From Nitrosomonas sp. JL21 (GTDB lineage: Bacteria > Pseudomonadota > Gammaproteobacteria > Burkholderiales > Nitrosomonadaceae), in assembly GCF_009833095.1 (NCBI RefSeq), contig NZ_QRCB01000035.1:1-64000 (forward strand): a stretch of DNA of 64,000 bases, written 5' to 3'. Shown here one piece after another: positions 1-64,000 of this stretch. Under the pieces are notes generated by a model. That model was given only the letters and a program-made list of their open reading frames with translations, was not told the origin of the DNA and did not search any database. The first letter of the stretch is position 1. Every line of letters begins with the position of its first letter. A program made the position numbers and the translations under genes.

Positions 1-2
1 CT

Positions 3-188
3 GCCGACAGCGTGCTCAATCTATCGGATACGTCCAATACCCTGAAACTCCACGGCAATGCCGGGGATCTTGTGACGGTGCAGGATGATGGCTGGGTCGA
101 TGGCGGCGTGAATGGGTTTTATCATACCTATACTCATGGCGATGCGGTGCTGCTGGTTGGGGCGAATCTGGCGATTGATTTTGCGTAG
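3..188 (+). CDS. C-terminal end of a large secreted repeat protein (partial)
   Basis: An open frame runs in from the left edge and stops with TAG at 186-188, giving the last 61 residues of a protein whose start lies outside the window. The tail has the pattern NTLKLHGNAGDLV, GWVDGG, FYHTYTHGDAVLLV, ending in LAIDFA. This spacing of short beta strands is common at the end of very large cadherin/VCBS or RTX-type surface proteins exported by type I secretion. The family call is by pattern only and the body of the protein is not visible. Confidence 0.55.
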   Translation, partial: ADSVLNLSDTSNTLKLHGNAGDLVTVQDDGWVDGGVNGFYHTYTHGDAVLLVGANLAIDFA

Positions 189-239
189 CCGAAAGCTGCG
201 CTTTTATTTGTATCCTCCTTGAGCAAGCATGATGCGGAA

Positions 240-1433
240 TCATTGCTTGCTCAAGACCGGCGCTTGATATCCGTGCGGCATCAGCACCCACATTTTCCCG
301 GTCTGTTTCATTTTTCCGGCTTGATTGGCGGCGTCCTGGCCGAATCCCCAGAAGAAGTCAGCGCGTATGCCGCCTTTGATGGCGTTGCCGACATCCTGCG
401 CTACCATCAGGCGGTTCAGCGGTTTCTGAGTGTTCGGCCAAGTGGTGGCGAGAAATACCGGCGCGCCTTGCGGGATCGACAGGGGGTCGATAGCGATGCT
501 TCTGCCCGCAGTCAGCGGCACGCCGAGCGCGCCGATCGGCCCGGACGAATCAGCCGGTAATTCGCGAAAGAAGACATAGCGGGGGTTCTGCTGCAATAAC
601 TCGGGCAATTTTTGTGGATTCTGTTGTCCCCATTGCTTGATGCCCTGCATCGAGGCCTGCTCCAGCGCCATTTCGCCGCGCTGCACCAAGACTTTGCCGA
701 TTGAGTTGTAAGGATGGCCATTCTGGTCGGCATAGCCGATTTTCATGACGTTGCCGTCATCAAAAACGATGCGCCCCGAGCCCTGCACATGCAGAAAGAA
801 TAACTCGACTTCATCCTCTACCCACAGAAAAGCATATTTATCGAGTATGCCTGGGTTATTCATGATATCGGCGCGAGTGTAATACGGCACGATCCTGCGG
901 CCATCGGCTCGGCCGCGCAGGCGCAGATCCTTGAGTTCCGGATAGGTTGCGCCCAGATCGATGGTCAATAACTCAGCGGGTGCGGTATGAAGGGCATGGC
1001 GGTAGCGTTTTGACGGCTTGCGGCTGCCTTTCAATAAAGGTTCGTAATAGCCGGTGACCAGTCCTTCTTCGGTCGCGTCGGCGTTGATGACCTGATACGG
1101 CGCAAAGTAGCGCTCGAAGAACGCCCGAACAGCGGCATTCGTCGGTTTTTGCAGTGCAATGGCCGCTTCGCAGGATTCTTTCCACAGGGACTGCTTTTTG
1201 AGCACCGTGCAACTTTTGACAAACGTCTGCCAAGCGGGCAATAGCTCATCTTGCGTCCAACCGGGCAAGGCTGACCACTGGACGGGTTTGTGAATCGATT
1301 TGGCCTGGGGTTTTTCCGCTACCGGCGCAGTTGCGGGAGCAGGAGGCTGGCTGGCCGGCGGACTGATGGTTCCGGTGGAACAAGCATTCAGCAATAACAG
1401 CAGGACAACGATAAAACAGGTTTGGTTTTTCAT
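240..1433 (-). CDS. mltA: Membrane-bound lytic murein transglycosylase A
   Basis: This 397-residue lipoprotein cleaves peptidoglycan glycan strands to 1,6-anhydromuropeptides at the inner face of the outer membrane. The chosen ATG (1433) gives a lipoprotein signal peptide with lipobox LNAC; a start nine codons upstream would bury that signal. The MltA domain fills the middle (GLVTGYYEPLL; YYTRADI). The C-terminal 3D domain carries VAQDVGNAIKG near residues 344-354, which holds the catalytic aspartate, followed by the family's R.D.F.G.G pattern. It converges on the partial gene to its left and is divergent from the small gene at 1491. Length and motifs are normal for MltA. Confidence 0.93.
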   Translation of the reverse strand: MKNQTCFIVVLLLLLNACSTGTISPPASQPPAPATAPVAEKPQAKSIHKPVQWSALPGWTQDELLPAWQTFVKSCTVLKKQSLWKESCEAAIALQKPTNAAVRAFFERYFAPYQVINADATEEGLVTGYYEPLLKGSRKPSKRYRHALHTAPAELLTIDLGATYPELKDLRLRGRADGRRIVPYYTRADIMNNPGILDKYAFLWVEDEVELFFLHVQGSGRIVFDDGNVMKIGYADQNGHPYNSIGKVLVQRGEMALEQASMQGIKQWGQQNPQKLPELLQQNPRYVFFRELPADSSGPIGALGVPLTAGRSIAIDPLSIPQGAPVFLATTWPNTQKPLNRLMVAQDVGNAIKGGIRADFFWGFGQDAANQAGKMKQTGKMWVLMPHGYQAPVLSKQ

Positions 1434-1490
1434 CGGATTTTGGTTAAAGTGACGGCTCAATTGATTAACTTTTGGTATTACTTGTAAAGT

Positions 1491-1604
1491 ATGTGGTGGT
1501 TACTCGTCGTTGAAGCAGCAGTGGCATTGGGTTTGTTTCTTTTTATCATCTGGTGGACGATGTTTTCCGGCAAAAGGAAGAAAGATGATGACAACAAACA
1601 GTGA
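1491..1604 (+). CDS. Small single-pass membrane protein, 37 aa (hypothetical)
   Basis: A short ORF encodes one clear hydrophobic helix (VVEAAVALGLFLFIIWW) followed by a strongly charged tail, GKRKKDDDNKQ. That layout fits a small inner-membrane protein with a cytoplasmic tail. There is no good Shine-Dalgarno sequence. It sits in the intergenic space upstream of and divergent from mltA. I do not recognise a function. It could be a chance ORF, but the ordered layout of helix then charged tail argues for a real micro-protein. Confidence 0.4.
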   Translation: MWWLLVVEAAVALGLFLFIIWWTMFSGKRKKDDDNKQ

Positions 1605-1813
1605 TACGCTCATAGAGACACTCTGAAAAATTACTGCGCTCGGTCAACGAATACGGCAGCGTATGAAACCCTATTCGAAATGTTCATGGATCGACCATAC
1701 ACCGCGTATGTTGAATCAGAGTTCGCCATGCTTGATCCTCGCTGACTCTCTTTTCTGAGAGTTTCCTTGGCAATCGGTAATGATGGCCGTTGATGCCGTC
1801 CAGGTAATCCATG

Positions 1814-2560
1814 TCAGACGGGGTTGTCGATATCGATGAACTGGTGATGGATGGCGAATTTTTGCGCGATATGATCGCCCAGCGCCTGCACGCCGTAGCG
1901 TTCGGTCGCATGGTGCCCGGCGGCAATGAAGGCCACGCCGGATTCGCGTGCGCTATGCACCGACTGTTCGGAAATTTCCCCGGTAATGAACGCATCGATG
2001 CCGTGCTGGATCGCTGATTCGAAATATCCTTGCGCAGCGCCGGTGCACCAGGCCAACTGGCGGATGGGCCGATCCGGATCGCCGATCATCATGGGCTTGC
2101 GCAATAACGTGCGCGATATTTTTTCACCGAAGGCGCCCAGTGTCGTCGCCTGCGGCAATTCGCCCAGCATGGCAATATCCTGATCGCCGAAGCGACCAGT
2201 TTCGATCAATCCCAGTTTTTTCCCCAGTTGAGCGTTATTGCCGAATTGTGGATGCACATCCAAAGGCAGATGGTATGCAAACAGATTGATGGAATGATTC
2301 ATCAGCGCAGCGATGCGGCGGCTTTTCAACCCGATGATGCGCATATCCTCGCCGCGCCAGAAATAGCCGTGATGCACCAGGATGGCGTCGGCCTTGGCCG
2401 CTATTGCGGCCTGCAGCAGATCCAGCGAAGCGGTAACGCCGCTGATGAGGGTGTGGATGGCAGGATGCCCTTCCACTTGCAGGCCATTTGGGCAATAATC
2501 CTGAAAGCGGGATATTTCCAATAAATGATTCAGGTGATTCTCAAGTTCATCGCGATGCAT
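1814..2560 (-). CDS. NIF3-like dinuclear metal centre protein (YbgI family)
   Basis: This 248-residue protein belongs to the NIF3/YbgI family, listed as GTP cyclohydrolase type 2 homologs, whose true substrate is uncertain. Family motifs are visible: [31 protein letters not shown] with the metal-binding histidines, [10 protein letters not shown], and near the end [17 protein letters not shown]. The start ATG is preceded by AAAGGGA on the minus strand. It is divergent from the DegS-like protease gene. The length is normal for the short, single-domain form. Confidence 0.9.
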
Positions 2561-2635
2561 TTTTTTCCCTTTGTTCCAGACTGCTTAGTGAACGATAATA
2601 CCGCAGCTATTTTAATTTGGGAGTAAAACATTTCC

Positions 2636-3775
2636 ATGTACCGACTCTGGTTGATTTTTGCACAAACGGCAACTGTATTGCTGGCTATTTTTTTTGTGGT
2701 CTCGACATTGCGGCCGGATGTGCTGTCGCTGAGGCCGCGCGGCGAGATCGTGACGGTCAGGGAAGCTGCGCCGGTAGTCGACGATAACAGGCCGGACAGT
2801 TATTCCAAAGCGGCGGAAATCGCAATGCCCGCGGTGGTCAATATTTTTACCAGCAAAGAAGTCAACGAGCCGGCGCATCCGTTCATGGATGATCCCGCGT
2901 TCCGCAGATTTTTTGGAGAACAGTTCGAATCCAAACCGCGGCGCCGCTCAAGCCTGGGTTCTGGCGTGATTGTCAGTGCCAACGGCTATATTCTGACGAA
3001 TCATCATGTGGTCGAAGCCGCCGATGAAGTCGAAGTGGCGCTGGTGGATGGGCGCAAAGCCAAGGCGAGCCTGATCGGATCGGATCCCGAAACCGACCTG
3101 GCAGTGCTGAAAGTCAATTTGCAGGATTTGCCAGCCATCACTTTGGGCCTGTCTGATCAGGTCAAAGTGGGCGATGTCGTGCTGGCGGTCGGCAATCCGT
3201 TCGGCGTCGGCCAAAGCGTGACCATGGGCATCGTCAGCGCATTGAGCAGAAGCAAGGTGGGCATCAATACCTTCGAGGACTTCATTCAAACCGATGCGGC
3301 CGTGAATCCGGGAAATTCCGGTGGCGCGTTGACGGATACATCGGGTAATTTGATCGGCATCAACACGGCGATCTATTCACGCAGCGGCGGTTCTCTCGGC
3401 ATCGGTTTCGCGATCCCGGTTCACAGCGCCAAGCAGATCATGGAGCAGATCATTCAATCCGGCAGCGTCGTGCGCGGTTGGCTCGGGGTCAGCATGCAGG
3501 ATCTGACCGAAGATCTGGCCGAATCATTCGGAATGGATCATTTGAATGGTTCCTTGATTGCCAGCGTGCTCCGGGATGGGCCGGCGGATAAGGCCGGCAT
3601 CAAGCCGGGCGATATCATCATCGCCGTGGAAGGCAAGACGGTGAAAAGCACGTCGGAATTGCTCAAGGCAGTGGCCGCGCTGCCGCCGGGCAATACCGTT
3701 GACGTTACGATCATCCGCGGCAAGCAGGAAAAGTCGATTCCCGTCAATGTCGGCGTGCGTCCGCGGCAGAAATAA
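2636..3775 (+). CDS. DegS/AlgW-type membrane-anchored serine protease
   Basis: This 379-residue HtrA-family periplasmic protease has an uncleaved N-terminal membrane anchor (about residues 5-24), a trypsin-like domain and a single PDZ domain (about residues 280-375). The triad is intact: His124 (TNHHVV), Asp154 (ETDLAVLKV) and Ser228 (NPGNSGG). One PDZ plus a membrane anchor is the DegS/AlgW layout, the class that starts the sigma-E envelope stress response by cutting an anti-sigma factor, rather than the two-PDZ DegP layout. No rseA or rpoE gene lies nearby. A GGGAG sequence lies somewhat far (about 11 nt) from the start ATG. Confidence 0.9.
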   Translation: MYRLWLIFAQTATVLLAIFFVVSTLRPDVLSLRPRGEIVTVREAAPVVDDNRPDSYSKAAEIAMPAVVNIFTSKEVNEPAHPFMDDPAFRRFFGEQFESKPRRRSSLGSGVIVSANGYILTNHHVVEAADEVEVALVDGRKAKASLIGSDPETDLAVLKVNLQDLPAITLGLSDQVKVGDVVLAVGNPFGVGQSVTMGIVSALSRSKVGINTFEDFIQTDAAVNPGNSGGALTDTSGNLIGINTAIYSRSGGSLGIGFAIPVHSAKQIMEQIIQSGSVVRGWLGVSMQDLTEDLAESFGMDHLNGSLIASVLRDGPADKAGIKPGDIIIAVEGKTVKSTSELLKAVAALPPGNTVDVTIIRGKQEKSIPVNVGVRPRQK

Positions 3776-3807
3776 TTCATTCACACACGATGCCGAGCTG
3801 ACATGCT

Positions 3808-5457
3808 ATGAAGAGTTTAGTAACCTCTAACGGAATTCTGATGATCATCACTCAGTGGTTCAGCGCGAATATTCTTGCGTTGGGACGTGAAATGCGCTTG
3901 TCCTATCTGCCGCCACTGATGGTCTATGTCGCGGCAGGGGTGTCGGGTTTAACCGGTATCGTCGGGACATTCTACGTCAAGGAAAAGCTCGGGCTTTCCG
4001 CCGAGTTTCTGGCCATGCTCGGATTCTGGATGATGTTGCCGTGGGCGCTGAAAATGCCGATGGGTCATTTGGTGGATCTGATATGGCGCTGGAAGAGTCT
4101 GTTGGTTTACCTCGGCGCCAGCCTGATCATGCTGAGCTTGCTGATCATGATAGGGCTGTTGGGGCATACCGAAACGATGACTGCGATGGCGTCGGTGGAA
4201 ACGTGGTATGTGATTTCGGCATTGCTGGCGCCGATCGGGTATGTGTTGCAGGACGTGGTGGCGGATGCCATGACGGTGGAGGCGGTGCCGCGCGTGGATG
4301 AAAACGGCATCGCGCTGGATCCTGAAAAGCGCAAACTCATGCACGTCACGATGCAGACCTTGGGGCGCGTTGCGATCATCGGCGGCGGCGTGTTGATTTC
4401 GGTTGCCAATGTATTTTTATTGCGCGATGCCGGATCGTTGCCGGAAGCTGAAAAAGAAGCCGTGTATTTATTGGTGTATGAGTTGGCGCTGATCATTCCG
4501 CTCATTTCGATCATGGGCGTGGTGTTCGCATCCTGGTTGCGGCGCCGCGAGCGCAAGCACTTGTTGGCGCAAGGGCATCAACCAAAGGATATCGACGGGT
4601 TGCTCGGCATGCATTCCACACCGCCTTCGATCAATTGGTGGATACTCGGCGGAGGACTGGCGTTTACGCTGATATCGCTGGGCGTGGGTTTGAGCCGCAT
4701 ACCGGGCGGTGAGGAAATCATATTCGCGATTTCGATGACCATCGTGATCTTTCTGATGTGGCGATTGACCGATGAACTGGAACCTGAAGCCCGTAATGTG
4801 CTGGTCGGCACCGCGTTCATGATTTTCATTTTTCGCGCCATTCCCGGGCCAGGCGCCGGATCGACCTGGTGGATGATCGACGAACTGGGGTTTGATCAGC
4901 AATTTCTGGCGGTGTTGTCGTTGATCGGCGCAGTACTGACGTTATTCGGCATGTTCATTTTCCGCCGCTTCATGGCAGAGCGATCGATTGCCTATATCAT
5001 CGGTTTTCTGACGATTGCCGGCACGGTGTTGTCTATGCCGATCATCGGCATGTATTTTGGCTTGCATGAATGGACTGCGGCAATGACCGGCGGAATCGTC
5101 GATGCCCGCTTCATTGCGCTGATCGACACGGCATTGGAGTCGCCGCTCGGCCAGATCGCGATGATCCCGATGTTGGCCTGGATCGCCAATTCCGCGCCGG
5201 AACGGCTCAAGGCGACTTTTTTTGCCGTGATGGCGTCATTCACCAATCTCGCTTTATCCGCGTCGCAGTTGGGAACCAAGTATCTGAATCAAATCTATGT
5301 CGTGACCCGGGAAGTCAAGGAATCGACCGGGGAGATCACAGTGCCCGCGGATTACAGCGAATTGGGTCCATTATTGATTACCGCCACACTGATTGGGTTG
5401 CTACTGCCGCTGATTTCAATCGTCCTGGTTAAACGTTCCCGTTTTCGGAATGCATGA
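3808..5457 (+). CDS. MFS transporter of the BT1/folate-biopterin-like type
   Basis: A 549-residue polytopic membrane protein with roughly twelve hydrophobic segments. The N-terminal half has the BT1-like pattern of a first helix pair (GVSGLTGIVGTFYVKEKLG) followed by LPWALKMPMGHLVDLIW, the family's version of the MFS loop 2-3 signature. BT1-family members in other organisms carry folates or pterins; the substrate here cannot be told from sequence. It starts 32 bp after the protease gene, so the two may be cotranscribed. An internal ATG at 3841 is an alternative start. Assignment to MFS is firm, to BT1 moderate. Confidence 0.75.
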   Translation: MKSLVTSNGILMIITQWFSANILALGREMRLSYLPPLMVYVAAGVSGLTGIVGTFYVKEKLGLSAEFLAMLGFWMMLPWALKMPMGHLVDLIWRWKSLLVYLGASLIMLSLLIMIGLLGHTETMTAMASVETWYVISALLAPIGYVLQDVVADAMTVEAVPRVDENGIALDPEKRKLMHVTMQTLGRVAIIGGGVLISVANVFLLRDAGSLPEAEKEAVYLLVYELALIIPLISIMGVVFASWLRRRERKHLLAQGHQPKDIDGLLGMHSTPPSINWWILGGGLAFTLISLGVGLSRIPGGEEIIFAISMTIVIFLMWRLTDELEPEARNVLVGTAFMIFIFRAIPGPGAGSTWWMIDELGFDQQFLAVLSLIGAVLTLFGMFIFRRFMAERSIAYIIGFLTIAGTVLSMPIIGMYFGLHEWTAAMTGGIVDARFIALIDTALESPLGQIAMIPMLAWIANSAPERLKATFFAVMASFTNLALSASQLGTKYLNQIYVVTREVKESTGEITVPADYSELGPLLITATLIGLLLPLISIVLVKRSRFRNA

Positions 5458-5610
5458 AAATCGGTAGGCATGTCCTATAAATTAATTTCTGCTGAATCCG
5501 ATGAAAGCCAGACCTGTATACCTGCCATCTGACAGTTGTGTTCAGGTTTTTTTCAACTAAAAACTGAAGTGCTTTTCTGGGCATCGGTTGTTTCTAATAA
5601 AGGACATACT

Positions 5611-5892
5611 ATGAAGAAAATTCTTCTCGTCGTGAGTTTGACCATCCTGTTCGTGACTACCTCGTTTGCGGCGGTGAACATCAATACGGCGTCGCAGGCT
5701 GAACTTGAATCTCTACAAGGCATTGGTGCCGTTAAAGCAAAGGCCATTATCGAACATCGGGAAAAGAATGGTTCCTTTGTTGCCATCGATGACCTGAAAA
5801 AAGTAAATGGGATTGGTTCTGGAACGATCGAACAACTTCGCGACCTCGTGACGGTTGAGGGCGACGGTGCTGTGACCCCTGCCAAGCAGTAA
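5611..5892 (+). CDS. comEA: ComEA-like helix-hairpin-helix DNA-binding protein
   Basis: A 93-residue exported protein with a signal peptide (residues 1-20, ending TSFA) and a double helix-hairpin-helix domain: VNINTASQAELESLQGIG, then KKVNGIGSGTIEQL. In competent bacteria ComEA binds incoming double-stranded DNA in the periplasm. The start at 5611 is preceded by AAAGGA and leaves a normal signal peptide, unlike the upstream in-frame ATG at 5536. It stands alone and is followed at once by a strong terminator. No other competence gene is in the window. Confidence 0.85.
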   Translation: MKKILLVVSLTILFVTTSFAAVNINTASQAELESLQGIGAVKAKAIIEHREKNGSFVAIDDLKKVNGIGSGTIEQLRDLVTVEGDGAVTPAKQ

Positions 5893-5916
5893 TCGTTGAT
5901 ACGTATTTTTCACGTT

Positions 5917-5948
5917 AAAACCCCTCTGGGAATCCCAGAGGGGTTTTT
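5917..5948 (+). terminator. Rho-independent terminator after comEA
   Basis: Perfect 10-bp stem CCCCTCTGGG (5921-5930) and its complement (5934-5943) with a 3-nt loop, flanked by an A run before and five T residues after. A textbook intrinsic terminator. Confidence 0.95.
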
Positions 5949-6027
5949 GTTTGTGATTCAGATGAGAGATGGTTTTAATGTGAGCGGCATGTGTGATAAC
6001 CTCAAATGATTTACGTTGAAATTTTCC

Positions 6028-6915
6028 ATGTATAAAACCATTGAACATTTTGTCGGCAACACGCCTTTGGTAAAGCTCAAGCATCTGCCTGGCGCCACCA
6101 GTAATATCATTCTCGCCAAGCTGGAAGGGAACAATCCTGCCGGTTCGGTGAAGGACCGTCCGGCGTTGTCGATGATTCTGCATGCCCAAAAACGTGGCGA
6201 AATCAAACCTGGCGATACGCTGATCGAAGCCACCAGCGGCAATACCGGTATCGCGCTGGCGATGGCGGCGGCCATCATGGGGTATCGCATGGTGCTGGTG
6301 ATGCCCGAGAATCTGAGCGTCGAACGGCGCCAATCGATGCGCGCCTATGGTGCAGAGATCAAACTGACGCCTAAAACCGGCGGAATGGAACACGCGCGTG
6401 ACGTGGCCGAGGCGATGCGCGATCAAGGTCAGGGCGTGATTTTGAATCAGTTTGCCAATCCCGACAATCCGCTGGCGCATTATGAAGGCACCGCGCCGGA
6501 AATTTGGCGCGATACCGACGGCAGAATCACGCATTTTATCAGCAGCATGGGAACTACCGGCACGATCATGGGCTGCTCGCGGTTTTTCAAGGAACAGAAA
6601 CCGGCCATCAGAATCATCGGCGTGCAGCCGGAAGAAGGCTCGCAAATTCCCGGCATTCGAAAATGGTCGCCGGCTTATTTGCCGAAAATTTATGATGTCG
6701 GTCGCGTGGATGAATTATTGTATGTCTCCCAGCACGAAGCCGAAGAGTTGACCCGGCGCATGGCGAGCGAAGAAGGCATATTCGCCGGAATTTCATCGGG
6801 CGGCGCACTGGCTGCGGCATTGCGAGTTTCCGCCCAGGTCGAGCAGGCAGTGATCGTGTTCATCGTCTGCGACCGGGGTGACCGCTACTTGTCCACGGGG
6901 GTTTTTCCGGCCTAA
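6028..6915 (+). CDS. cysM: Cysteine synthase B (O-acetylserine sulfhydrylase)
   Basis: This 295-residue PLP enzyme makes cysteine from O-acetylserine and sulfide (CysM forms can also use thiosulfate). The PLP lysine is Lys42 in NPAGSVKDR, the substrate loop is EATSGNTGIAL, and the phosphate-binding loop is SSMGTTGTIMG. The C-terminal part has IFAGISSGGALAAAL. The CysM rather than CysK form is suggested by the short length and by HYEGTAPEIW. ATG 6028 fits the conserved start MYKTIEHFVGNTPLV; a TTG four codons upstream is less likely. It is followed by 267 bp without a recognised gene. Confidence 0.95.
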   Translation: MYKTIEHFVGNTPLVKLKHLPGATSNIILAKLEGNNPAGSVKDRPALSMILHAQKRGEIKPGDTLIEATSGNTGIALAMAAAIMGYRMVLVMPENLSVERRQSMRAYGAEIKLTPKTGGMEHARDVAEAMRDQGQGVILNQFANPDNPLAHYEGTAPEIWRDTDGRITHFISSMGTTGTIMGCSRFFKEQKPAIRIIGVQPEEGSQIPGIRKWSPAYLPKIYDVGRVDELLYVSQHEAEELTRRMASEEGIFAGISSGGALAAALRVSAQVEQAVIVFIVCDRGDRYLSTGVFPA

Positions 6916-7182
6916 TGAACGATAATAACTAGGACGCAGCGTAAGGCGGTACCGAATGAGTGATGTCGGTGCCAATGACTTGAGTGGCAGGTTACAACTT
7001 CACAAAAGAAATCATTTTTATCATGGTGGTGCCCTTGGCAGCGTTTATAATGACGCTTTTTATGAGTCAAGGCATCGCGGCCGCCGGATGAAAACAAGCT
7101 GTGCCGGATGGCTTCGATCCGATCATCGCATCGACCGGGCAATTGAAAAATATAGGTTCATTTTCATCGAGTATTTTAGGGC

Positions 7183-7593
7183 ATGTTGAGCAGTAATTTT
7201 TTACTTCCCATTCGGGTTTATTATCAGGATACGGATACCGGTGGCGTGGTTTATCATGCGTCATATCTCAATTTCATGGAGCGGGCCCGCTATGAGTGGC
7301 TCCGGGAATTGGGGTTCAATGCAAAATCGATGACCGAGACTCATAACATTTTTTTTATGATACGGTCGATCCAGATCGACTATGTCAAACCGGCGGTGCT
7401 GGACGATTTGTTGAATGTGACAGTGACAGTGAAAGAGGTTGGGAGAAGCCGTATTACGTTGTTTCAGGAAGTATTGTGCAGTCAGGTCAAATTAGTGAGT
7501 GCCACGGTGCATGTGGTGTGTGTCGGTGCGGATACGCTCAAGCCAGTCAGTATTCCAGTGCCATTACGTGAGAAAATTGGGAAGCCCGAATGA
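7183..7593 (+). CDS. ybgC: Tol-Pal system acyl-CoA thioesterase YbgC
   Basis: A 136-residue hotdog-fold thioesterase of the 4-hydroxybenzoyl-CoA type, the usual first gene of tol-pal operons. The catalytic Asp region is YYQDTDTGGVVYHASYLNFMER. YbgC acts on short acyl-CoAs or acyl carrier protein in the cytoplasm and is linked to phospholipid metabolism. Its stop overlaps the tolQ start (ATGA), which indicates translational coupling. Length is standard. Confidence 0.95.
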   Translation: MLSSNFLLPIRVYYQDTDTGGVVYHASYLNFMERARYEWLRELGFNAKSMTETHNIFFMIRSIQIDYVKPAVLDDLLNVTVTVKEVGRSRITLFQEVLCSQVKLVSATVHVVCVGADTLKPVSIPVPLREKIGKPE

Positions 7594-8270
7594 GTACAAC
7601 AGTAACGCAAGATATGTCATTTCTGCATTTGATCACTGGCGCGAGTGTGTTGGTGCAACTGGTGATGTTGATTTTGGTGATGATTTCGCTGTTATCGTGG
7701 TGGTATATTTTTCGAAAATTATTCGTCATTCGTAACGAGATCAACAAAACCGACGAGTTTGAGGATGTGTTCTGGCGGGGCGCCGATTTGAATTCTCTGT
7801 ATCAGCGCACCACCAATTCGCGTTACGTATCGGGCAGCATGGAGCGCATCTTTGCAGCCGGCTTCAATGAATTCAACAAGCACCCGATCGGATCGGATCT
7901 CGATGCCGTCATGGAAAGCACCAGGCGGGCGATGCGCGCTACCTATCAGCGAGAAATGGATTATCTCGAGTCGCATCTGTCATTTCTGGCCACCGTGGGC
8001 TCCGTCAGTCCGTATATCGGCCTATTGGGAACCGTGTGGGGCATCATGAATTCTTTCCGCAGCTTGTCCAGCGTTACGCAAGCGACCATCGCCCATGTCG
8101 CGCCGGGAATTGCCGAGGCGCTGATTGCGACCGCGATGGGCCTGTTTGCCGCCATTCCTGCGGTCGTGGCCTACAACCGCTACGCCAGCCGCACGGATCA
8201 ACTGGCGACCCGGTTCGAGAGCTTCATGGAAGAATTGTCCAATGTCCTGCAGCGGCGTGCGGCACAATAA
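7590..8270 (+). CDS. tolQ: Tol-Pal system proton-channel subunit TolQ
   Basis: A 226-residue inner-membrane protein with three hydrophobic segments (about residues 13-37, 128-155 and 170-195) and a cytoplasmic loop between the first and second. Conserved text includes LATVGSVSPYIGLLGTVWGIM and AEALIATAMGLFAAIPAVVAYN, diagnostic for TolQ/ExbB/MotA. With TolR it forms the proton channel that energises TolA. The start overlaps the ybgC stop. A separate ExbB-like paralog lies at 25647-26300. Confidence 0.96.
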   Translation: MSTTVTQDMSFLHLITGASVLVQLVMLILVMISLLSWWYIFRKLFVIRNEINKTDEFEDVFWRGADLNSLYQRTTNSRYVSGSMERIFAAGFNEFNKHPIGSDLDAVMESTRRAMRATYQREMDYLESHLSFLATVGSVSPYIGLLGTVWGIMNSFRSLSSVTQATIAHVAPGIAEALIATAMGLFAAIPAVVAYNRYASRTDQLATRFESFMEELSNVLQRRAAQ

Positions 8271-8291
8271 ACGAACACGGAGAGGATAGCC

Positions 8292-8702
8292 ATGGCACGT
8301 CGCAAGCATCGACTCATGAATGAAATCAATGTAGTGCCCTATATCGATGTGATGTTGGTGCTGCTGATTATTTTCATGGTGACGGCACCGATGATCAATC
8401 ATGGTCAGATCGAATTGCCTCAGATCGGTAAATCGCTGGCGACGCCGACCATGCCGCTGGAGGTGATCATCAAGGCGGACGGCAGTCTCACGCTGCGCGA
8501 TCGGGCCAAGTCGACGGCAGAGCAGAAAGTCGACCGCACTCAATTGATCGATGCCGTCAAACAAAAACAAGCGCAGAACCCGGAACAACCGGTGGTGATC
8601 GCCGCGGATAAAAACGTCCGGTACGAGGAAGTCATCAAGGTGATGGATGTGTTGCAGCAGAATCAAGTGCAGAAAGTAGGCTTGCTGGCTCAGCAAAAGT
8701 GA
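8292..8702 (+). CDS. tolR: Tol-Pal system protein TolR
   Basis: A 136-residue protein with one N-terminal membrane helix and a periplasmic domain, of the ExbD/TolR family. The helix holds the proton-relay aspartate in NVVPYIDVMLVLLIIFMVTA. The C-terminal domain has the usual GLLAQQ ending. It works with TolQ as the motor of the Tol-Pal envelope complex, important in outer-membrane constriction during division. It lies 21 bp after tolQ and 10 bp before tolA. Confidence 0.95.
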   Translation: MARRKHRLMNEINVVPYIDVMLVLLIIFMVTAPMINHGQIELPQIGKSLATPTMPLEVIIKADGSLTLRDRAKSTAEQKVDRTQLIDAVKQKQAQNPEQPVVIAADKNVRYEEVIKVMDVLQQNQVQKVGLLAQQK

Positions 8703-8712
8703 AGGGGCGGTC

Positions 8713-9678
8713 ATGAGTGTGAGCGTGCTGCGCAATTATCCGCATTCCGAACCCAAATCCCTGCTGGCCGGCGGCCTGGCTATTTTGGTGCACCTGATCT
8801 TTATTGCGCTATTGATGTTTGGGCTGAACTGGAAGGATCATCCGCCAGAAGGCATGATCGTGGATATCTGGACGGAATTGCCGAAGCCTATTGTCCAGGA
8901 GCCCGTGAAAACGCAACCGCCTCCGAAACAACCCAAGCCTGTGCAGGAGGCCAAACCCAAACCCGAGCCGCCCAAGCCGGAACCCGCCAAGCCCGAGGCG
9001 GCAAAAGCGGTGACGCCGCCAGTCAAGAAACCCGACATCGCGCTCAAGGAGAAGCCTGAGCCCGTCAAGAAAGAAACCAAGCCCGACCTGGAAGAACAAA
9101 AGAAAAAGGAACAAGAAAAGCTCAAAGAACAGGAGCGAGTCAAGGAACTGGAGAAACAGAAAGAGCTTGAGAAAAAAAAGGAGCTCGAAAAGCAGAAAGA
9201 ACTTGAGAAACAAAAAGAACTCGAGAAGCAAAAGGAAATAGAGAAGCAAAAAGAACTGGAAAAACAAAAGGAACTGCAAAAACAGAAGGAAAAAGAACAA
9301 GCCGCGCAACGGCAGCGTGAACAAGAAGCCAAAGCGCGTAAGGAGGCCGAAGCGCAACGTGCGGCGCAGCAGGCTGCCGCCAGGAATCAGATCACCAGCG
9401 AGATTGGCAAATACAAGGCACTGATTCTTGCCAAGATACGCAGCCGGATCGTGATGCCTCCGGATTTACCGGGGAATCCGGTTGCGGAATTCAGCGTGAC
9501 CTTGCTGCCCGGCGGCGATATTCTGGATGCCAGGTTAAGCAGGAGCAGCGGTCATGCCGCGTTTGACAGCGCGGTCGAGCGAGCGATCTTTTTGTCGAAA
9601 CCGCTGCCGTTGCCGCCCGATCCTTCATTATTCAATGAGTTTCGCAATTTGAATATTAAAGTGCATTATCTTGAATGA
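8713..9678 (+). CDS. tolA: Tol-Pal system bridging protein TolA
   Basis: A 321-residue protein with the three TolA parts: an N-terminal membrane anchor (about residues 17-40), a long lysine/glutamate-rich central region, and a C-terminal TonB-like domain (about residues 225-321). The middle begins proline-rich (residues 60-110) and then becomes a coiled coil built of near-identical units such as KELEKQ (about residues 115-215), encoded by purine-rich DNA. TolA spans the periplasm and links the TolQR motor to TolB and Pal. The repeated units could vary in number between strains. Confidence 0.93.
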   Translation: MSVSVLRNYPHSEPKSLLAGGLAILVHLIFIALLMFGLNWKDHPPEGMIVDIWTELPKPIVQEPVKTQPPPKQPKPVQEAKPKPEPPKPEPAKPEAAKAVTPPVKKPDIALKEKPEPVKKETKPDLEEQKKKEQEKLKEQERVKELEKQKELEKKKELEKQKELEKQKELEKQKEIEKQKELEKQKELQKQKEKEQAAQRQREQEAKARKEAEAQRAAQQAAARNQITSEIGKYKALILAKIRSRIVMPPDLPGNPVAEFSVTLLPGGDILDARLSRSSGHAAFDSAVERAIFLSKPLPLPPDPSLFNEFRNLNIKVHYLE

Positions 9679-9723
9679 TTGCTATAATCAACGAAATCTT
9701 TTGTCATCCCTCATCCTATCGTC

Positions 9724-11025
9724 ATGTTCATTCATTGGTTCACACATACCCGTACTGCACTGATCGTGATGCTGCTGTGCATCAGCACCTCATTGCAGGC
9801 TCAACTAAATATTGAAATTTTCGGTGGCGGTGCATCGCGCATCCCGATCGCGATCGTTCCCTTTGCTGAGGAAGGCAAGCTGCAACCCGCAATCACGCCG
9901 ATCATCAGTGCCGACCTGCAGCGCACCGGCTTGTTCAAGTTGGTCGATCCGGCCGGTCTGTCGCCGCATGAACCGGCCGAAGTCGCCTATGCCGATTGGG
10001 CCAATCGTGGCGCTAATGCCTTAGTGATTGGCCGGGCCATTTCGGTATCGGGCGATCATGTCGAACTCCAGTTCCGGCTCATGGATGTGGCTAAGCGCTC
10101 CCAGTTGACCGGATTGGCGATAACGGTACCGCGGACGCAATTACGCGCCGCGGCGCATCGGATTGCCGATACAATCTATGAAGCCCTCACTGGCGATGTC
10201 GGGGTGTTCAGTACGCGGATTGCGTACGTGCTGAAGCGCGGCAACAAATATGCGCTTCAAGTCGCGGATGCCGATGGCTATAACGCGCAATCGATCATCG
10301 AATATTCCGAGCCGATCATTTCTCCGGCCTGGTCGCCGGATGGCAATCAACTGGCCTATGTGTCGTTCGAGAACAAAAAACCGGTGGTATATGTGCAGAC
10401 CTTGGCGAGCCGAGAGCGCAAAGCGGTGGCTAGCTTCAAGGGCAGCAACAGTGCGCCGGCGTGGTCGCCGGATGGCAGGAAACTGGCGGTGGTGCTGAGC
10501 AACCAAGGTGGATCTCAGATTTTCCTGGTCAATGTCGACGGCAGCGGCCTGCAACGATTGAGCAGAAGTTCCGGCATCGATACCGAACCTAATTTTTCTC
10601 CCGACGGTCGCTCGATTATTTTTACGTCCGACCGTGGCGGTAGTCCGCAAATTTATCGTATGTCGGTCACCAGTGGAGAAAACAGCAATGCCGAGCGCCT
10701 GACGTTCGAAGGCGGCTACAATGTCAGCCCGGATTTCAGCCAGGATGGCAAGAGTTTTACGTTCATACACCGCAATAGCAATAATCAGTTCAACGTGGCT
10801 GTTCAGGACATTGGTTCCCGTCAGGTGCAAATACTGACAAATTCCAAATTCGACGAATCCCCCAGCTTTGCCCCGAATGGCAAGATGATCTTATATGCAA
10901 CGGAAATTGACGGCCATGGTATATTATCCGCCGTGTCCCGCGATGGTCAGACACGGCAGCATCTCACAGTTCAATCGGGCGATATTCGAGAGCCGGCATG
11001 GGGTCCCCTACCGAAATGGAAGTAA
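9724..11025 (+). CDS. tolB: Tol-Pal system beta-propeller protein TolB
   Basis: A 433-residue periplasmic protein with a signal peptide ending near LQAQ, an N-terminal alpha/beta domain (IPIAIVPF) and a C-terminal six-bladed propeller. The blades show the repeated text SPAWSPDGNQLAYVS, APAWSPDGRKLAVVL and EPNFSPDGRSIIFTSDR, typical of TolB/WD40-like repeats. TolB binds Pal and the TolA C-terminal domain and helps relocate Pal at division sites. Spacing to pal is 26 bp, within the operon. Confidence 0.96.
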   Translation: MFIHWFTHTRTALIVMLLCISTSLQAQLNIEIFGGGASRIPIAIVPFAEEGKLQPAITPIISADLQRTGLFKLVDPAGLSPHEPAEVAYADWANRGANALVIGRAISVSGDHVELQFRLMDVAKRSQLTGLAITVPRTQLRAAAHRIADTIYEALTGDVGVFSTRIAYVLKRGNKYALQVADADGYNAQSIIEYSEPIISPAWSPDGNQLAYVSFENKKPVVYVQTLASRERKAVASFKGSNSAPAWSPDGRKLAVVLSNQGGSQIFLVNVDGSGLQRLSRSSGIDTEPNFSPDGRSIIFTSDRGGSPQIYRMSVTSGENSNAERLTFEGGYNVSPDFSQDGKSFTFIHRNSNNQFNVAVQDIGSRQVQILTNSKFDESPSFAPNGKMILYATEIDGHGILSAVSRDGQTRQHLTVQSGDIREPAWGPLPKWK

Positions 11026-11051
11026 GGTTTTATCACAAAAGGAGCGCGTAA

Positions 11052-11573
11052 ATGAGGAAATTGTTGGGTATTTCATTGATCATTCTGTTATCAGCTTGCG
11101 CCAGTCAAACCACGCAACCGGATGTTGAGGATCTCAATGCGGGTGGTGTGGGGAGCGGTGTAGGAGGAAGCGATTTGATGGGCTCCGATTCTGGCCGGCC
11201 AAGCTACTTCAAGCAACTTCAGGATCCTAACAGCATTCTGTCGCAACGCAGCGTCTATTATGACTACGATAGCTATACCGTAAAAAGCGAATACCGTGAG
11301 CTCGTCCTGTCGCATGCCCGCTTTCTGCGTGACAATGCCGGTGCGAGCGTCATTTTGCAAGGAAACACCGACGACCGCGGCAGCCGCGAATACAATCTCG
11401 CATTGGGGCAACGCCGTGCGGACAGCGTCAGAAACATGATGACGCTGGCAGGTGCACGTGATGAGCAAATCGAATCGGTCAGCCTCGGAGAAGAAAAACC
11501 GCGGGCTTTGGGCAATGGAGAATCGGTCTGGAGCCAGAATCGCCGTACGGACATCCTTTATCGAGGTGAATGA
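11052..11573 (+). CDS. pal: Peptidoglycan-associated lipoprotein Pal
   Basis: A 173-residue outer-membrane lipoprotein with lipobox LSAC and a C-terminal OmpA-like domain. The peptidoglycan-binding segments are SVYYDYDSY, LQGNTDDRGSREYNLALGQ and QNRRTDILY, including the Asp and Arg that bind diaminopimelate. Pal anchors the outer membrane to the wall and is the partner of TolB. The start is preceded by AAAAGGAG. The stop overlaps the next start (ATGA). Confidence 0.96.
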   Translation: MRKLLGISLIILLSACASQTTQPDVEDLNAGGVGSGVGGSDLMGSDSGRPSYFKQLQDPNSILSQRSVYYDYDSYTVKSEYRELVLSHARFLRDNAGASVILQGNTDDRGSREYNLALGQRRADSVRNMMTLAGARDEQIESVSLGEEKPRALGNGESVWSQNRRTDILYRGE

Positions 11574-12502
11574 GCATGTTGATACGCGCTTTATTGCTGC
11601 TGTTGGTGATGGTGAGTTCGAATGCGCAGGCAGCATTGTTTGGTGATGAGGAAGCACGCGAGCAAATCAGTGCGTTACGCAAACAGGTCAGCGAAATGGA
11701 AGCGCGTATCGCAAAGATGGAGCAAACACTGAATAGTCAGGCGCTGCTCGAACTCTACACGAAGGTGGAGACGCTCGGCGCCGAGCTTGGCCGATTGAAC
11801 GGCCAGATCGAGATGCTGAGCAATGATAATTCGTTGTTGCAGAAACGCCAGCGGGATTTCTATATCGACCTGGATAATCGCCTGCGCGACGTTGAGCCGG
11901 CTCATAAACGGGCGCCCGCGCCGCATATCAGCCCTAAAACTTCGCCGCAGAGCATGGCGCCTCCGGCTTCGCCTGCATCGGCGGACTCAATTGAATCCTC
12001 GCCGTCCGCGGCGGTTGCTGGCATGGCGGAGTCCCCTCCCGGGGAAACCGGCGATAAGCTTGCCCTGACTCAACCTTCGCCAGGGGAGTCAGCGCGTTTG
12101 TCAGCCAGCGAGCTGGTGCCCCCGAGTCCAGTGGAAAACAATGCGTATAAAGAGGCATTCAGTTTCTTCAAGAATGGCGATTATGCCAGCGCCATCGCGC
12201 AATTCGAAAGTTTCCTGGAAAACTATCCTCAGTCCAGCCTCGCACCGGGTGCAGCCTATTGGATTGGAAATGCGCGTTATGCCATGCGCGACTATCAATT
12301 GGCTATCGATGCGCAGAGAAAATTGATTAATAAATATCCGGACAGCTCAAAAACACCGGATGCCTTCCTGAATATGGCCAGCAGCCAGTCGGAGATGGGC
12401 GACAGCAAAGGCAGTAAACATACGCTGGAAGATTTGATCGCAAAATACCCTCAGAGTGACGCAGCGAAGAAAGCCAAGCAGCGACTCGCCAATTTCAAGT
12501 AA
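11570..12502 (+). CDS. cpoB: Cell division coordinator CpoB (YbgF)
   Basis: A 310-residue periplasmic protein with a signal peptide ending SNAQA, an N-terminal trimerising coiled coil (about residues 26-100), a proline/serine-rich linker (about 110-190) and three TPR-like repeats at the C-terminus (NAYKEAFSFFKNGDYASAI; PGAAYWIGNARYAM; TPDAFLNMASSQSEMGD). CpoB links the Tol machine with peptidoglycan synthesis during division. The ATG overlaps the pal stop; a second ATG two codons later is equally possible. Confidence 0.93.
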   Translation: MSMLIRALLLLLVMVSSNAQAALFGDEEAREQISALRKQVSEMEARIAKMEQTLNSQALLELYTKVETLGAELGRLNGQIEMLSNDNSLLQKRQRDFYIDLDNRLRDVEPAHKRAPAPHISPKTSPQSMAPPASPASADSIESSPSAAVAGMAESPPGETGDKLALTQPSPGESARLSASELVPPSPVENNAYKEAFSFFKNGDYASAIAQFESFLENYPQSSLAPGAAYWIGNARYAMRDYQLAIDAQRKLINKYPDSSKTPDAFLNMASSQSEMGDSKGSKHTLEDLIAKYPQSDAAKKAKQRLANFK

Positions 12503-12553
12503 TTGATCTCCCTGCAAATGGCGAGAGCTATTTGTTCACCATAACCCGCAACA

Positions 12554-13255
12554 ATGCCCCTAGATTCTGAAGTTCCTCCCATCATCAGCAGAAATCCAAT
12601 GCACGCGTTAGAGACAGTCACTTTACGCATCAGCGAGATATTCTTTTCCTTGCAGGGCGAAACCAGCCGGGTTGGCTTACCGACGGTGTTTGTGCGCTTG
12701 ACCGGCTGCCCGTTACGGTGTGGCTATTGCGATACGGCCTATGCGTTCACTGGAGGCCAACATAGCTCCGTGGCTGAAATTCTGCATCAAATTGCTTCCT
12801 ATCAAACCCGTTACGTTACCGTGACAGGTGGAGAGCCGTTGGCGCAAAAAAATTGCCTGACTCTACTCACGGCGTTATGCGATGCGGATTATTCCGTGTC
12901 TCTGGAAACCAGTGGGGCTCTGGATATCTCTCAGGTGGATGCGCGTGTGAGCAAAATCATGGATATCAAAACGCCGGGTTCGGGGGAAGCTGCCAAAAAC
13001 CATTGGGCTAATTTAGATTGGTTGAGGTCCGGTGATGAAATCAAGTTCGTCCTGTGCGATGAAGCTGATTATCAATGGGCTCGCGAACTCATTCTGGGCA
13101 AGCAATTGCAACGGCTATGCCCCATTCTGATGTCGCCGGTGCATGGTCTTTTAACGCCGGTCATGCTGGCAGAGTGGATATTGCGCGATCAATTGCCGGT
13201 CAGAATGCAAATTCAGATGCACAAGCTGCTCTGGGGCGAAGGGCCCGGGCATTGA
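12554..13255 (+). CDS. queE: 7-carboxy-7-deazaguanine synthase (radical SAM)
   Basis: QueE converts carboxytetrahydropterin to 7-carboxy-7-deazaguanine in the preQ0/queuosine pathway. The radical SAM cluster motif CPLRCGYC (CxxxCxxC, Cys52, 56 and 59) is intact, preceded by SEIFFSLQGE and GLPTVFVRLTG. VTVTGGEPLAQ is the SAM-binding GGE motif. The 233-residue length uses the first ATG; ATG 12599 would give 218 residues and may be the true start, since the first 15 residues do not look conserved. queC follows 31 bp downstream. Confidence 0.93.
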   Translation: MPLDSEVPPIISRNPMHALETVTLRISEIFFSLQGETSRVGLPTVFVRLTGCPLRCGYCDTAYAFTGGQHSSVAEILHQIASYQTRYVTVTGGEPLAQKNCLTLLTALCDADYSVSLETSGALDISQVDARVSKIMDIKTPGSGEAAKNHWANLDWLRSGDEIKFVLCDEADYQWARELILGKQLQRLCPILMSPVHGLLTPVMLAEWILRDQLPVRMQIQMHKLLWGEGPGH

Positions 13256-13286
13256 GCCGCTAATTCTTGATTGACAGGATGAGTCC

Positions 13287-13964
13287 ATGAATAAAGCCGT
13301 CGTTTTGGTATCGGGTGGTCTGGATTCCGCCACTGCCCTCGGCATTGCGCGCGAAAAGGGGTTTGAGTGTTATGCGTTGAGTGTCGATTACGGCCAGAGG
13401 CATCGCTCCGAACTCACCGCTGCACAGAACGTGGCTCGTTCCTTGAAGGCTCATGCGCATCAGATTGTCCCGCTCGACCTGACCGTATTCGGTGGTTCCG
13501 CATTGACCGATCAGGCGATTGCGGTGCCCCACGCCGGAGGTGAACGCGAAGAAACCATCCCGATGACCTATGTGCCTGCCCGAAATACCATTTTTCTGTC
13601 ATTGGCGTTAGCATGGGCGGAAACGCTGGATTGCCGGGATATTTTTGTGGGTGTGAATGCAGTGGATTATTCCGGGTATCCGGATTGTCGTCCTGAATAC
13701 ATCCAGGCGTTCGAGCACATGGCCAATCTCGCCACTAAAGCAGCGCTGGATGGAAAATTCCTGACCATACATGCGCCGCTGATGCATTTGAGCAAGAAAG
13801 AGATCATTCAAACCGGGATCAATCTCGAGATTGATTTCAGCGCGACAGTATCTTGCTATCAAGCCGACGTTCACGGGCGCGCATGCGGCTGCTGCGATTC
13901 CTGTGCCATCCGGCGTGAGGGATTTCTGGCGCTTGGTGTGGTCGACCCGACCCGCTATCGATAA
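13287..13964 (+). CDS. queC: 7-cyano-7-deazaguanine (preQ0) synthase
   Basis: This 225-residue ATP-dependent enzyme turns 7-carboxy-7-deazaguanine into preQ0. It has the PP-loop SGGLDS (residues 9-14), [12 protein letters not shown], and [15 protein letters not shown]. The C-terminal zinc site has four cysteines in [18 protein letters not shown]. With queE it forms a two-gene unit after the tol operon; the other queuosine genes (queD, folE, queF, tgt) are not in the window. Confidence 0.96.
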
Positions 13965-13977
13965 TTTTAATTACGCA

Positions 13978-14012
13978 CTGGCTACTGGATATTGCCGTAG
14001 CCAGGCTCTTGC
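13978..14012 (+). terminator. Possible terminator hairpin after queC
   Basis: Perfect 8-bp inverted repeat CTGGCTAC (13978-13985) and GTAGCCAG (13997-14004), 11-nt loop, 14 bp after the queC stop. The following sequence (GCTCTTGCACTTTT) has a poor T tract, so it may be a weak or Rho-assisted terminator. Confidence 0.5.
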
Positions 14013-14578
14013 ACTTTTCATCCGCTTGCCGGTATATCGGGCAAGGTTCTGAAAAAGTTATTGGCGACACGCCCAGAAATAATACATCATCGCTCAAAAG
14101 GGCGACTTATGGATACTCAGTGAGTATTCTAAGCCTGATCCGACTCAGTACATTCCAGAACTAGTCACTTTCCCAGAACTTTCCTAAGAAAACTCTGATT
14201 GATTGGTTGCGCAAGCGAAACGCTCCGTGCGTGATCTTTATTATTGTGTTGAGTCATCTCGGTGGCTGCGCCCCATACGCCTCACGCTTCCTCGCGTTCA
14301 TCGAATGAATCAGCATTTTTCTAAGTAATGACTTAGAGATTTCTCCTGAATGCCTTTACAGCCTAATCAGATTAATCCTACTTACTCGACCTTGTTGCTG
14401 GCCGTACTATTAAACCGGGTTAAGAATATGGAAATAATAGACCCTGAATGTAGCATCGAAAGAAAATAATAAAAAGTTTGTCGCACACCAATAAAAAGAA
14501 CTGTGGCGCTGGATTCAAGTGGCCCAGTCAAACAGTCTCCTAAATTTATATATAAAAAAAATTACGGAGGTAAATAAA
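14005..14578. other. Intergenic region before the haem peroxidase gene
   Basis: About 570 bp without a convincing gene on either strand. It contains a 15-bp hyphenated palindrome ATACTCAGTGAGTAT (14113-14127) and becomes AT-rich towards the peroxidase start. No clear sigma-70 promoter could be singled out. Confidence 0.6.
14113..14127. promoter_or_regulatory. 15-bp palindrome upstream of the peroxidase gene
   Basis: ATACTCA-G-TGAGTAT is a perfect 7-bp inverted repeat around one base, about 450 bp upstream of the peroxidase start. It could be an operator for a dimeric regulator. The distance is large and no family was recognised. Confidence 0.3.
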
Positions 14579-17500
14579 ATGGCTAATTTCAGTAGAACCG
14601 ATCTTGATTTCATCATTCAACAAGCAATCATTTCCGAGGCCGATTCAGCAGCTCAGGTTGGCGGTAATTTCAATGCATTGCCGGGATTGATAGGCAGCCC
14701 GCTATTGCCCGATGGCCTGCGCAATGTTGATGGAACCTACAATAATCTGCGGCCGGGCAGGTCAACATATGGCGCAGCGGATCAGGTATTTCCGCGTTTG
14801 CTGCCAGCGGATTTAAACGCGGCTGAGCCGGTGGCATTTGATGTGGATGGGCCGGGAGGACAAGCGGTGGGTAATCCGACTTCCTACGCGCAAAACAACG
14901 GCGCGGTATTCGATTCGCAGCCCCGCCTTGTCAGTAATCTGATTGTCGATCAGACCGATGATAATCCTGCAGCCGTTGCCGCTGCGGCAAATACCGATGG
15001 ATCAGTGGCAAATATCGATGGCAAGGGTACGTTCTTCATTCCCAATGTGACGCCGGATGTCGGTTTGTCGGCACCATACAATGCGTGGTTTACTTTCTTC
15101 GGACAGTTTTTTGACCACGGTCTGGATCTCGTCAACAAAGGCGGCAGCGGCACAGTGTTCGTACCCTTGAAGCCGGACGATCCGTTGATCACAGAAGGTC
15201 CGGACGGTATTCCGAACACTGGCGATGAAGTGCAGCCGCAAAATGCGTTTATGCCGTTGTCGCGGGCAAGCAATTTACCAGGGGCCAATGGAATCCGCGG
15301 GGATGGCGATGATGTCCATAACCACATCAATCAAACGACGCCGTTTGTCGATCAGAACCAGACCTATACCTCGCATCCATCGCATCAGGTTTTTCTGCGC
15401 GAATATGCGTTCAATGGCGCGAACGATCCGGTGTCGACCGGTAAGTTGCTGGATGGCGCCGCTGCATTAGGCGGATTGGCGACGTGGGCCGATATCAAAT
15501 TACAAGCGCGGAATTTGCTGGGCATCAATCTGACCGATGTCGATTTGACCAATCTGCCGAAAATTAAAACCGATACGTATGGCAAATTCATTCCCGGCCC
15601 GAACGGTTTTCCGCAACTGATGCTGAACGGCGGTGGATTACTGGAAGGCAATCCTGCTGTGCCGGTGACGATTCCGGCCAATGTGGTTCGCACCGGTCAT
15701 GCCTTTCTGGATGACATCGCTCATACCGCTGCGCCACGCGACTTGAATGGTGCGATGAAACCGGCGGATACCGATAATGCACTGGGGCTTTCAGAATCGA
15801 ATGCCTATGATAATGAATTGCTCGACCGGCATTTCATCACCGGTGATGGCCGCGGCAATGAAAATATCGGCCTCACGACTGTACATACGGTTTTTCATGC
15901 CGAGCACAACCGCAAGGTCGATGAAATCAAGGATTTGGTTCTTGCCAGCAATGATCCTGCATTCATTGCGCAATGGCAATTGCCGGGCGGTGCATGGAAC
16001 GGCGAGCGCTTGTTCCAAGGCGCGCGCTTTGCGACCGAAATGCAGTATCAGCATCTGGTATTCGAAGAATTTGCGCGCAAGGTGCAGCCCAACGTCGACA
16101 TCTTTATCGGCTACAACAGCACGATCGATCCCGCCATCATGGCCGAGTTCGCTCATGTGGTTTATCGCTTTGGTCATTCAATGCTGAACGAGACCGTGGC
16201 TCGAACGGATATTGGGCCGGGAGGATTGCTTGATCCCAACAATATTGACCTGACCGATGCCTTCCTGAATCCGGTGTCCTACGGTGCCGGTTACACCAAT
16301 AACCTCGAAGCGGCCGCTTCCGTAGTGCGGGGTACGACTAAACAGGTTGGCAACGAAATTGACGAATTCGTGACCGAAGCTTTGCGTAATAATCTGCTCG
16401 GATTGCCTCTCGATTTGCCGGCGATCAACATGACGCGCGCACGTGATACCGGTATTCCGTCGTTGAATGAAGCGCGCCGCATGTTCTGGGAAGATACCGG
16501 CCAGAACCCTACGTTGCAGCCGTATGAGAGCTGGGCGGAATTCGGCCTGAACATCCGCCACCCTGAATCGCTGACCAATTTCATCGCGGCATATGGCACC
16601 CATCCCAGCATCACCAGCCAATCGACATTGGATGGTAAGCGGGCTGCGGCGCAGGCGCTCATAAATCAGGAGCGCGTTGATGATAACAGCAATGGCGCCG
16701 TCGATTTCATCAATAGTACCGGTGGCGTTACCGCTCAATCCTCGGGTTTGAATACCGTTGATTTCTGGGTAGGCGGACTGGCTGAGAAGCAATCTCCTTT
16801 CGGCGGATTGCTGGGTCCGACCTTCAACTTTGTATTCGAAACGCAACTTGAAAATCTGCAGGACGGCGACCGCTTTTATTATCTGGCGCGTAACGCCGGG
16901 CTGGATTTTCTCACCCAACTGGAAGAAAACACCTTTGCTGAGCTGATCATGCGCAATCTGCCGGGCGTGAAGCATCTGCCCGCAGATGTCTTCACGACGC
17001 CGGCGTTTACGTTTGAAGTCGCTAACCTGGGCGCAAGCGGACCGATCGTGGACGATCCCGATACGCTGAATGTGAATGAAGCGACATTGCTGAATCATCT
17101 GGGGCAACGCGCGCTGGTTCGCGACACCACACTCGGCCCGAATACCATCCGTTATACCGGCGATCAACATGTGGTCATGGGGGGCAATGACCTCGGTAAT
17201 AATTTCCGTGCCAGCGAAGGCGACGATACGCTGTGGGGCGACGGTGGCGATGATCGCTTGGAAGGCGGCGCCGGCAACGATTCGATCAATGGCGGCGACG
17301 GTAATGACCGCATTACCGATTCGTTCGGCGACGACAATATCAAAGCTGGTGCGGGGCATGACGTCGTCAACGGCGGCCCCGGCATCAATCTGATTCTTGG
17401 CGGCGAAGGCAATGATTTTATCGTAACCGGCCAGGATATCTCGGAGGTGTTTGCAGGCCCGGGCAATGATTTCATTTTCGGCAATACCCCGAACGAAGTC

Positions 17501-19720
17501 ATGATGGGCAATGAGGGTGACGATTGGATTCAAACCGGTACCGCCGATGGCGCGCCCGGGGATAATTTTGATCCGTTCAACCGCGATCCGATTCGCGGCA
17601 ACGATGCCTTTCTCGGTGGCGGCGGTCTGGATGAGTTTCTCGGCGAAGGCGGCGACGATGTAATGAATGGTATGGCCGGTGCCGACAAGAATGACGGTAA
17701 CAGCGGTTTCGACTGGGTCTTCAGCAAAGGCAGCGGTATTCCCGCCGACATCGATCTGACCCGGCCGATCATTCCGGGTGTGCCGGTGGATGTGCTCGAC
17801 CGCTATGATTTTGTTGAAGCCGCTTCCGGATGGAACGAAGACGATGTCATCCGCGGCGATGACGAAACCGCCGCCGAACTGACGCTGGTTGATCCGAACA
17901 CCGGTCAGAACAATGCGCTCGATAACGTCAACAATCCGGCGGGCGGTGGCCATAGCGCTGCGCAGCGGATCGCGATGATCAACGGATTAAGCGATGTGCT
18001 TGACGGCGCTACGTCTTTCGGAGCAGGTAACATTCTGCTGGGCGGCGCTGGTAACGACTTGCTCGAAGGGCGCGGCGGCGATGACATCATCGACGGCGAT
18101 GCCTGGCTCGACGTGCGGATCAGCATCGATACCAACAATGACGGTATCGAAAATATATCGTTCGATAATATGACCAGCGCCTTGCGAACTGCAATGCAAA
18201 ATGGCACTTACCGGCCCGATCAGTTGAAAATTGCGCGCGAAATTCAAACCGCGCTTCCTGGTACGGATGTGGACAGGGTGTTGTATCGGGATGTGTTCGC
18301 CAATTACCAGATCACTTTCAATCCGGATGGATCGGTGACCGTGGCGCACACCAACCCTGCTGTGGCCAATATTGATGATGGCACCGATACCTTGCGCAAT
18401 GTCGAAGAACTGCAGTTCACCGATAGGGTGGTTGTGCTCAATGGCGGCGGAGGGCCTGGCGGCACGCCGGGTGACGATAATCTGGTCGGTACGCCGGGCA
18501 ATGATGTGCTCGATGGCCTGGCTGGAAACGATACCATCAATGGTCTCGGCGGCGTGGATACGTTGATTGGCGGTCCCGGGAACGATACCTTCGTGGTCGA
18601 TACCACGACCGATACCATTACCGAACTGGCGGGTGGTGGCACCGATACCGTGCAGAGCTCGGCGACGTTCACGCTCGGGGCGCAGCTCGAAAATTTGACG
18701 CTGACCGGCGCGGGTGCGATTAACGGCACGGGAAATGCGGCAGCCAATGTCCTGACCGGCAATGCCGGAAACAACACGTTGAGCGGGCTGGGCGGCAACG
18801 ACACGCTGAACGGGTTGGGCGGCGTGGATACGCTGATCGGCGGAGCCGGCAACGACACTTTCATAGTCGATACAACCACCGATACGCTGACCGAAGCGGC
18901 GGGTGGCGGCAACGACACCGTGCAAAGCACGGTAACATTCACGTTGACTGCCCAGTTCGAGAATCTGACCCTCTCCGGGGCAGGTGCCATCAATGGCACC
19001 GGCAATGCTGCGGTCAATATTCTCACCGGTAACGGCGGCAATAATACCCTGAATGGATTGGGCGGCAACGATTCATTGAATGGCCAGGGAGGAATCGATA
19101 CCTTGATTGGTGGCGCGGGTAATGATATCTATGTCGTGGATACCGCCACTGATGTGATTACCGAATTGGCCGGCGGCGGTACCGATACGGTGCAAAGTTC
19201 CGTAACCATAACGCTGGCTGCTCAAACCGAGAATCTGACGTTGACCGGCGTGGCTGCAATCAATGGCACAGGAAACGGCGGAGCCAACACGATAACCGGT
19301 AACGCCAGCAGTAATTCGCTGAGTGGCTCGAGTGGCAACGACACGCTGAATGGCGGTGATGGAAACGATATACTCATCGGCGGGGCCGGTCTCGATACCT
19401 TGACGGGTGGCGCGAATGCGGATATCTATCGCTATACCGCGACCCTTGCTGACTCGAATGGCGCTACGCGCGATGTCATCAATGGATTTGTTACCGGAAC
19501 CGATGATGTCGACCTCAGTTTGATTGATGCCAACGCCGGGGTCGGCGGTAATCAAGCGTTTGCCTTCATTGGCGGCGCTGCATTCAGTGCGGCCGGCCAA
19601 GTGCGCTATGCTGGCGGAATATTGGAAGCAAACGTCGGTGGCGCTAACGGCAATGCAGCCGACTTTCAGATTCAGTTGGCAGGCGCGCCGACATTCGTTG
19701 CTGGTGATTTGATTCCCTGA
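14579..19720 (+). CDS. Secreted animal-type haem peroxidase with RTX repeats
   Basis: A 1713-residue protein. Residues about 30-820 match the animal haem peroxidase superfamily (peroxidasin/cyclooxygenase type) with all key residues: distal His180 in GQFFDHGLDL, catalytic Arg445 in HAEHNRKV, proximal His533 in VYRFGHSML. From about residue 868 come RTX nonapeptides (GGDGNDRIT, GGEGNDFI) that bind calcium, then three 90-residue tandem units, and a C-terminal stretch typical of type I secretion signals. There is no N-terminal signal peptide. ATG 14579 has GGAGG 8 bp upstream; a GTG 20 codons earlier lacks this. No type I exporter genes are adjacent. It probably acts outside the cell in oxidation or halogenation chemistry, antimicrobial defence or biofilm; the substrate is unknown. 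Confidence 0.92.
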   Translation: MANFSRTDLDFIIQQAIISEADSAAQVGGNFNALPGLIGSPLLPDGLRNVDGTYNNLRPGRSTYGAADQVFPRLLPADLNAAEPVAFDVDGPGGQAVGNPTSYAQNNGAVFDSQPRLVSNLIVDQTDDNPAAVAAAANTDGSVANIDGKGTFFIPNVTPDVGLSAPYNAWFTFFGQFFDHGLDLVNKGGSGTVFVPLKPDDPLITEGPDGIPNTGDEVQPQNAFMPLSRASNLPGANGIRGDGDDVHNHINQTTPFVDQNQTYTSHPSHQVFLREYAFNGANDPVSTGKLLDGAAALGGLATWADIKLQARNLLGINLTDVDLTNLPKIKTDTYGKFIPGPNGFPQLMLNGGGLLEGNPAVPVTIPANVVRTGHAFLDDIAHTAAPRDLNGAMKPADTDNALGLSESNAYDNELLDRHFITGDGRGNENIGLTTVHTVFHAEHNRKVDEIKDLVLASNDPAFIAQWQLPGGAWNGERLFQGARFATEMQYQHLVFEEFARKVQPNVDIFIGYNSTIDPAIMAEFAHVVYRFGHSMLNETVARTDIGPGGLLDPNNIDLTDAFLNPVSYGAGYTNNLEAAASVVRGTTKQVGNEIDEFVTEALRNNLLGLPLDLPAINMTRARDTGIPSLNEARRMFWEDTGQNPTLQPYESWAEFGLNIRHPESLTNFIAAYGTHPSITSQSTLDGKRAAAQALINQERVDDNSNGAVDFINSTGGVTAQSSGLNTVDFWVGGLAEKQSPFGGLLGPTFNFVFETQLENLQDGDRFYYLARNAGLDFLTQLEENTFAELIMRNLPGVKHLPADVFTTPAFTFEVANLGASGPIVDDPDTLNVNEATLLNHLGQRALVRDTTLGPNTIRYTGDQHVVMGGNDLGNNFRASEGDDTLWGDGGDDRLEGGAGNDSINGGDGNDRITDSFGDDNIKAGAGHDVVNGGPGINLILGGEGNDFIVTGQDISEVFAGPGNDFIFGNTPNEVMMGNEGDDWIQTGTADGAPGDNFDPFNRDPIRGNDAFLGGGGLDEFLGEGGDDVMNGMAGADKNDGNSGFDWVFSKGSGIPADIDLTRPIIPGVPVDVLDRYDFVEAASGWNEDDVIRGDDETAAELTLVDPNTGQNNALDNVNNPAGGGHSAAQRIAMINGLSDVLDGATSFGAGNILLGGAGNDLLEGRGGDDIIDGDAWLDVRISIDTNNDGIENISFDNMTSALRTAMQNGTYRPDQLKIAREIQTALPGTDVDRVLYRDVFANYQITFNPDGSVTVAHTNPAVANIDDGTDTLRNVEELQFTDRVVVLNGGGGPGGTPGDDNLVGTPGNDVLDGLAGNDTINGLGGVDTLIGGPGNDTFVVDTTTDTITELAGGGTDTVQSSATFTLGAQLENLTLTGAGAINGTGNAAANVLTGNAGNNTLSGLGGNDTLNGLGGVDTLIGGAGNDTFIVDTTTDTLTEAAGGGNDTVQSTVTFTLTAQFENLTLSGAGAINGTGNAAVNILTGNGGNNTLNGLGGNDSLNGQGGIDTLIGGAGNDIYVVDTATDVITELAGGGTDTVQSSVTITLAAQTENLTLTGVAAINGTGNGGANTITGNASSNSLSGSSGNDTLNGGDGNDILIGGAGLDTLTGGANADIYRYTATLADSNGATRDVINGFVTGTDDVDLSLIDANAGVGGNQAFAFIGGAAFSAAGQVRYAGGILEANVGGANGNAADFQIQLAGAPTFVAGDLIP
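18524..19333 (+). repeat. Three tandem 270-bp (90-residue) repeats in the peroxidase gene
   Basis: Units begin at 18524, 18794 and 19064, and the opening motif recurs at 19334, so the period is exactly 270 bp. Each unit encodes GGxDTLIGGxGND followed by VDT.TD..TE.AGGG.DTVQS, ENLTL.G..AINGTGN and GNxxxN.L.G. The copies are clearly related but have drifted in third positions. This is coding repetition inside the RTX region, not a CRISPR array. Confidence 0.95.
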
Positions 19721-19767
19721 ACCGCTGGGAGTGGGAAAATGATCTGAACGTATGATGAAATGAAGGA

Positions 19768-19810
19768 ATTGGGGAGGTGAGGATGCTCAGGATCTGCCTC
19801 CTCAATTTTT
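19768..19810 (+). terminator. Terminator after the peroxidase gene
   Basis: Stem ATTGGGGAGG (19768-19777) pairs with CCTCCTCAAT (19797-19806) through ten pairs including one G-U; the following T run gives a likely intrinsic terminator 48 bp after the stop. Confidence 0.75.
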
Positions 19811-19843
19811 ATCGAAGGAGCAAGTGCGAGCACATCGTCAGAA

Positions 19844-19936
19844 TTAGGATGCTGAGGTTGTTTCATGCATCCAATGGAGGGGCCAATGTGCAGTGGCGGC
19901 AATCAGATCCGCCAGGGGCATGGCTTTGCCGATCAG
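19844..19936 (-). pseudogene. Untranslated C-terminal end of the EAL gene (after premature TAA)
   Basis: Thirty sense codons follow the TAA at 19937-19939 in the same frame, ending at a second TAA (19844-19846). They encode LIGKAMPLADLIAATAHW and 12 more residues. The first half matches the conserved EAL tail (GYLIGKPMP-like), so a TAT or TAC tyrosine codon probably became TAA by one base change. Confidence 0.75.
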
Positions 19937-21142
19937 TTAGCCTTGGATGATGTCACAACCGAGCGCTTGTAAACGCTCATAGGTGGCAATATCCTCGACA
20001 CCTTCGGCGACGACCAATAAATTGAGCCGATGAGCAAGATTGATCATCGAATCGACCACTTGATGATGGGTATGGTGCGTGGTCATGTGCTTGACGAAGA
20101 TCATGTCGATCTTTACTTCGTCGAGCGGAAGATTGAGCATGCGCGCCATTGAGGAATAGCCTGTACCGAAATCATCCATCGCCAGTTTCAAACCCATGTC
20201 CTTTAGTTTATAAAGCGTATTCAAGGTGTCCGAACGATTATCCATGATCGCTGTTTCGGTTAATTCCACCGTTACAATTTCGGGCGGCACCTGCCAGAGA
20301 TTCAGCCCTTGTGCCACCAACTCGATCAATTCCGGATCCCGCAGATCGTCCGCTGAGAAATTGATCGATATCCCGGCGTCCAGCCCGGCCTGGCGATATT
20401 CGAAGCATTCTCTCAACGCGGTATGAAAAACCCATAATGTCAGCTTCGACATCAAGGTCGTGCCTTCGGCGACCTGAATCAATCGATCGGCGCGCATCGG
20501 ACCATGACTGGGGTGATTCCAGCGCAGCAGCGCTTCAGTGGACTTAATCTTGCCACTGGCAATGCTATATTGCGGTTGATAGCCCAAATACAATTCGCTG
20601 GCCTCGATTGCATTGCCAAGATCCGACCATAAGTCGATCTGGAGATGAAGCGGATCTTCCATTTCCTCGGCAAACAGCCTGATGGGTTCCTGGGTGACTC
20701 GCGCCTGCCGGACTGCCGAACTTGCGTTGCTCATCAATTGCTCGAGTGTCGCGCTGGTGGAGTTTTTCAGGGCCACGCCGATTCGAGGCGCGAGGATGAT
20801 ATTGCGCCGATCCAGTACGAACGGCAGTGCCAGAACCCGCAGGATCTTGTGTGCCGCCAGCATGGCATGGGCGTCCGTCAGCAGATCGCTCAGTAAGCAA
20901 CTGATTTGATAGCGGCCGGTGGTTCCTACCAGATCTTCCGGGTTCAAGGCGGCTTTGAGTTGGTGGGATACTTGCGCCAGAATCGTATCGACCACGGCAA
21001 ATCCCAGAATGCCGTCGAGCTCGGCGAGCCGCTCGAAATTGACGATCAGCACTGCGTTGCGCCGATCGATGAGAGTCGGATCGCGCAATTTCTGCGCCGC
21101 TGATTGCAGGAAATCCTGATAGACAAGAACAGTCGTCGTCAT
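19937..21142 (-). CDS. EAL-domain c-di-GMP phosphodiesterase with degenerate GGDEF, C-terminally truncated
   Basis: A 401-residue protein with a degenerate GGDEF domain (about residues 25-165; GRYQI at 77-81 where GGDEF is expected) and an EAL domain from about residue 175. Catalytic EAL residues are present: Glu203 (TEALLRWNHP), NFSADDL, ELTETAIM, MAMDDFG-type text (LAMDDFGTGYSS), VKID, AEGVED. The frame stops with TAA right after CDIIQG, exactly where family members read QGY. The next 30 in-frame codons (to 19847) still read LIGKAMPLADLIAATAHW, the normal EAL ending. So the last helix is missing unless the stop is read through. No membrane or sensor domain is seen. It lies 24 bp after the HD-GYP gene in the same direction, probably an operon. 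Confidence 0.85.
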   Translation of the reverse strand: MTTTVLVYQDFLQSAAQKLRDPTLIDRRNAVLIVNFERLAELDGILGFAVVDTILAQVSHQLKAALNPEDLVGTTGRYQISCLLSDLLTDAHAMLAAHKILRVLALPFVLDRRNIILAPRIGVALKNSTSATLEQLMSNASSAVRQARVTQEPIRLFAEEMEDPLHLQIDLWSDLGNAIEASELYLGYQPQYSIASGKIKSTEALLRWNHPSHGPMRADRLIQVAEGTTLMSKLTLWVFHTALRECFEYRQAGLDAGISINFSADDLRDPELIELVAQGLNLWQVPPEIVTVELTETAIMDNRSDTLNTLYKLKDMGLKLAMDDFGTGYSSMARMLNLPLDEVKIDMIFVKHMTTHHTHHQVVDSMINLAHRLNLLVVAEGVEDIATYERLQALGCDIIQG

Positions 21143-21166
21143 GAGTGGATACTTATTGGCATCGGG

Positions 21167-22513
21167 TTATAAATAATATTTTTTCGCATCGATGCCGTAA
21201 GCGCCCTGAGGCAGATCTTTGGCAATGGCATATTGAATACCGCCGGGGCCGGGATCGGCTGAGCGTAAATCGATCGTGACCGGATTGTCATATGGCGCTT
21301 TCTTGGCATCGCAGATGATCATGACTGAAGGCAGTAATCGCTGAGTCCGGTTATGGGTCAGTACGATGGCGATCTCGCCGGTATTGAGCTCAACCAGACT
21401 GCCCACGGGAAACATGCCGATGCAATGCGCAAATTGCTCCACCAGAATATAATTCAGCCCATTCTGGGCATTTTCCTTGAGTTCCTTGATGGCATGAAAC
21501 GGTTTCAGGCCGGGTATGCCCGATTGTTCCGTGATCAGCTCTTCATAGCAGTCGACAATTGCGGCCATGCGGCCGTAGGTATGCAACTGATTGGCATGCA
21601 GCCCATGTGGATAGCCGCTGCCATTCTCCCGTTCGTGGTGTTGCAGTATGATTTTCAGAACATCGCCCGGGGTATCGCTCAACGGGGCAATGATGTCTTC
21701 TCCAAACAGCACATGTTGCTTCATCAACTTGCGTTCATCCGGCTTGAGTGTGAGGCTCCTTTTATTCTGCATGGCTTTCGGTAAGCGCAATTTACCAATA
21801 TCCATCAACAAACCACCCAACCCCAGGATGGACAACTCCTTGCGCGGAAAGCCGAGGTGGCGTCCGAAAGCCAGCAGATGGACAGAGGTTTTGATGGCGC
21901 TATCGTATAACTCTTCACCGGTCGTTTTGAGCTGCGCAAGCAACAAGGCCGCATCCGGATTCCTCACTACGCTTTCGCATAAGGTATTGACCACTTCATG
22001 GGCGGTGTGAATGTCGATCTTGTTATGGTGCTCAAGGCTCTGATTGATATCGCTGAACAGCGCCGTGATCGCGCTATAGGCTTTTTCTGCGACCGGCAGT
22101 TCTTGCTCTACGGTGCGAATGTCGCTGTAGGTCATTGCGCGCGGGGCCAATTTCTCCAGAATCTCTAAATCTCTGGCGCTGGGCGGCGCGACATGACTTT
22201 GATTGCTATGCAGGCTCGCTGATATCGGAGGTTCATTAAATTGCGGAGGTTGCTGAAGGACGGCGGTATCGCCGGGCGCCTGAGGTTCGAGCTGAGCAGA
22301 AATTTTGTGAATGATGGACGGTTCGCTTCGATCGATATCGACATAGACATAGCTGCAGTAGTGCTTGAGGACATCGATGTCGTTTTGCGATTCGATCAGA
22401 ATCCCCTGAATCAGATAAGGTGTCTCCAACCACGGCCGATCGAGCTCACTGACGTACATTCCGGACTGTAATTCTTTCACGGCAACTATGATGGTGTTAG
22501 TGCTTGCTATCAT
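21167..22513 (-). CDS. HD-GYP-family protein with DUF3391, HD motif altered
   Basis: A 448-residue cytoplasmic protein with an N-terminal DUF3391-like domain (about residues 8-130; VKELQSGMYVSELDRPWLETPY) and a C-terminal HD-GYP domain (about 205-350), the second class of c-di-GMP phosphodiesterase. The GYP part is intact (HHERENGSGYPHGL, residues 292-305), but the HD pair reads LLMDIGK, with Met237 where a metal-binding His is expected. The protein may therefore be inactive as an enzyme and act as a c-di-GMP binder or adaptor. It is followed after 24 bp by the EAL gene. Confidence 0.85.
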   Translation of the reverse strand: MIASTNTIIVAVKELQSGMYVSELDRPWLETPYLIQGILIESQNDIDVLKHYCSYVYVDIDRSEPSIIHKISAQLEPQAPGDTAVLQQPPQFNEPPISASLHSNQSHVAPPSARDLEILEKLAPRAMTYSDIRTVEQELPVAEKAYSAITALFSDINQSLEHHNKIDIHTAHEVVNTLCESVVRNPDAALLLAQLKTTGEELYDSAIKTSVHLLAFGRHLGFPRKELSILGLGGLLMDIGKLRLPKAMQNKRSLTLKPDERKLMKQHVLFGEDIIAPLSDTPGDVLKIILQHHERENGSGYPHGLHANQLHTYGRMAAIVDCYEELITEQSGIPGLKPFHAIKELKENAQNGLNYILVEQFAHCIGMFPVGSLVELNTGEIAIVLTHNRTQRLLPSVMIICDAKKAPYDNPVTIDLRSADPGPGGIQYAIAKDLPQGAYGIDAKKYYL

Positions 22514-22885
22514 GGATAGGGTTCAACGAATCGAATAACGCTTGTGTAGACAGGGTTTCCATGGGAAAGGAGCAGTTCCCATTTGTTCAATGTAAACGAC
22601 CGGGCCGGAAAATTTCTTGAATAAAATTTCCAGGGAAATACTGAAAAAAACGAGCGGCGTTCAAGCCAAACGGGATCGGATTCTATGCCGCGCAGATTGA
22701 CAAGTGCAGTAGTTTCAAGATTTTACTGAAACAGGACGTAGATAAGGCTCGGCAACAATAGAAATTAAAATGATAAATAAGAGGTTGTTTTGCCGCATGT
22801 TGATTCAAATTGAATCTCCACGCCTATCAACGATGAATCAAGAAGCATGCACAGCACATGCTTTGTATTAAGAAAGGAGCTACGC
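22514..22885. other. Intergenic region upstream of the HD-GYP gene
   Basis: About 370 bp with no supported gene. It holds a 7-bp hairpin ATGGGAA (22561-22567)/TTCCCAT (22576-22582) 48 bp upstream of the HD-GYP start, and becomes AT-rich towards the right. It must carry the divergent promoters of the HD-GYP gene and the gene at 22886, but no strong consensus was picked out. Confidence 0.5.
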
Positions 22886-23173
22886 ATGACTGATAATGAA
22901 ATAATTACTTTTGTTATCTTGCCGATTGGGGTTGGTATAGGCCTAATAAATCGTTTTTTCTTTTTAAAAGGTGGCTGCATTATAAAAATGGATGGCTGGA
23001 TTCCTAGAATTGCCGGTAGAAGAAAAGAAAATAGCAAGTGGGCAGGTATCATAGGCGACGCTGTACAAGGAGGAATTCTTATCATGTTCTTATACTTCGG
23101 CATTACATATCTACAACAGGAGTACAACAAGAATATTACAAGATTCAAGAATCCCTCAGTACTTACAAAATAA
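22886..23173 (+). CDS. Small membrane protein of unknown function (95 aa)
   Basis: Starts with ATG after AGAAAGGAG, a strong ribosome binding site. It encodes two hydrophobic segments (about residues 6-22 and 58-76) separated by a basic loop GRRKENSKW, and ends in a polar tail. Base composition is clearly richer in A and T than flanking genes, which suggests recent acquisition. I do not recognise the family. It heads a run of three same-strand genes. Confidence 0.6.
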   Translation: MTDNEIITFVILPIGVGIGLINRFFFLKGGCIIKMDGWIPRIAGRRKENSKWAGIIGDAVQGGILIMFLYFGITYLQQEYNKNITRFKNPSVLTK

Positions 23174-23216
23174 ATAAGTAAGTCTGAGCTATTGCAGGAA
23201 AAAACAGAGTTCTGTC

Positions 23217-23423
23217 ATGGCAGTGAATCAAGCCGCAGTAAACGAAGCGGCCGATGCGATAAAAACAACAGGGTCTGTAGCTGATGCGATGAATACCTTA
23301 ACCACAAAGGATGCCAATGTATTTGTTTCGATGAGTACAGGATGCATTATCCCAGTTGGATTCCAATTAAGACCATGTATTAACCCAAGTGAAAACCTTC
23401 GACACAGGAGACGATGTTGCTGA
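23217..23423 (+). CDS. Hypothetical 68-aa protein, possibly a fragment
   Basis: The first 45 residues are alanine-, threonine- and asparagine-rich (AVNQAAVNEAADAIKTTG) and look protein-like; the end (LRHRRRCC) looks like out-of-frame sequence. It overlaps the next start by 10 bp, which could mean translational coupling, or it could be a decayed gene end. There is no clear Shine-Dalgarno sequence. Confidence 0.35.
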   Translation: MAVNQAAVNEAADAIKTTGSVADAMNTLTTKDANVFVSMSTGCIIPVGFQLRPCINPSENLRHRRRCC

Positions 23424-24112
23424 ATCACTTCAAACAATATTTCGTGCGCTGGATTGTTTTTATCGTCACGACAATTTGGTGGGTCGACACGTTTATCCTG
23501 GATGATCGCGTTGAACGCCACGAGTTGCCGGATGATTCGGTGATTGTAGTACTGGGACAAGAAGAGAAACACCGCTTCAAAGTGCCGGTGGAGTATTTGT
23601 ACGACGTTTTGCTCATGCGGGAGTTTTCAGAAAAACAATCCGGTATATCAAATACGAAGTTCAAGAAGGTTTATCGGGGTGGTAATTATTTTTATGTTTA
23701 CGCGACCTATCCCGACATGAAGCCTGTAGATCGTTCGAATGACAAACTGGGGCGCGGTAACAAAATTTCAATCAGCATTGCTACCAATGCCGGATCTATT
23801 CCATATCGAAAAAGTGCATTCCAATACGTGAGTGGCAGGCATCCTAATGGCGGAATGATTCCAGAAGGTTTTGATAGTACTGAAATCATTCAATATGAAG
23901 AAGATGATCTGGATAAATATTTTTATCGAGATGGTGACATTTATATGCAATGTATTAAGCGGGAAGAGACGCCCGATTATTCTCCTTCATGTACGGTTTA
24001 TTTTAATTATAAGGAATTGGAATTAACTGTAAGTTTTGCTAGCAAATACAAAACCAATTTTTTGAATATACGTGCCCGTATACACGAATTATTAAAATCA
24101 TTTGAACAATAA
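23414..24112 (+). CDS. Unknown protein with N-terminal membrane anchor (232 aa)
   Basis: One N-terminal hydrophobic segment (about residues 11-30; YFVRWIVFIVTTIWWVDTF) is followed by a roughly 200-residue soluble domain rich in Tyr, Asp and Lys, including FKVPVEYLYDV and YFYVYATYPDMKP. The anchor and charged domain suggest a periplasm-facing protein. AGGAGA precedes the ATG. AT-rich codon use differs from neighbouring housekeeping genes. Such proteins are sometimes immunity partners of secreted toxins, but no toxin was found next to it, so that is only a possibility. Confidence 0.6.
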   Translation: MLLNHFKQYFVRWIVFIVTTIWWVDTFILDDRVERHELPDDSVIVVLGQEEKHRFKVPVEYLYDVLLMREFSEKQSGISNTKFKKVYRGGNYFYVYATYPDMKPVDRSNDKLGRGNKISISIATNAGSIPYRKSAFQYVSGRHPNGGMIPEGFDSTEIIQYEEDDLDKYFYRDGDIYMQCIKREETPDYSPSCTVYFNYKELELTVSFASKYKTNFLNIRARIHELLKSFEQ

Positions 24113-24365
24113 GCAATCACAAAGGCGTTTCACAATATGTCTGCCCAAATTAATTACCTGATAACAAAGGTTCAGGATGAGTGCGAGATTTGCGTGAAGC
24201 GCCTAATTTATCCCTCGCGTTCGCAACCGCTTTGAAGCTGTGTAAAACAAGCCAATTCTGTAGATCAGAAAATACTATGGATGATCTGATAGCTGCCTGA
24301 GCAAATACTTCGACAATGAGGAACAGTGTCGAACGAGCCATCGATAAAAGTTATGTGTTAATTTC
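24113..24365. other. Short region between convergent genes
   Basis: It contains a 32-codon ORF at 24138-24236 with weak support and a perfect 7-bp inverted repeat TTCGACA (24309-24315)/TGTCGAA (24327-24333) close to the end of the TonB-like gene. The repeat could be a termination hairpin, but no T run follows it on either strand. Confidence 0.35.
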
Positions 24366-25247
24366 CTAGCGTGGCGGGTTGATGAAGAATTCGCGCATCA
24401 GGAAATCTTCCAGACCTTTTGTATCTTTTTCACGTGCCGATAGAACGACGACCCGGTGCAGGCGGTGAGATTCCCAATTGAAGTCTTCCTTGTAGTATTC
24501 GCGGATCAGTCCGATCATGCGGCGAATGATGGCGAGTTCGACGTTTCCGTCCGGGCCTGCATCAACTTGTATGGTTTGCAGACGGGGATTGCTCTGACCG
24601 GTGGTCCAGGCGCGGAAGGAAAATTCCGCGGTGCGTGGCCCGATCCGGAGTATCTGAAAAATTCCGCTGGTGCCGGGCGCCTGGAGATTCCTTCTGACGT
24701 TCGCCATGCGAATCTCGTCAGCAGATTGCTGCGGTTTCGCGCTGCTGCTTTCCGCGGCTTGGTCGATATGATCAAAAAGCCCTTTTTCTCCCCGCCGGGC
24801 CCGTGCTTGATTGATGTACTCCGTTAAATCCTGCGCCGTCTCGGCAGGGGGTTCTGGAAGCGCTTTGGTTTTAGCCACTTCTTTTGCGGGTGTCGGTGAC
24901 TTTGATTTAGTGGGCTTGTCGGCTGCCTTCGGTTTGCTGACGGATCGGGAGGGTGGGGGCGGCGATGGCTGCGGTGGCAGTTTGGGCGCCGGCTTCGGTG
25001 CTTCGGCGATGGCCGGTTTTTGCGGTTGTGATGGCGGCGGAGTTGGCGCAGAAGCGGGAATCGAGCTTGTCGCGTCCTCGGTTTCATCCAGATCGATAAA
25101 GCTGGCGGCAATCGGCGGCGGTGTTTCAGTTTCCACGTCGGGCAAAGACAGGAAAAACCCGACGCCCCAAATGATCAGGAGCCAGACGAGCGCAGCCAGT
25201 GGCAAGGGCCACCACAGGCGAATTTCTCTCGATCTGGAAGTTGTCAT
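24366..25247 (-). CDS. TonB-like energy transducer partner of ExbB/ExbD
   Basis: A 293-residue protein with one N-terminal membrane helix (about residues 12-34), a proline/lysine-rich periplasm-spanning region (about 60-130; PAPKLPPQPSPPPPS) and a C-terminal domain of about 110 residues. Layout and position after exbB-exbD point to a TonB/TolA-type transducer. The C-terminal part (GIFQILRIGPRTAEFSFRAW) does not show the usual TonB text, so its outer-membrane partner may be unusual. It is the last gene of the three-gene operon, 11 bp after exbD. Confidence 0.65.
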   Translation of the reverse strand: MTTSRSREIRLWWPLPLAALVWLLIIWGVGFFLSLPDVETETPPPIAASFIDLDETEDATSSIPASAPTPPPSQPQKPAIAEAPKPAPKLPPQPSPPPPSRSVSKPKAADKPTKSKSPTPAKEVAKTKALPEPPAETAQDLTEYINQARARRGEKGLFDHIDQAAESSSAKPQQSADEIRMANVRRNLQAPGTSGIFQILRIGPRTAEFSFRAWTTGQSNPRLQTIQVDAGPDGNVELAIIRRMIGLIREYYKEDFNWESHRLHRVVVLSAREKDTKGLEDFLMREFFINPPR

Positions 25248-25258
25248 CGGTTTCCGAT

Positions 25259-25660
25259 CTATTTATGTTTTACCGCGATCAGGAATTGCTGAGCGCCCGC
25301 AGCCCGAGCGCGCAGCATGGCCTGCACGACGAGACCCTGCGGTGCCTCGTTATCGGCGGAGACGATCAGTTTTTGTTTGGAGTCGGCTAGTAAGGGTTTC
25401 AGCGTAGCAGCCAACGAGTCGAGGGTAACAACGGTTTGATTGATGTAAATTTTGCTGTCTTTGGTCAACGTGAGCGTAACAGGTTTCTCCGTGCTCAGTT
25501 TTTCAGCCTCGCCTTCAGGCAAATTCACTTGCAGCGAATCCAGATTCTGCATGGACAACGATGCGAGCATGAAAGTCGCCAACAGGAAAAACATTACGTC
25601 GATCATCGGGATGATTTCGATTCTGCCTTTCTGAACCGTGCGGGATTTACGGAGCTTCAT
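25259..25660 (-). CDS. exbD: ExbD/TolR-family biopolymer transport protein
   Basis: A 133-residue protein with a single N-terminal helix holding the conserved aspartate in IEIIPMIDVMFFLLATFM, and a periplasmic domain with KIYINQTVVTLDSL and the ending FLIAVKHK. It forms the proton-driven motor with ExbB. It overlaps the end of exbB by 14 bp, which implies coupled translation. It is separate from the tolR gene at 8292. Confidence 0.9.
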   Translation of the reverse strand: MKLRKSRTVQKGRIEIIPMIDVMFFLLATFMLASLSMQNLDSLQVNLPEGEAEKLSTEKPVTLTLTKDSKIYINQTVVTLDSLAATLKPLLADSKQKLIVSADNEAPQGLVVQAMLRARAAGAQQFLIAVKHK

Positions 25661-26300
25661 GGGTATTGTCCTGTTGATCCAGACGAATGTTGTCGATCAG
25701 CCGCGTTCCCAACCGTTCCATCTCATCCATCGTCAGCGATTGCAGACGGGAGAAGAAATTGAAGCCAAACAGGGCCACCAGCGCGATCGCCAGTCCTACC
25801 ACGGTTGCGATCAGCGCCTCGGCAACCCCGCCGGTCACGGCTGTGGGGTTGACGACGCCTTCGCTGCCGATGACCTGGAACGCGCGCATCATCCCGACGA
25901 CGGTTCCTACCAGGCCAAGCAGCGGTGCTGCGGTAACGATGGTTTCCAATGCCCATAATCGCCGCGCCAGGGATTCTTCGATGATTTGCGCTTCATCCGC
26001 CGCACGGGATTCCGTCCACCAGGCAGGCTGGTGTCGATTGGAAATCACGACTTCAAAGAACCGTTTGTAATAATGCCTGCTGTCCAAACCGGACAGTATT
26101 TTTTCTAAGTCATTCCATTTGAAACCGTAGGTTTCGACCAGATTGAGCAGATCGCTGGAGAGCCGTGCATAACGCCAATAGATGAATGCCTTTTCCAGCA
26201 TGATGGCCAGCGCGATTACCGCTAATAACGACAAGGGCACGATGATGATCCCGCCAAGTTTCAACATCACCCAGGCCTGATTTAATTCTTCCATAGTCAA
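25647..26300 (-). CDS. exbB: ExbB/TolQ-family proton-channel protein
   Basis: A 217-residue inner-membrane protein with three hydrophobic segments and the family text LETIVTAAPLLGLVGTVVGMM and GGVAEALIATVVGLAIALVALFGFN. First gene of an exbB-exbD-tonB-like operon that would energise uptake across the outer membrane, for example of iron complexes. No TonB-dependent receptor is adjacent. The start is preceded by GGGAG. Confidence 0.92.
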   Translation of the reverse strand: MTMEELNQAWVMLKLGGIIIVPLSLLAVIALAIMLEKAFIYWRYARLSSDLLNLVETYGFKWNDLEKILSGLDSRHYYKRFFEVVISNRHQPAWWTESRAADEAQIIEESLARRLWALETIVTAAPLLGLVGTVVGMMRAFQVIGSEGVVNPTAVTGGVAEALIATVVGLAIALVALFGFNFFSRLQSLTMDEMERLGTRLIDNIRLDQQDNTHEAP

Positions 26301-26974
26301 CTCCCAAATTAAGGCTATTCAATAGCTGTGTTAATGTATTTTTCGTGGGGAAGCCCTGAAAAACTGCTGTGGGTGATCCTGCAGCGCTGAGATCAGGCTC
26401 GAAAATACTTATTACTTCCCCTGTAGGCTGGCCCTTTCTCCTAATTCCACCACCTTATGACCGATCATTGCTCGCTACATTTTCAAATCTACCTTCAGAA
26501 AACACCGAATTCAAACAACCCAAGCAATTGACCGCCTCGTTAAGAACTCTGCCCGCGAAGTATCGTTATTCCAGAGATAACGCATGCCATCTGATGGTCA
26601 TGAGCACATCAAGGCGCAATTCGGTAACGTACTGAAACCATACGAAACGAAATAAATCGATGCTAAGAATAGTTGAAAACATCGTATGTTGGAACTGCAG
26701 ACACTCTGAAAAGCTACTATTCAGTCATGTTGTGCTGGGGCCGGATTCAGAATGTCCTTTTAATTCATTATTTAACTTTACAATAGCCTTGGTTCGCTTA
26801 CGCTTCGCTGGACATTTGCCCGCCAGTTTTTCAGCGTTTTCCAGCTGAGCTGTTTCATTGATAAATGATATATCTCGGTCATGCGGGAGCAGGAAATTGT
26901 AAAGCCTGTATCAATTGTTTACCATGTGTGAATATTGAAGAATCTGACCAGAGTCTGCGAGGCGCGAGGATGCC
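26301..26974. other. Decayed non-coding region with possible gene remnants
   Basis: About 670 bp with no intact gene. On the plus strand near 26581-26649 a frame reads PSDGHEHIKAQFGN...KPYETK then stops, which looks like the end of a lost protein. On the minus strand 26725-26900 reads a helical, charged segment (ETAQLENAEKLAGK, KRKRTKAIVKLNNELKG) without a start codon. Both look like fragments left after deletions or insertion-sequence activity. Confidence 0.45.
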
Positions 26975-27361
26975 ATGATGAAAAAACGCTTTCTGATACT
27001 TTTTTTGCTGCTTGTCGTAAAGTCTGCACACGCCGACTGGACTGCTGTGGAGACCGCCACAAAACCGGGAGTGAAGCACTTTTTCGATGCAGAAAGCCTG
27101 CAAAAAAATGAATCCTTCCGGAAAATTTGGGTATTGTCCAGCCACGATGTGAAGCAAAAAGGTGGCTATCATGCGATCAAGACATTGTATGAATTTGATT
27201 GTACTCATCATAAAGCACGACCCATCACCGTGTTGTTATATCCTGACAAAACTGCGTCTGAAGCCGTAATCGGAGCGCGTCATGACGAATCTGCCGATTG
27301 GTTCGGCTTTTCAGGAAATTCGATTTTTTATCAGGTTTCAACAGTCGCGTGCGCTCCTTGA
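26975..27361 (+). CDS. Secreted surface-adhesin-E-like protein
   Basis: A 128-residue protein with a signal peptide (cut after AHA, about residue 20) and a domain that resembles surface-adhesin protein E: W at the start, HFFDAESLQKNESFRKIWVL, then TLYEFDCTHHKARPI and a final cysteine (VACAP), which could pair with the Cys of FDC. Proteins of this type are exported and bind outer surfaces; the role in this organism is unknown. GCGAGGA precedes the start; a second ATG follows directly. Confidence 0.7.
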   Translation: MMKKRFLILFLLLVVKSAHADWTAVETATKPGVKHFFDAESLQKNESFRKIWVLSSHDVKQKGGYHAIKTLYEFDCTHHKARPITVLLYPDKTASEAVIGARHDESADWFGFSGNSIFYQVSTVACAP

Positions 27362-27608
27362 AGAATGGGAGTTTCAATTTATAACTCTGCGGATTGCGTT
27401 ACGATCAGAAAAATGTGATAGTTCACATCGAGTTCACAATTAATATCTATAATGAGTTCATTTTGCAATGACGAGGAATGCAGAGTATCGAGGAAAGTGA
27501 GCTTGGGCATTATGTTTTGAAGTTACAAGTGGCATGGCTGGATTGTTAATCGGGGCGTGTTGTATTTTCAATAATTTTACATATGTGTAATTAGATAGGG
27601 AGAAGGTA

Positions 27609-28121
27609 ATGAAAGAGATAAAAAATAGATCACTGGCGATTTGTGCGGTGCTTTTATTGTTGAGTGGCGTATTGGTAGGATGTAAGCCGATTTTCGAGAA
27701 AAAGCCTGTCGAAGGTAAAGAAGGCAGTAAAGAGGCTGCCCCGGCAGCAGCACCAGCTCCGGCGCCAGCACCAGCTGCTCCGGCGCCTGCTCCTAAAGCT
27801 GAGGAACTTCAAAGCATCGATAGCTTGCCATCAACCACAGAGCCTCTGGATACCACAACCGCAGCGCCTGTTGCGGAAGCGCCTGTGGCAGCAGCGCCAG
27901 CGCAACATGCGGATGATGGTGACGATGTCGTCAAAACGACCCCTGCTCTGATGAAAAAAGTACAGCAAGCGCTGGTGAATGCCGGCTTCAATCCTGGCCC
28001 GGTGGACGGTGTCAGCGGCGGGAAAACAGTCTCTGCGATAGAAAGTTTCCAGAAACAGCAGGGCATTCCTCCAGGGAAACTGACGAAACGCACACTTCGC
28101 GCGCTCGGCGTAGCATTTTAA
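27609..28121 (+). CDS. Peptidoglycan-binding lipoprotein
   Basis: A 170-residue lipoprotein with lipobox LVGC (Cys25), a long alanine/proline-rich linker (about residues 44-100; AAPAPAPAP-type) and a C-terminal PG_binding_1 domain (about 112-170: LMKKVQQALVNAGFNPGPVDG, FQKQQGIPPGKLTKRTLRALG). It probably tethers to the cell wall from the outer membrane. AGGGAGAAGG precedes the ATG. A strong terminator follows. The linker repeats could vary in length between strains. Confidence 0.85.
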   Translation: MKEIKNRSLAICAVLLLLSGVLVGCKPIFEKKPVEGKEGSKEAAPAAAPAPAPAPAAPAPAPKAEELQSIDSLPSTTEPLDTTTAAPVAEAPVAAAPAQHADDGDDVVKTTPALMKKVQQALVNAGFNPGPVDGVSGGKTVSAIESFQKQQGIPPGKLTKRTLRALGVAF

Positions 28122-28153
28122 GCAACGAATGCGTTGAACCGAGTCAAATCGTC

Positions 28154-28188
28154 AAAACCCCAGGAATTAAAAACTCTTGGGGTTTTTT
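28154..28188 (+). terminator. Rho-independent terminator after the PG-binding lipoprotein gene
   Basis: AAAACCCCAGGA pairs with TCTTGGGGTTTT around an A-rich loop, followed by six T residues. Strong intrinsic terminator 33 bp after the stop. Confidence 0.92.
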
Positions 28189-28437
28189 GTTGGAGTTTTC
28201 AGAAAGCTTGCTCTCTTTCTTAGAGGGGCAAAAATTTATAGTGCTTGTTTTGGTTCAGTACCTGTCATCGATGGAAAAAATAGGTGCGAATTTGAAATGA
28301 ATCACAGCAGTTCCATTGGCACAGATGTGGATAGCATCCTTTTAACAATATCACCCATGGTGAAATGCAATCAGTAGTAGGGCGTTAAGAAAGAATTTGT
28401 GTGAACAATTGTCTATGCGCAGGGACAGACTGCCTGG
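28189..28437. other. Non-coding stretch between convergent genes
   Basis: Nothing convincing is seen; only a 26-codon ORF at 28297 without a ribosome binding site. Confidence 0.4.
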
Positions 28438-28668
28438 TCAATGATCCTTCGCCGTCCACTTCTCTCCGATTTTCTTGTATTTTTTCTTGACCGCTGCCCA
28501 GGCAACTTTATGGGCTGTTTCTTCTTGAGATGAAGATGCGCGGCGTTTGTCGGGATTCTTGTATTCTTTCCAGGCGTGGTTGAATGCCTCCCGGTAAATA
28601 TCCTGAGCATGATCGGGAAGTACGGTTGTTATGTTTTTCGGCAAATCGTCATTGGTTTTATAAGGCAT
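28438..28668 (-). CDS. chaB: ChaB family protein
   Basis: A 76-residue protein with the full ChaB pattern: LPKNITTVLPDHAQDIYREAFNHAW near the start, a basic middle, then AHKVAWAAVKKKY and a final W. ChaB was first linked to the ChaA cation antiporter in E. coli; its molecular function is uncertain and it often sits among stress genes. No chaA is nearby. It follows the small gene at 28719 on the same strand. Confidence 0.9.
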   Translation of the reverse strand: MPYKTNDDLPKNITTVLPDHAQDIYREAFNHAWKEYKNPDKRRASSSQEETAHKVAWAAVKKKYKKIGEKWTAKDH

Positions 28669-28718
28669 TCGTCACTCCTCGAGTTCATGGATAGGTGGTT
28701 TCAACGGAGCTAGACAAT

Positions 28719-28913
28719 TCAATCCTGTCCTACGGGCACAGGCTTACCGGAAGGTTTACGGATAGTGGGTTCTGCAGGGGTATTCTTTCTGAGCGGCGAA
28801 TCTTCCGGAATGACTTCTTCAAAAGCGATATCCTCGATCGATTCATCAGCCGATGGGGAAGCCGGTTCACTGCTATCTTTGCCATTCATGGCTTTGATAG
28901 TGTTTGCCGTCAT
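28719..28913 (-). CDS. Small acidic, probably disordered protein (64 aa)
   Basis: Low-complexity composition rich in Ser, Pro, Glu and Asp (EPASPSADESIEDIAFEEV), with no hydrophobic core and no cysteines, so likely unstructured. GAGGA lies 8 bp before the ATG. It is 50 bp upstream of chaB and probably cotranscribed. The palindrome GTTCGACAACGAAC lies about 60 bp upstream of its start. Family not recognised. Confidence 0.6.
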   Translation of the reverse strand: MTANTIKAMNGKDSSEPASPSADESIEDIAFEEVIPEDSPLRKNTPAEPTIRKPSGKPVPVGQD

Positions 28914-28973
28914 GATCGTTTCCTCATTTTGAACAATCGCTGCGTACCTTAATATTTTTGTCGGATAAATTCA

Positions 28974-28987
28974 GTTCGACAACGAAC
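28974..28987. promoter_or_regulatory. Palindrome GTTCG-ACAA-CGAAC between divergent stress-type genes
   Basis: A perfect 5-bp inverted repeat with 4-bp spacer in the divergent promoter region of the 28719 gene and the hdeD-like gene. The same arms and spacing recur at 30164-30177. The half-site order (GTTCG then CGAAC) is that of a dimeric regulator's operator. Confidence 0.5.
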
Positions 28988-29141
28988 ATTCAGTACCACT
29001 CTATAGCGTGCAAATGATGTGGGAATGTTTGACCTATCGCCGCGAGATTTGTGGGTCTCCGCACAGAGCGTTTCCCCAGGTATTTCTATAATTCCCATTA
29101 AATGAAAAAAACGATTGGATTATTTATCTGTGGAGTTAGAT

Positions 29142-29744
29142 ATGACAACCGATGAAAAATTAGAACTACCGATCAGTTGGGGATGGTTTCTGGCGCTAGG
29201 GATTAGCATGGTCATTTTTGGCACACTTGGGATTGTCTTTGCATTTTATCTGACTCTGGTCAGTGTCATCATGTTCGGAGTACTTGCGATCGTGTCAGGT
29301 ATTCTGCAGCTATCTCATGGTGTCGCTGGCAACGAAAACAATTGGTCGGGAAAGGCTCTCCATCTATTAGTGGCTCTGATGTATATCCTATTCGGTGGTT
29401 TGGTGGTGTTCGATCCCGTGAGCGGTTCTTACAGTCTGACGCTGGTGTTGGCTGCGTTTCTGGTTATTGTTGGGATTTCACGTATTGCTTACGCTTGGAA
29501 ATGCTGGAATCGAGGCTGGAAATGGAGATTGATGTTGCTGGCCGGCGGAATTGATGTATTGCTTGCAGCATTGATTATGTATGGGTGGCCAGAAACAGCG
29601 TTCTGGATGATTGGTTTGTTCGTGGCAATAGAGATGATGACCAATGGTTGGTTGCTCATTGCGATGGCGCTGGCAAAGCGAACACTTACGCGGGAAAACA
29701 AGGATTTTATCCAGACTACCACTGCTGAGAAAGATCCGACATAA
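29142..29744 (+). CDS. HdeD-family (DUF308) membrane protein
   Basis: A 200-residue protein with six hydrophobic segments in three pairs, the HdeD/DUF308 layout, including GYWFLALGISMVIFG-like text (WGWFLALGISMVIFGTLGI) and LMYILFGGLVVFDP. HdeD in E. coli is linked to acid resistance at high cell density. ATG 29142 is chosen because TGGAG lies 8 bp upstream; an upstream in-frame ATG at 29115 lacks one. It is divergent from the 28719-chaB pair across the palindrome. Confidence 0.85.
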   Translation: MTTDEKLELPISWGWFLALGISMVIFGTLGIVFAFYLTLVSVIMFGVLAIVSGILQLSHGVAGNENNWSGKALHLLVALMYILFGGLVVFDPVSGSYSLTLVLAAFLVIVGISRIAYAWKCWNRGWKWRLMLLAGGIDVLLAALIMYGWPETAFWMIGLFVAIEMMTNGWLLIAMALAKRTLTRENKDFIQTTTAEKDPT

Positions 29745-29858
29745 ATTGGAAAAATGAGCCGTTCATCCCTTCCATAGGATCATGCGTGCTTCTGGCAGTT
29801 TCGTTCGGATGGGAGCATTGATTTAAATGATGAATCGAACGATGAGGAGTCATGACTC

Positions 29859-30065
29859 ATGAATTCTTTTCCTGCGAAGGATGCAATAGCCCGAATTAAT
29901 CCTCCTTCTACTCCGGCGACACCGGAAATCCCGCCGGATAAATCTCCTGATGAAATTCCTTCAGAGCCGCCACCGATGGAAGATCCGCCTAATAAGAATC
30001 CACCCATCATGGATCCGGTCATTCCCGAAGTTAATGCAGGTAGTGAATCTGCTTCATCATCCTGA
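29859..30065 (+). CDS. Small proline/acid-rich protein (68 aa)
   Basis: Encodes an unusual sequence rich in Pro, Glu, Asp and Ser (TPATPEIPPDKSPDEIPSEP, PPNKNPPIMDP) with no hydrophobic segment. A GAGGAG lies 12 bp upstream. Almost certainly unstructured if made. Third-position use and the clean ribosome binding site argue for a real gene. Half-sites GTTCG (29813-29817) and CGAAC (29836-29840) lie just upstream with wider spacing than the full palindromes. No family recognised. Confidence 0.55.
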   Translation: MNSFPAKDAIARINPPSTPATPEIPPDKSPDEIPSEPPPMEDPPNKNPPIMDPVIPEVNAGSESASSS

Positions 30066-30163
30066 ACATTCGAAGACTGATCGAAGATCAGCGGATTTTT
30101 TTGGATGGGTGCTTCATTCCTATAAATACGATAAAAATTTTCTACTGTATTCCTTTACTTAAC

Positions 30164-30177
30164 GTTCGCCAGCGAAC
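30164..30177. promoter_or_regulatory. Palindrome GTTCGC-CA-GCGAAC upstream of a small acidic gene
   Basis: Perfect 6-bp inverted repeat, 58 bp upstream of the ATG at 30236, matching the site at 28974 as GTTCGnCAnCGAAC and lying at nearly the same distance from the start codon. Confidence 0.5.
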
Positions 30178-30235
30178 AGATCTCGGTTGTGTTTACGTTG
30201 CATGATACGAAAACATCACCCAAGAGGAGAAAAAA

Positions 30236-30382
30236 ATGTATATTGCCGACAATACGACAATGACATCTGATGTGATTGATTCGAATACAGATTTATCCGC
30301 AGAAGAGATTCCATTGATTGAAGCCTATGATGAAGAAAGCTTTGTATCGATGGATGGTATCTATCGTATCGACGATTTCTAA
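30236..30382 (+). CDS. Small acidic protein (48 aa)
   Basis: AGAGGAG 6 bp before ATG is one of the best ribosome binding sites in the region. The product is very acidic (SAEEIPLIEAYDEESF, ending YRIDDF) with few positive charges and no membrane helix. A weak hairpin (GCGGAT 30410-30415/ATCCGC 30433-30438, then CTTTCTTTCT) follows. Family not recognised; it may be a stress-induced micro-protein. Confidence 0.55.
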   Translation: MYIADNTTMTSDVIDSNTDLSAEEIPLIEAYDEESFVSMDGIYRIDDF

Positions 30383-30485
30383 ACTCTGCACTCGAAGAAT
30401 TTTTCCTGCGCGGATTTCATTGTAAATTGGATATCCGCCTTTCTTTCTAAGTAAGACTAAAAAATCAATATCATGGAGATCAATC

Positions 30486-30761
30486 ATGAACAAAAAGCAA
30501 AACGTTTCATATATGCTGTCTTTTTGCGTGTGTTTATCGTTGTTGAGCGCTCCTGCCTTTACAGAATCCCCTCAACCAGAAACCTATCCAAAGCAAAAAG
30601 TACAGAAATTGGAAGGCGATGAGAATCGGTATCAACAGTTAAAAAAAGATGCCGATCCCAGAGGTAGAACCGAAGCCAATAAGGGAAATTTCGATACCGA
30701 AGTTCCACGGGGTGACGGCGAACAGTATCCTCCCGCAAAAACTCCCGATCAAAATAAGTGA
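30486..30761 (+). CDS. Small exported hydrophilic protein (91 aa)
   Basis: Signal peptide (MNKKQNVSYMLSFCVCLSLL, cut near APAFT) followed by a charged, low-hydrophobicity chain (KVQKLEGDENRYQQLKK, RGDGEQYPPAKTPDQNK). Probably a periplasmic, largely unstructured protein. GGAG precedes the ATG and a strong terminator follows 20 bp after the stop, which supports a real gene. Family not recognised. Confidence 0.65.
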   Translation: MNKKQNVSYMLSFCVCLSLLSAPAFTESPQPETYPKQKVQKLEGDENRYQQLKKDADPRGRTEANKGNFDTEVPRGDGEQYPPAKTPDQNK

Positions 30762-30782
30762 GATTGTCTGCCGTTTACTCTC

Positions 30783-30806
30783 AAAACCCGCTGCAGCGGG
30801 TTTTTT
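30783..30806 (+). terminator. Rho-independent terminator after the 91-aa exported protein gene
   Basis: AAAACCCGCTG/CAGCGGGTTTT is a perfect self-complementary stem followed by six T residues. Confidence 0.93.
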
Positions 30807-31243
30807 AATTTCTAATTGTCTCAAACTCCTCCTTCGACCGGTCGACAGCTCCGATGGAGAACCAGCACATTGAATGCGCAGCTATTAACTCGTTGCTCAC
30901 AGCAGGTTGATTCATTGTTAACTTCGCTATTCAAATCGGCAAGGATTTCGTCATATGATTTTTCTTGTTTGTGCCGGAACATTTTTCATCGATGTAGCCG
31001 AAAAGCGAAATTAGGCCAACACGTGCAATTCGTGCATATTCATTGAGCATACTCAGCTTGATTTCAACGAGCCGTACATGATCTGGTCAAGTCCAGCAGT
31101 TTTCTGCAACTTCCTCAATATTGTCAATATTCTAATGGCCGCATGAACCGAGTGCCTTGCCGGATGTGCTGTTGGGCATTCAGGTCGCGTTCATAGCGAT
31201 GATCGCATAGTTGAGTCATCAATCAGCACAGTGAGGTGTCATC
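30807..31243. other. Non-coding stretch with possible dispersed-repeat segment
   Basis: No intact gene. On the minus strand a frame reads RLVEIKLSMLNEYARIARVGLI without a start codon and soon breaks, so it may be a gene fragment. Positions 31045-31069 are similar to 63249-63273 (15 identical bases in a row, AGCTTGATTTCAACG). Confidence 0.4.
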
Positions 31244-31519
31244 ATGATCAGTACATGGCTGGCCAGGTTAATGGGCATTTTAGTGTAGAGTGCCATCACC
31301 ACGGATTGTGTGTCCATCGAAGAGCAGCGAAGGAGCATGGTCAGACATTGCGAGGTGATTGGTTTAAAACGTAATTCACCAGAATTCTCGAATTGTATCG
31401 CTCGTTTGGATCGGCAGAATGGTATTTCGCAACAATGCGTTGGAGCATTCCGCTATGGTGTTCCTTATACCTATGGCAGATGCATGAGCGAGAGAGGGAG
31501 TTCAGGTTTGCTGCGTTAG
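31244..31519 (+). pseudogene. Small exported protein gene interrupted by TAG
   Basis: ATG 31244 follows GTGAGGTG and opens a short hydrophobic leader (STWLARLMGILV), then meets TAG at 31286-31288. The same frame continues with SAITTDCVSIEEQRRS and goes on to SPEFSNCIARLDRQ, ending at TGA-type stop before 31520. One base change (TGG to TAG, LVW to stop) would restore a protein of about 90 residues with a signal peptide and several cysteines, like small lipoproteins. Translation from the internal GTG (31310) lacks a ribosome binding site. Confidence 0.5.
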
Positions 31520-31690
31520 AATGGAATTCAAGAGGCTATTACGCAAACACTGCAAATGAATCCGATTTCTCTGTGTTCTACTACTGCCTGACGGCTTTTC
31601 CGGCTCGGCTGATTTAAAAACAGATGAGATTTTCTCTGATAAAAAAGACCAGAAATACTCTGTTTGAATAGGTTTGCACATTTCCCGGTG

Positions 31691-31713
31691 AAGCAGGTAG
31701 ACTGCTTTTTTTC
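31691..31713 (+). terminator. Terminator-like hairpin just before corA
   Basis: AAGCAG (31691-31696) pairs with CTGCTT (31702-31707), then T residues to 31712. It sits only 12 bp upstream of the corA start, so it could end upstream transcription or act as a leader element. Confidence 0.5.
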
Positions 31714-31724
31714 AAAGCGAGGAT

Positions 31725-32699
31725 GTGGACGTGCTCATCAATTGTGTCGCCTACCAGAACGGAATACGCCTGACTGATCTCGAAGTGGATGAGATCAGCG
31801 ATTATCTCGAAAAACCAGGATGTTTTGTGTGGGTAGCGCTGCGCGACGCCACGCCTGAAGAACTTGATAAAATGAAGGAAGAGTTTCATCTCCATGAATT
31901 AGCGGTGGAAGATGCGCGTCACGGTCATCAGCGGCCCAAACTGGAAGAATATGGTGACTCGCTGTTCGTGGTGATGCATCTGTTTGAGCATGAAAAAGAA
32001 GAAATCAGTCTCGGCGAGTTGAACGTCTTTGTAGGGCCTAACTATATATTATCCGTACGAAATCGCAGTCGGCAGCATTTCATCGATGTGCGCGAGCGCT
32101 GTGAACGGGAGCAGCAGTTGTTGAAAGAAGGCTCAAGTTTTGTACTGTATGCGCTGATGGATGCAGTGGTCGATCGTTATTTTCCGATCATCGACCAGTT
32201 GGAGTCCGAGCTGGAGCAGATCGAAGAACAAATTTTCACCAAAGGCATCGCGGCCCGCTCCAACATCGAGCAGCTCTACAGTCTCAAACGTAATGTCATG
32301 GTTCTGAAACATGCTGTTTCACCGCTGATGGAAGTGGCGGGCAAATTGGCGAGCAGCCGGGGCCCCGCTGTCTGTTCCAATATCCGTGCGTATTTCCGCG
32401 ATGTATATGACCACTTGCTGAGAATCGACGCTTCCATCGACAGCATTCGAGACACCATTGGCACCGCCATGCAGGTCAATCTCTCGATTGGCGCCATTGA
32501 AAACAACGAAGTCAGCAAACGCCTCGCAGCATGGGCGGGAATTTTTGCTGCCGCGACTGCCCTGGCGGGAATCTGGGGGATGAACTTCGAGCATATGCCG
32601 GAGCTGGAGTGGGAATATGGCTACCCGATGGCATTGCTGACCATTTGCACGGCATGTTTTTTTCTTTATCTGTGGTTCAAGCGGATCGGTTGGCTGTGA
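31725..32699 (+). CDS. corA: CorA-family magnesium/cobalt transporter
   Basis: A 324-residue CorA protein: a large cytoplasmic N-terminal domain (GCFVWVALRDATPEELDKM, HELAVEDA, QRPKLEEYGDSLFVVMH), a long helix, then two membrane helices at the C-terminus with the pore signature GMN (285-287, in GIWGMNFEHMPE). It forms a pentameric Mg2+ channel in the inner membrane. The start is GTG 31725 preceded by GCGAGG; a GTG two codons later is possible. It converges on the brkB-like gene. Confidence 0.93.
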   Translation: MDVLINCVAYQNGIRLTDLEVDEISDYLEKPGCFVWVALRDATPEELDKMKEEFHLHELAVEDARHGHQRPKLEEYGDSLFVVMHLFEHEKEEISLGELNVFVGPNYILSVRNRSRQHFIDVRERCEREQQLLKEGSSFVLYALMDAVVDRYFPIIDQLESELEQIEEQIFTKGIAARSNIEQLYSLKRNVMVLKHAVSPLMEVAGKLASSRGPAVCSNIRAYFRDVYDHLLRIDASIDSIRDTIGTAMQVNLSIGAIENNEVSKRLAAWAGIFAAATALAGIWGMNFEHMPELEWEYGYPMALLTICTACFFLYLWFKRIGWL

Positions 32700-32741
32700 T
32701 CGCATTTTCAAACACAGCCGCAGCAGAATCAACCTTGAATT

Positions 32742-33731
32742 CTAATCAGCCGGTTTTTTGCTAGACGTTGCTTCCTTCTGGATTTCAGCTTTCATCTTTT
32801 GGGTATCGGCTTGGTTTTGCAGAGATGACTTGCTTTCAACCTCCACTTCTTTGATGAACACTGCATATTCACTCGGATAAATGGTGGAACCCGAAAGTTG
32901 CGCATAGATCTTGGTAAGGATGGCGCTGACATACAGAATGATCGCCGAATAATACACCCATAACATGATGATCACGATGGAACCGGCAGCACCATACATC
33001 GAGCTGACATCACTGCTGGACAGGTAAACTGTAATGACCCACTTTCCGGCCATGAAAAGCAGCGCAGTGATGATGGCGCCAACGATGATGTTTTTCCAAT
33101 GGATCTTGGCGTCAGGCAGGATTTTGAATATGCATGAGAATACGAAAGTGCTGACGATGAACGTGAGCGCCAGATTCAAAGAATAGGCGAGATAGACCGT
33201 GACGCTGGGAAAAATGAGTTGAAGCCGGACGAGTAATACATCCAGGGCTGCATTCACAATCAATGAAACGAGAAGAATGAATCCCAGCGAAATGACCATC
33301 GAAAAGCTCAGCAGCCGATTGACGATGAGTTTCATGAATCCGGTCTTGGGTTTTGCCTTCAGGTGCCAGATGTAATTGATCGATTCCTGGATTTCAACGA
33401 ATACGCCGGTTGCCAAAAACATCAGCATGATGGCGCTTCCGATGGTTGACAATGGGCTTCTGCCGGAAATGATGGCGTTCTTGATCATTTCTTCGACCTG
33501 AGCGGCTGCCTGCGAACCGATCAATTCAGCCAGTTGAGGGTATAGATCGCCTTCGACGGCTTCGGTGCCAAAAAAGAATTGAATGATTGCAATGATGATG
33601 ATGAACATCGGCGCGAGCGCGAACAGCGTATAGAAAGCGAGCGATGCGCTCATTTTCAGCACATTGACTTGAATGAATTCGGAAATGACTTCCTTGAATA
33701 CTGGCCAGGCAGTCTTGAGCGTTAATTTCAT
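32742..33731 (-). CDS. YihY/BrkB-family inner membrane protein
   Basis: A 329-residue protein with about six hydrophobic segments and the YihY/BrkB (formerly RNase BN) pattern: SASLAFYTLFALAPMFIII, WHLKAKPKTG, and AAGSIVIIMLWVYYSAIILY near the end, then a charged cytoplasmic tail rich in Lys and Glu (after about residue 275). Function is not settled; the family was once mis-assigned as a tRNA nuclease. ATG 33731 (MKLTLKTAW) fits the family better than the upstream ATG. Confidence 0.88.
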   Translation of the reverse strand: MKLTLKTAWPVFKEVISEFIQVNVLKMSASLAFYTLFALAPMFIIIIAIIQFFFGTEAVEGDLYPQLAELIGSQAAAQVEEMIKNAIISGRSPLSTIGSAIMLMFLATGVFVEIQESINYIWHLKAKPKTGFMKLIVNRLLSFSMVISLGFILLVSLIVNAALDVLLVRLQLIFPSVTVYLAYSLNLALTFIVSTFVFSCIFKILPDAKIHWKNIIVGAIITALLFMAGKWVITVYLSSSDVSSMYGAAGSIVIIMLWVYYSAIILYVSAILTKIYAQLSGSTIYPSEYAVFIKEVEVESKSSLQNQADTQKMKAEIQKEATSSKKPAD

Positions 33732-33843
33732 CAGTGCAATCGATCCGTGTGGAGAATCCTCCAAATCGGTACTGTATCAAACAATCATGCGGCTTCCCAC
33801 TGATTTTGCCAAGAGAATCGAGGTAGAAACGGCGTGTCTGTAT

Positions 33844-34536
33844 TTATACTCCATCAGTTTCAAAAACGACTATTTGGGCATTACTGCGCTGCAATAACCA
33901 CACAATCGGCCATTGCGGGTCAGGAGAACGGTTCACGCGATCCAATAATTGGCGCTTGGTTTTGCCGGTGACTACCAGCACGATATGTTCGCTGACAGCC
34001 AGCATATCGAGTGACAGGCTGACGCGCAGCGATGGTGCTGCTGGCGGCGCTGCGATGATGCAATGATCAGGCGGAAACGCATCGGCATTCATGCCGGGAA
34101 AAAGGGAAGCAATATGCCCATCTTCTCCCAGACCCAACACGGTCAGTGTCAATGGTAATGGCAGAGAACTCAGTCGATGATGGATGGCGCTGAGGGCATC
34201 GAATGGGTTTGCATGCTGAGTTTTTAGACCGATAAAGCGCGTGTTGGCGGGAAGATGCGCCAGTAAATAGTTTTTTATCAGGCGTTCATTGGATTGCTCA
34301 TCATCGCTATCTACCCAGCGCTCATCGGATAGTGTGATCGTGATTCGATCCCAGGGCAGTGCGCATTTCGCCAATGCCGGCAGATAATGGCGCGGCGTGC
34401 TGCCGCCCGGCACAACCAGCGCAGCCTGAGGCTGGTGGAGCAGCGACTGCTGCAGGACAGTTGCCGCATGCTCGGCAAAGGCATGGCTGAGCGATTCCAT
34501 GTCGGGGAAAACATGCCGTTGCATCGAGGCGGGCAT
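33844..34536 (-). CDS. pgl: 6-phosphogluconolactonase
   Basis: A 230-residue protein of the 6-phosphogluconolactonase/glucosamine-6-phosphate isomerase fold. The family text is clear: VVPGGSTPRHYLPAL, ITLSDERWVDSDDEQSNE, and LGLGEDGHIASLFPG. It hydrolyses 6-phosphogluconolactone in the pentose phosphate pathway. It is the last gene of a six-gene minus-strand operon and its ATG directly follows the stop of the HAD gene (TAGATG). No zwf or gnd is next to it, so a role linked to the sugar operon is possible. Confidence 0.93.
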   Translation of the reverse strand: MPASMQRHVFPDMESLSHAFAEHAATVLQQSLLHQPQAALVVPGGSTPRHYLPALAKCALPWDRITITLSDERWVDSDDEQSNERLIKNYLLAHLPANTRFIGLKTQHANPFDALSAIHHRLSSLPLPLTLTVLGLGEDGHIASLFPGMNADAFPPDHCIIAAPPAAPSLRVSLSLDMLAVSEHIVLVVTGKTKRQLLDRVNRSPDPQWPIVWLLQRSNAQIVVFETDGV

Positions 34537-35178
34537 CTAAACGATCAGCCCGCGGAGATCGGGAACGGTTTCCACGTAAGCGGGAAAAGGACTCGGGTCA
34601 CCGGGATGAACGCGCCCCAGGAACGCAGTGTCGTTGGCCTCGGCGCCTTCCAGATCAGCCATCGCATCGCCTATCATGAGCACGGATTCAGATTTAAGTG
34701 CATGGGTCGATAAAATGTCGGCAATGATCGTTTTTTTGAGGGCGGGCGCACCGCGAACTTCAGTGAAATATTGCGCTAAGCCACGCCGTTCGACGATGAT
34801 CTTAAGCTCTGTCTCCGGCGTGCCGGAAGCAACGAATAACGGAATTCTCTGCGATTGCTGGCGGATCAGCTCGATTGCGCCAGGCACGGCTTCAGCAGCG
34901 ATGACAGCTTCGACCACTAATTCCGAGAAGCGCAGATCCAGCGCTTTTTCTTGCGCTTCGGTCAGCGGCGGCTTATTCAGCAGGTGTTCCTGAAAATGGC
35001 GGAATTTCCGGTAACGCGACATACCGCCATTTTGAGTATGGAACTGCACCACGGCATTGACGACATCTTCCCCGTAAGGACGGTAGAGATCGGCGAATGC
35101 CTGGGTCTTGATTTTTCCGGATTCCACGATGACGCCATCAAAATCAAAAATGATCGCTTGCCAATCAAGGACGTTCAT
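34537..35178 (-). CDS. HAD-superfamily phosphatase (beta-phosphoglucomutase-like)
   Basis: A 213-residue HAD subfamily IA protein with motif I IIFDFDGVIVES, a cap domain, motif II LFVASGTP, Lys in PALKKTII and motif IV SVLMIGDAMADLEGA. This set fits sugar-phosphate phosphatases or mutases. In this operon it could remove the phosphate from a sugar-acid precursor, as KdsC does in Kdo synthesis, though KdsC has a different (capless) HAD form. It lies 6 bp after the epimerase gene. Confidence 0.85.
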   Translation of the reverse strand: MNVLDWQAIIFDFDGVIVESGKIKTQAFADLYRPYGEDVVNAVVQFHTQNGGMSRYRKFRHFQEHLLNKPPLTEAQEKALDLRFSELVVEAVIAAEAVPGAIELIRQQSQRIPLFVASGTPETELKIIVERRGLAQYFTEVRGAPALKKTIIADILSTHALKSESVLMIGDAMADLEGAEANDTAFLGRVHPGDPSPFPAYVETVPDLRGLIV

Positions 35179-35184
35179 AGCCCA

Positions 35185-36129
35185 TTATGCCCGGTTGTCG
35201 GATGTGGTTGGCGTAGCGTCATCGTTTTCATCGCCATGGTGCAGATGCTGGTGGATTTCGCGCAGGCAATCGAGTATGCCTTGCCCCAGATCGACATGTT
35301 CATTCAGCACCAGTTTTCTGCCGATGCGCGGTTGGAAAGCATAGGGCGTGATTTCGTAATGATGCACGGTATTGGCTTCGTCGAAATGCAGTTCAACCGG
35401 CCACGGCAGCATTTCCGAGATCATCGTCATCACATCCTTGATGCGCAGTTTTTCCTGGCCGGTCAGAATCAGGTGGCGATTGGCAAATTCGGGCGCAAGG
35501 ATTTGCACGCTCATGCGTGCGGCATCTTCGACGTGAATGTATTCGCGCATGGCTTCACCGCTGCCTTTGTAGGTAATGGCATGGTGCTCGACCGCTTCTT
35601 GCAGCATGCGGTAAATGCCGTTGCGCTTGTCGGCGCGCCTGCCATATAGCGAACCGTAGCGCAGAATGTTGTAATTCAGGCCGTAGCGTTCATGATAGGT
35701 TTCGGTGAAGCGCTCGGCAGCCTGCTTACTGGCGCGATAAAAAGATCCTGATTCGGAGTATACATAGACACTGCTGGCGAAGACGAAGCGGCGGGCACCG
35801 GCGATGCGCGCAGCTTCCAGCGCGTGCATATTGCCCAAAACATTGATGGTCGCGGTTGGTATGGGCTTGTCGTGGGCTTCATCGATATCGGCAATGGCGG
35901 CGAAGTTGTAGACGATCGATGATCCCTTGGCGGCTTCGATGACTTGCTCGAGATTCATGATATCGCCCACGATCATTTCCTGATTGTTCTTAAGGTACGG
36001 CGATGGGCTGCGGTCAAATAACCGTACCTGGTAGCCTGCGGCGGTCAATGCGTCAGCAACATGACTGCCCAAGAAGCCGCTGGCGCCGAATACAATGACC
36101 TTTTCGTTGGATATCGCTTTATCGATCAT
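35185..36129 (-). CDS. NAD-dependent sugar epimerase/dehydratase
   Basis: A 314-residue extended short-chain dehydrogenase. The NAD-binding motif is FGASGFLGSHV near residue 14, and the active-site motif is YRASK, preceded by VFASSVYVYS. The fold acts on nucleotide sugars as epimerase, dehydratase or reductase; the substrate is unknown. The start overlaps the end of the dehydrogenase gene by 4 bp. The C-terminal tail is His- and Asp-rich (HQHLHHGDENDD). Confidence 0.87.
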   Translation of the reverse strand: MIDKAISNEKVIVFGASGFLGSHVADALTAAGYQVRLFDRSPSPYLKNNQEMIVGDIMNLEQVIEAAKGSSIVYNFAAIADIDEAHDKPIPTATINVLGNMHALEAARIAGARRFVFASSVYVYSESGSFYRASKQAAERFTETYHERYGLNYNILRYGSLYGRRADKRNGIYRMLQEAVEHHAITYKGSGEAMREYIHVEDAARMSVQILAPEFANRHLILTGQEKLRIKDVMTMISEMLPWPVELHFDEANTVHHYEITPYAFQPRIGRKLVLNEHVDLGQGILDCLREIHQHLHHGDENDDATPTTSDNRA

Positions 36130-37058
36130 GATAGAACGCCTGTTTTGATGAGACCTTGCAATAAATTCTCTGCCGCTTCGATTTCCATGCGTTGCCGGGA
36201 TTCCCGGGCGAGAGAACCGACATGCGAAGCCAGAAGAATGTTGTCCGATCCAATGAGTGGGCCTTGATAGGGTTCCTGCTCGAATACATCCAGAGCAGCG
36301 GCACTGATTTTGCCGGCGCGTAATGCCTCGGCGAGCGCATCTTCATCCACCAAGCCGCCGCGAGCTGCATTGATGACGATCGCGTCGGGTTTCATCGCAG
36401 CGAAAGCCTTGGTGTTCAGCAGATGATGCGTATCTGCCGAATAAGGCACATGCAGCGTCACGATATCAGCGTTCGCCAGTAATGTATCGAGCGGCACCAG
36501 TGTCACGCCGGTTGGCGCTTGACTGATATACGGATCATGCGCGATGACAGTGGCTTCAAACGCCTGACACAGTCGCGCAACGCGCCGGCCGATGTATCCC
36601 AGTCCGATGATGCCGACAGTCTGGGCTGCCAACAATCGTCCCTGCGTGCGCGGCCATTGTCCATTGCGCACCGCTTGATCGATCGATTTGATTTGCCGCA
36701 GCAGAGCGAGGATGAATCCCATCGTTAATTCGGCGACCGCTTGGGCGGGCGCTTCCGGCGTATTCAGAACGCTGATGCCGTGTTGATGCGCAGCCGCCAG
36801 ATCGACGCTGTCCAAGCCGGCACCGCAGCGCGAAATCACTTTAAGATGGTCGGCAGACTGCAATACCCGCTCCGTCAGCGGTTCGATCCCTGCAATCAGG
36901 CCCACCGCTCCATGACCGAGCAATTCGCTGATCTCATCTTCAGTCAGCTTACGCCGATGCGGATTGGTGATGATGTTGAAGCCATTTTCCAATAAATGCT
37001 GGAGCGGCGGATTATTGTCGATGTCGAACGAAGATGTGGAAATGACCAATGTACTCAT
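36126..37058 (-). CDS. D-isomer 2-hydroxyacid dehydrogenase
   Basis: A 310-residue NAD-dependent dehydrogenase of the D-3-phosphoglycerate/glycerate dehydrogenase type. The cofactor motif is VGIIGLGYIGRRVA; catalytic residues lie in INAARGGLVDE (Arg), DVFEQEP (Glu) and LLASHVGS (His). It lacks the extra C-terminal regulatory domain of long SerA enzymes. In this operon it may oxidise or reduce a 2-keto or 2-hydroxy acid made with the neighbouring aldolase. It overlaps both neighbours by 4 bp. Confidence 0.9.
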   Translation of the reverse strand: MSTLVISTSSFDIDNNPPLQHLLENGFNIITNPHRRKLTEDEISELLGHGAVGLIAGIEPLTERVLQSADHLKVISRCGAGLDSVDLAAAHQHGISVLNTPEAPAQAVAELTMGFILALLRQIKSIDQAVRNGQWPRTQGRLLAAQTVGIIGLGYIGRRVARLCQAFEATVIAHDPYISQAPTGVTLVPLDTLLANADIVTLHVPYSADTHHLLNTKAFAAMKPDAIVINAARGGLVDEDALAEALRAGKISAAALDVFEQEPYQGPLIGSDNILLASHVGSLARESRQRMEIEAAENLLQGLIKTGVLS

Positions 37059-37825
37059 GAATTTTTCAATGTTGCGCGGATGGTTTGTAAATGGGAACGG
37101 CAGATCGCATCCAGGATACGGATATCCAATCCGTAGCCGAGGAAATTGAAACCGGCTTGAATGCGTTGCTGCAATGCTTGAAGATCGGGTTCGATGACAT
37201 GAATGCCGCCGGGTTTGCCGGCACGGCGCCCCGCTTCGAGCACCTGGGCAATCGCTGCTTGCACTTCGGGATGATCGAGATCGCCCGGGCGGCCCATCGA
37301 CCCTGATAAGTCATACGGTCCGATGATATATGCATCGATGCCCGGCACCGCCAAGATCTGATCGATGGCTTGGACTGCGTCGACATGCTCGATCATCACC
37401 ACGATGACTGCATTGTCGTCGAGCCACTGCCGGTACGCCTGGAAACTGGCGCCATAGCCTTGCGCTCGTGCCAGACCTACGCCGCGTTGCCCGCGCGGGG
37501 GATAATAAACGCCTTCGACTGCGGCCTTGGCATCCGCAGCAGATTTGATCATCGGCACCATGATGCCGGTCGCACCCGCATCCATCACGCGTTTGATCTG
37601 GTCAGAGTGATTGGATGTCAGACGCACGATGGCGGGGCACTCCTTGCCATCTAAAACCTGGATGATGGATTGCACGTCGCTGAGTTCCAAGACGCTGTGT
37701 TCCATATCGAGTACCAGCCAGTCGAATCCTGCTGCCGCCATGATCTCGGCGATTGACGAATGCCCGAGGGTGACCCATGAGCCGATGGTCAATTCCAATC
37801 GATTCAGACGTGATTTCAAAGTCAT
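37055..37825 (-). CDS. HpcH/HpaI-family 2-keto-3-deoxy acid aldolase
   Basis: A 256-residue class II (metal-dependent) aldolase of the HpcH/HpaI family. Typical segments are IGSWVTLGHSSIAEIMAAAGFDWLVLDMEHS, GATGIMVPMIKSAADAKAAVEGVYYPPRG, and IEHVDAVQAIDQILAVPGIDAYIIGPYDLS (metal site Glu/Asp). These enzymes join or split pyruvate and an aldehyde to give 2-keto-3-deoxy acids. Next to a kdsB-like gene it is a candidate for making the sugar acid that is then activated with CMP. It is 18 bp after the kdsB-like gene. Confidence 0.9.
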   Translation of the reverse strand: MTLKSRLNRLELTIGSWVTLGHSSIAEIMAAAGFDWLVLDMEHSVLELSDVQSIIQVLDGKECPAIVRLTSNHSDQIKRVMDAGATGIMVPMIKSAADAKAAVEGVYYPPRGQRGVGLARAQGYGASFQAYRQWLDDNAVIVVMIEHVDAVQAIDQILAVPGIDAYIIGPYDLSGSMGRPGDLDHPEVQAAIAQVLEAGRRAGKPGGIHVIEPDLQALQQRIQAGFNFLGYGLDIRILDAICRSHLQTIRATLKNS

Positions 37826-37843
37826 AACGTTATTCCTAATATC

Positions 37844-38593
37844 CTAATAGTGAGCGAGCAGGGGATCCGATTCCATCAGTTTGGCAACGCGCGCCAAGTC
37901 CGCTGGCGTGTCAACTGCCTGGGTATTGAAAGTGGTATGCACCATTTTGACGTGCATGCCGTGTTCGAGCAGGCGCAGCATGTCGACCGATTCCAATTGC
38001 TCGAGCGGCGTCGGCGTCAGACGGGTGTATTGAAACAGCGTTTCCCGGCGAAATGGGATGATGCATACCTGCTTATACGCGGCGGTATCGGCAAACCCCG
38101 TTTTCGCGAGACTTGGGATCGGGCGGCGCGACATGTACAACGCATCATTGTGGCGATTCATGACGACCTTGATGGTATTGACATCGAGATAGTCCGCTTC
38201 ATCTTCGATTCTACGCACCAGGTTGACGCAACCCAGCGCCGGGTCATCACGAAAGGGCGCCACGGCTGTGTCGATCATATCGGGATGAGTCATCGGCTCA
38301 TCGCCTTGCACCATGACGATCAGATCGGCATCGAGATGAGTGACGGCTTCTGCGACGCGATCACTGGCGCGCTCGTGAGTATCGGCGGTCATGATCACGC
38401 GTGCACCAAAATTTTCTGCAATGTCGCGGATTTCATCGTCGCAAGTGGCGATATACGTGGCATCGAGCGATCTGCTCATGGCCACTCGCTTATAGATGTG
38501 TTCGATCATAGGGCGACCCAGGATAGCAGCGATCGGTTTGCCTGGAAATCGGGATGAGCCCATGCGGGCAGGTATTACAGCGATAGTTTTCAT
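37844..38593 (-). CDS. KdsB-like CMP-sugar acid cytidylyltransferase
   Basis: A 249-residue nucleotidyltransferase of the 3-deoxy-manno-octulosonate cytidylyltransferase family. Motifs are IPARMGSSRFPGKPIAAI, YIATCDDEI, MTADTHERASDRVAEA and IVMVQGDEPM, all matching KdsB. It would transfer CMP from CTP to a 2-keto-3-deoxy sugar acid. Housekeeping KdsB normally sits among LPS genes; here it leads an operon with an aldolase and dehydrogenase, so the sugar may not be Kdo. It is first in the operon, facing away from the glycosyltransferase genes. Confidence 0.85.
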   Translation of the reverse strand: MKTIAVIPARMGSSRFPGKPIAAILGRPMIEHIYKRVAMSRSLDATYIATCDDEIRDIAENFGARVIMTADTHERASDRVAEAVTHLDADLIVMVQGDEPMTHPDMIDTAVAPFRDDPALGCVNLVRRIEDEADYLDVNTIKVVMNRHNDALYMSRRPIPSLAKTGFADTAAYKQVCIIPFRRETLFQYTRLTPTPLEQLESVDMLRLLEHGMHVKMVHTTFNTQAVDTPADLARVAKLMESDPLLAHY

Positions 38594-38633
38594 GAATCTG
38601 TCGTGAAATTAAAGAGTGGTTGACATCGGTATG

Positions 38634-38659
38634 AGTTTTAAAAGACACCCTTTAAAACT
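38634..38659. promoter_or_regulatory. AT-rich inverted repeat between divergent polysaccharide operons
   Basis: AGTTTTAAA (38634-38642) and TTTAAAACT (38651-38659), a perfect 9-bp inverted repeat with an 8-bp spacer, 41 bp upstream of the kdsB-like start. A candidate operator or a hairpin in the leader RNA. The wider 38594-38880 gap holds no gene. Confidence 0.4.
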
Positions 38660-38880
38660 GTTTTGCTGATTATCAGGTTTTTCCTGTTTGTTGAGCAATA
38701 ATTATTGTTAAACTTGACGAATTTTTTACATGGCGCGTTTTATGATGGTCATTCTGGTTCGTTGCTGGTAATTGAAGGGTGGCCGGAGTAAAATGGCGCG
38801 CTTTGCAGAATATCCTGTTTAATAAGGAAAATACAACAGATGTCAGGTATCGAATACCGTTATGTCTTCATAACCCTGTT

Positions 38881-40146
38881 ATGAAAGCGCTTTTTTTTCT
38901 CCGTCATTACAATGATATTGATCATGTCACTCCGGTTATCTACAAATGGATCCAATCGGGTCATCAGTGCGATGTGGTTTTAATCGGTTCACCGAAATTC
39001 CGTCGCGATTTTCGCGTTCAGTTCCTAAGCCAGCTTCCGGGCGTGCGCGTGACGCATATTCGTGAATTATTTGCCTGGATGGATTACATCAAATGGCGCC
39101 TGCAGATGTTGTTGCTGACGCGCAATGTCCGGCGCATTAAGATCATCGGTCCGTTGGTCACCAAAATCGCCGAGCGGTTTGATGAAAAAGAACGCGAACC
39201 ATTATGGCGGCACACTGCAGAGTTCTTGTTGAACAGAAGCTTCGGCGATTACCACAAAGGTGTGGTGGCGTTCGATTGGATCGAGCGGAATTCCGTCATT
39301 TGTGTCGAATGGGTTGAGGTCGTGGTAGCCATGGCAAAGAATCGTGGACTGGGAACGGTGTCGTTGCCGCATGGCGACAGCCCACACGCCAGTCAATTGA
39401 TTCGCCGGGGTGAGCGGTTCAAGGAACCCGATGTGACCTTTTCGGCAGCCACGATATTTGATCGTGTCGTGGTGCCGAATGAGTTATGCGCGACACGCTT
39501 TCGGCCCTTCATGGCAGAACATCAGCTTGCTGTGCTGGGTTCGCCACGCTACTGTGAGGAATGGCTGAAAATTCTCGCCGGCTTGATGCCGCCGTCGCCC
39601 CTCGTGCGTTCGGGCAGCCGGCTCAAGATCGTCATGTTCCTGAGAAAAGCCAATTTCACGACTTTCTGGGAAGAAGTCGGTGAGGTCGTGCATATGATTG
39701 CACAATTTCCCGAAGTCGAATTGATCATCAAACCGCATACCCGCAGCGGTTGGAAGCAATCATTGACGAAAGACAGTTCAATCCGGCAATTGCCCAATGT
39801 GCGAGTGGCCGGTGATGATGCGCATTCGGTACATTTGATGAATTGGTCTGATGTGATCATCGATTTGGCCACATCCGTGGTGTTTGAGGCGGTGCGCGCC
39901 AAGAAGCCGGTTCTGGCTGCGGATTACTTGATAGCAGCCCGCTCAGCGGTGGCGTACTACATGCCTGAAACCGAGTTGAAATGCCGCGATGACGTTTATG
40001 AACACATTAAAAACTTCCTGGAAAATGGATGTGATTCTTTTTATGTTGAAGCGCATCGGCAGCGTTTTCTGAAAGAAATGCTGGATTTTCCGGATGCGGA
40101 AGTATTGCCTCGTTATGTGGCATTATTGGAGCAATCCGCACACTGA
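38881..40146 (+). CDS. Putative surface-polysaccharide transferase (GT-B-like)
   Basis: A 421-residue protein beginning MKALFFLRHYNDIDH. The C-terminal half resembles capsule-synthesis or CDP-glycerol-type transferases: ELIIKPHTRSG, then WSDVIIDLATSVVFEAVRAKKPVLAADYL, the acceptor/donor-side signature of such GT-B enzymes. It probably attaches a sugar or polyol phosphate to a surface glycan. A GTG start at 38779 would add 34 poorly structured residues, so ATG 38881 is preferred, though no strong Shine-Dalgarno is visible. Confidence 0.7.
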   Translation: MKALFFLRHYNDIDHVTPVIYKWIQSGHQCDVVLIGSPKFRRDFRVQFLSQLPGVRVTHIRELFAWMDYIKWRLQMLLLTRNVRRIKIIGPLVTKIAERFDEKEREPLWRHTAEFLLNRSFGDYHKGVVAFDWIERNSVICVEWVEVVVAMAKNRGLGTVSLPHGDSPHASQLIRRGERFKEPDVTFSAATIFDRVVVPNELCATRFRPFMAEHQLAVLGSPRYCEEWLKILAGLMPPSPLVRSGSRLKIVMFLRKANFTTFWEEVGEVVHMIAQFPEVELIIKPHTRSGWKQSLTKDSSIRQLPNVRVAGDDAHSVHLMNWSDVIIDLATSVVFEAVRAKKPVLAADYLIAARSAVAYYMPETELKCRDDVYEHIKNFLENGCDSFYVEAHRQRFLKEMLDFPDAEVLPRYVALLEQSAH

Positions 40147-40215
40147 GTTGCTTCAATGATATGCATTGTCAGAAGCCGACGGGGTTTAGTCTTATAACAC
40201 GATAAGGTGATCGTG

Positions 40216-40980
40216 ATGCGAGCAAAAGACATTTTGAATGAGCTGGTGGTTGCAGCGTACCGGCTGAAAGGCGGGTATGTCACGATACCGGTGCGGGGGC
40301 AATCGATTGTTATTTCAGTGGATCATCTGCGCACGCTGAAACGTGCCAGAACGTATTCGGTCAAGGAACCGGATACGCTCGATTGGCTCGACAGTTTTGA
40401 ACCGGGTTCATGTTATTTCGATATCGGGGCGAATATCGGCCAATATTCGCTGTATCCGGCCAAGAAGTATGGCGATCAGATCCGCGTCTATGCGTTTGAG
40501 CCGCAAAGTAATAATTATTATGCGCTCAACAAGAATATTTACTTGAATGGTCTCGATGAGAATATTTTGTCGTATTGCGTGGCCGTGTCCGGAAAAAGCG
40601 AATTTTCCAAGCTGTATATTCCCAAGTTCATACCCGGCGGCAATCGTTCCCAGTTTGGCGCGGAAGATATTGAGAATATGAAGATATCTGCGACGCACGT
40701 GCAAGGGATGTTCGGGGTAACGCTGGATGATCTATGCAGCCAGTGGGGATTTCCATATCCGAACTATATCAAGATCGATGTGGACGGGATTGAAGTCCCT
40801 ATTCTCAAGGGCGCTACGGCGGTGTTGGCCAATCCGGCCCTGAGATCCGTCATTGTCGAACTGGGCACTGAAGAGGAGCGAAACACCGCGATTGAGTTGA
40901 TGAAACAAGCCGGTCTCAGCGTCAAACAACGTTCCACCAAGAATTGGGGCGAAGCCTATCTGATATTTGGAAGGGAATGA
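40216..40980 (+). CDS. FkbM-family methyltransferase
   Basis: A 254-residue SAM-dependent methyltransferase of the FkbM type. The SAM-binding motif is CYFDIGANIGQYSLYPAKK, followed by VYAFEPQSNNYYALNKNI, and later NYIKIDVDGIEVPILKGA, which is the FkbM signature. It probably O-methylates a sugar in the surface glycan. ATG 40216 has AAGG 9 bp upstream; GTG 40207 is an alternative. Its TGA overlaps the ATG of the next gene. Confidence 0.9.
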   Translation: MRAKDILNELVVAAYRLKGGYVTIPVRGQSIVISVDHLRTLKRARTYSVKEPDTLDWLDSFEPGSCYFDIGANIGQYSLYPAKKYGDQIRVYAFEPQSNNYYALNKNIYLNGLDENILSYCVAVSGKSEFSKLYIPKFIPGGNRSQFGAEDIENMKISATHVQGMFGVTLDDLCSQWGFPYPNYIKIDVDGIEVPILKGATAVLANPALRSVIVELGTEEERNTAIELMKQAGLSVKQRSTKNWGEAYLIFGRE

Positions 40981-42008
40981 CGGGGTTCGCGCACACGTCG
41001 AATGCGCCAGCCGTCGATGTGATCATTCCGGTATTCAATGCACCGGTTTTGAGCAAGCGTTGCATCGAATCAGTGATCACCTATTTGGGTTCATCCATTC
41101 AGGCGATCCATATTCAAGACGATGCCTCCGATCGTGAAACGGCTGCGATGCTCGATCAGTTGTCCTGTCCACTCCTGCATATCGTTCATGCCCCTAACAA
41201 TCAAGGCTATGGCGCATCTGTGAATGAAGCGATTGCGCGTTCGAAAGCGGATTTTGTGCTGGTGCTCAATTCGGATACCGAATTGCATGAGAATATCTTG
41301 CCGCCCTTGTGCAATGCATTCATGGCTGATTCACAATTAGCCGTGATCAGTCCAGTGCATCAGGATGTCAAGGTCCGGTTCGAGCGCTACCGCCGTCAGC
41401 CTGGTGGTTACATTCTGACGCATCGCTTCCAGGGGTATGGCTTCTTGATTCGACGGGAACTCTTCAATGGACTCGGTGGATTTGATCGACAATTTGGACG
41501 CGGCTATTTCGAAGATACCGATCTGGGACGCAGGCTCGATGGACAGGGTTGGCGCATCGGCGTGCATCCGGATGCGCATATTCTACATGCCGTCGGCGCT
41601 TCTTTTGGGCGCGGACAGTCATACCGCAAGTTGGTGGCGAAAAACCGGGCGAAGTATTTGGCGCGCTATCCTGGAGCCCACCAGAATATTGTATTGATTT
41701 CGGGGCGCTCTACCTACGCAGATTTGCCTGATCAACTGATTGAATCGATCAACCATGTGCTGCGACAGGGCGGGGTCGTTCATTGGCTGACACCGGCGCC
41801 AGTGCAGCAACTACCGTCTTTACAGTTGCGCAACCGTTCGATCAGTTTCAAGAGAATCGTGAAACTGATTTTGCGCGGGTGGTCGCGCGAGGACAAACGA
41901 GTGTCTGCAATATGGGTGTTGCCCGGCGTTTCTGTACTATTGCGCTTGCTGATTACGCTGTGGGTTCGAATGCGCTCTTTGGAGATGCGTACCTGGAAAA
42001 CCGGGTGA
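40977..42008 (+). CDS. Family 2 glycosyltransferase
   Basis: A 343-residue inverting GT-A enzyme. It starts with VDVIIPVFNAPVLSKRCIESV, continues with IQDDASDRETA, APNNQGYGASVNEAI and the metal-binding motif LNSDTE, and has GYFEDTDLGRRLDGQGWRI, typical of rhamnosyltransferase-like family 2. It adds a sugar to a lipid-linked or surface glycan at the inner membrane. A C-terminal hydrophobic stretch may associate with the membrane. The start overlaps the fkbM stop (ATGA). Confidence 0.9.
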   Translation: MTGFAHTSNAPAVDVIIPVFNAPVLSKRCIESVITYLGSSIQAIHIQDDASDRETAAMLDQLSCPLLHIVHAPNNQGYGASVNEAIARSKADFVLVLNSDTELHENILPPLCNAFMADSQLAVISPVHQDVKVRFERYRRQPGGYILTHRFQGYGFLIRRELFNGLGGFDRQFGRGYFEDTDLGRRLDGQGWRIGVHPDAHILHAVGASFGRGQSYRKLVAKNRAKYLARYPGAHQNIVLISGRSTYADLPDQLIESINHVLRQGGVVHWLTPAPVQQLPSLQLRNRSISFKRIVKLILRGWSREDKRVSAIWVLPGVSVLLRLLITLWVRMRSLEMRTWKTG

Positions 42009-42131
42009 GTCGAATCGGGGTACTGATGGCAGCAGAAACATCAATAAAACTTACCAGAAAATCTGGCCTTGCCAGGAAGCACATTGAAATTTGAAATTAA
42101 AAAATCAATGGCTCATCGCATTTCATGATGT

Positions 42132-43352
42132 ATGACTATCACCGGTCCTTGTTCGATGAATCCTATCCGTGCATCCCATCCCTGGCGTGAACCCTTCATC
42201 AAATTGGCGTTGGTGCTGGCTTGTGCAGGATTTTGGCGGAGCGAGCTGAACGTTATTTTATTTCCATTGCTGGGAATCGCATGGCTGTCAGACGGCGGTC
42301 TAGGACGATTATTGCAGACAATCAAAAATCCTTTGGCTCATGCCATTCTTGTGTTATGTGCGCTATTGCTGATGGGATTGTTGTGGAATGACTCGGTGCA
42401 TGACGGACGGATGAAATGGCTGAAATATTTTGTCCTGCTCATGTTTATCCCGTTTTATTCATTGTTGAATAAAGAGCGCGCAGTATGGGCGATCGGTGGA
42501 TTGTTGGCGGGTTATGTCGTTGTCCTGGCGTTGGGGATTCATCAGTGGTTAAATTCAGGTGAACCTGGTGTCGCGCTGATGAGAATGTCTTATCTGAGTT
42601 TTTCCGCGATGCTGGGCGTTGGCATCGTAACGTCAGTGAGTTTTGCCTGTAGAACTCGATCGGCGATGCTAGCGGCAGCGTTATGGGTTGTTGCGCTGGC
42701 ACTGATTTTTGTTCAATTCCATCAGGGTGGCAGAATTCTTCTGTTAGCAACGCTTGTTGTAGTGTTGCTTCTGGCATTTGTGCGCTACAGAATCGACATG
42801 AAGAAATTCGCCGGGATTGCGGTTACTTTGGTGCTGGCGGCTGCGGCGTTTGCATATACCAGCCCTGTCTTTCAAGAAAGGTTGATTCAGATCAGAAGTG
42901 ATGTCGAATTATTGCAACAGGGTGATTACCGGTCGAGTTTGGGATATCGCCTGGCCATGTGGGATGTCGGTTTGCACGGGATTTCCGAGCGGCCTTTCAC
43001 GGGATATGGAACAGGTGCGCCAGAGCGGTATTTTGATAATACGATCCTGACCTATAAGGGTGGTCTTTATCACAATCTGCCGGAATTTCAGAAAACTTCG
43101 CATTTTCATAATGATTGGATAGAAATTGGCTTGCATGTCGGGATTCCTGGCATGATGGCATTATTATTCCTGATGGTGAACTGGTTTCGGGTATTTAAAA
43201 GCGCAGGATTGGGTATTTTGGGTATAGGTTTGATAAGCTATATCCTGCTGTCCGGGTTAACGGATACTTTTTTGATTTTCAGCCGGACACCGGTGTTACT
43301 ACTAATGATTACTGCAATAGCATTGTCTTGGCAGAACAGACCAGTTCATTAG
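42132..43352 (+). CDS. O-antigen ligase/polymerase-like membrane protein
   Basis: A 406-residue polytopic protein with about ten to twelve hydrophobic segments and one large periplasmic loop carrying SSLGYRLAMWDVGLHGISE, PFTGYGTGAPERY and HFHNDWIEIGLHVGIPGMM. This is the Wzy_C/WaaL signature, in which R and H residues join or extend lipid-linked O-chains in the periplasm. It could be the ligase or the polymerase of the glycan made here. It begins 124 bp after the glycosyltransferase gene. Confidence 0.87.
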   Translation: MTITGPCSMNPIRASHPWREPFIKLALVLACAGFWRSELNVILFPLLGIAWLSDGGLGRLLQTIKNPLAHAILVLCALLLMGLLWNDSVHDGRMKWLKYFVLLMFIPFYSLLNKERAVWAIGGLLAGYVVVLALGIHQWLNSGEPGVALMRMSYLSFSAMLGVGIVTSVSFACRTRSAMLAAALWVVALALIFVQFHQGGRILLLATLVVVLLLAFVRYRIDMKKFAGIAVTLVLAAAAFAYTSPVFQERLIQIRSDVELLQQGDYRSSLGYRLAMWDVGLHGISERPFTGYGTGAPERYFDNTILTYKGGLYHNLPEFQKTSHFHNDWIEIGLHVGIPGMMALLFLMVNWFRVFKSAGLGILGIGLISYILLSGLTDTFLIFSRTPVLLLMITAIALSWQNRPVH

Positions 43353-43424
43353 GAAAACGGTGTAAAGTCATTGAATGAGCGCAAAAGTTTCTCAGCGGTT
43401 TCTCAAACAAGAAAGTGATAGGCT

Positions 43425-44396
43425 ATGCTAATGAACGAAATTGGAACTGAATCCAATGCGGTGTGCTATCTGTGCGGCAACGAAGGAAAAGTGATGTATC
43501 GTCATTTAACGGATACTCATTTCGGAGCGCCGGGAGAATGGACGTTGAAGGCATGCACGGGAATAGATTGCGGCCTGCTGTGGCTGGATCCGAGGCCGAC
43601 GATTGATGACATCGGAAAAGCATATCGCCAGTATTACACTCACGGCAACATGAAAGATGTTTGCCCATCGTATTGGATACGCTTCATTCGCGCCATTTTG
43701 CATGGCATGAGTACCCATCTTCTAAGGTTACATAGCGAGCGGCGGCGTTACAAATGCATGTACCTCGATAAAACACCGCCAGGCCGCTTGCTTGAGGTTG
43801 GTTGCGGTAACGGTAAACGCCTGGCGCGTATGAGAACAATGGGTTGGAACGTGATGGGACAGGAAATTGATCCGGCGGCTTCTGAGTATGCGCGCATGCA
43901 AAAAGGAATTACCGTTCATTTGGGGCCATTGGAGACACTCGATAAATCAAATGAATATGATGCGATCATCGTGAGCCATGTGATCGAGCATGTGCATGAT
44001 CCTGTGGATTTGCTCAGAAACTGCCATCGGCTATTGAAAAAAGATGGTCTGCTGTTGATGCTGACACCTAATGCGGCTAGTTTTGGCCATCGCACCTTTG
44101 GTTCAGCGTGGCGTGGGCTTGAGCCGCCCCGGCACCTGCATCTCTTCACGAGCAAGACCCTGATTCTCTTAGGGAAGGAGGCTGGCTTCAATCGCCAACG
44201 CGTGTGGACGACCTCGGTGGGAGCCTTTGGGATTGGGCAACAGAGCCGAGCGCCGACCGGAATTCTTTCACCTGGAGCTGGGTTCATGTCTCCGCGGGAC
44301 GTGTGCAGAGGTTTTTGGTTTCAACTTGCTGCACGTTGGGCTTTGCTGAGGGATCCGGATTCGGGAGAAGAATGCGTTCTGATTGCAGTCAAATGA
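43425..44396 (+). CDS. SAM-dependent methyltransferase with N-terminal zinc-ribbon
   Basis: A 323-residue protein. The N-terminus has CYLCG and CGLLWLDPRP with spaced cysteines, a zinc-binding module seen in sugar C-methyltransferases and related enzymes. The class I methyltransferase domain follows (RLLEVGCGNGKRLARMR, VSHVIEHVHDPVDLLRNCHRLLKKDGLL). It probably modifies a sugar or lipid in surface-glycan synthesis. ATG 43431 two codons on is an alternative start. Confidence 0.82.
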   Translation: MLMNEIGTESNAVCYLCGNEGKVMYRHLTDTHFGAPGEWTLKACTGIDCGLLWLDPRPTIDDIGKAYRQYYTHGNMKDVCPSYWIRFIRAILHGMSTHLLRLHSERRRYKCMYLDKTPPGRLLEVGCGNGKRLARMRTMGWNVMGQEIDPAASEYARMQKGITVHLGPLETLDKSNEYDAIIVSHVIEHVHDPVDLLRNCHRLLKKDGLLLMLTPNAASFGHRTFGSAWRGLEPPRHLHLFTSKTLILLGKEAGFNRQRVWTTSVGAFGIGQQSRAPTGILSPGAGFMSPRDVCRGFWFQLAARWALLRDPDSGEECVLIAVK

Positions 44397-44427
44397 ATGA
44401 CTCGTCCGAGTACGATGGAAGAGAAAT

Positions 44428-45108
44428 ATGAGTAATGCGCAATCTACGGAGATCACCGATTCGGGCGAATTAATTCCCGTGAATCCAGCTATTGAATCGT
44501 ATATGCGCAAATTGGTCGTGCATACCGATCATCCAGTTCTGGTCGAGATGGAAGAATTTGCTCGACTGGAAAATTTCCCGATCGTCAATCGCCTGGTCGG
44601 AATTTTTCTTGAAACCCAGACGAGAATGATCGGCGCAAAAAGAGTATTTGAGTTTGGAAGTGGATACGGTTACTCGGCCTATTGGTTTGCAAAAGCTGTC
44701 GGTGAACGGGGTCGAGTGATTTGCAGTGATGCAGATGCCAGAAATTTCGCACGTGCCGAACATTATCTGAAAACTACGAATGTGTGGTCACGAATAGATT
44801 TTTGCGTCGGTATGGCGCAAGAGGTATTTGCGCAAACTGAAGGTTTATTTGATATTTGCTATAACGATGTTGATAAGGTGGGGTATCCGGAAGTCTGGCG
44901 CATGGCTAAGAATCGAATTCGCTCAGGCGGTCTATATATCGCCGATAACGTGCTGTGGCATGGCCGCGTTGCGACGGAAACTTCTGACGCCGCGGCGGAG
45001 TCGACAGCGGCAATCATGGAACATAATCAGTTAATCTTTGATGATCCCGAATTTGATGCATTCATCAATCCGACCCGCGATGGTGTGATTGTGGCGCGGA
45101 AAAAATAA
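44428..45108 (+). CDS. O-methyltransferase family 3 (catechol/caffeoyl-CoA type)
   Basis: A 226-residue SAM-dependent O-methyltransferase. Motifs are RVFEFGSGYGYSAYWFAKA, VICSDADARNFARAEHYL, and LFDICYNDVDKVGYPEVW followed by LYIADNVLWHGRVA. This class methylates hydroxyls with help of a divalent metal. It may decorate the surface glycan or a small molecule. GGAAGAG precedes the start, 31 bp after the previous gene. Confidence 0.88.
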   Translation: MSNAQSTEITDSGELIPVNPAIESYMRKLVVHTDHPVLVEMEEFARLENFPIVNRLVGIFLETQTRMIGAKRVFEFGSGYGYSAYWFAKAVGERGRVICSDADARNFARAEHYLKTTNVWSRIDFCVGMAQEVFAQTEGLFDICYNDVDKVGYPEVWRMAKNRIRSGGLYIADNVLWHGRVATETSDAAAESTAAIMEHNQLIFDDPEFDAFINPTRDGVIVARKK

Positions 45109-45274
45109 TCACGGACTAACATGAAGACCTGGGATATGATTGCAGAGAGTAATTGGTTATATAATTCTCGTGGCAGTGACCTGAATTAGTTGGTATAGTT
45201 GTTGTTCCCTTGTAGAATCTTGAGCGATAAGCTCAGTATTAACGGCAATCAGTTTTTAAGGAAAAAATTTTAAT

Positions 45275-45529
45275 ATGCAAATTCATGTTTATGATACCTA
45301 TGTGAAAGCGAAAGACGGACATACGATGCATTTTGATGTATTCACGACGGTTAAGGATGATCAGAAAGCGGTTGAGTATGCCAAACAATGGCTAACCTCG
45401 ATTGGTGAAGAAAATGCAACGGTTACCAGCAAAGAATGTAGCTTCTGTCATAGTCAGAGCGCTCCTCCTAATGTCATTGATGAAATTAACAAAAACGGTT
45501 TTTACATTTATAAGATGGAAGGTTGTTAA
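45275..45529 (+). CDS. DUF2024 family protein
   Basis: An 84-residue protein with the DUF2024 pattern: VYDTYVKAKDGHTMHFDVF, AVEYAKQWLTSIGEENATVT, then CSFCHSQ and a final GFYIYKMEGC. The two Cys and His could bind a metal. Function is unknown. AAGGAAA lies 10-16 bp upstream of the ATG. The 5' leader has a small hairpin TGAGC-GATAA-GCTCA. It stands 167 bp after the methyltransferase genes. Confidence 0.88.
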   Translation: MQIHVYDTYVKAKDGHTMHFDVFTTVKDDQKAVEYAKQWLTSIGEENATVTSKECSFCHSQSAPPNVIDEINKNGFYIYKMEGC

Positions 45530-45605
45530 TTGTTGGTATTGTTCGAGTCATTCATCAAAAGTTTTTATTTCTTAGTAATTGGTCAAAATTCTGAAGGTTT
45601 CCAAA

Positions 45606-46127
45606 ATGAAGCTCAATGTTAGCAAGTTAATTATTTCCAGTGCTGTTTTTAGTGTACTGCTATATGGCTCTGCTCAAGCTACCGAACCCAAATTGATCGT
45701 TGAGCAGGGTGATTGGGCGGCTTATATGTTCATGGAAAACAACAATAAAGTCTGTTACATGGTCAGCCAACCCAAGAAAACATCCGGGAATTACACCAAG
45801 CGTGGAGAAGTATATGCGTTGGTGACGCATCGTCCAGCGGAAAAAAGTAAAAATGTTTTTAGTTATATTGCGGGTTATACCTATAAGCCCGGCAGTGAAG
45901 TGACGGTCACCGTCAACAATCAAAATTTCCGCCTTTTTACCCAGGATGATTCAGCTTGGGCTTCAGATGAAGCCACGGATAATAAAATCACTGATGCGAT
46001 TAAACGGGGTAGCTCACTGGTCGTGAAAGGCGCATCATCCCGTGGCACTGAAACAGTGGATACTTTTGGTTTGAGCGGATCGTCTTCGGCGTATAAAGCC
46101 ATTTCATCAGAATGTGGTGTGAAATAA
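45606..46127 (+). CDS. Invasion-associated locus B (IalB) family periplasmic protein
   Basis: A 173-residue exported protein with a signal peptide ending AQA (about residue 26) and an IalB domain: VCYMVSQPKKTSG, EVYALVTHRPAEKSKNVFSYIAGY, FRLFTQDDSAWASDE and ASSRGTETVDTFGLSGSS. In free-living bacteria this family is a periplasmic protein of unknown role, despite its name from Bartonella. Two cysteines (VCYM and ECGVK) could form a disulfide. ATG 45606 has AAGG upstream; the in-frame ATG 27 bp earlier gives a poorer signal peptide. Confidence 0.85.
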   Translation: MKLNVSKLIISSAVFSVLLYGSAQATEPKLIVEQGDWAAYMFMENNNKVCYMVSQPKKTSGNYTKRGEVYALVTHRPAEKSKNVFSYIAGYTYKPGSEVTVTVNNQNFRLFTQDDSAWASDEATDNKITDAIKRGSSLVVKGASSRGTETVDTFGLSGSSSAYKAISSECGVK

Positions 46128-46133
46128 CCGAGT

Positions 46134-46478
46134 ATGAAGGATAAAATAGTCATTTATCAGAAGCCTACCTGCAGTAAATGCAGAGCAACGGTAGCTCTCC
46201 TGGAGGAAAGCGGAGAGGAATTCGAGACGGTCAATTATTATGAGACTTTGCTCACGAGTGATAAATTGCGCGAGTTGATTCAGAAGCTTGATGTGTCACC
46301 GCGAGACATATTGCGCAAGGACGAGCCGGCTGCAGCAATCTTGAGAACGGCTTCGGACGATGAGATCATCCACGCCATGGTTCATGATCCTGATCTGATT
46401 CAGCGTCCTATCGTGGTACGTGGTGATACTGCTAAGTTATGTCGACCGCCGGAAAATGTATTGGATCTGCTCAAATAA
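46134..46478 (+). CDS. ArsC-family reductase-like protein
   Basis: A 114-residue thioredoxin-fold protein of the ArsC/YffB/Spx group. KPTCSKCRATVALL gives a CxxC site, and IQRPIVVRGDTAKLCRPPENV is the conserved Arg-Pro-Ile region that contacts the substrate or glutathione. True arsenate reductases of this group have one Cys plus three Arg; the second Cys here makes the exact reaction uncertain. No arsenic genes are nearby. It starts 6 bp after the ialB stop and precedes a strong terminator. Confidence 0.82.
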   Translation: MKDKIVIYQKPTCSKCRATVALLEESGEEFETVNYYETLLTSDKLRELIQKLDVSPRDILRKDEPAAAILRTASDDEIIHAMVHDPDLIQRPIVVRGDTAKLCRPPENVLDLLK

Positions 46479-46558
46479 ATCAAAATAAGAATTAGAATTC
46501 AAATTTCTTATCATCTATCGTATCCCAATCAATATACTTAAACGATTAAAGGTGCCAT

Positions 46559-46600
46559 AAAAAACCGCAGGCTGATAATACAATACCTAGCCTACGGTTT
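46559..46600. terminator. Bidirectional terminator between arsC-like gene and rplS side
   Basis: AAAACCGCAGGCT (46561-46573) and AGCCTACGGTTTT (46589-46601 approx.) form a long stem with one mismatch, with a T run on the plus strand and a matching A run for the minus strand, so it can stop transcription from both sides. Confidence 0.85.
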
Positions 46601-46623
46601 TTTTTGTTTTAGTTGGTTTTATT

Positions 46624-46858
46624 TTATTGATTCTGTTTCGTCCACCCTGAACAACGCACTTCAAATCCGAGGCCAGGGGTTGAAGTGGCTGGACGTTCGG
46701 TGCGTGAGAGAAAGAATTCTGTCCAGAAACTCTCAAATACCGGCTGCTCAGTCAGTCCAGCCAGCTTGACCAATGGATGTTTGTGATTGATCAGTTCTGT
46801 CAACGACTGCTGAAAAAAGTCACCGGTCGAAGGATGTTTGTTTATCGTTAGGTCTCAT
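46624..46858 (-). pseudogene. Transposase N-terminal remnant, IS5-like
   Basis: Reading the minus strand from ATG 46858 gives MRPNDKQTSFDR, then a one-base shift, then GDFFQQSLTELINHKHPLVK and further GLTEQPVFESFWTEFF, ending TKQNQ at TAA 46624-46626. The text GDxF...HPLVKLA with a following FF and RPAT matches the start of IS5-group transposases. The rest of the gene, including the DDE catalytic core, is missing, and no terminal repeats were found. It lies between the terminator and rplS. Confidence 0.6.
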
Positions 46859-46979
46859 CAAAATCTCACTAGAATTTGCAAGAAATACTCTGCAATTGTC
46901 TCATTTCCGGCAAGCTTCAACTTAACAATCAATAAAACACATTCATCCAATCATGATGTTAGGTGTTATTCAGGGCAGA

Positions 46980-47426
46980 CTACTTACCTTGATCTTCCTT
47001 CTCAACAGAAGCTTCTGGGGTTGTCGCTTGAGATTTGGCGACATTTGAGGGCTGTTTATTGTCCCCGCCGCGAGCTGTCAATTTTTCCCGAATGCGCGCA
47101 GATTTTCCTGCCCGATCTCTCAGGTAATACAATTTTGCTCTGCGAACGGCGCCCCGGCGTTTAATTTCGATATTGGCAATCAGAGGAGAATATGTCTGAA
47201 AAGTACGTTCCACCCCTTCACCACTTGAAATTTTACGCACCGTGAAGGCAGAATTTAACCCCCGATTGCGTTTTGCGATGACTACGCCTTCGTAAGCCTG
47301 AACTCGTTTACGGTCGCCTTCAACGACATTCACACTGACAATGACAGTATCTCCTGGGGAGAAATCTGGTATATCCTTATTAAGACGTTTTATTTCTTCT
47401 GCTTCTAGCTGTTCGATGAGATTCAT
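46980..47426 (-). CDS. rplS: Ribosomal protein bL19, with C-terminal extension
   Basis: A 148-residue large-subunit protein at the ribosome subunit interface. The bL19 body is clear: [46 protein letters not shown], and [19 protein letters not shown]. The last 25-30 residues (after EKLTARGG) are an extra Ser/Thr/Pro/Lys-rich tail. It is the last gene of the rpsP-rimM-trmD-rplS operon. Confidence 0.97.
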
Positions 47427-47457
47427 ATGTTTTCCTTTTGATTCCGATGTGACAATT

Positions 47458-48234
47458 TTACCTGGATTTGTAAGAAATTGATTGTTTAAATTCTTCTAAA
47501 AGTTTTTCTTCTTCAGCGGTTATCCCTTGAGCGAATTTCAGTTCGAACAGGTCCCGTCGCTTAAGCCATGTTCTTCCCAGCGCTTGCTGCAAGCGCCATC
47601 GCTGAATCTGCGCATGATTGCCGGATAGCAATACCTCGGGTACCCGATGATCTTTATGCAATTCAGGCCGAGTATAGTGGGGATAATCCAACAGTCCATT
47701 GACAAACGAGTCCTGATTTGCGGATTCAGCATCACCTAATGCTCCAGGTATTTGCCGGACAATACAATCAATAAGCACCATTGCCGCTAATTCGCCGCCT
47801 GAAATGACATAATCTCCAATTGAAATTTCGCTGTCCACTTGAGTCGTAATCAGCCGTTCATCGATTCCTTCATATCGTCCGCACAATAAAATTATTCCAG
47901 ATAACATGCTGAGCTGCTTGACTCGATGATGATTGAGCTGCTTACCTTGAGGAGTCAAGTAAATGACATGAGTGCTTTGCACGCCAGCGGCAGCTTGACG
48001 TGATCTGGCTTGAGTAATGGCATCCTCTAATGGCTGTGCCATCATGACCATCCCAGGTCCACCACCATAAGGACTATCATCTATCGTGCGGTAATTGTCA
48101 TCTGTAAAGTCGCGAGGATTCCATGTTCTCAGATTGAAGATATCGTTCTTCTTGGCTTTTCTGGTTATGCCATGCTCAGTGATGGCATTGAACATGTCAG
48201 GAAACAGTGTCACGACATCACATTCAAAGGGCAT
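47458..48234 (-). CDS. trmD: tRNA (guanine-N1)-methyltransferase TrmD
   Basis: A 258-residue knotted SPOUT methyltransferase that makes m1G37 in tRNAs and prevents frameshifts. Key segments: VVTLFPDMF near the start, [36 protein letters not shown], and [22 protein letters not shown] (knot and SAM site), followed by [21 protein letters not shown]. It lies 15 bp after rimM and 31 bp before rplS. Confidence 0.97.
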
Positions 48235-48249
48235 GGATCTCCTTAAGGT

Positions 48250-48759
48250 TTAATAATCGATATTCCAATCAACAATAATTTTTGAAAGCTTCAAATCTAC
48301 GTTAATAACGTATTGGGAAATGAAAGGAATGAGAATTTCTTTGGTTCTAGAATCATTGTGTACACACAGAACATCATTTGCACCTGTCTCGAGTAATCCT
48401 TTGACAATACCTAATTGTTCACCTTCGAGATTGGTGACATTCGTGCCGATCAGATCTGACCAGTAGTAGCCATCGTGTCCCTTTTCGGATAGTACAGGTA
48501 AGCAATCTCGTGGAATGGCAATCTGCATGCCTTTGAGTTTCGATGCTTCGGTGCGATCCGCATATCCTTTCAGCTTTGCAGTTAAAATATGGCCATTAAC
48601 ATGGCCTGATGTGACCTGCACTTGATGCCAGTCATGACTGTCGCCGCTTAACCACCAGGAAGAGAATTCCATCAATCCGTCAATACGTTCTGTGTAGGGA
48701 TTGACTTTTATCCACCCCTGAACGCCAAAAGGACCCATTACATGGCCCATGATTACCAT
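48250..48759 (-). CDS. rimM: Ribosome maturation factor RimM
   Basis: A 169-residue 16S rRNA processing factor that helps assemble the 30S head by binding protein uS19. The N-terminal beta-barrel starts MGHVMGPFGVQGWIKVNPYT; the C-terminal PRC barrel starts YYWSDLIGTNVTNLEGEQLG, with GANDVLCV and ILIPFISQYV. It lies between rpsP and trmD as is normal. Confidence 0.95.
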   Translation of the reverse strand: MVIMGHVMGPFGVQGWIKVNPYTERIDGLMEFSSWWLSGDSHDWHQVQVTSGHVNGHILTAKLKGYADRTEASKLKGMQIAIPRDCLPVLSEKGHDGYYWSDLIGTNVTNLEGEQLGIVKGLLETGANDVLCVHNDSRTKEILIPFISQYVINVDLKLSKIIVDWNIDY

Positions 48760-48781
48760 CGGGACGGAAGATACGGTTGCT

Positions 48782-49048
48782 TTAATTATTGGTCGAGACT
48801 GATTTGTTTGTGTTGAATTGCTTGACTAGTCGAGTAGCCGTTGCTGATAATTGGGCTCCTTTGGACTGCCAATACGCTATTCGATCTATTTGAATTCGAA
48901 GAGATTCTTCGCCACCCACCGCTCTGGGATTATAGAAACCTACCCGTTCGATAAATCGACCATCGCGTGCATTCCGAGAATTTGCAACGACCATATTGTA
49001 AAAAGGACGTTTTTTTGCACCACCTCTTGCTAATCTAATAATGACCAT
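48782..49048 (-). CDS. rpsP: Ribosomal protein bS16
   Basis: An 88-residue 30S protein with the conserved start [20 protein letters not shown], then [15 protein letters not shown], and [20 protein letters not shown]. First gene of the operon. The 229-bp region between it and glcF is AT-rich and must hold the divergent promoters. Confidence 0.97.
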
Positions 49049-49277
49049 ATTTTTAAATTTAAAGCCTTACATTGATAATTGAGATAATAACTTTATGCGT
49101 ATCTAAAGAACCCTAGATTTTACAGGAACTTTTTTAACACTTACAAGTAATAAAATAGGATTATTTTTATTTATCGTTTAAGTTAAGGATAAGAGCTTTT
49201 AAAGCAATAAGAATCGTAAATTCAATATCACACACTAAGCCAATTAATTATAAAGTTATTACCGGGGATTTGTTTAA

Positions 49278-50567
49278 TTGACCGCCGAAGTTGCCAAAAA
49301 ATTGATTATAGCCGAATCAAACCAGTGCGTTTCTTGTGGGTTGTGCTTGCCTCATTGTCCGACCTATCGGGTGATGAAGTCAGAAGCAGATTCACCGCGT
49401 GGACGCATTGCGTTAATGGATGGGGTTGCGCGAGGCCAGATTCCTTTGAATGAAAAATTTATTCAACATATGAATCTGTGTTTAACGTGTCGAGCTTGTG
49501 AAGCGGTTTGTCCCAATCATGTGTCTTATGGAGAATTAATTGATCAGGCAAAGGTGCTGATTGTTGATTCCGACTCATCTCGAAACTCTGAGAAGAATTC
49601 GATCAAAAGAATATTTCTAAATCGATTGACCCGGTTGCAGCCTGTTGATTTAGAATGCTTGCGCCCCTTATTTCGTTTTCTTCAAAACACAGGTTTACTC
49701 AGATGGTTATTAAGATTTGATCGATTTAAAAAAAATAATTTAATTAAAAGTATTGCGCAGCTTCCTTCGATTAAATTTCCCTATGCGACAGCTATCGATA
49801 CGAATGTCTCATCAATGGCTAATCATTGGCAGGAAGTATATCCTGCGGAAGGCCAGGTGCGCGGACATGTAGGACTGTTTTTGGGGTGTATAGCCCGAAT
49901 AGCGGATGTGGCAACATTGAATTCGAGTATTTTTGTATTGAACCGGCTGGGATATACCGTGCATGTGCCATTACGGCAAACCTGTTGCGGGGCGTTATAT
50001 CAGCATAGGGGAGAATTGCGTCAAGCCGCAACATTGGCGCAGCAAAACAAATCTTCTTTTGAAGAGCTTGAAGTAGATTGGATTATTAGCACCGCATCAG
50101 GCTGTGGTGTTCAATTACTGGAATCAGGCGTTGGCAATGAAAATTGTCAAGTGATCGATATCAATCAATTTTTAGTCACTGCTAAAGGATGGGAAGGCAT
50201 TACAATTGCTTCTTTGCCTCAAAAAATACTGGTTCATGATCCCTGCAGTTTGCGCAATGTGGTGGCGGGTCATGCCTATGCTTATCAAATTATTTCATTG
50301 ATTCCAGATGCGCAAGCGATACCTTTGGCGGGTAATGATCAGTGCTGCGGAGCGGCGGGAACGTATTTTATTGAACATTCCGCAGTCGCAGACATCTTAC
50401 GGGAAAGCAAGATATCTGCTGCTCTGAACGGTGAGTCTTCATATTTGGTAACCTCGAATATCGGATGTGCACTATACATTGCCGACGGGTTGTATGAAAA
50501 GGATGCCCGCATTGAGGTGTTGCATCCGGTGACATTGCTGGCAAGGCAAATGGGTTTGCAATTATAA
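49278..50567 (+). CDS. glcF: Glycolate oxidase iron-sulfur subunit-like protein (GlcF)
   Basis: A 429-residue protein with two 4Fe-4S binding sites at the N-terminus (CVSCGLCLPHCPTYR and CLTCRACEAVCPNHV) and two CCG domains (TCCGALYQHRG; QCCGAAGTYFIEH). This is the GlcF/(Fe-S)-oxidoreductase layout, passing electrons from a flavin partner such as GlcD. No glcD or glcE lies next to it, so the partner must be elsewhere or another dehydrogenase. The start is TTG 49278 with GGGGA at 49262-49267 upstream. Confidence 0.88.
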   Translation: MTAEVAKKLIIAESNQCVSCGLCLPHCPTYRVMKSEADSPRGRIALMDGVARGQIPLNEKFIQHMNLCLTCRACEAVCPNHVSYGELIDQAKVLIVDSDSSRNSEKNSIKRIFLNRLTRLQPVDLECLRPLFRFLQNTGLLRWLLRFDRFKKNNLIKSIAQLPSIKFPYATAIDTNVSSMANHWQEVYPAEGQVRGHVGLFLGCIARIADVATLNSSIFVLNRLGYTVHVPLRQTCCGALYQHRGELRQAATLAQQNKSSFEELEVDWIISTASGCGVQLLESGVGNENCQVIDINQFLVTAKGWEGITIASLPQKILVHDPCSLRNVVAGHAYAYQIISLIPDAQAIPLAGNDQCCGAAGTYFIEHSAVADILRESKISAALNGESSYLVTSNIGCALYIADGLYEKDARIEVLHPVTLLARQMGLQL

Positions 50568-50678
50568 TGAAGCCAGATCATTGCTAAAAAATAGAAAAAA
50601 TGGAATCGCTGCACATATGATCTTGCGTCACAACAGAAACAATAGGATGGATTTCAAATTTTTTCACATTCATAAACC

Positions 50679-51305
50679 ATGATACATATTGATAAGATTA
50701 TTATTGGGTTCGATAGTGCGCTGCGTACGTTGTTGACGCCGGCTCAGACGTTGCGTCCTGTCCCGGGAAGTTCGCTGCCGGAAGCGGAGCTTACCGACGC
50801 AGAGAAGCAATTATCCTCTGCATTGATGCGGGTGAATCATGTTGGAGAAGTTTGTGCGCAAGCATTGTACCAAGGACAAGGATTAACCGCGCGCAACAAT
50901 GACGTGCAACAAACACTCATGCAGGCAGCTCGTGAGGAAACGGAGCATCTGGCATGGACCGAGCGGCGCATTGCCGAGTTAGGTGGGCGCAAAAGTTTGT
51001 TGAATCCTTTATGGTATGGAAGTTCCTTTGCAATAGGCGTTGTGGCTGGACTGTTGGGAGATAAATGGAATTTAGGGTTTCTTGCTGAAACTGAGCATCA
51101 AGTCGGTACGCATTTGGCTAGCCATTTGGAGCGCCTGCCTTTACAGGATGAGAAAAGCCGCGCTATTGTCAAGCAAATGAGCATTGATGAAGCAAGCCAT
51201 GCCAACATGGCCTTGTCATATGGGGGAGCAGAGTTGCCGTTGCCAGTAAAAGTTACGATGAAGCTGGGGTCGAAAGTAATGACTCATACGGCGTACTGGG
51301 TATAG
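50679..51305 (+). CDS. coq7: 2-polyprenyl-3-methyl-6-methoxy-1,4-benzoquinone hydroxylase (Coq7)
   Basis: A 208-residue di-iron hydroxylase of ubiquinone synthesis. The di-iron ligands fall in [25 protein letters not shown] and the C-terminal [11 protein letters not shown] region; the middle has [26 protein letters not shown]. It acts at the membrane on the demethoxyquinone intermediate. Four-helix-bundle length is normal. No clear ribosome binding site is seen. Confidence 0.95.
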
Positions 51306-51380
51306 GATATTAAAATTGAATTGCATTGCGTATGGTCATAGGATTGATCGCGCACAGGGGCTGATAAAGTTGGCATAACG

Positions 51381-51941
51381 ATGAAGAATATCAATCTAAC
51401 GCACCATTTTCTGATTGCAATGCCCACAATGGCGGATTCCATTTTTTCCAAAACTCTGACCTATATTTGTGAGCATAATGAGCAGGGGGCAATCGGTATA
51501 GTCATCAACCGTCCTACTGATCTTACGCTGGTAAATTTATTGAAACAACTGGGGATTTATCCGTCTGATCATTTAGCAGAGGCTACACCTGTGCTTTTCG
51601 GCGGCCCTGTGCAAATGGATTGCGGATTTGTGTTGCATCACCCCGTGGGTCAATGGCAATCAACGCTCGCTGTCAACAAAGAAGTGGGCTTGACGACTTC
51701 ACTCGATATTCTTAAAGCGATCGCCAATTCTGACGGGCCCGAGCAAGTCCTGATTGCGTTGGGCTATGCTGGTTGGGCTGCAGGTCAGATTGAGCATGAA
51801 CTGGCGCAGAATTCATGGCTAACCGTTCCAGCCTCTGCAGAGGTCATATTTGATATGCCATCAGAAGAGAGATTGCCTGCAGCAATGCAGCTTTTAGGGA
51901 TCAACGATGCCAATCTTTCCAATGAAGTCGGGCATGCCTGA
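51381..51941 (+). CDS. UPF0301 protein YqgE (AlgH)
   Basis: A 186-residue cytoplasmic protein of the YqgE/AlgH family. The pattern is [35 protein letters not shown], then [18 protein letters not shown] and [18 protein letters not shown], all typical. Its function is unknown although AlgH has been tied to alginate regulation in Pseudomonas. It heads the ruvX-pyrR-pyrB run, the same order as in Pseudomonas. Confidence 0.94.
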
Positions 51942-51953
51942 CTATTTCTGCGA

Positions 51954-52433
51954 ATGACCCATCAATTTTCTGTATTTTCTTCAGATCCTCAGGCGTCGGA
52001 ACAGATGCCCGATGGCACCGTATTGGCCTTTGATTTTGGTAAAAAACGGATTGGTGTGGCGGTAGGAAATAATGTACTGGGCGTTGCGCGGGCTTTGGTG
52101 ACAATTGATACCGAAGTTACAGCGCGGCGTTTTGAAGCGATTGCTCAATTGATCGGTACCTGGCAACCAGTGATGCTGGTTGTGGGTTTGCCGCTGCACA
52201 GCGATGGCACCGAACATGAAATGACACAGCTGAGTCAGCGTTTCGCGCGACGCCTCGCAGGACGCTTCAATCTCAGAGTCATCCTGAAAGATGAGCGTTA
52301 TACCAGTGAAATTGCCAGTTCAGAACTACGTCAAGCAGGAATTTCCGGCAGAAAGCAGAAATCGGTGTTGGATCAATGGGCGGCACAACAAATTCTTCAA
52401 TCTTTCTTTGATGAACGACATGAAATTGCCTGA
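51954..52433 (+). CDS. ruvX: Putative Holliday junction resolvase / pre-16S rRNA nuclease YqgF
   Basis: A 159-residue RNase H-like nuclease. It has the core VLAFDFGKKRIGVAVGN with the first catalytic Asp, VVGLPLHSDGTEHEM, and LKDERYTSEIASSEL and ends with ILQSFF. YqgF in E. coli processes the 5' end of 16S rRNA; it was named RuvX for its Holliday-junction-like fold. It overlaps the start of pyrR. Confidence 0.93.
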   Translation: MTHQFSVFSSDPQASEQMPDGTVLAFDFGKKRIGVAVGNNVLGVARALVTIDTEVTARRFEAIAQLIGTWQPVMLVVGLPLHSDGTEHEMTQLSQRFARRLAGRFNLRVILKDERYTSEIASSELRQAGISGRKQKSVLDQWAAQQILQSFFDERHEIA

Positions 52434-52926
52434 TGCTGAATTAGTGTTTCAGAATCTCGCGAAGGAGATTCTATCTGCGGATAATAAGCTGTTTGCACTG
52501 GTTGGTATTCATACCGGCGGTGTATGGCTGGCCGAGAGGTTGCATCATGAAATGGCTGGTGCTTTGCCGCTGGGTACCTTGGATGTGTCTTTTTACCGTG
52601 ATGACTTTGATAAGATTGGGTTGCATGCACAAGTTGAGCGATCAAAGATACCGTTTGAAGTGGAGGGCGCACACATTTTATTGGTGGATGATGTGCTTCA
52701 CACAGGTCGGACAATTCGCGCGGCAATTAATGAATTATTTGATTATGGACGTCCTGCGAGCATTAGCTTGGCTGCGTTGGTTGATCGTGGAGGAAGGGAA
52801 TTGCCGATCGCTGCGCAATATACAGGCGTGGAACTTGCCATTCCGGCAGATAAGATGCTGGAATTGCAACGGGATAAAAGCGGCAGGCTGAATTTGGTTT
52901 TGTATGACAAGAGCTCGGCGGAATGA
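52411..52926 (+). CDS. pyrR: Bifunctional pyr operon regulator / uracil phosphoribosyltransferase PyrR
   Basis: A 171-residue phosphoribosyltransferase-fold protein. The PRPP motif is [18 protein letters not shown], with [15 protein letters not shown] near the start and [20 protein letters not shown] at the end. In Gram-positive bacteria PyrR controls transcript attenuation; in Proteobacteria next to pyrB it may act mainly in uracil salvage or operon control. ATG 52411 or 52420 starts it inside ruvX. It overlaps pyrB by 4 bp. No pyrR-binding RNA leader was recognised. Confidence 0.94.
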
Positions 52927-53882
52927 TCAATAGGAATCCGCAACTGGACGAAAATGGCGTGCTCCAGCACCTGCTGACAACGGAGGGACTGCCTGCAGCC
53001 ATCCTATTGCATATATTGGATACCGCTGAATCCTTTGTCGGAGTGACTGAGCGTGACGTCAAGAAAATCCCTTTATTACGTGGTAAATCAATCTTCAATC
53101 TATTCTTCGAGCCGAGTACGCGAACGCGGACGACCTTCGAAATTGCTGCGAAGCGCTTGTCGGCGGATGTGATCAATCTCAACATTGCAGTATCGGCGCA
53201 ATCCAAGGGTGAGACCTTGCTCGACACTGTCAACAATCTGTCCGCCATGAATGCAGATATGTTTGTGGTGCGCCATTCTCAGAGCGGCGCCGCACATTTG
53301 ATTGCAAAACATGTCCAATCTGATATTCATGTGATCAATGCCGGGGATGGCAGTCATGCACATCCTACGCAAGCCTTGTTGGATATGTTCACGATACGTC
53401 GCTATAAGCACAATTTTCGCAACTTGCGCGTTGCGATCATCGGCGACATTCTGCATTCGCGCGTAGCGCGCTCGCAGATTCATGCGTTGACTACCTTGGG
53501 TGTACCCGAAGTGCGCGTGATTGCTCCCAAGACTCTGTTGCCAAAAATGGTGGAGCGTCTGGGCGTGCATGTGTATCACGATATGGCCAAAGGATTGAAG
53601 GGTATCGATGTATTGATGATGCTGCGCTTACAAAATGAACGCATGAAAGGTGCAAATCTGCCCAGTGCTGAAGAATATTTTAAATATTATGGACTTACTC
53701 CTGAAAAATTAGCCCTTGCGAGAAGCGATGCGATCGTCATGCACCCCGGGCCGATGAATCGTGGTGTAGAGATTGATTCGGCGGTTGCCGATGGAAGGCA
53801 ATCGGTGATTTTGCCTCAAGTGACCTTTGGTATTGCGGTACGCATGGCTGTCATGTCAATTTTGGCCGGTAATCAAGCTTAA
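52923..53882 (+). CDS. pyrB: Aspartate carbamoyltransferase catalytic chain
   Basis: A 319-residue enzyme that forms carbamoyl aspartate, the committed step of pyrimidine synthesis. The carbamoyl-phosphate site is [13 protein letters not shown], the aspartate-side loop is [12 protein letters not shown], and HPTQALLD and HPGPMNRG are intact. With the dead PyrC' partner next to it, this is the Pseudomonas-type class A ATCase that forms a 480-kDa complex rather than pairing with PyrI. No pyrI is present. Confidence 0.97.
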
Positions 53883-53891
53883 CGTCAGTTC

Positions 53892-55166
53892 ATGAAAATA
53901 CATATTAAAAATGGGCGTCTGATTGATCCCAAGAATGGTGTGGATGCGGTTCAGGATTTATTTGTTGCAAAAGGTAAAATCGTGGCGATAGGACATCCGC
54001 CCAACGAATTTCAAGCCAGTCGTGTCATTGATGCGCAGTCGTTGATTGTATGTCCAGGATTGGTTGATTTATCGGTACGGCTGCGTGAGCCGGGACTGGA
54101 ATATCGTGCAACCCTGGAGTCTGAGATGAGTGCAGCGGTTGCCGGCGGTGTAACGAGTATTGCTTGTCCGCCGGATACGGATCCGCCGCTGGATGAACCT
54201 GGGCTGGTGGAAATGCTGAAGCATCGTGCCAAAAACCTGAATCAAGCGCATGTTTATCCGATTGGAGCGCTTACCCAAGGCTTGAAGGGCGAACGTCTGA
54301 CAGAAATGGCCGAACTGTATGACGCGGGTTGCGTGGTATTCGGCCAACCAGATGGCTTGTTGCCTAATCTGCGCGTATTGATGCAAGCTATGCGATATGC
54401 TTCTACATTCGATTTTAGCGTGTGGTTGCGTCCGCAAGAAATCAGTTTGACCGGAGATGGTGTGGCGCACGACGGCGAAGTAGCTACGCGGCTGGGTTTG
54501 CTGACAGTACCTATATGTGCGGAAACGATCGCTATTTCGAATATCATTCTGTTGACCAAGGAAATTGGTGTCAAAGTGCATTTGTGCCGAGTGTCCAGCG
54601 CTGAAGGGCTTGCCATGATCCGTGCGGCGAAGCAGCAAGGATTGCCTATAACCTGTGATGTTACGGTTAATCATTTACATTTGTCCGATATGGACATTGG
54701 TTTTTTCGATTCGAATTGCCATCTGATGCCACCGCTACGCAGTTCGAGTGATCGAGAAGCGTTGCGGCAGGGTCTGATGGATGGGACGGTTGACGCCATT
54801 TGTTCCGATCATGCCCCCGTCGATGAGGATGCGAAGTTACTGCCATTCGCACAATCGGAGATTGGTGCGACAGGAGTGGAATTGTTGTTACCTCTCACGC
54901 TAAAATGGGGCGCAGAAATGCGTCTTTCGCTATCTAAGGCGGTAGCAAAAATGACATCGGAGCCTGCCCGGATATTGGGCATCAATGCGGGGCATTTATC
55001 GATCGGGAGTTCAGCGGATATCTGTATTTTTGATCCTGATCATTACTGGAAAGTGACTCCCATGGCGATTCTGAGTCAAGGGAAAAATACGCCTTTCATG
55101 GGTATGGAATTACCTGGTCGTGTTAGGTATACGTTGGTAAACGGTCATATCGTGTATGAACAATGA
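53892..55166 (+). CDS. Non-catalytic dihydroorotase-like subunit PyrC'
   Basis: A 424-residue amidohydrolase-fold protein, start 10 bp after pyrB. Active dihydroorotases of this class have a metal-binding HxH in the phrase PGLIDxHVHLREPG; here the text is PGLVDLSVRLREPG, with Ser61 and Arg63 where the two histidines should be. The later Lys and His sites are also changed (VVFGQPDG; HLCRVSSAEG), while CSDHAP is kept. So it should not bind the metals, and most likely is the structural subunit that holds ATCase together, as shown for Pseudomonas. A true pyrC must lie elsewhere. Confidence 0.93.
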   Translation: MKIHIKNGRLIDPKNGVDAVQDLFVAKGKIVAIGHPPNEFQASRVIDAQSLIVCPGLVDLSVRLREPGLEYRATLESEMSAAVAGGVTSIACPPDTDPPLDEPGLVEMLKHRAKNLNQAHVYPIGALTQGLKGERLTEMAELYDAGCVVFGQPDGLLPNLRVLMQAMRYASTFDFSVWLRPQEISLTGDGVAHDGEVATRLGLLTVPICAETIAISNIILLTKEIGVKVHLCRVSSAEGLAMIRAAKQQGLPITCDVTVNHLHLSDMDIGFFDSNCHLMPPLRSSSDREALRQGLMDGTVDAICSDHAPVDEDAKLLPFAQSEIGATGVELLLPLTLKWGAEMRLSLSKAVAKMTSEPARILGINAGHLSIGSSADICIFDPDHYWKVTPMAILSQGKNTPFMGMELPGRVRYTLVNGHIVYEQ

Positions 55167-55229
55167 AGATTGATGTACGAATGCATCAGAATGTAACGCA
55201 ATGTGTTTTTAATTGATACTTGGAGCAGC

Positions 55230-57323
55230 ATGTCTAATCCATTACTAGACTTTTCCGGCTTACCTCATTTTGCGGAAATTAAGAATGAGCATATTACGCC
55301 GGCGATTGAGGTTCTGTTAACAGAAAATCGAACAGCGGTTGAAAGGGTGAAAGCCGATGAGCGGATTCCAGCCTGGGATACTTTTGTGCAGCCTATGGTG
55401 GATGCCAGTGAGCGGTTATCCCGCGCATGGGGGCAGATATCGCATTTGAATGCGGTAATGAACAGTGCGCAGTTACGGGAAATTTATAATGAAAATTTAC
55501 CGTCGATTACTCAGTTTTATGCTGAAATGTCCCAAGATCTGACCTTATTTGAAAAATTCAAATTGTTACGCTCGAGTGCAGAATTTGATGCGCTGTCGCC
55601 GGCGCGGAAAAAGATTATCGATAATGAGTTGCGCGATTTTCGTTTAGGCGGCGCCGAACTGCCAGCGGATAAAAAGCAGCGTTTCTTGGAGATTCAAGAA
55701 GAGCTATCGAAGCTATCATCAACATTCAATGATAATCTGCTGGATGCCACCAATGCTTTTTCCCTTTATGTTGAAGGTACTGAAACTGTAGCCGGCATTC
55801 CAACTGACGTGCTGCAGGCAGCTCTGGAGCAAGCTAAGAATGATGGTAAATCAGGTTGGAAGTTTACGTTGCACATGCCGTCCTATTTGCCTGTGATGCA
55901 GTATGCCGACAATCGTGATTTTCGTGCGCAAATGTATCGTGCCTATGCAATAAGGGCCAGTGAGTTTGATAATCAGGCTGGATCAGATCGGGACAATATG
56001 CCGCTTATCAACAAGATATTGCAACTGCGTCGTGAAGCAGGGCAAATCTTGGGTTATCAGAATTATGCCGAAGTTTCGTTGGCCACGAAAATGGCTACAT
56101 CGCCGCAGCAAGTTCTCGATTTTCTGAAAGAATTGGCAATCAAAGCGAAACCTTATGCGATGAAAGATTTGCAGGCGCTTCAGCAATTCGCTGCCGAAAA
56201 ATTGAACCTTCAAACGCTTGAGGCATGGGATCTTGCCTATGTGAGTGAAAAACTGCAGCAAGCACGCTATGATTTTTCCGATCAGGAAATCAAACAGTAT
56301 TTCCCCGAGGGAAAAGTGTTGGCGGGCATGTTTCGATTAGTGGAAAAAATGTATGGAATTCAAATTTCTCAAGTTGCTGCAGCGCGAAAAGTGCAGTATT
56401 GGCATCCGGACGTTAAGTTTTTCGATATTCATGATTCCAACGGGCAGTTAATCGGGCAGTTTTATCTTGACCTGTATGCGCGGTCGAGTAAGCGAGGTGG
56501 AGCTTGGATGGATGAAGCGATTGCGCGCCGCCGAATCGATAATATGAATGCTGAAAAAGACGATATACAGATTCCGGTTGCATATCTTACGTGCAATTTT
56601 TCTGCGCCCGTCAAAGTCGATGGTCAATTGCGGCAAGCTTTGTTCACGCATAATGAAGTGATCGTGTTGTTTCATGAATTTGGCCATGGATTGCACCATC
56701 TGTTGACAAAAGTTGAGGATTTAGGCGTTTCCGGCATCAATGGTGTCGAATGGGATGCGGTGGAACTGCCAAGTCAGTTCATGGAAAATTTCTGCTGGGA
56801 ATGGGATGTACTCACTACCATGACGCAACATATCGAAACGGGAAAATCATTGCCGCGTGCGCTTTTCGATAAGATGATCAAGGCGAAGAATTTTCAGAGT
56901 GGGTTGCAGATGCTGAGACAGATTGAATTTGCGTTGTTTGATATGCATGTGCATTTCGATTTTGATCCGAATGGAGATAAGACGGTGCTGCAACTTCTGG
57001 AAAATATTCGCAAAGAAATTGCGGTTATTGTGCCGCCGGACTTTAATCGATTTCCGAACAGCTTCGCACATATTTTTGCCGGAGGATATGCGGCTGGATA
57101 CTACAGCTACAAGTGGGCAGAAGTGCTTTCGGCTGATGCTTACAGCATGTTTGAAGAGACAGCTTCGGATGGCGTCGTGAACGCCGCTACCGGTTCTCAT
57201 TTCTTGGAAGAAATCCTGGCGGTGGGGGGGAGTCGTTCGGCGCTTGAATCGTTCATTGCATTTCGAGGACGCGAGCCGGAGTTGGATGCTCTGTTGCGTC
57301 ACAATGGAATGGAAACGGCCTGA
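55230..57323 (+). CDS. prlC: Oligopeptidase A (M3 family)
   Basis: A 697-residue zinc metallopeptidase that degrades peptides, including cleaved signal peptides, in the cytoplasm. The zinc motif is HEFGHGLHHLL at residues 482-492, with the third ligand Glu downstream in GVEWDAVELPSQFMENFCWE. ATG 55230 gives the conserved start MSNPLLDFSGLP with GGAG upstream; the longer frame at 55203 is not supported. It may be followed by a small tail ORF. Confidence 0.96.
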   Translation: MSNPLLDFSGLPHFAEIKNEHITPAIEVLLTENRTAVERVKADERIPAWDTFVQPMVDASERLSRAWGQISHLNAVMNSAQLREIYNENLPSITQFYAEMSQDLTLFEKFKLLRSSAEFDALSPARKKIIDNELRDFRLGGAELPADKKQRFLEIQEELSKLSSTFNDNLLDATNAFSLYVEGTETVAGIPTDVLQAALEQAKNDGKSGWKFTLHMPSYLPVMQYADNRDFRAQMYRAYAIRASEFDNQAGSDRDNMPLINKILQLRREAGQILGYQNYAEVSLATKMATSPQQVLDFLKELAIKAKPYAMKDLQALQQFAAEKLNLQTLEAWDLAYVSEKLQQARYDFSDQEIKQYFPEGKVLAGMFRLVEKMYGIQISQVAAARKVQYWHPDVKFFDIHDSNGQLIGQFYLDLYARSSKRGGAWMDEAIARRRIDNMNAEKDDIQIPVAYLTCNFSAPVKVDGQLRQALFTHNEVIVLFHEFGHGLHHLLTKVEDLGVSGINGVEWDAVELPSQFMENFCWEWDVLTTMTQHIETGKSLPRALFDKMIKAKNFQSGLQMLRQIEFALFDMHVHFDFDPNGDKTVLQLLENIRKEIAVIVPPDFNRFPNSFAHIFAGGYAAGYYSYKWAEVLSADAYSMFEETASDGVVNAATGSHFLEEILAVGGSRSALESFIAFRGREPELDALLRHNGMETA

Positions 57324-57339
57324 AACTCTGGGAAAGGTT

Positions 57340-57432
57340 ATGAGCAACGAGCAGCACAAGGCGCAGCTGGATGAGAGAATGCTACCTTCTGAATGCTTAT
57401 GTGTATATGTGTATTCTAAACCGTATGCGTGA
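57340..57432 (+). CDS. Possible small ORF after prlC (30 aa)
   Basis: ATG 57340 with GAAAGG just upstream opens 30 codons (MSNEQHKAQLDERMLP...). The start looks protein-like but the end is rich in Tyr and Cys (LCVYVYSKPYA) like random sequence, so it may be the remnant of a gene. Weak support. Confidence 0.2.
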   Translation: MSNEQHKAQLDERMLPSECLCVYVYSKPYA

Positions 57433-57683
57433 TGTGAGGGTGCGGCGTACCGGAGCGCGTAGGCGTTTTAGTAAATTTTTAACCCACGCTACATGCATTG
57501 AGTTGCAGTACATTTAAAGTACCGATCATCATCTGTCGTATAGCACATAAACTTGCGAGTGAATGATTCGAAGGTTTGACTGTTAGTATAGGGGAAGTTG
57601 CTTTTTCCAGAAATGAATCAGGCCTGCGGCTGGGTGTAGTATTGAACCTATTTTATAATTGTGGCAAGATCCGCTGAACTTTT
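57433..57683. other. Intergenic region before mlaA
   Basis: With the tail ORF, about 360 bp separate prlC and mlaA. No gene or hairpin with T run was seen. The segment nearest mlaA is AT-rich and should contain its promoter. Confidence 0.4.
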
Positions 57684-58469
57684 ATGAAGAAACAGAAGAA
57701 TATGATTAATTTTATTCGTTACAAAGCTGCTGTGCTGGTATGTTGTTTGTTATTAATTGGTTGTGCTTCAACAGCAACAAAAAACCAGAATGGCCCCAAT
57801 GATCCACTCGAACCCATGAATCGTGCCGTTTTTAATTTTAACGAGATGGTTGATAACAATGTACTCGAACCTGCTGCGAGAGGGTATAAGTGGGTGATGC
57901 CCGATCCGCTTGAGCTAGTAGTGGGCAATTTCTTCTCGAATCTTAATGATGTCGTGGTGTTGGGTAATTCTATTCTGCAATTGAATTATGAAAGCGCATT
58001 GGCCAGCGGAGCGCGGATATTCGTGAATACCACATTCGGGCTTTTTGGTCTGATTGATATTGCAAGTGATATCAGTGCTGCCAGTGACGTTAATCTGAAT
58101 AAGCGCAATGAGGATTTCGGTCAAACATTAGGTCGGTACGGCGTCGCCAGCGGACCTTATATCGTGTTGCCTTTCCTCGGACCAAGCTCGATTCGGGATA
58201 CCTTTGGAATTGCGGTGGATAGCTTCTTCATGGATCCGGTTACCCAAGGTGTTACGGGGGTCTTCCTAAAAAATGTGAGTTACCTCAACTCAGTATCTCT
58301 GCGTTTACCCGTTGCAACGGCGAGAACGCTCCATACCCGCGCGCAATGGTTGGATACCGAGAAAACTGTCGATGAAGCTGCATTGGACAAATATGAATTC
58401 ATGCGTGATGCGTATATTCAACGCCGCATCAGTTTGATTAATAACTCAGATACTCCGGAAACCAAATAG
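57684..58469 (+). CDS. mlaA: MlaA (VacJ) phospholipid-transport lipoprotein
   Basis: A 261-residue outer-membrane lipoprotein with lipobox LIGC (Cys27) and the MlaA text NDPLEPMNRAVFNFNE, then RIFVNTTFGLFGLIDIAS and GRYGVASGPYIVLPFLGPSSIRDTFG. MlaA extracts mislocalised phospholipids from the outer leaflet and passes them to the MlaC shuttle. It is not linked to mlaBCDEF here. A hairpin with T residues follows. Confidence 0.95.
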   Translation: MKKQKNMINFIRYKAAVLVCCLLLIGCASTATKNQNGPNDPLEPMNRAVFNFNEMVDNNVLEPAARGYKWVMPDPLELVVGNFFSNLNDVVVLGNSILQLNYESALASGARIFVNTTFGLFGLIDIASDISAASDVNLNKRNEDFGQTLGRYGVASGPYIVLPFLGPSSIRDTFGIAVDSFFMDPVTQGVTGVFLKNVSYLNSVSLRLPVATARTLHTRAQWLDTEKTVDEAALDKYEFMRDAYIQRRISLINNSDTPETK

Positions 58470-58474
58470 CCGTA

Positions 58475-58517
58475 AAGGATTGATTAGGTCCATATCTCTT
58501 CAATCATCCTTTGTTTC
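58475..58517 (+). terminator. Likely terminator after mlaA
   Basis: AAGGATTGATT (58475-58485) and AATCATCCTT (58502-58511) form a stem with one bulge, followed by TGTTTC. Six bp after the mlaA stop. Confidence 0.55.
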
Positions 58518-58530
58518 AAAAATTAAAGTG

Positions 58531-58567
58531 GCACATTGATTAAAAGAAGTTTTATTGATCAATGTGC
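58531..58567. repeat. Perfect 10-bp inverted repeat between mlaA and the rubredoxin-reductase gene
   Basis: GCACATTGAT (58531-58540) and ATCAATGTGC (58558-58567) with a 17-nt spacer. It could be a stable hairpin in RNA or an operator. It lies about 200 bp upstream of the next gene. Confidence 0.5.
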
Positions 58568-58764
58568 TATTGTCATTATTAAGCCATTGAATAAGAATGA
58601 GAAAAATCGCTATGCAGGCAATTGAGCAGTGACTGTCGTGCATTGAGAAGTAATTGCAGGTATGAAATTGCTTCATAGAGAAACAATCCCAGTAAATCAA
58701 ATTGATGCTGGAAATGAAAAAAACAGCGCATCGGATTTCGGAAAAGGAATGCGGAGATTTAAGT

Positions 58765-59916
58765 ATGAATAATCCAATCATCATTGTTGGCAGTGGACTG
58801 GCAGGCTATGCGGTAGCCCGCGAATTGCGCAAGCTCGATGCAGAAACCCCCATTATCATGCTAACGGGAGATCATGGTGGATTCTACTCCAAGCCCATGC
58901 TGTCAAATGCATTATCATCAGGTAAGATGCCTGAATCCATTCTCAATGGCGATGCTGCACAGATGGCATCACAATTGAAAATCTCTATCCGCCCTCATTG
59001 TCGTGTTGCTGCGATCAATCAACAGAAACAAACGGTGACATTAACCGATGGTGAAGAAATATCGTATGATCATGTGGTTTTGGCACTCGGTGCTGATCAA
59101 GTGCGTTTGCCATTGTCGGGAAGCGGAGTCGAAAAGATACTCAGTGTTAACGACCTCGATGATTATAAAAAATTTAGAGGTGAGCTGGGTGACAAAAAAA
59201 GAATCAGCATCATTGGTGCCGGGCTGATTGGCTGTGAGTTTGCGAATGACCTAGCAGCAGCTGGTTATCAGGTGGATGTGATCGATATCAGCGCGCAACC
59301 GCTTGGACGCCTCTTGCCACCCGAAGGAGGAGCATTCTTACGTCAAAAGTTGGAAGCTGTTGGAGTGGTGTTCCATTTGAACACTTCTACGCAATCCATT
59401 GAACAAGAAAATGGACATTTGCGACTGACCTTTGCCACAGGATCGTCGATTGAGTCGGATCTCGTATTATCTGCAGTAGGATTGCTTCCTCGTACTCAAC
59501 TGGCCGCAGCGGCGGGTATTAAAATCAATCGCGGTATCGTGGTAAACCGCATGCTACAAACTCAATTCGCAAATATTTATGCTTTGGGTGATTGTGCTGA
59601 GGTTGAAGGTAAGGTATTACCTTTTGTGCTACCAATTTCGCATGCGGCCCGCGCTTTAGCCGCGACACTTGCCGGTACTCCAACGCAGGTGAAATATCCC
59701 GCTATGCCTGTGATCGTGAAGACACCCGCTTGTCCGACTGTGGTCTCGCCGCCTGATTTCAGCATCAAGGGTGAATGGCATGTGGATGTGGATCAGGAGG
59801 GTGTGAAAGCACTGTATCGAGATGAGGTTGGAAATTTATTGGGATATGCATTATTAGGTACGGCAGTGAAAGAAAAAAATAATTTATCAGCTCAATTACC
59901 GCCAATTTTGAAGTAA
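58765..59916 (+). CDS. Rubredoxin-NAD+ reductase-like FAD enzyme
   Basis: A 383-residue two-dinucleotide-binding flavoprotein. FAD motif IIIVGSGLAGYAVAREL at the start; NAD motif ISIIGAGLIGCEFANDLAAAG in the middle; and IYALGDCAEVEG near the end, all in the rubredoxin-reductase/NADH:FAD order. It transfers electrons from NADH to rubredoxin or a similar carrier. No rubredoxin gene is next to it. ATG 58765 has GGAG 8 bp upstream; the upstream frame is unlikely. Confidence 0.88.
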   Translation: MNNPIIIVGSGLAGYAVARELRKLDAETPIIMLTGDHGGFYSKPMLSNALSSGKMPESILNGDAAQMASQLKISIRPHCRVAAINQQKQTVTLTDGEEISYDHVVLALGADQVRLPLSGSGVEKILSVNDLDDYKKFRGELGDKKRISIIGAGLIGCEFANDLAAAGYQVDVIDISAQPLGRLLPPEGGAFLRQKLEAVGVVFHLNTSTQSIEQENGHLRLTFATGSSIESDLVLSAVGLLPRTQLAAAAGIKINRGIVVNRMLQTQFANIYALGDCAEVEGKVLPFVLPISHAARALAATLAGTPTQVKYPAMPVIVKTPACPTVVSPPDFSIKGEWHVDVDQEGVKALYRDEVGNLLGYALLGTAVKEKNNLSAQLPPILK

Positions 59917-59985
59917 TGAACATTTCGAGCTTTTAACGATCTAGTTGTAAATTAACCATTGTATTAACTACGGGTATTGTTAGCG

Positions 59986-60582
59986 ATGAAATTTTTTTTC
60001 GATCTGTTCCCTGTTTTCTTATTTTTTGTAGCTTTCAAAGCATATGATATTTTTGTTGCGACGGCTGTTGCGATAGCGGCAACGATTGCACAGATTGGTT
60101 GGCTTCGATTTCGTCAGCATCAGATTGATAAAATGATGTGGGTCAATCTTGCTATTATTGTCGTTTTTGGTGGCGCTACTTTAATCTCTCAAGACGAAAC
60201 ATTCATTAAATGGAAGCCGACCGTTCTATATTGGTTGATGGCAACGGTTTTGTATATGTCCAATCAGTTTTTCAGAAAAAACTTGATTCAGGCAGTGCTC
60301 GAAAAACAAGTAGTACTGCCATCATTCATTTGGGATAAGCTCAATCTTAGCTGGGTAGGGTTTTTCCTATTGATGGGAGGACTCAATCTGTATGTTGCCT
60401 TTAGCTTTCCGGTCGATAGCTGGGTCACTTTCAAGCTGTTCGGTTCAACCGGCCTGATGCTGATTTTTATTATTCTGCAGGTGATGATGTTAGGAAAATA
60501 CATCAAGGAAGCCTCTACAGAACTGATTGACACTCAATCTGGGAATGAACAACATGATTCAACAGAAAAAATTAGCAAATAA
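59986..60582 (+). CDS. yciB: Inner membrane septation-type protein YciB
   Basis: A 198-residue protein with five to six hydrophobic segments and the YciB/IspZ text [21 protein letters not shown] and [22 protein letters not shown], followed by [23 protein letters not shown]. It is involved in cell envelope and division-site processes. The start chosen gives the conserved MKFFFDLFP. It is followed 14 bp later by yciI, as in many betaproteobacteria. Confidence 0.95.
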
Positions 60583-60595
60583 CGGTTAGGCGAGT

Positions 60596-60904
60596 ATGAC
60601 GATGTTATATGTAATCAATGGTACCGATGTTCCTGACAGCCTGGAGAAAAGAATGGCTGTTCGTTCCGAGCATCTGAAAAGAATTCAAGCGTTGCAAGAA
60701 GCAGGGCGGTTAATCCTGGCAGGGCCATATCCCGCCATCGATAGTCAAGATCCTGGGGCGGCAGGTTTTTCCGGTAGTTTGATAGTAGCGGAATTCGAGT
60801 CTCTGGAAGCGGCACAAATGTGGGCGAATGCTGATCCTTATGTTCACTCCGGTGTATACCAGAATGTGACTGTCAAGCCTTTCAAGAAAATACTGCCCCC
60901 GTAG
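60596..60904 (+). CDS. yciI: YciI-family protein
   Basis: A 102-residue ferredoxin-like-fold protein with the YciI pattern [21 protein letters not shown] (start may be ATG 60602), [24 protein letters not shown], and [28 protein letters not shown]. Conserved His and Asp suggest an enzyme, but the substrate is not known. It is tightly linked to yciB and precedes the foldase gene. Confidence 0.92.
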
Positions 60905-61063
60905 ATCAAAGTTATTTTGCGGTTTATCAATCGCATCAGAACGCTTCTTAATCATGAAAATATGCAATCATTCACGTCTTTCAAGTTGAGGATGGTATAC
61001 TTTCCGAAAGTGGCTATACGCGAATGAGTATAATTTTATCCATATCATAAAAAAGGAAATTCC

Positions 61064-61858
61064 ATGCGTTTGACGAAATTTTCGCAAGTAATGACAATTA
61101 GTATCTTGAGCTTGATGGCTTTGAGCGTTCAAGCTCAATCATCTGGAGTGGTGGCTAAAGTGAATGGTGTGGCAATTCCACAATCTCGATTGGAATTGAT
61201 GGTGAAAGCAAGTGTCGCGCAAGGCCAAACTGATGGTCCAGAAATGAGAAAAGCGTTACGTGAAAATTTAATCGCTGAGGAAATTCTTGCGCAGGAAGCG
61301 ACCAAGAAGAAATTGGACAAGGATTCTGATGTGATTGCGCAGCTCGAGATCGCGCGTCAGGCAGTATTGGTGAGAGCCTATCAGGCTGACTATATCAAGA
61401 AGAACGTTGTCAGTGATGAAACTTTACGCAAAGAATATGAAATGTTGAAAGTGCAAATGGGCGATAAGGAATACAAAGCGCGCCATATTCTAGTCGACAG
61501 CGAGAGTGTGGCAAAAGAAATTATTGCCAGTCTCAAGAAAGGCGGTAATTTTGCAAAAATCGCTGAAGAAAAATCTCTGGATGAAGGAAGCAAGGAAAAT
61601 GGCGGCGAACTTAACTGGAGTCCTCCCGCCGCTTATGTCCGGCCTTTTTCCGAAGCTTTGGTGAAGCTCTCAAAAGGTAGCTTGACAGAACAACCTGTGC
61701 AGACCTCATTTGGATGGCATGTCATTCAATTAATGGATACTCGTCCGATGGAAGTACCGCCGTTCGAAGAAGTAAAACAGAATATCCAGCAACGCGTACT
61801 GCAACGCGAATTTGCGACCGTCGTACAAGAACTGCGCAGCAAAGCGAAAGTAGAATAA
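61064..61858 (+). CDS. Periplasmic peptidyl-prolyl isomerase, parvulin type
   Basis: A 264-residue exported foldase with a signal peptide ending VQAQ (about residue 25), an N-terminal helical chaperone part resembling SurA/PpiD, and a parvulin domain (about residues 135-230) with KARHILVDSESVAKEI, GGELNWSPPAAYVRPFSEAL and TSFGWHVIQLMD. It helps fold outer-membrane or periplasmic proteins. A likely promoter has TATACT at 60996. It lies after yciI, a common order. Confidence 0.93.
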   Translation: MRLTKFSQVMTISILSLMALSVQAQSSGVVAKVNGVAIPQSRLELMVKASVAQGQTDGPEMRKALRENLIAEEILAQEATKKKLDKDSDVIAQLEIARQAVLVRAYQADYIKKNVVSDETLRKEYEMLKVQMGDKEYKARHILVDSESVAKEIIASLKKGGNFAKIAEEKSLDEGSKENGGELNWSPPAAYVRPFSEALVKLSKGSLTEQPVQTSFGWHVIQLMDTRPMEVPPFEEVKQNIQQRVLQREFATVVQELRSKAKVE

Positions 61859-61897
61859 TTGCAGTGTCTTAGCCCGGTAGAGAAGATGTTTAAGTGA

Positions 61898-62971
61898 TCA
61901 GCAGGCTATCTTTTCTACTCGGGGCGCCAAGGCACAGAGTAACTCGTAGCTAGTTGTGCCTGCCCGCTGTGCCACCTCATCGACAGAGATTTCTTTTCCC
62001 CATAGGATGACAGGACTGTTGACCTGGACATCCTGAATATTCGTTAAATCCACCGTTAACATATCCATAGAAATACGCCCCAGTAATCGACTCTGCTGAT
62101 TATTTACTAAAACGGGCGTGTTTGTGGGCGCATGCCGCGGATAGCCATCTGCATACCCACAGGCCACGATTCCGATCCGCATCGGACAATCGGCTTGAAA
62201 TAATCCATGGTAACCTACTTTATCGCCAGCTTTGAGCTCATGTATCGCGATGATCTTACTGGTCAGCGTCATAACAGGTCGCAAATCCAGATCGGCTGCA
62301 GTCCGATCGGTAAATGGAGAAGCGCCATACAGCATGATGCCGGGGCGTACCCAGTCGGCATGGGATTGCGGATAACACATGATGGCTGCTGAGTTTGCGA
62401 GTGAACTGGGATGAGCGTGAGTGTGAACGACTTGCTGAAAACATTGAAGCTGTTGAATGACACTGTCGTGTTGGGAAGGATCGTCGGCACTAGCAAAATG
62501 AGTCATCAAAGTAATATTCTTGGAGCAGTGATTTTTCTGCAGTTGACCGATGATTTCTGAGACTTTTTCGGGCCGCAATCCTAAACGATTCATCCCTGTA
62601 TTGATTTTTAAAAATAAATTTAGTTGAGGATGCCTGGATGCCAATAGCATGGCTATTTGTTCAGGGTGATGGATGACAGCACTCAAACGATACCTTTCAA
62701 ATAGCGCCAGTTCTTGAGTAGAAAAAAAACCTTCCAACAACAGTATGGGTTGTTGATATCCTGCCTCGCGCAAGTTGATCGCGGCATCCAGTTCTAGTAA
62801 TGCAAAACCGTCTACATTTGCTAGGGCTTGGGCGGTTTGCAAAAGCCCATGGCCGTAAGCGTCGGCTTTTACCACTGCCATCACGCGAGAATGTGGAGCA
62901 TATTTGCGGACTATGGATAAATTGTGGGTCAGGGCAGAACGATCAATAAAAGCTTGGGTGGGGCGTGACAT
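61898..62971 (-). CDS. alr: Alanine racemase
   Basis: A 357-residue PLP enzyme that interconverts L- and D-alanine for peptidoglycan. The PLP lysine is Lys35 in VMAVVKADAYGHG, the second catalytic Tyr is in AGDKVGYHGLF, and GRISMDMLTVDLT is conserved. ATG 62971 gives the conserved start MSRPTQAFIDRSAL; the longer frame adds 38 unlikely residues. It is divergent from lplT. Confidence 0.96.
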   Translation of the reverse strand: MSRPTQAFIDRSALTHNLSIVRKYAPHSRVMAVVKADAYGHGLLQTAQALANVDGFALLELDAAINLREAGYQQPILLLEGFFSTQELALFERYRLSAVIHHPEQIAMLLASRHPQLNLFLKINTGMNRLGLRPEKVSEIIGQLQKNHCSKNITLMTHFASADDPSQHDSVIQQLQCFQQVVHTHAHPSSLANSAAIMCYPQSHADWVRPGIMLYGASPFTDRTAADLDLRPVMTLTSKIIAIHELKAGDKVGYHGLFQADCPMRIGIVACGYADGYPRHAPTNTPVLVNNQQSRLLGRISMDMLTVDLTNIQDVQVNSPVILWGKEISVDEVAQRAGTTSYELLCALAPRVEKIAC

Positions 62972-63351
62972 TAATTCTGTATCCTGAAATTGTGCGGGTG
63001 CGTGTATTATGCGCAAGAATTTTATGATAATCGAAAATTTAATTTGCTGAACTAAACTTTTATAGTTTGCAGCTTTGACAGCCAACGTAATATGCTAATC
63101 TCAGGTGCATAATGAAAGATTGACTACCCAGAGTAGGGGATATTGTTTTAATAAGTTAGAAAATAATAAGCTACGGAAACTTCGTGAAAAGTAATAAGCG
63201 GAGTGTCAGGAAAATCAGGTGAAAAAGCACAGCTTATGAGTGGTAAATGAGTATGTTGAGCTTGATTTCAACGCGCTATGACCGAGTACAGCAGTTTGAG
63301 TTTCCGTAGTGCCAGAGCTAAGAGTTTTTTATTACCTTGCAGGGAAATAAC
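62972..63351. other. Intergenic region between alr and lplT
   Basis: About 380 bp with no gene of support. It holds the inverted pair CTACGGAAACT (about 63171-63181) and AGTTTCCGTAG (63300-63310 approx.), about 120 bp apart, and a segment (63249-63273) similar to one at 31045. A 20-codon ORF at 63247 lies between the inverted arms. The whole 140-bp unit may be a small repeat element. Confidence 0.4.
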
Positions 63352-64000
63352 TTGGAACGTGGTTTTTATACGATTATGGCGGCGCAGTTTTTCTCCTCAT
63401 TGGCAGATAATGCGCTGCTGGTTGTGGCGATTGCATTGTTAATTGACTTGCATGCGCCAGCATATCTGACACCTATGCTGAAGTTTGTGTTTGTCTTGTT
63501 TTATGTCATTCTGGCCCCATTTGTGGGAGCATTCGCGGATTCCATGCCCAAGGGCCGAGTGATGTTTATTAGCAATACCATCAAAATTACAGGCTGCGGT
63601 TTGTTATTCATGGCGATGCATCAATATATGGCACTGGCAGCTTACGCGGTTGTCGGATTGGGGGCTGCAGCTTATTCACCGGCTAAATATGGGATTCTGA
63701 CTGAATTACTACCACCGGAAAAATTGGTTATTGCCAATGGATGGATCGAAGGATTGACGGTTGCGTCAATCGTGCTCGGAACTGTCCTGGGAGGCATTCT
63801 CATTACGCCTGCCGTTGCGAGCGTATTGTTGATAATGGATATTCCCTATGTGGATACAGGTATCGATAATGCACTGGAAAGTGGCATTCTAATCATTGCC
63901 GTAGTCTATTCGATCGCAGCTTTGTTCAATCTTCATATTCCCAATACCGGTGTGGATCATCGCATTCCCAAGAAGAATCCACTTTATCTCTTTCATGAGT
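63352..64000 (+). CDS. lplT: Lysophospholipid transporter LplT (partial, runs off the right edge)
   Basis: The first 216 codons of an MFS transporter open at TTG 63352 (AGGGA at 63341-63345 upstream) and stay open to the end. Text such as RGFYTIMAAQFFSSLADNALL, TPMLKFVFVLFYVILAPFVGAFADS and PAKYGILTELLPPEKLVIANGWIEG matches LplT, which flips lysophospholipids across the inner membrane for re-acylation. The following genes (often an acyltransferase) lie outside the window. Confidence 0.93.
   Translation, partial: MERGFYTIMAAQFFSSLADNALLVVAIALLIDLHAPAYLTPMLKFVFVLFYVILAPFVGAFADSMPKGRVMFISNTIKITGCGLLFMAMHQYMALAAYAVVGLGAAAYSPAKYGILTELLPPEKLVIANGWIEGLTVASIVLGTVLGGILITPAVASVLLIMDIPYVDTGIDNALESGILIIAVVYSIAALFNLHIPNTGVDHRIPKKNPLYLFHE

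Follow-up and report, generated by a model that had tools for sequence, protein, structure and literature searches.

The locus analyzed here raises the question of which sugar acid is made and activated when a KdsB-like cytidylyltransferase is encoded together with an aldolase rather than with KdsA. In the window, a stretch of 64,000 nucleotides from Nitrosomonas sp. JL21, six ORFs occupy the minus strand from 33844 to 38593 (coordinates checked; Table 1), and profile matches bore out the families that the original prediction had assigned to them, namely, CTP_transf_3/KdsB-like, HpcH_HpaI, 2-Hacid_dh, SDR Epimerase, HAD, and pgl. The tight packing claimed for them, with neighboring genes overlapping by no more than 4 bp at most joins, is a fair description of the spacing that we measured (an 18-bp gap between kdsB and the aldolase gene, then -4, -4, +6, and 0 bp). 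Across the gap, where glycosyltransferases, methyltransferases, and an O-antigen-ligase-like gene had been noted, we indeed found genes for a GT-B-type protein, an FkbM methyltransferase, a GT2 glycosyltransferase, a Wzy_C protein, and two methyltransferases on the facing strand. We propose that the first five genes of the operon likely make a CMP-activated 2-keto sugar acid that differs from Kdo and is destined for a surface glycoconjugate in a family that has neither lipid A nor Kdo.

Table 1. Features of the operon and of the facing strand in the Nitrosomonas sp. JL21 window
Feature	Position	Strand	Evidence
KdsB-like CMP-sugar-acid synthetase, 249 aa	37844..38593	-	PF02348 161 bits, NF009905 308 bits
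HpcH/HpaI-type class II aldolase, 256 aa, presumed to catalyze C-C bond formation	37055..37825	-	PF03328 128 bits
D-2-hydroxyacid dehydrogenase, phosphoglycerate-dehydrogenase-like, 310 aa	36126..37058	-	PF02826/PF00389
Extended SDR, nucleotide-sugar epimerase/dehydratase-like, 314 aa	35185..36129	-	PF01370 146 bits
HAD-superfamily phosphatase, beta-phosphoglucomutase-like subfamily, 213 aa	34537..35178	-	PF00702/PF13419
pgl, 6-phosphogluconolactonase, operon end	33844..34536	-	TIGR01198 above cutoff
Divergent intergenic region, presumed operon promoter site	38594..38877	.	Position only
GT-B-fold protein, candidate glycosyltransferase for CMP-sugar acid	38878..40146	+	Predicted model, fold matches
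FkbM methyltransferase, GT2 glycosyltransferase, and Wzy_C O-antigen-ligase-like protein	40207..43352	+	PF05050, PF00535, PF04932

The KdsB-like protein passes only the broader NCBIfam subfamily models and falls below the kdsB equivalog cutoffs of TIGR00466 (143 versus 155.2 bits) and NF003948 (175 versus 281 bits). It belongs to a single clade (100/100) of 22 KdsB sequences of the aldolase-linked type. Residues H181, Y185, E210, and Q211 of E. coli KdsB, which we take to be Kdo contacts in the KdsB/KpsU structures, are changed in 20 to 22 of the 22 clade members, versus being kept in 38 to 39 of 39 canonical KdsB/KpsU sequences; the JL21 protein has Q175, I179, D204, and M205 in their place. 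The CTP/Mg residues R10, R15, K19, Q98, D100, and D235 (E. coli numbering) are kept in the clade, and the JL21 protein retains all of these together with S13. Gln98 of E. coli KdsB touches the sugar (PMC2901514). This sequence signature sets the clade apart from real CMP-Kdo synthetases, and its members are probably misannotated as KdsB. Matches to KdsB on plasmids and phages all had less than 60% identity and, among the matches listed, less than 41%.

Could the product nonetheless be Kdo, formed by an aldolase from arabinose or arabinose 5-phosphate and pyruvate, without KdsA, for a capsule or an exopolysaccharide? Kdo aldolases are known enzymes, the KdsB-like protein has its closest solved relative in KpsU, a CMP-Kdo synthetase of capsules (177.9 bits), and NF009905, whose cutoff is exceeded, carries the subfamily name 3-deoxy-manno-octulosonate cytidylyltransferase, which counts against a non-Kdo product. 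We consider Kdo unlikely nevertheless, given the replacement of the presumed Kdo-pocket residues throughout the clade, the makeup of the Nitrosomonadaceae operon, which lacks an SIS-type isomerase and has two extra NAD-dependent oxidoreductases, and the occurrence of a second KdsB homologue, separate from the first, within one related locus outside the family (L180) and of a second match elsewhere in G825. Compared with the Kdo pathway (KdsD-KdsA-KdsC-KdsB, or KpsU in group 2 capsules), the operon shares a KdsB/KpsU-type cytidylyltransferase with an intact CTP/Mg site, the grouping of a carbon-joining enzyme with a phosphatase and a CMP-transferase, and a surface-glycan setting, but it differs not only in its altered pocket and additional oxidoreductases but also in having an HpcH/HpaI-type aldolase instead of the PEP-dependent KdsA and in residing in a genome without WaaA, LpxC, or an over-cutoff KdsA. 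The CMP-nonulosonate pathways (Neu5Ac, pseudaminic acid, and legionaminic acid) follow the same logic of a CMP-activated 2-keto sugar acid and also involve SDR enzymes. In contrast to them, the operon has a KdsB/KpsU-like cytidylyltransferase that scores far under the PseF cutoff (43.5 versus 205.7 bits) and contains neither a NeuB-type synthase nor an aminotransferase.

We then analyzed the other proteins. The aldolase resembles the HpcH/HpaI class II aldolases (YfaU/RhmA, HpaI, and GarL) in its Pfam fold family, its catalytic Asp/Glu/His/Arg residues, and its metal ligands, all of which are present, and W17, D40, E42, H43, R68, E146, and D172 are invariant in 14 cluster aldolases. It differs from these enzymes in its biosynthetic setting, in a tyrosine (Tyr171) beside the metal-binding Asp where the nearest solved relatives have Ala, and in its scores, which lie below all NCBIfam equivalog cutoffs (192/369 bits for HpaI, 170/407 for GarL, and 156/441 for RhmA, or 35 to 52% of the needed score). 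Expected catalytic residues were likewise found in the dehydrogenase (GxGxxG and the Arg/Glu/His set; best NCBIfam match TIGR01327, 270 bits versus a cutoff of 454), in the SDR (GxxGxxG and YxxxK), and in the HAD phosphatase (DFDGV and GD...D).

HpaI-type aldolases and phosphoglycerate-dehydrogenase-like enzymes are common in catabolism, and pgl, a gene of central metabolism, lies at the operon end in Nitrosomonas; the aldolase and the dehydrogenase might thus serve an unrelated route, catabolic or of the serine/glycolate type, and stand beside kdsB by chance. We find this very improbable, since the pairing recurs in rearranged clusters of other families and tracks the variant KdsB clade. Eight of the nine close KdsB-like relatives outside the Nitrosomonadaceae are found in such clusters with an HpcH/HpaI-type aldolase, mostly accompanied by a 2-hydroxyacid dehydrogenase, versus 0 of 39 canonical KdsB loci with a linked aldolase (Fisher's P = 2e-8, with uneven flank lengths, most canonical loci being covered to 1.5 kb from kdsB). 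Two of these clusters (L177 and L219) have all five genes, three (L178, L179, and L180) combine kdsB and the aldolase and dehydrogenase genes with SIS and Gfo/Idh genes, and another (L220) combines the same three with an SDR gene; L178 and L179 encode an inositol-monophosphatase-type protein where the HAD phosphatase would be. Several of the outside clusters lie amid glycosyltransferase-like, methyltransferase, and surface-carbohydrate genes, which also argues against catabolism. Our literature search found no papers on BFO_1060, LIC13510, or TIGR04326. Because the aldolase and the KdsB-like protein recur together outside the family and the clade has lost the presumed Kdo-pocket residues, a CMP-activated non-Kdo 2-keto sugar acid is the best reading of the operon. 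The original prediction of a 2-keto-3-deoxy acid other than Kdo therefore holds up in its non-Kdo part; the "deoxy" part is unproven, since the dedicated 2-hydroxyacid dehydrogenase could furnish a donor other than pyruvate.

Within the Nitrosomonadaceae, the KdsB-like gene is present in all 89 near-complete genomes, and the order kdsB-aldolase-dehydrogenase-SDR-HAD is identical in 38/38 fully covered loci (L049, from a genome with 8% contamination, was used with caution). The constancy of this five-gene order, together with 67 to 93% identity of the KdsB-like protein across the family, excludes a chance grouping; the SDR, at 74 to 97% identity, ranks with the best-conserved of the operon's proteins. 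The sixth gene, pgl, which had been counted in the pathway set, follows the operon only in Nitrosomonas; the other three genera lack it at that place. We therefore rejected it as a pathway gene, and it is probably just a neighbor at the operon end.

We looked into the LPS genes of the family. Neither LpxC nor WaaA was found in any of 100 sampled Nitrosomonadaceae genomes, versus LptD in 100/100. In the JL21 genome, LpxC and WaaA were not detectable and no KdsA exceeded the cutoff (best score 39.6 bits, cutoff 314), and the lptD-surA-pdxA-ksgA locus is intact. The KdsB-like protein is the sole PF02348 match in this genome, formally the situation that the original prediction had named as speaking against a non-Kdo product; this does not refute that product, because no LPS-Kdo pathway (LpxC, WaaA, and over-cutoff KdsA being absent) is left for KdsB to serve. 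An LPS function deduced from the sole-KdsB status was rejected on the same family-wide counts of LpxC and WaaA. The loss of LPS genes is a context that the original prediction had missed, and on Nitrosomonas LPS we found only a 2010 survey in the literature. To our knowledge, Kdo is regarded as an acidic link that nearly all Gram-negative surfaces share. Here, the loss of lipid A and WaaA extends to a whole family of nitrifying Betaproteobacteria, which retains the LPS export porin and a conserved operon for an apparent substitute acid. These ammonia oxidizers without classical LPS genes all keep the five-gene set, and its product is probably an acidic surface sugar related to, yet distinct from, Kdo. 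Identifying this product would reveal a new activated sugar and shed light on the outer-membrane cover of ammonia oxidizers.

From the gene content, conservation, LPS-gene absence, pocket change, and co-occurrence that we observed, we infer each reaction, the compound formed, and the site to which it is attached. A sugar aldehyde and/or a 2-keto-acid donor (pyruvate or, e.g., hydroxypyruvate) may be prepared by the SDR and the 2-hydroxyacid dehydrogenase, whose roles are guesses. The HpcH/HpaI-type aldolase would then couple aldehyde and donor into a 2-keto sugar acid, at the step where KdsA uses PEP, and the HAD phosphatase would remove a phosphate in a KdsC-like role. The KdsB-like enzyme, with its conserved CTP/Mg site and altered sugar pocket, would add CMP, and the facing GT-B protein may transfer the CMP-sugar acid.

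The GT-B gene divergently adjoins the operon in 99/113 family loci (redundant set) and is absent there in 14/113; it is therefore not an obligatory partner. A sequence-profile search of the PDB with this protein gave no match, and the Pfam profiles yielded no more than faint hints of Glyphos_transf and Capsule_synth. In a structure search with the predicted model (pLDDT 80), the best folds were UDP-GlcNAc 2-epimerase-like and also included a polysialyltransferase (Z 17.9), with many GT-B folds tying and none being CMP-sugar specific. The protein also aligned with the GT-like proteins of the outside clusters (profile similarity 89%, E = 2e-6, 179 columns). The exact start of its gene is uncertain (38779 or 38878). 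A promoter/terminator scan gave matches at chance level, with no excess, and no promoter match above chance in the divergent intergenic region. The FkbM, GT2, and Wzy_C genes provide a surface-glycan context that varies by species and is patchily conserved in the family loci.

To which lipid, if any, would the acid be attached? In the three other genera, a block of cerS-like, NTase, lptF, lptG, and lipid-kinase genes adjoins the operon in 14/17 nontruncated loci (in one of the 14, L069, only the kinase and its neighbor are visible). The block is similar to the phosphosphingolipid cluster of Caulobacter, hinting at an LPS-independent glycolipid. A narrower version of the non-Kdo acid reading, and compatible with it, is that the acid decorates a sphingolipid that replaces lipid A, the glycolipid being exported by the retained Lpt system. 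We hold this as a tentative possibility, to which the block adjacency and the presence of LptD in a family devoid of LpxC both point. According to the available excerpts of two reports (PMC9386255, PMC11324152), N. eutropha has ceramide genes including spt, as well as orthologues of other genes of the Caulobacter phosphosphingolipid (CPG2) cluster, whose LptF2/LptG2 are proposed sphingolipid carriers; these excerpts also favor a sphingolipid link but mention no KdsB/aldolase operon in that cluster. On the other side, the block adjoins the operon in 0/20 Nitrosomonas loci and is lacking in the JL21 window, adjacency by itself is no proof of a joint product, and the Wzy_C/glycosyltransferase context is also compatible with a lipid-independent polysaccharide. 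An spt gene beside the operon was rejected, as two genomes have none in the 19 kb that follow, which also weakens the link. More speculatively still, the lipid A-Kdo core of Nitrosomonadaceae may have been replaced by an Lpt-carried, sphingolipid-anchored glycolipid, with the operon making its inner acidic sugar, an undescribed 2-keto sugar acid, by an aldolase-type CMP-sugar pathway. LptF and LptG of the block pass the NCBIfam cutoffs, and we found the same block on a Pseudomonas plasmid, beside genes for a class I/II aminotransferase, an ACP, an SDR, and an acyl-AMP ligase.

We found all six ORFs of the original prediction, each with a named family, in a tightly packed operon, with joins of 18, -4, -4, 6, and 0 bp from the kdsB-like gene through pgl. 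The expected catalytic motifs were seen in the aldolase, the dehydrogenase, the SDR, and the HAD protein. Judging by named relatives, the window belongs to the Nitrosomonadaceae genus Nitrosomonas. The KdsB-like gene was present in 89/89 near-complete genomes of the family (67 to 93% identity to that of the window), and the first five genes kept the same order in the 38 Nitrosomonadaceae loci with enough sequence, pgl lying downstream of them in Nitrosomonas only. The operon is therefore a family-wide core operon and not an island.

Features discussed, with positions in the window unless another locus is named
Feature	Position	Strand	Description
Operon	33844-38593	-	Six ORFs: kdsB-like, HpcH/HpaI-type aldolase, D-2-hydroxyacid dehydrogenase, extended SDR, HAD phosphatase, pgl
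Candidate glycosyltransferase	38878-40146	+	Divergent to the operon; predicted GT-B fold, pLDDT 80
1733-aa ORF	14519-19720		Candidate; by eye resembles heme peroxidase, then RTX-type repeats
684-aa fusion	L044 (locus in another genome):16380-18434		Beside the operon in one genus; fatty-acid desaturase plus diacylglycerol-kinase catalytic domain

We then compared 22 KdsB-like proteins of the window type (13 from Nitrosomonadaceae and 9 from outside) with 39 canonical ones. In a tree of these 61 proteins, all 22 formed one clade with a support of 100/100, and six alignment columns separated the two groups at a level of at least 85% on each side (window residue/E. coli residue: Cys51/Asp50, Gln175/His181, Ile179/Tyr185, Asp204/Glu210, Met205/Gln211, and Val215/Ile221). 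We take the Kdo site to be lined by His181, Tyr185, Glu210, and Gln211 (E. coli numbering). The CTP-site and Mg-site positions were retained in the clade, as was Gln98, a sugar-contacting residue of E. coli KdsB (PMC2901514). Linkage to an aldolase was seen for 8/9 of the outside clade members versus 0/39 canonical proteins (Fisher P = 2e-8), the canonical loci being mostly read to 1.5 kb only; the ∼12 with wider flanks were likewise without an aldolase. The operon aldolase scored well below every named equivalog. Trp17, Asp40, Glu42, His43, Arg68, Glu146, and Asp172 were kept in 14/14 cluster aldolases, all of which carry Tyr171 versus Ala in the best solved relatives.

Outside the family, KdsB-like proteins of the window type occurred in a handful of the 398 phylum and 369 class genomes searched. 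Two loci (L177 and L219) contained all five enzyme types in gene orders differing from that of the Nitrosomonadaceae operon. Three others (L178, L179, and L180) combined kdsB-like, aldolase, and 2-hydroxyacid dehydrogenase genes with a GmhA-like SIS isomerase and a Gfo/Idh oxidoreductase, and in L178 and L179 an inositol-monophosphatase-type protein took the place of the HAD phosphatase. L220 had kdsB-like, aldolase, SDR, and 2-hydroxyacid dehydrogenase genes, L186 and L049 had kdsB-like and aldolase genes, and the sequence of L176 stops ∼100 bp upstream of kdsB, so that aldolase linkage is not visible there. A TIGR04326 surface-carbohydrate protein adjoins kdsB in L176 and L219. The L220 cluster (genome G825) additionally encodes a 3-dehydroquinate-synthase-like protein, an FAA hydrolase, a DegT aminotransferase, and two GT-like proteins, which suggests a variation on this sugar-acid theme that differs in its chemistry.

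The KdsB-like gene was the only PF02348 match in the window's genome (3.17 Mb, 99.99% complete). The original prediction had named a sole KdsB as grounds for its rejection; that is formally what we found, but it misleads as a refutation, given that our searches of Nitrosomonadaceae detected no LPS-Kdo pathway. In the window's genome, no KdsA exceeded the cutoff (best score, 39.6 bits versus 314), and neither WaaA nor LpxC was found; across the family, LpxC and WaaA were each found in 0/100 genomes. LpxC was present in 191/200 genomes of the order Burkholderiales; of the nine without it, six were Nitrosomonadaceae, two belonged to a second family (f40), and the remaining one was 86% complete. 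LpxC was found in 0/2 f40 genomes (G138 and G182), and the operon's aldolase was not found in them. The loss of LPS genes is not itself new, since a 2010 survey already had N. europaea with lpxK only and N. multiformis with lpxA only (PMC3087551). LptD was found in 100/100 Nitrosomonadaceae genomes, and lptD of the window's genome lies in a normal lptD-surA-pdxA-ksgA locus.

The best-supported reading is that the operon makes, in CMP-activated form, a 2-keto sugar acid distinct from Kdo, by a variant of CMP-ulosonate synthesis. The aldolase would act in the place of KdsA, the HAD or inositol-monophosphatase-type phosphatase in that of KdsC, and the pocket-altered KdsB as the CMP-transferring enzyme, while the dehydrogenase and SDR (or Gfo/Idh and SIS proteins) probably shape precursors. 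The original prediction is partly supported, namely, as regards a CMP-activated non-Kdo acid; the 3-deoxy character of this acid would follow only if pyruvate is the donor.

The gene facing the operon adjoins it in 99/113 Nitrosomonadaceae loci (a redundant set) and is missing there in a Nitrosomonas subgroup, among others. The folds nearest to its model were those of UDP-GlcNAc 2-epimerases, and a polysialyltransferase was also matched (Z 17.9); these model-based matches do not settle its donor. By hhalign, its profile resembles those of GT-like proteins encoded in the outside clusters (89%, E 2e-6, 179 columns).

In three other Nitrosomonadaceae genera, the operon adjoins a sphingolipid-type block in 14/17 nontruncated loci (CC_1160-like, diacylglycerol-kinase-type lipid kinase, lptG, lptF, NTP transferase, and cerS-like genes), the stretch read at one of these 14 (L069) showing the first two genes only and some others ending before cerS. 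The labels cerS-like and CC_1160-like are putative, coming from similarity and gene order; LptF and LptG scored above their cutoffs. This adjacency is absent from Nitrosomonas, window included, and no spt was found within the next 19 kb beyond the operon in the two genomes looked at. The same block adjoins sphingolipid-type genes on a Pseudomonas plasmid. In published work (PMC9386255, PMC11324152), N. eutropha is reported to have ceramide genes as well as orthologues of phosphosphingolipid-cluster genes, and a role in transporting sphingolipids is proposed for LptF2/LptG2 of Caulobacter. As the site of attachment of the sugar, a glycolipid built on a sphingolipid and exported by Lpt is an attractive proposal; a lipid-independent polysaccharide is also possible. 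This setting makes testable the question of what covers the outer membrane of ammonia-oxidizing bacteria.

The fusion protein at L044 is possibly a lipid kinase of the sphingolipid block. Plasmid pBYT5-2 of Pseudomonas sp. BYT-5 (L229), which types as conjugative, has what appears to be a set of sphingolipid genes that includes an lptF and an lptG of its own, so the lipid system may be mobile.
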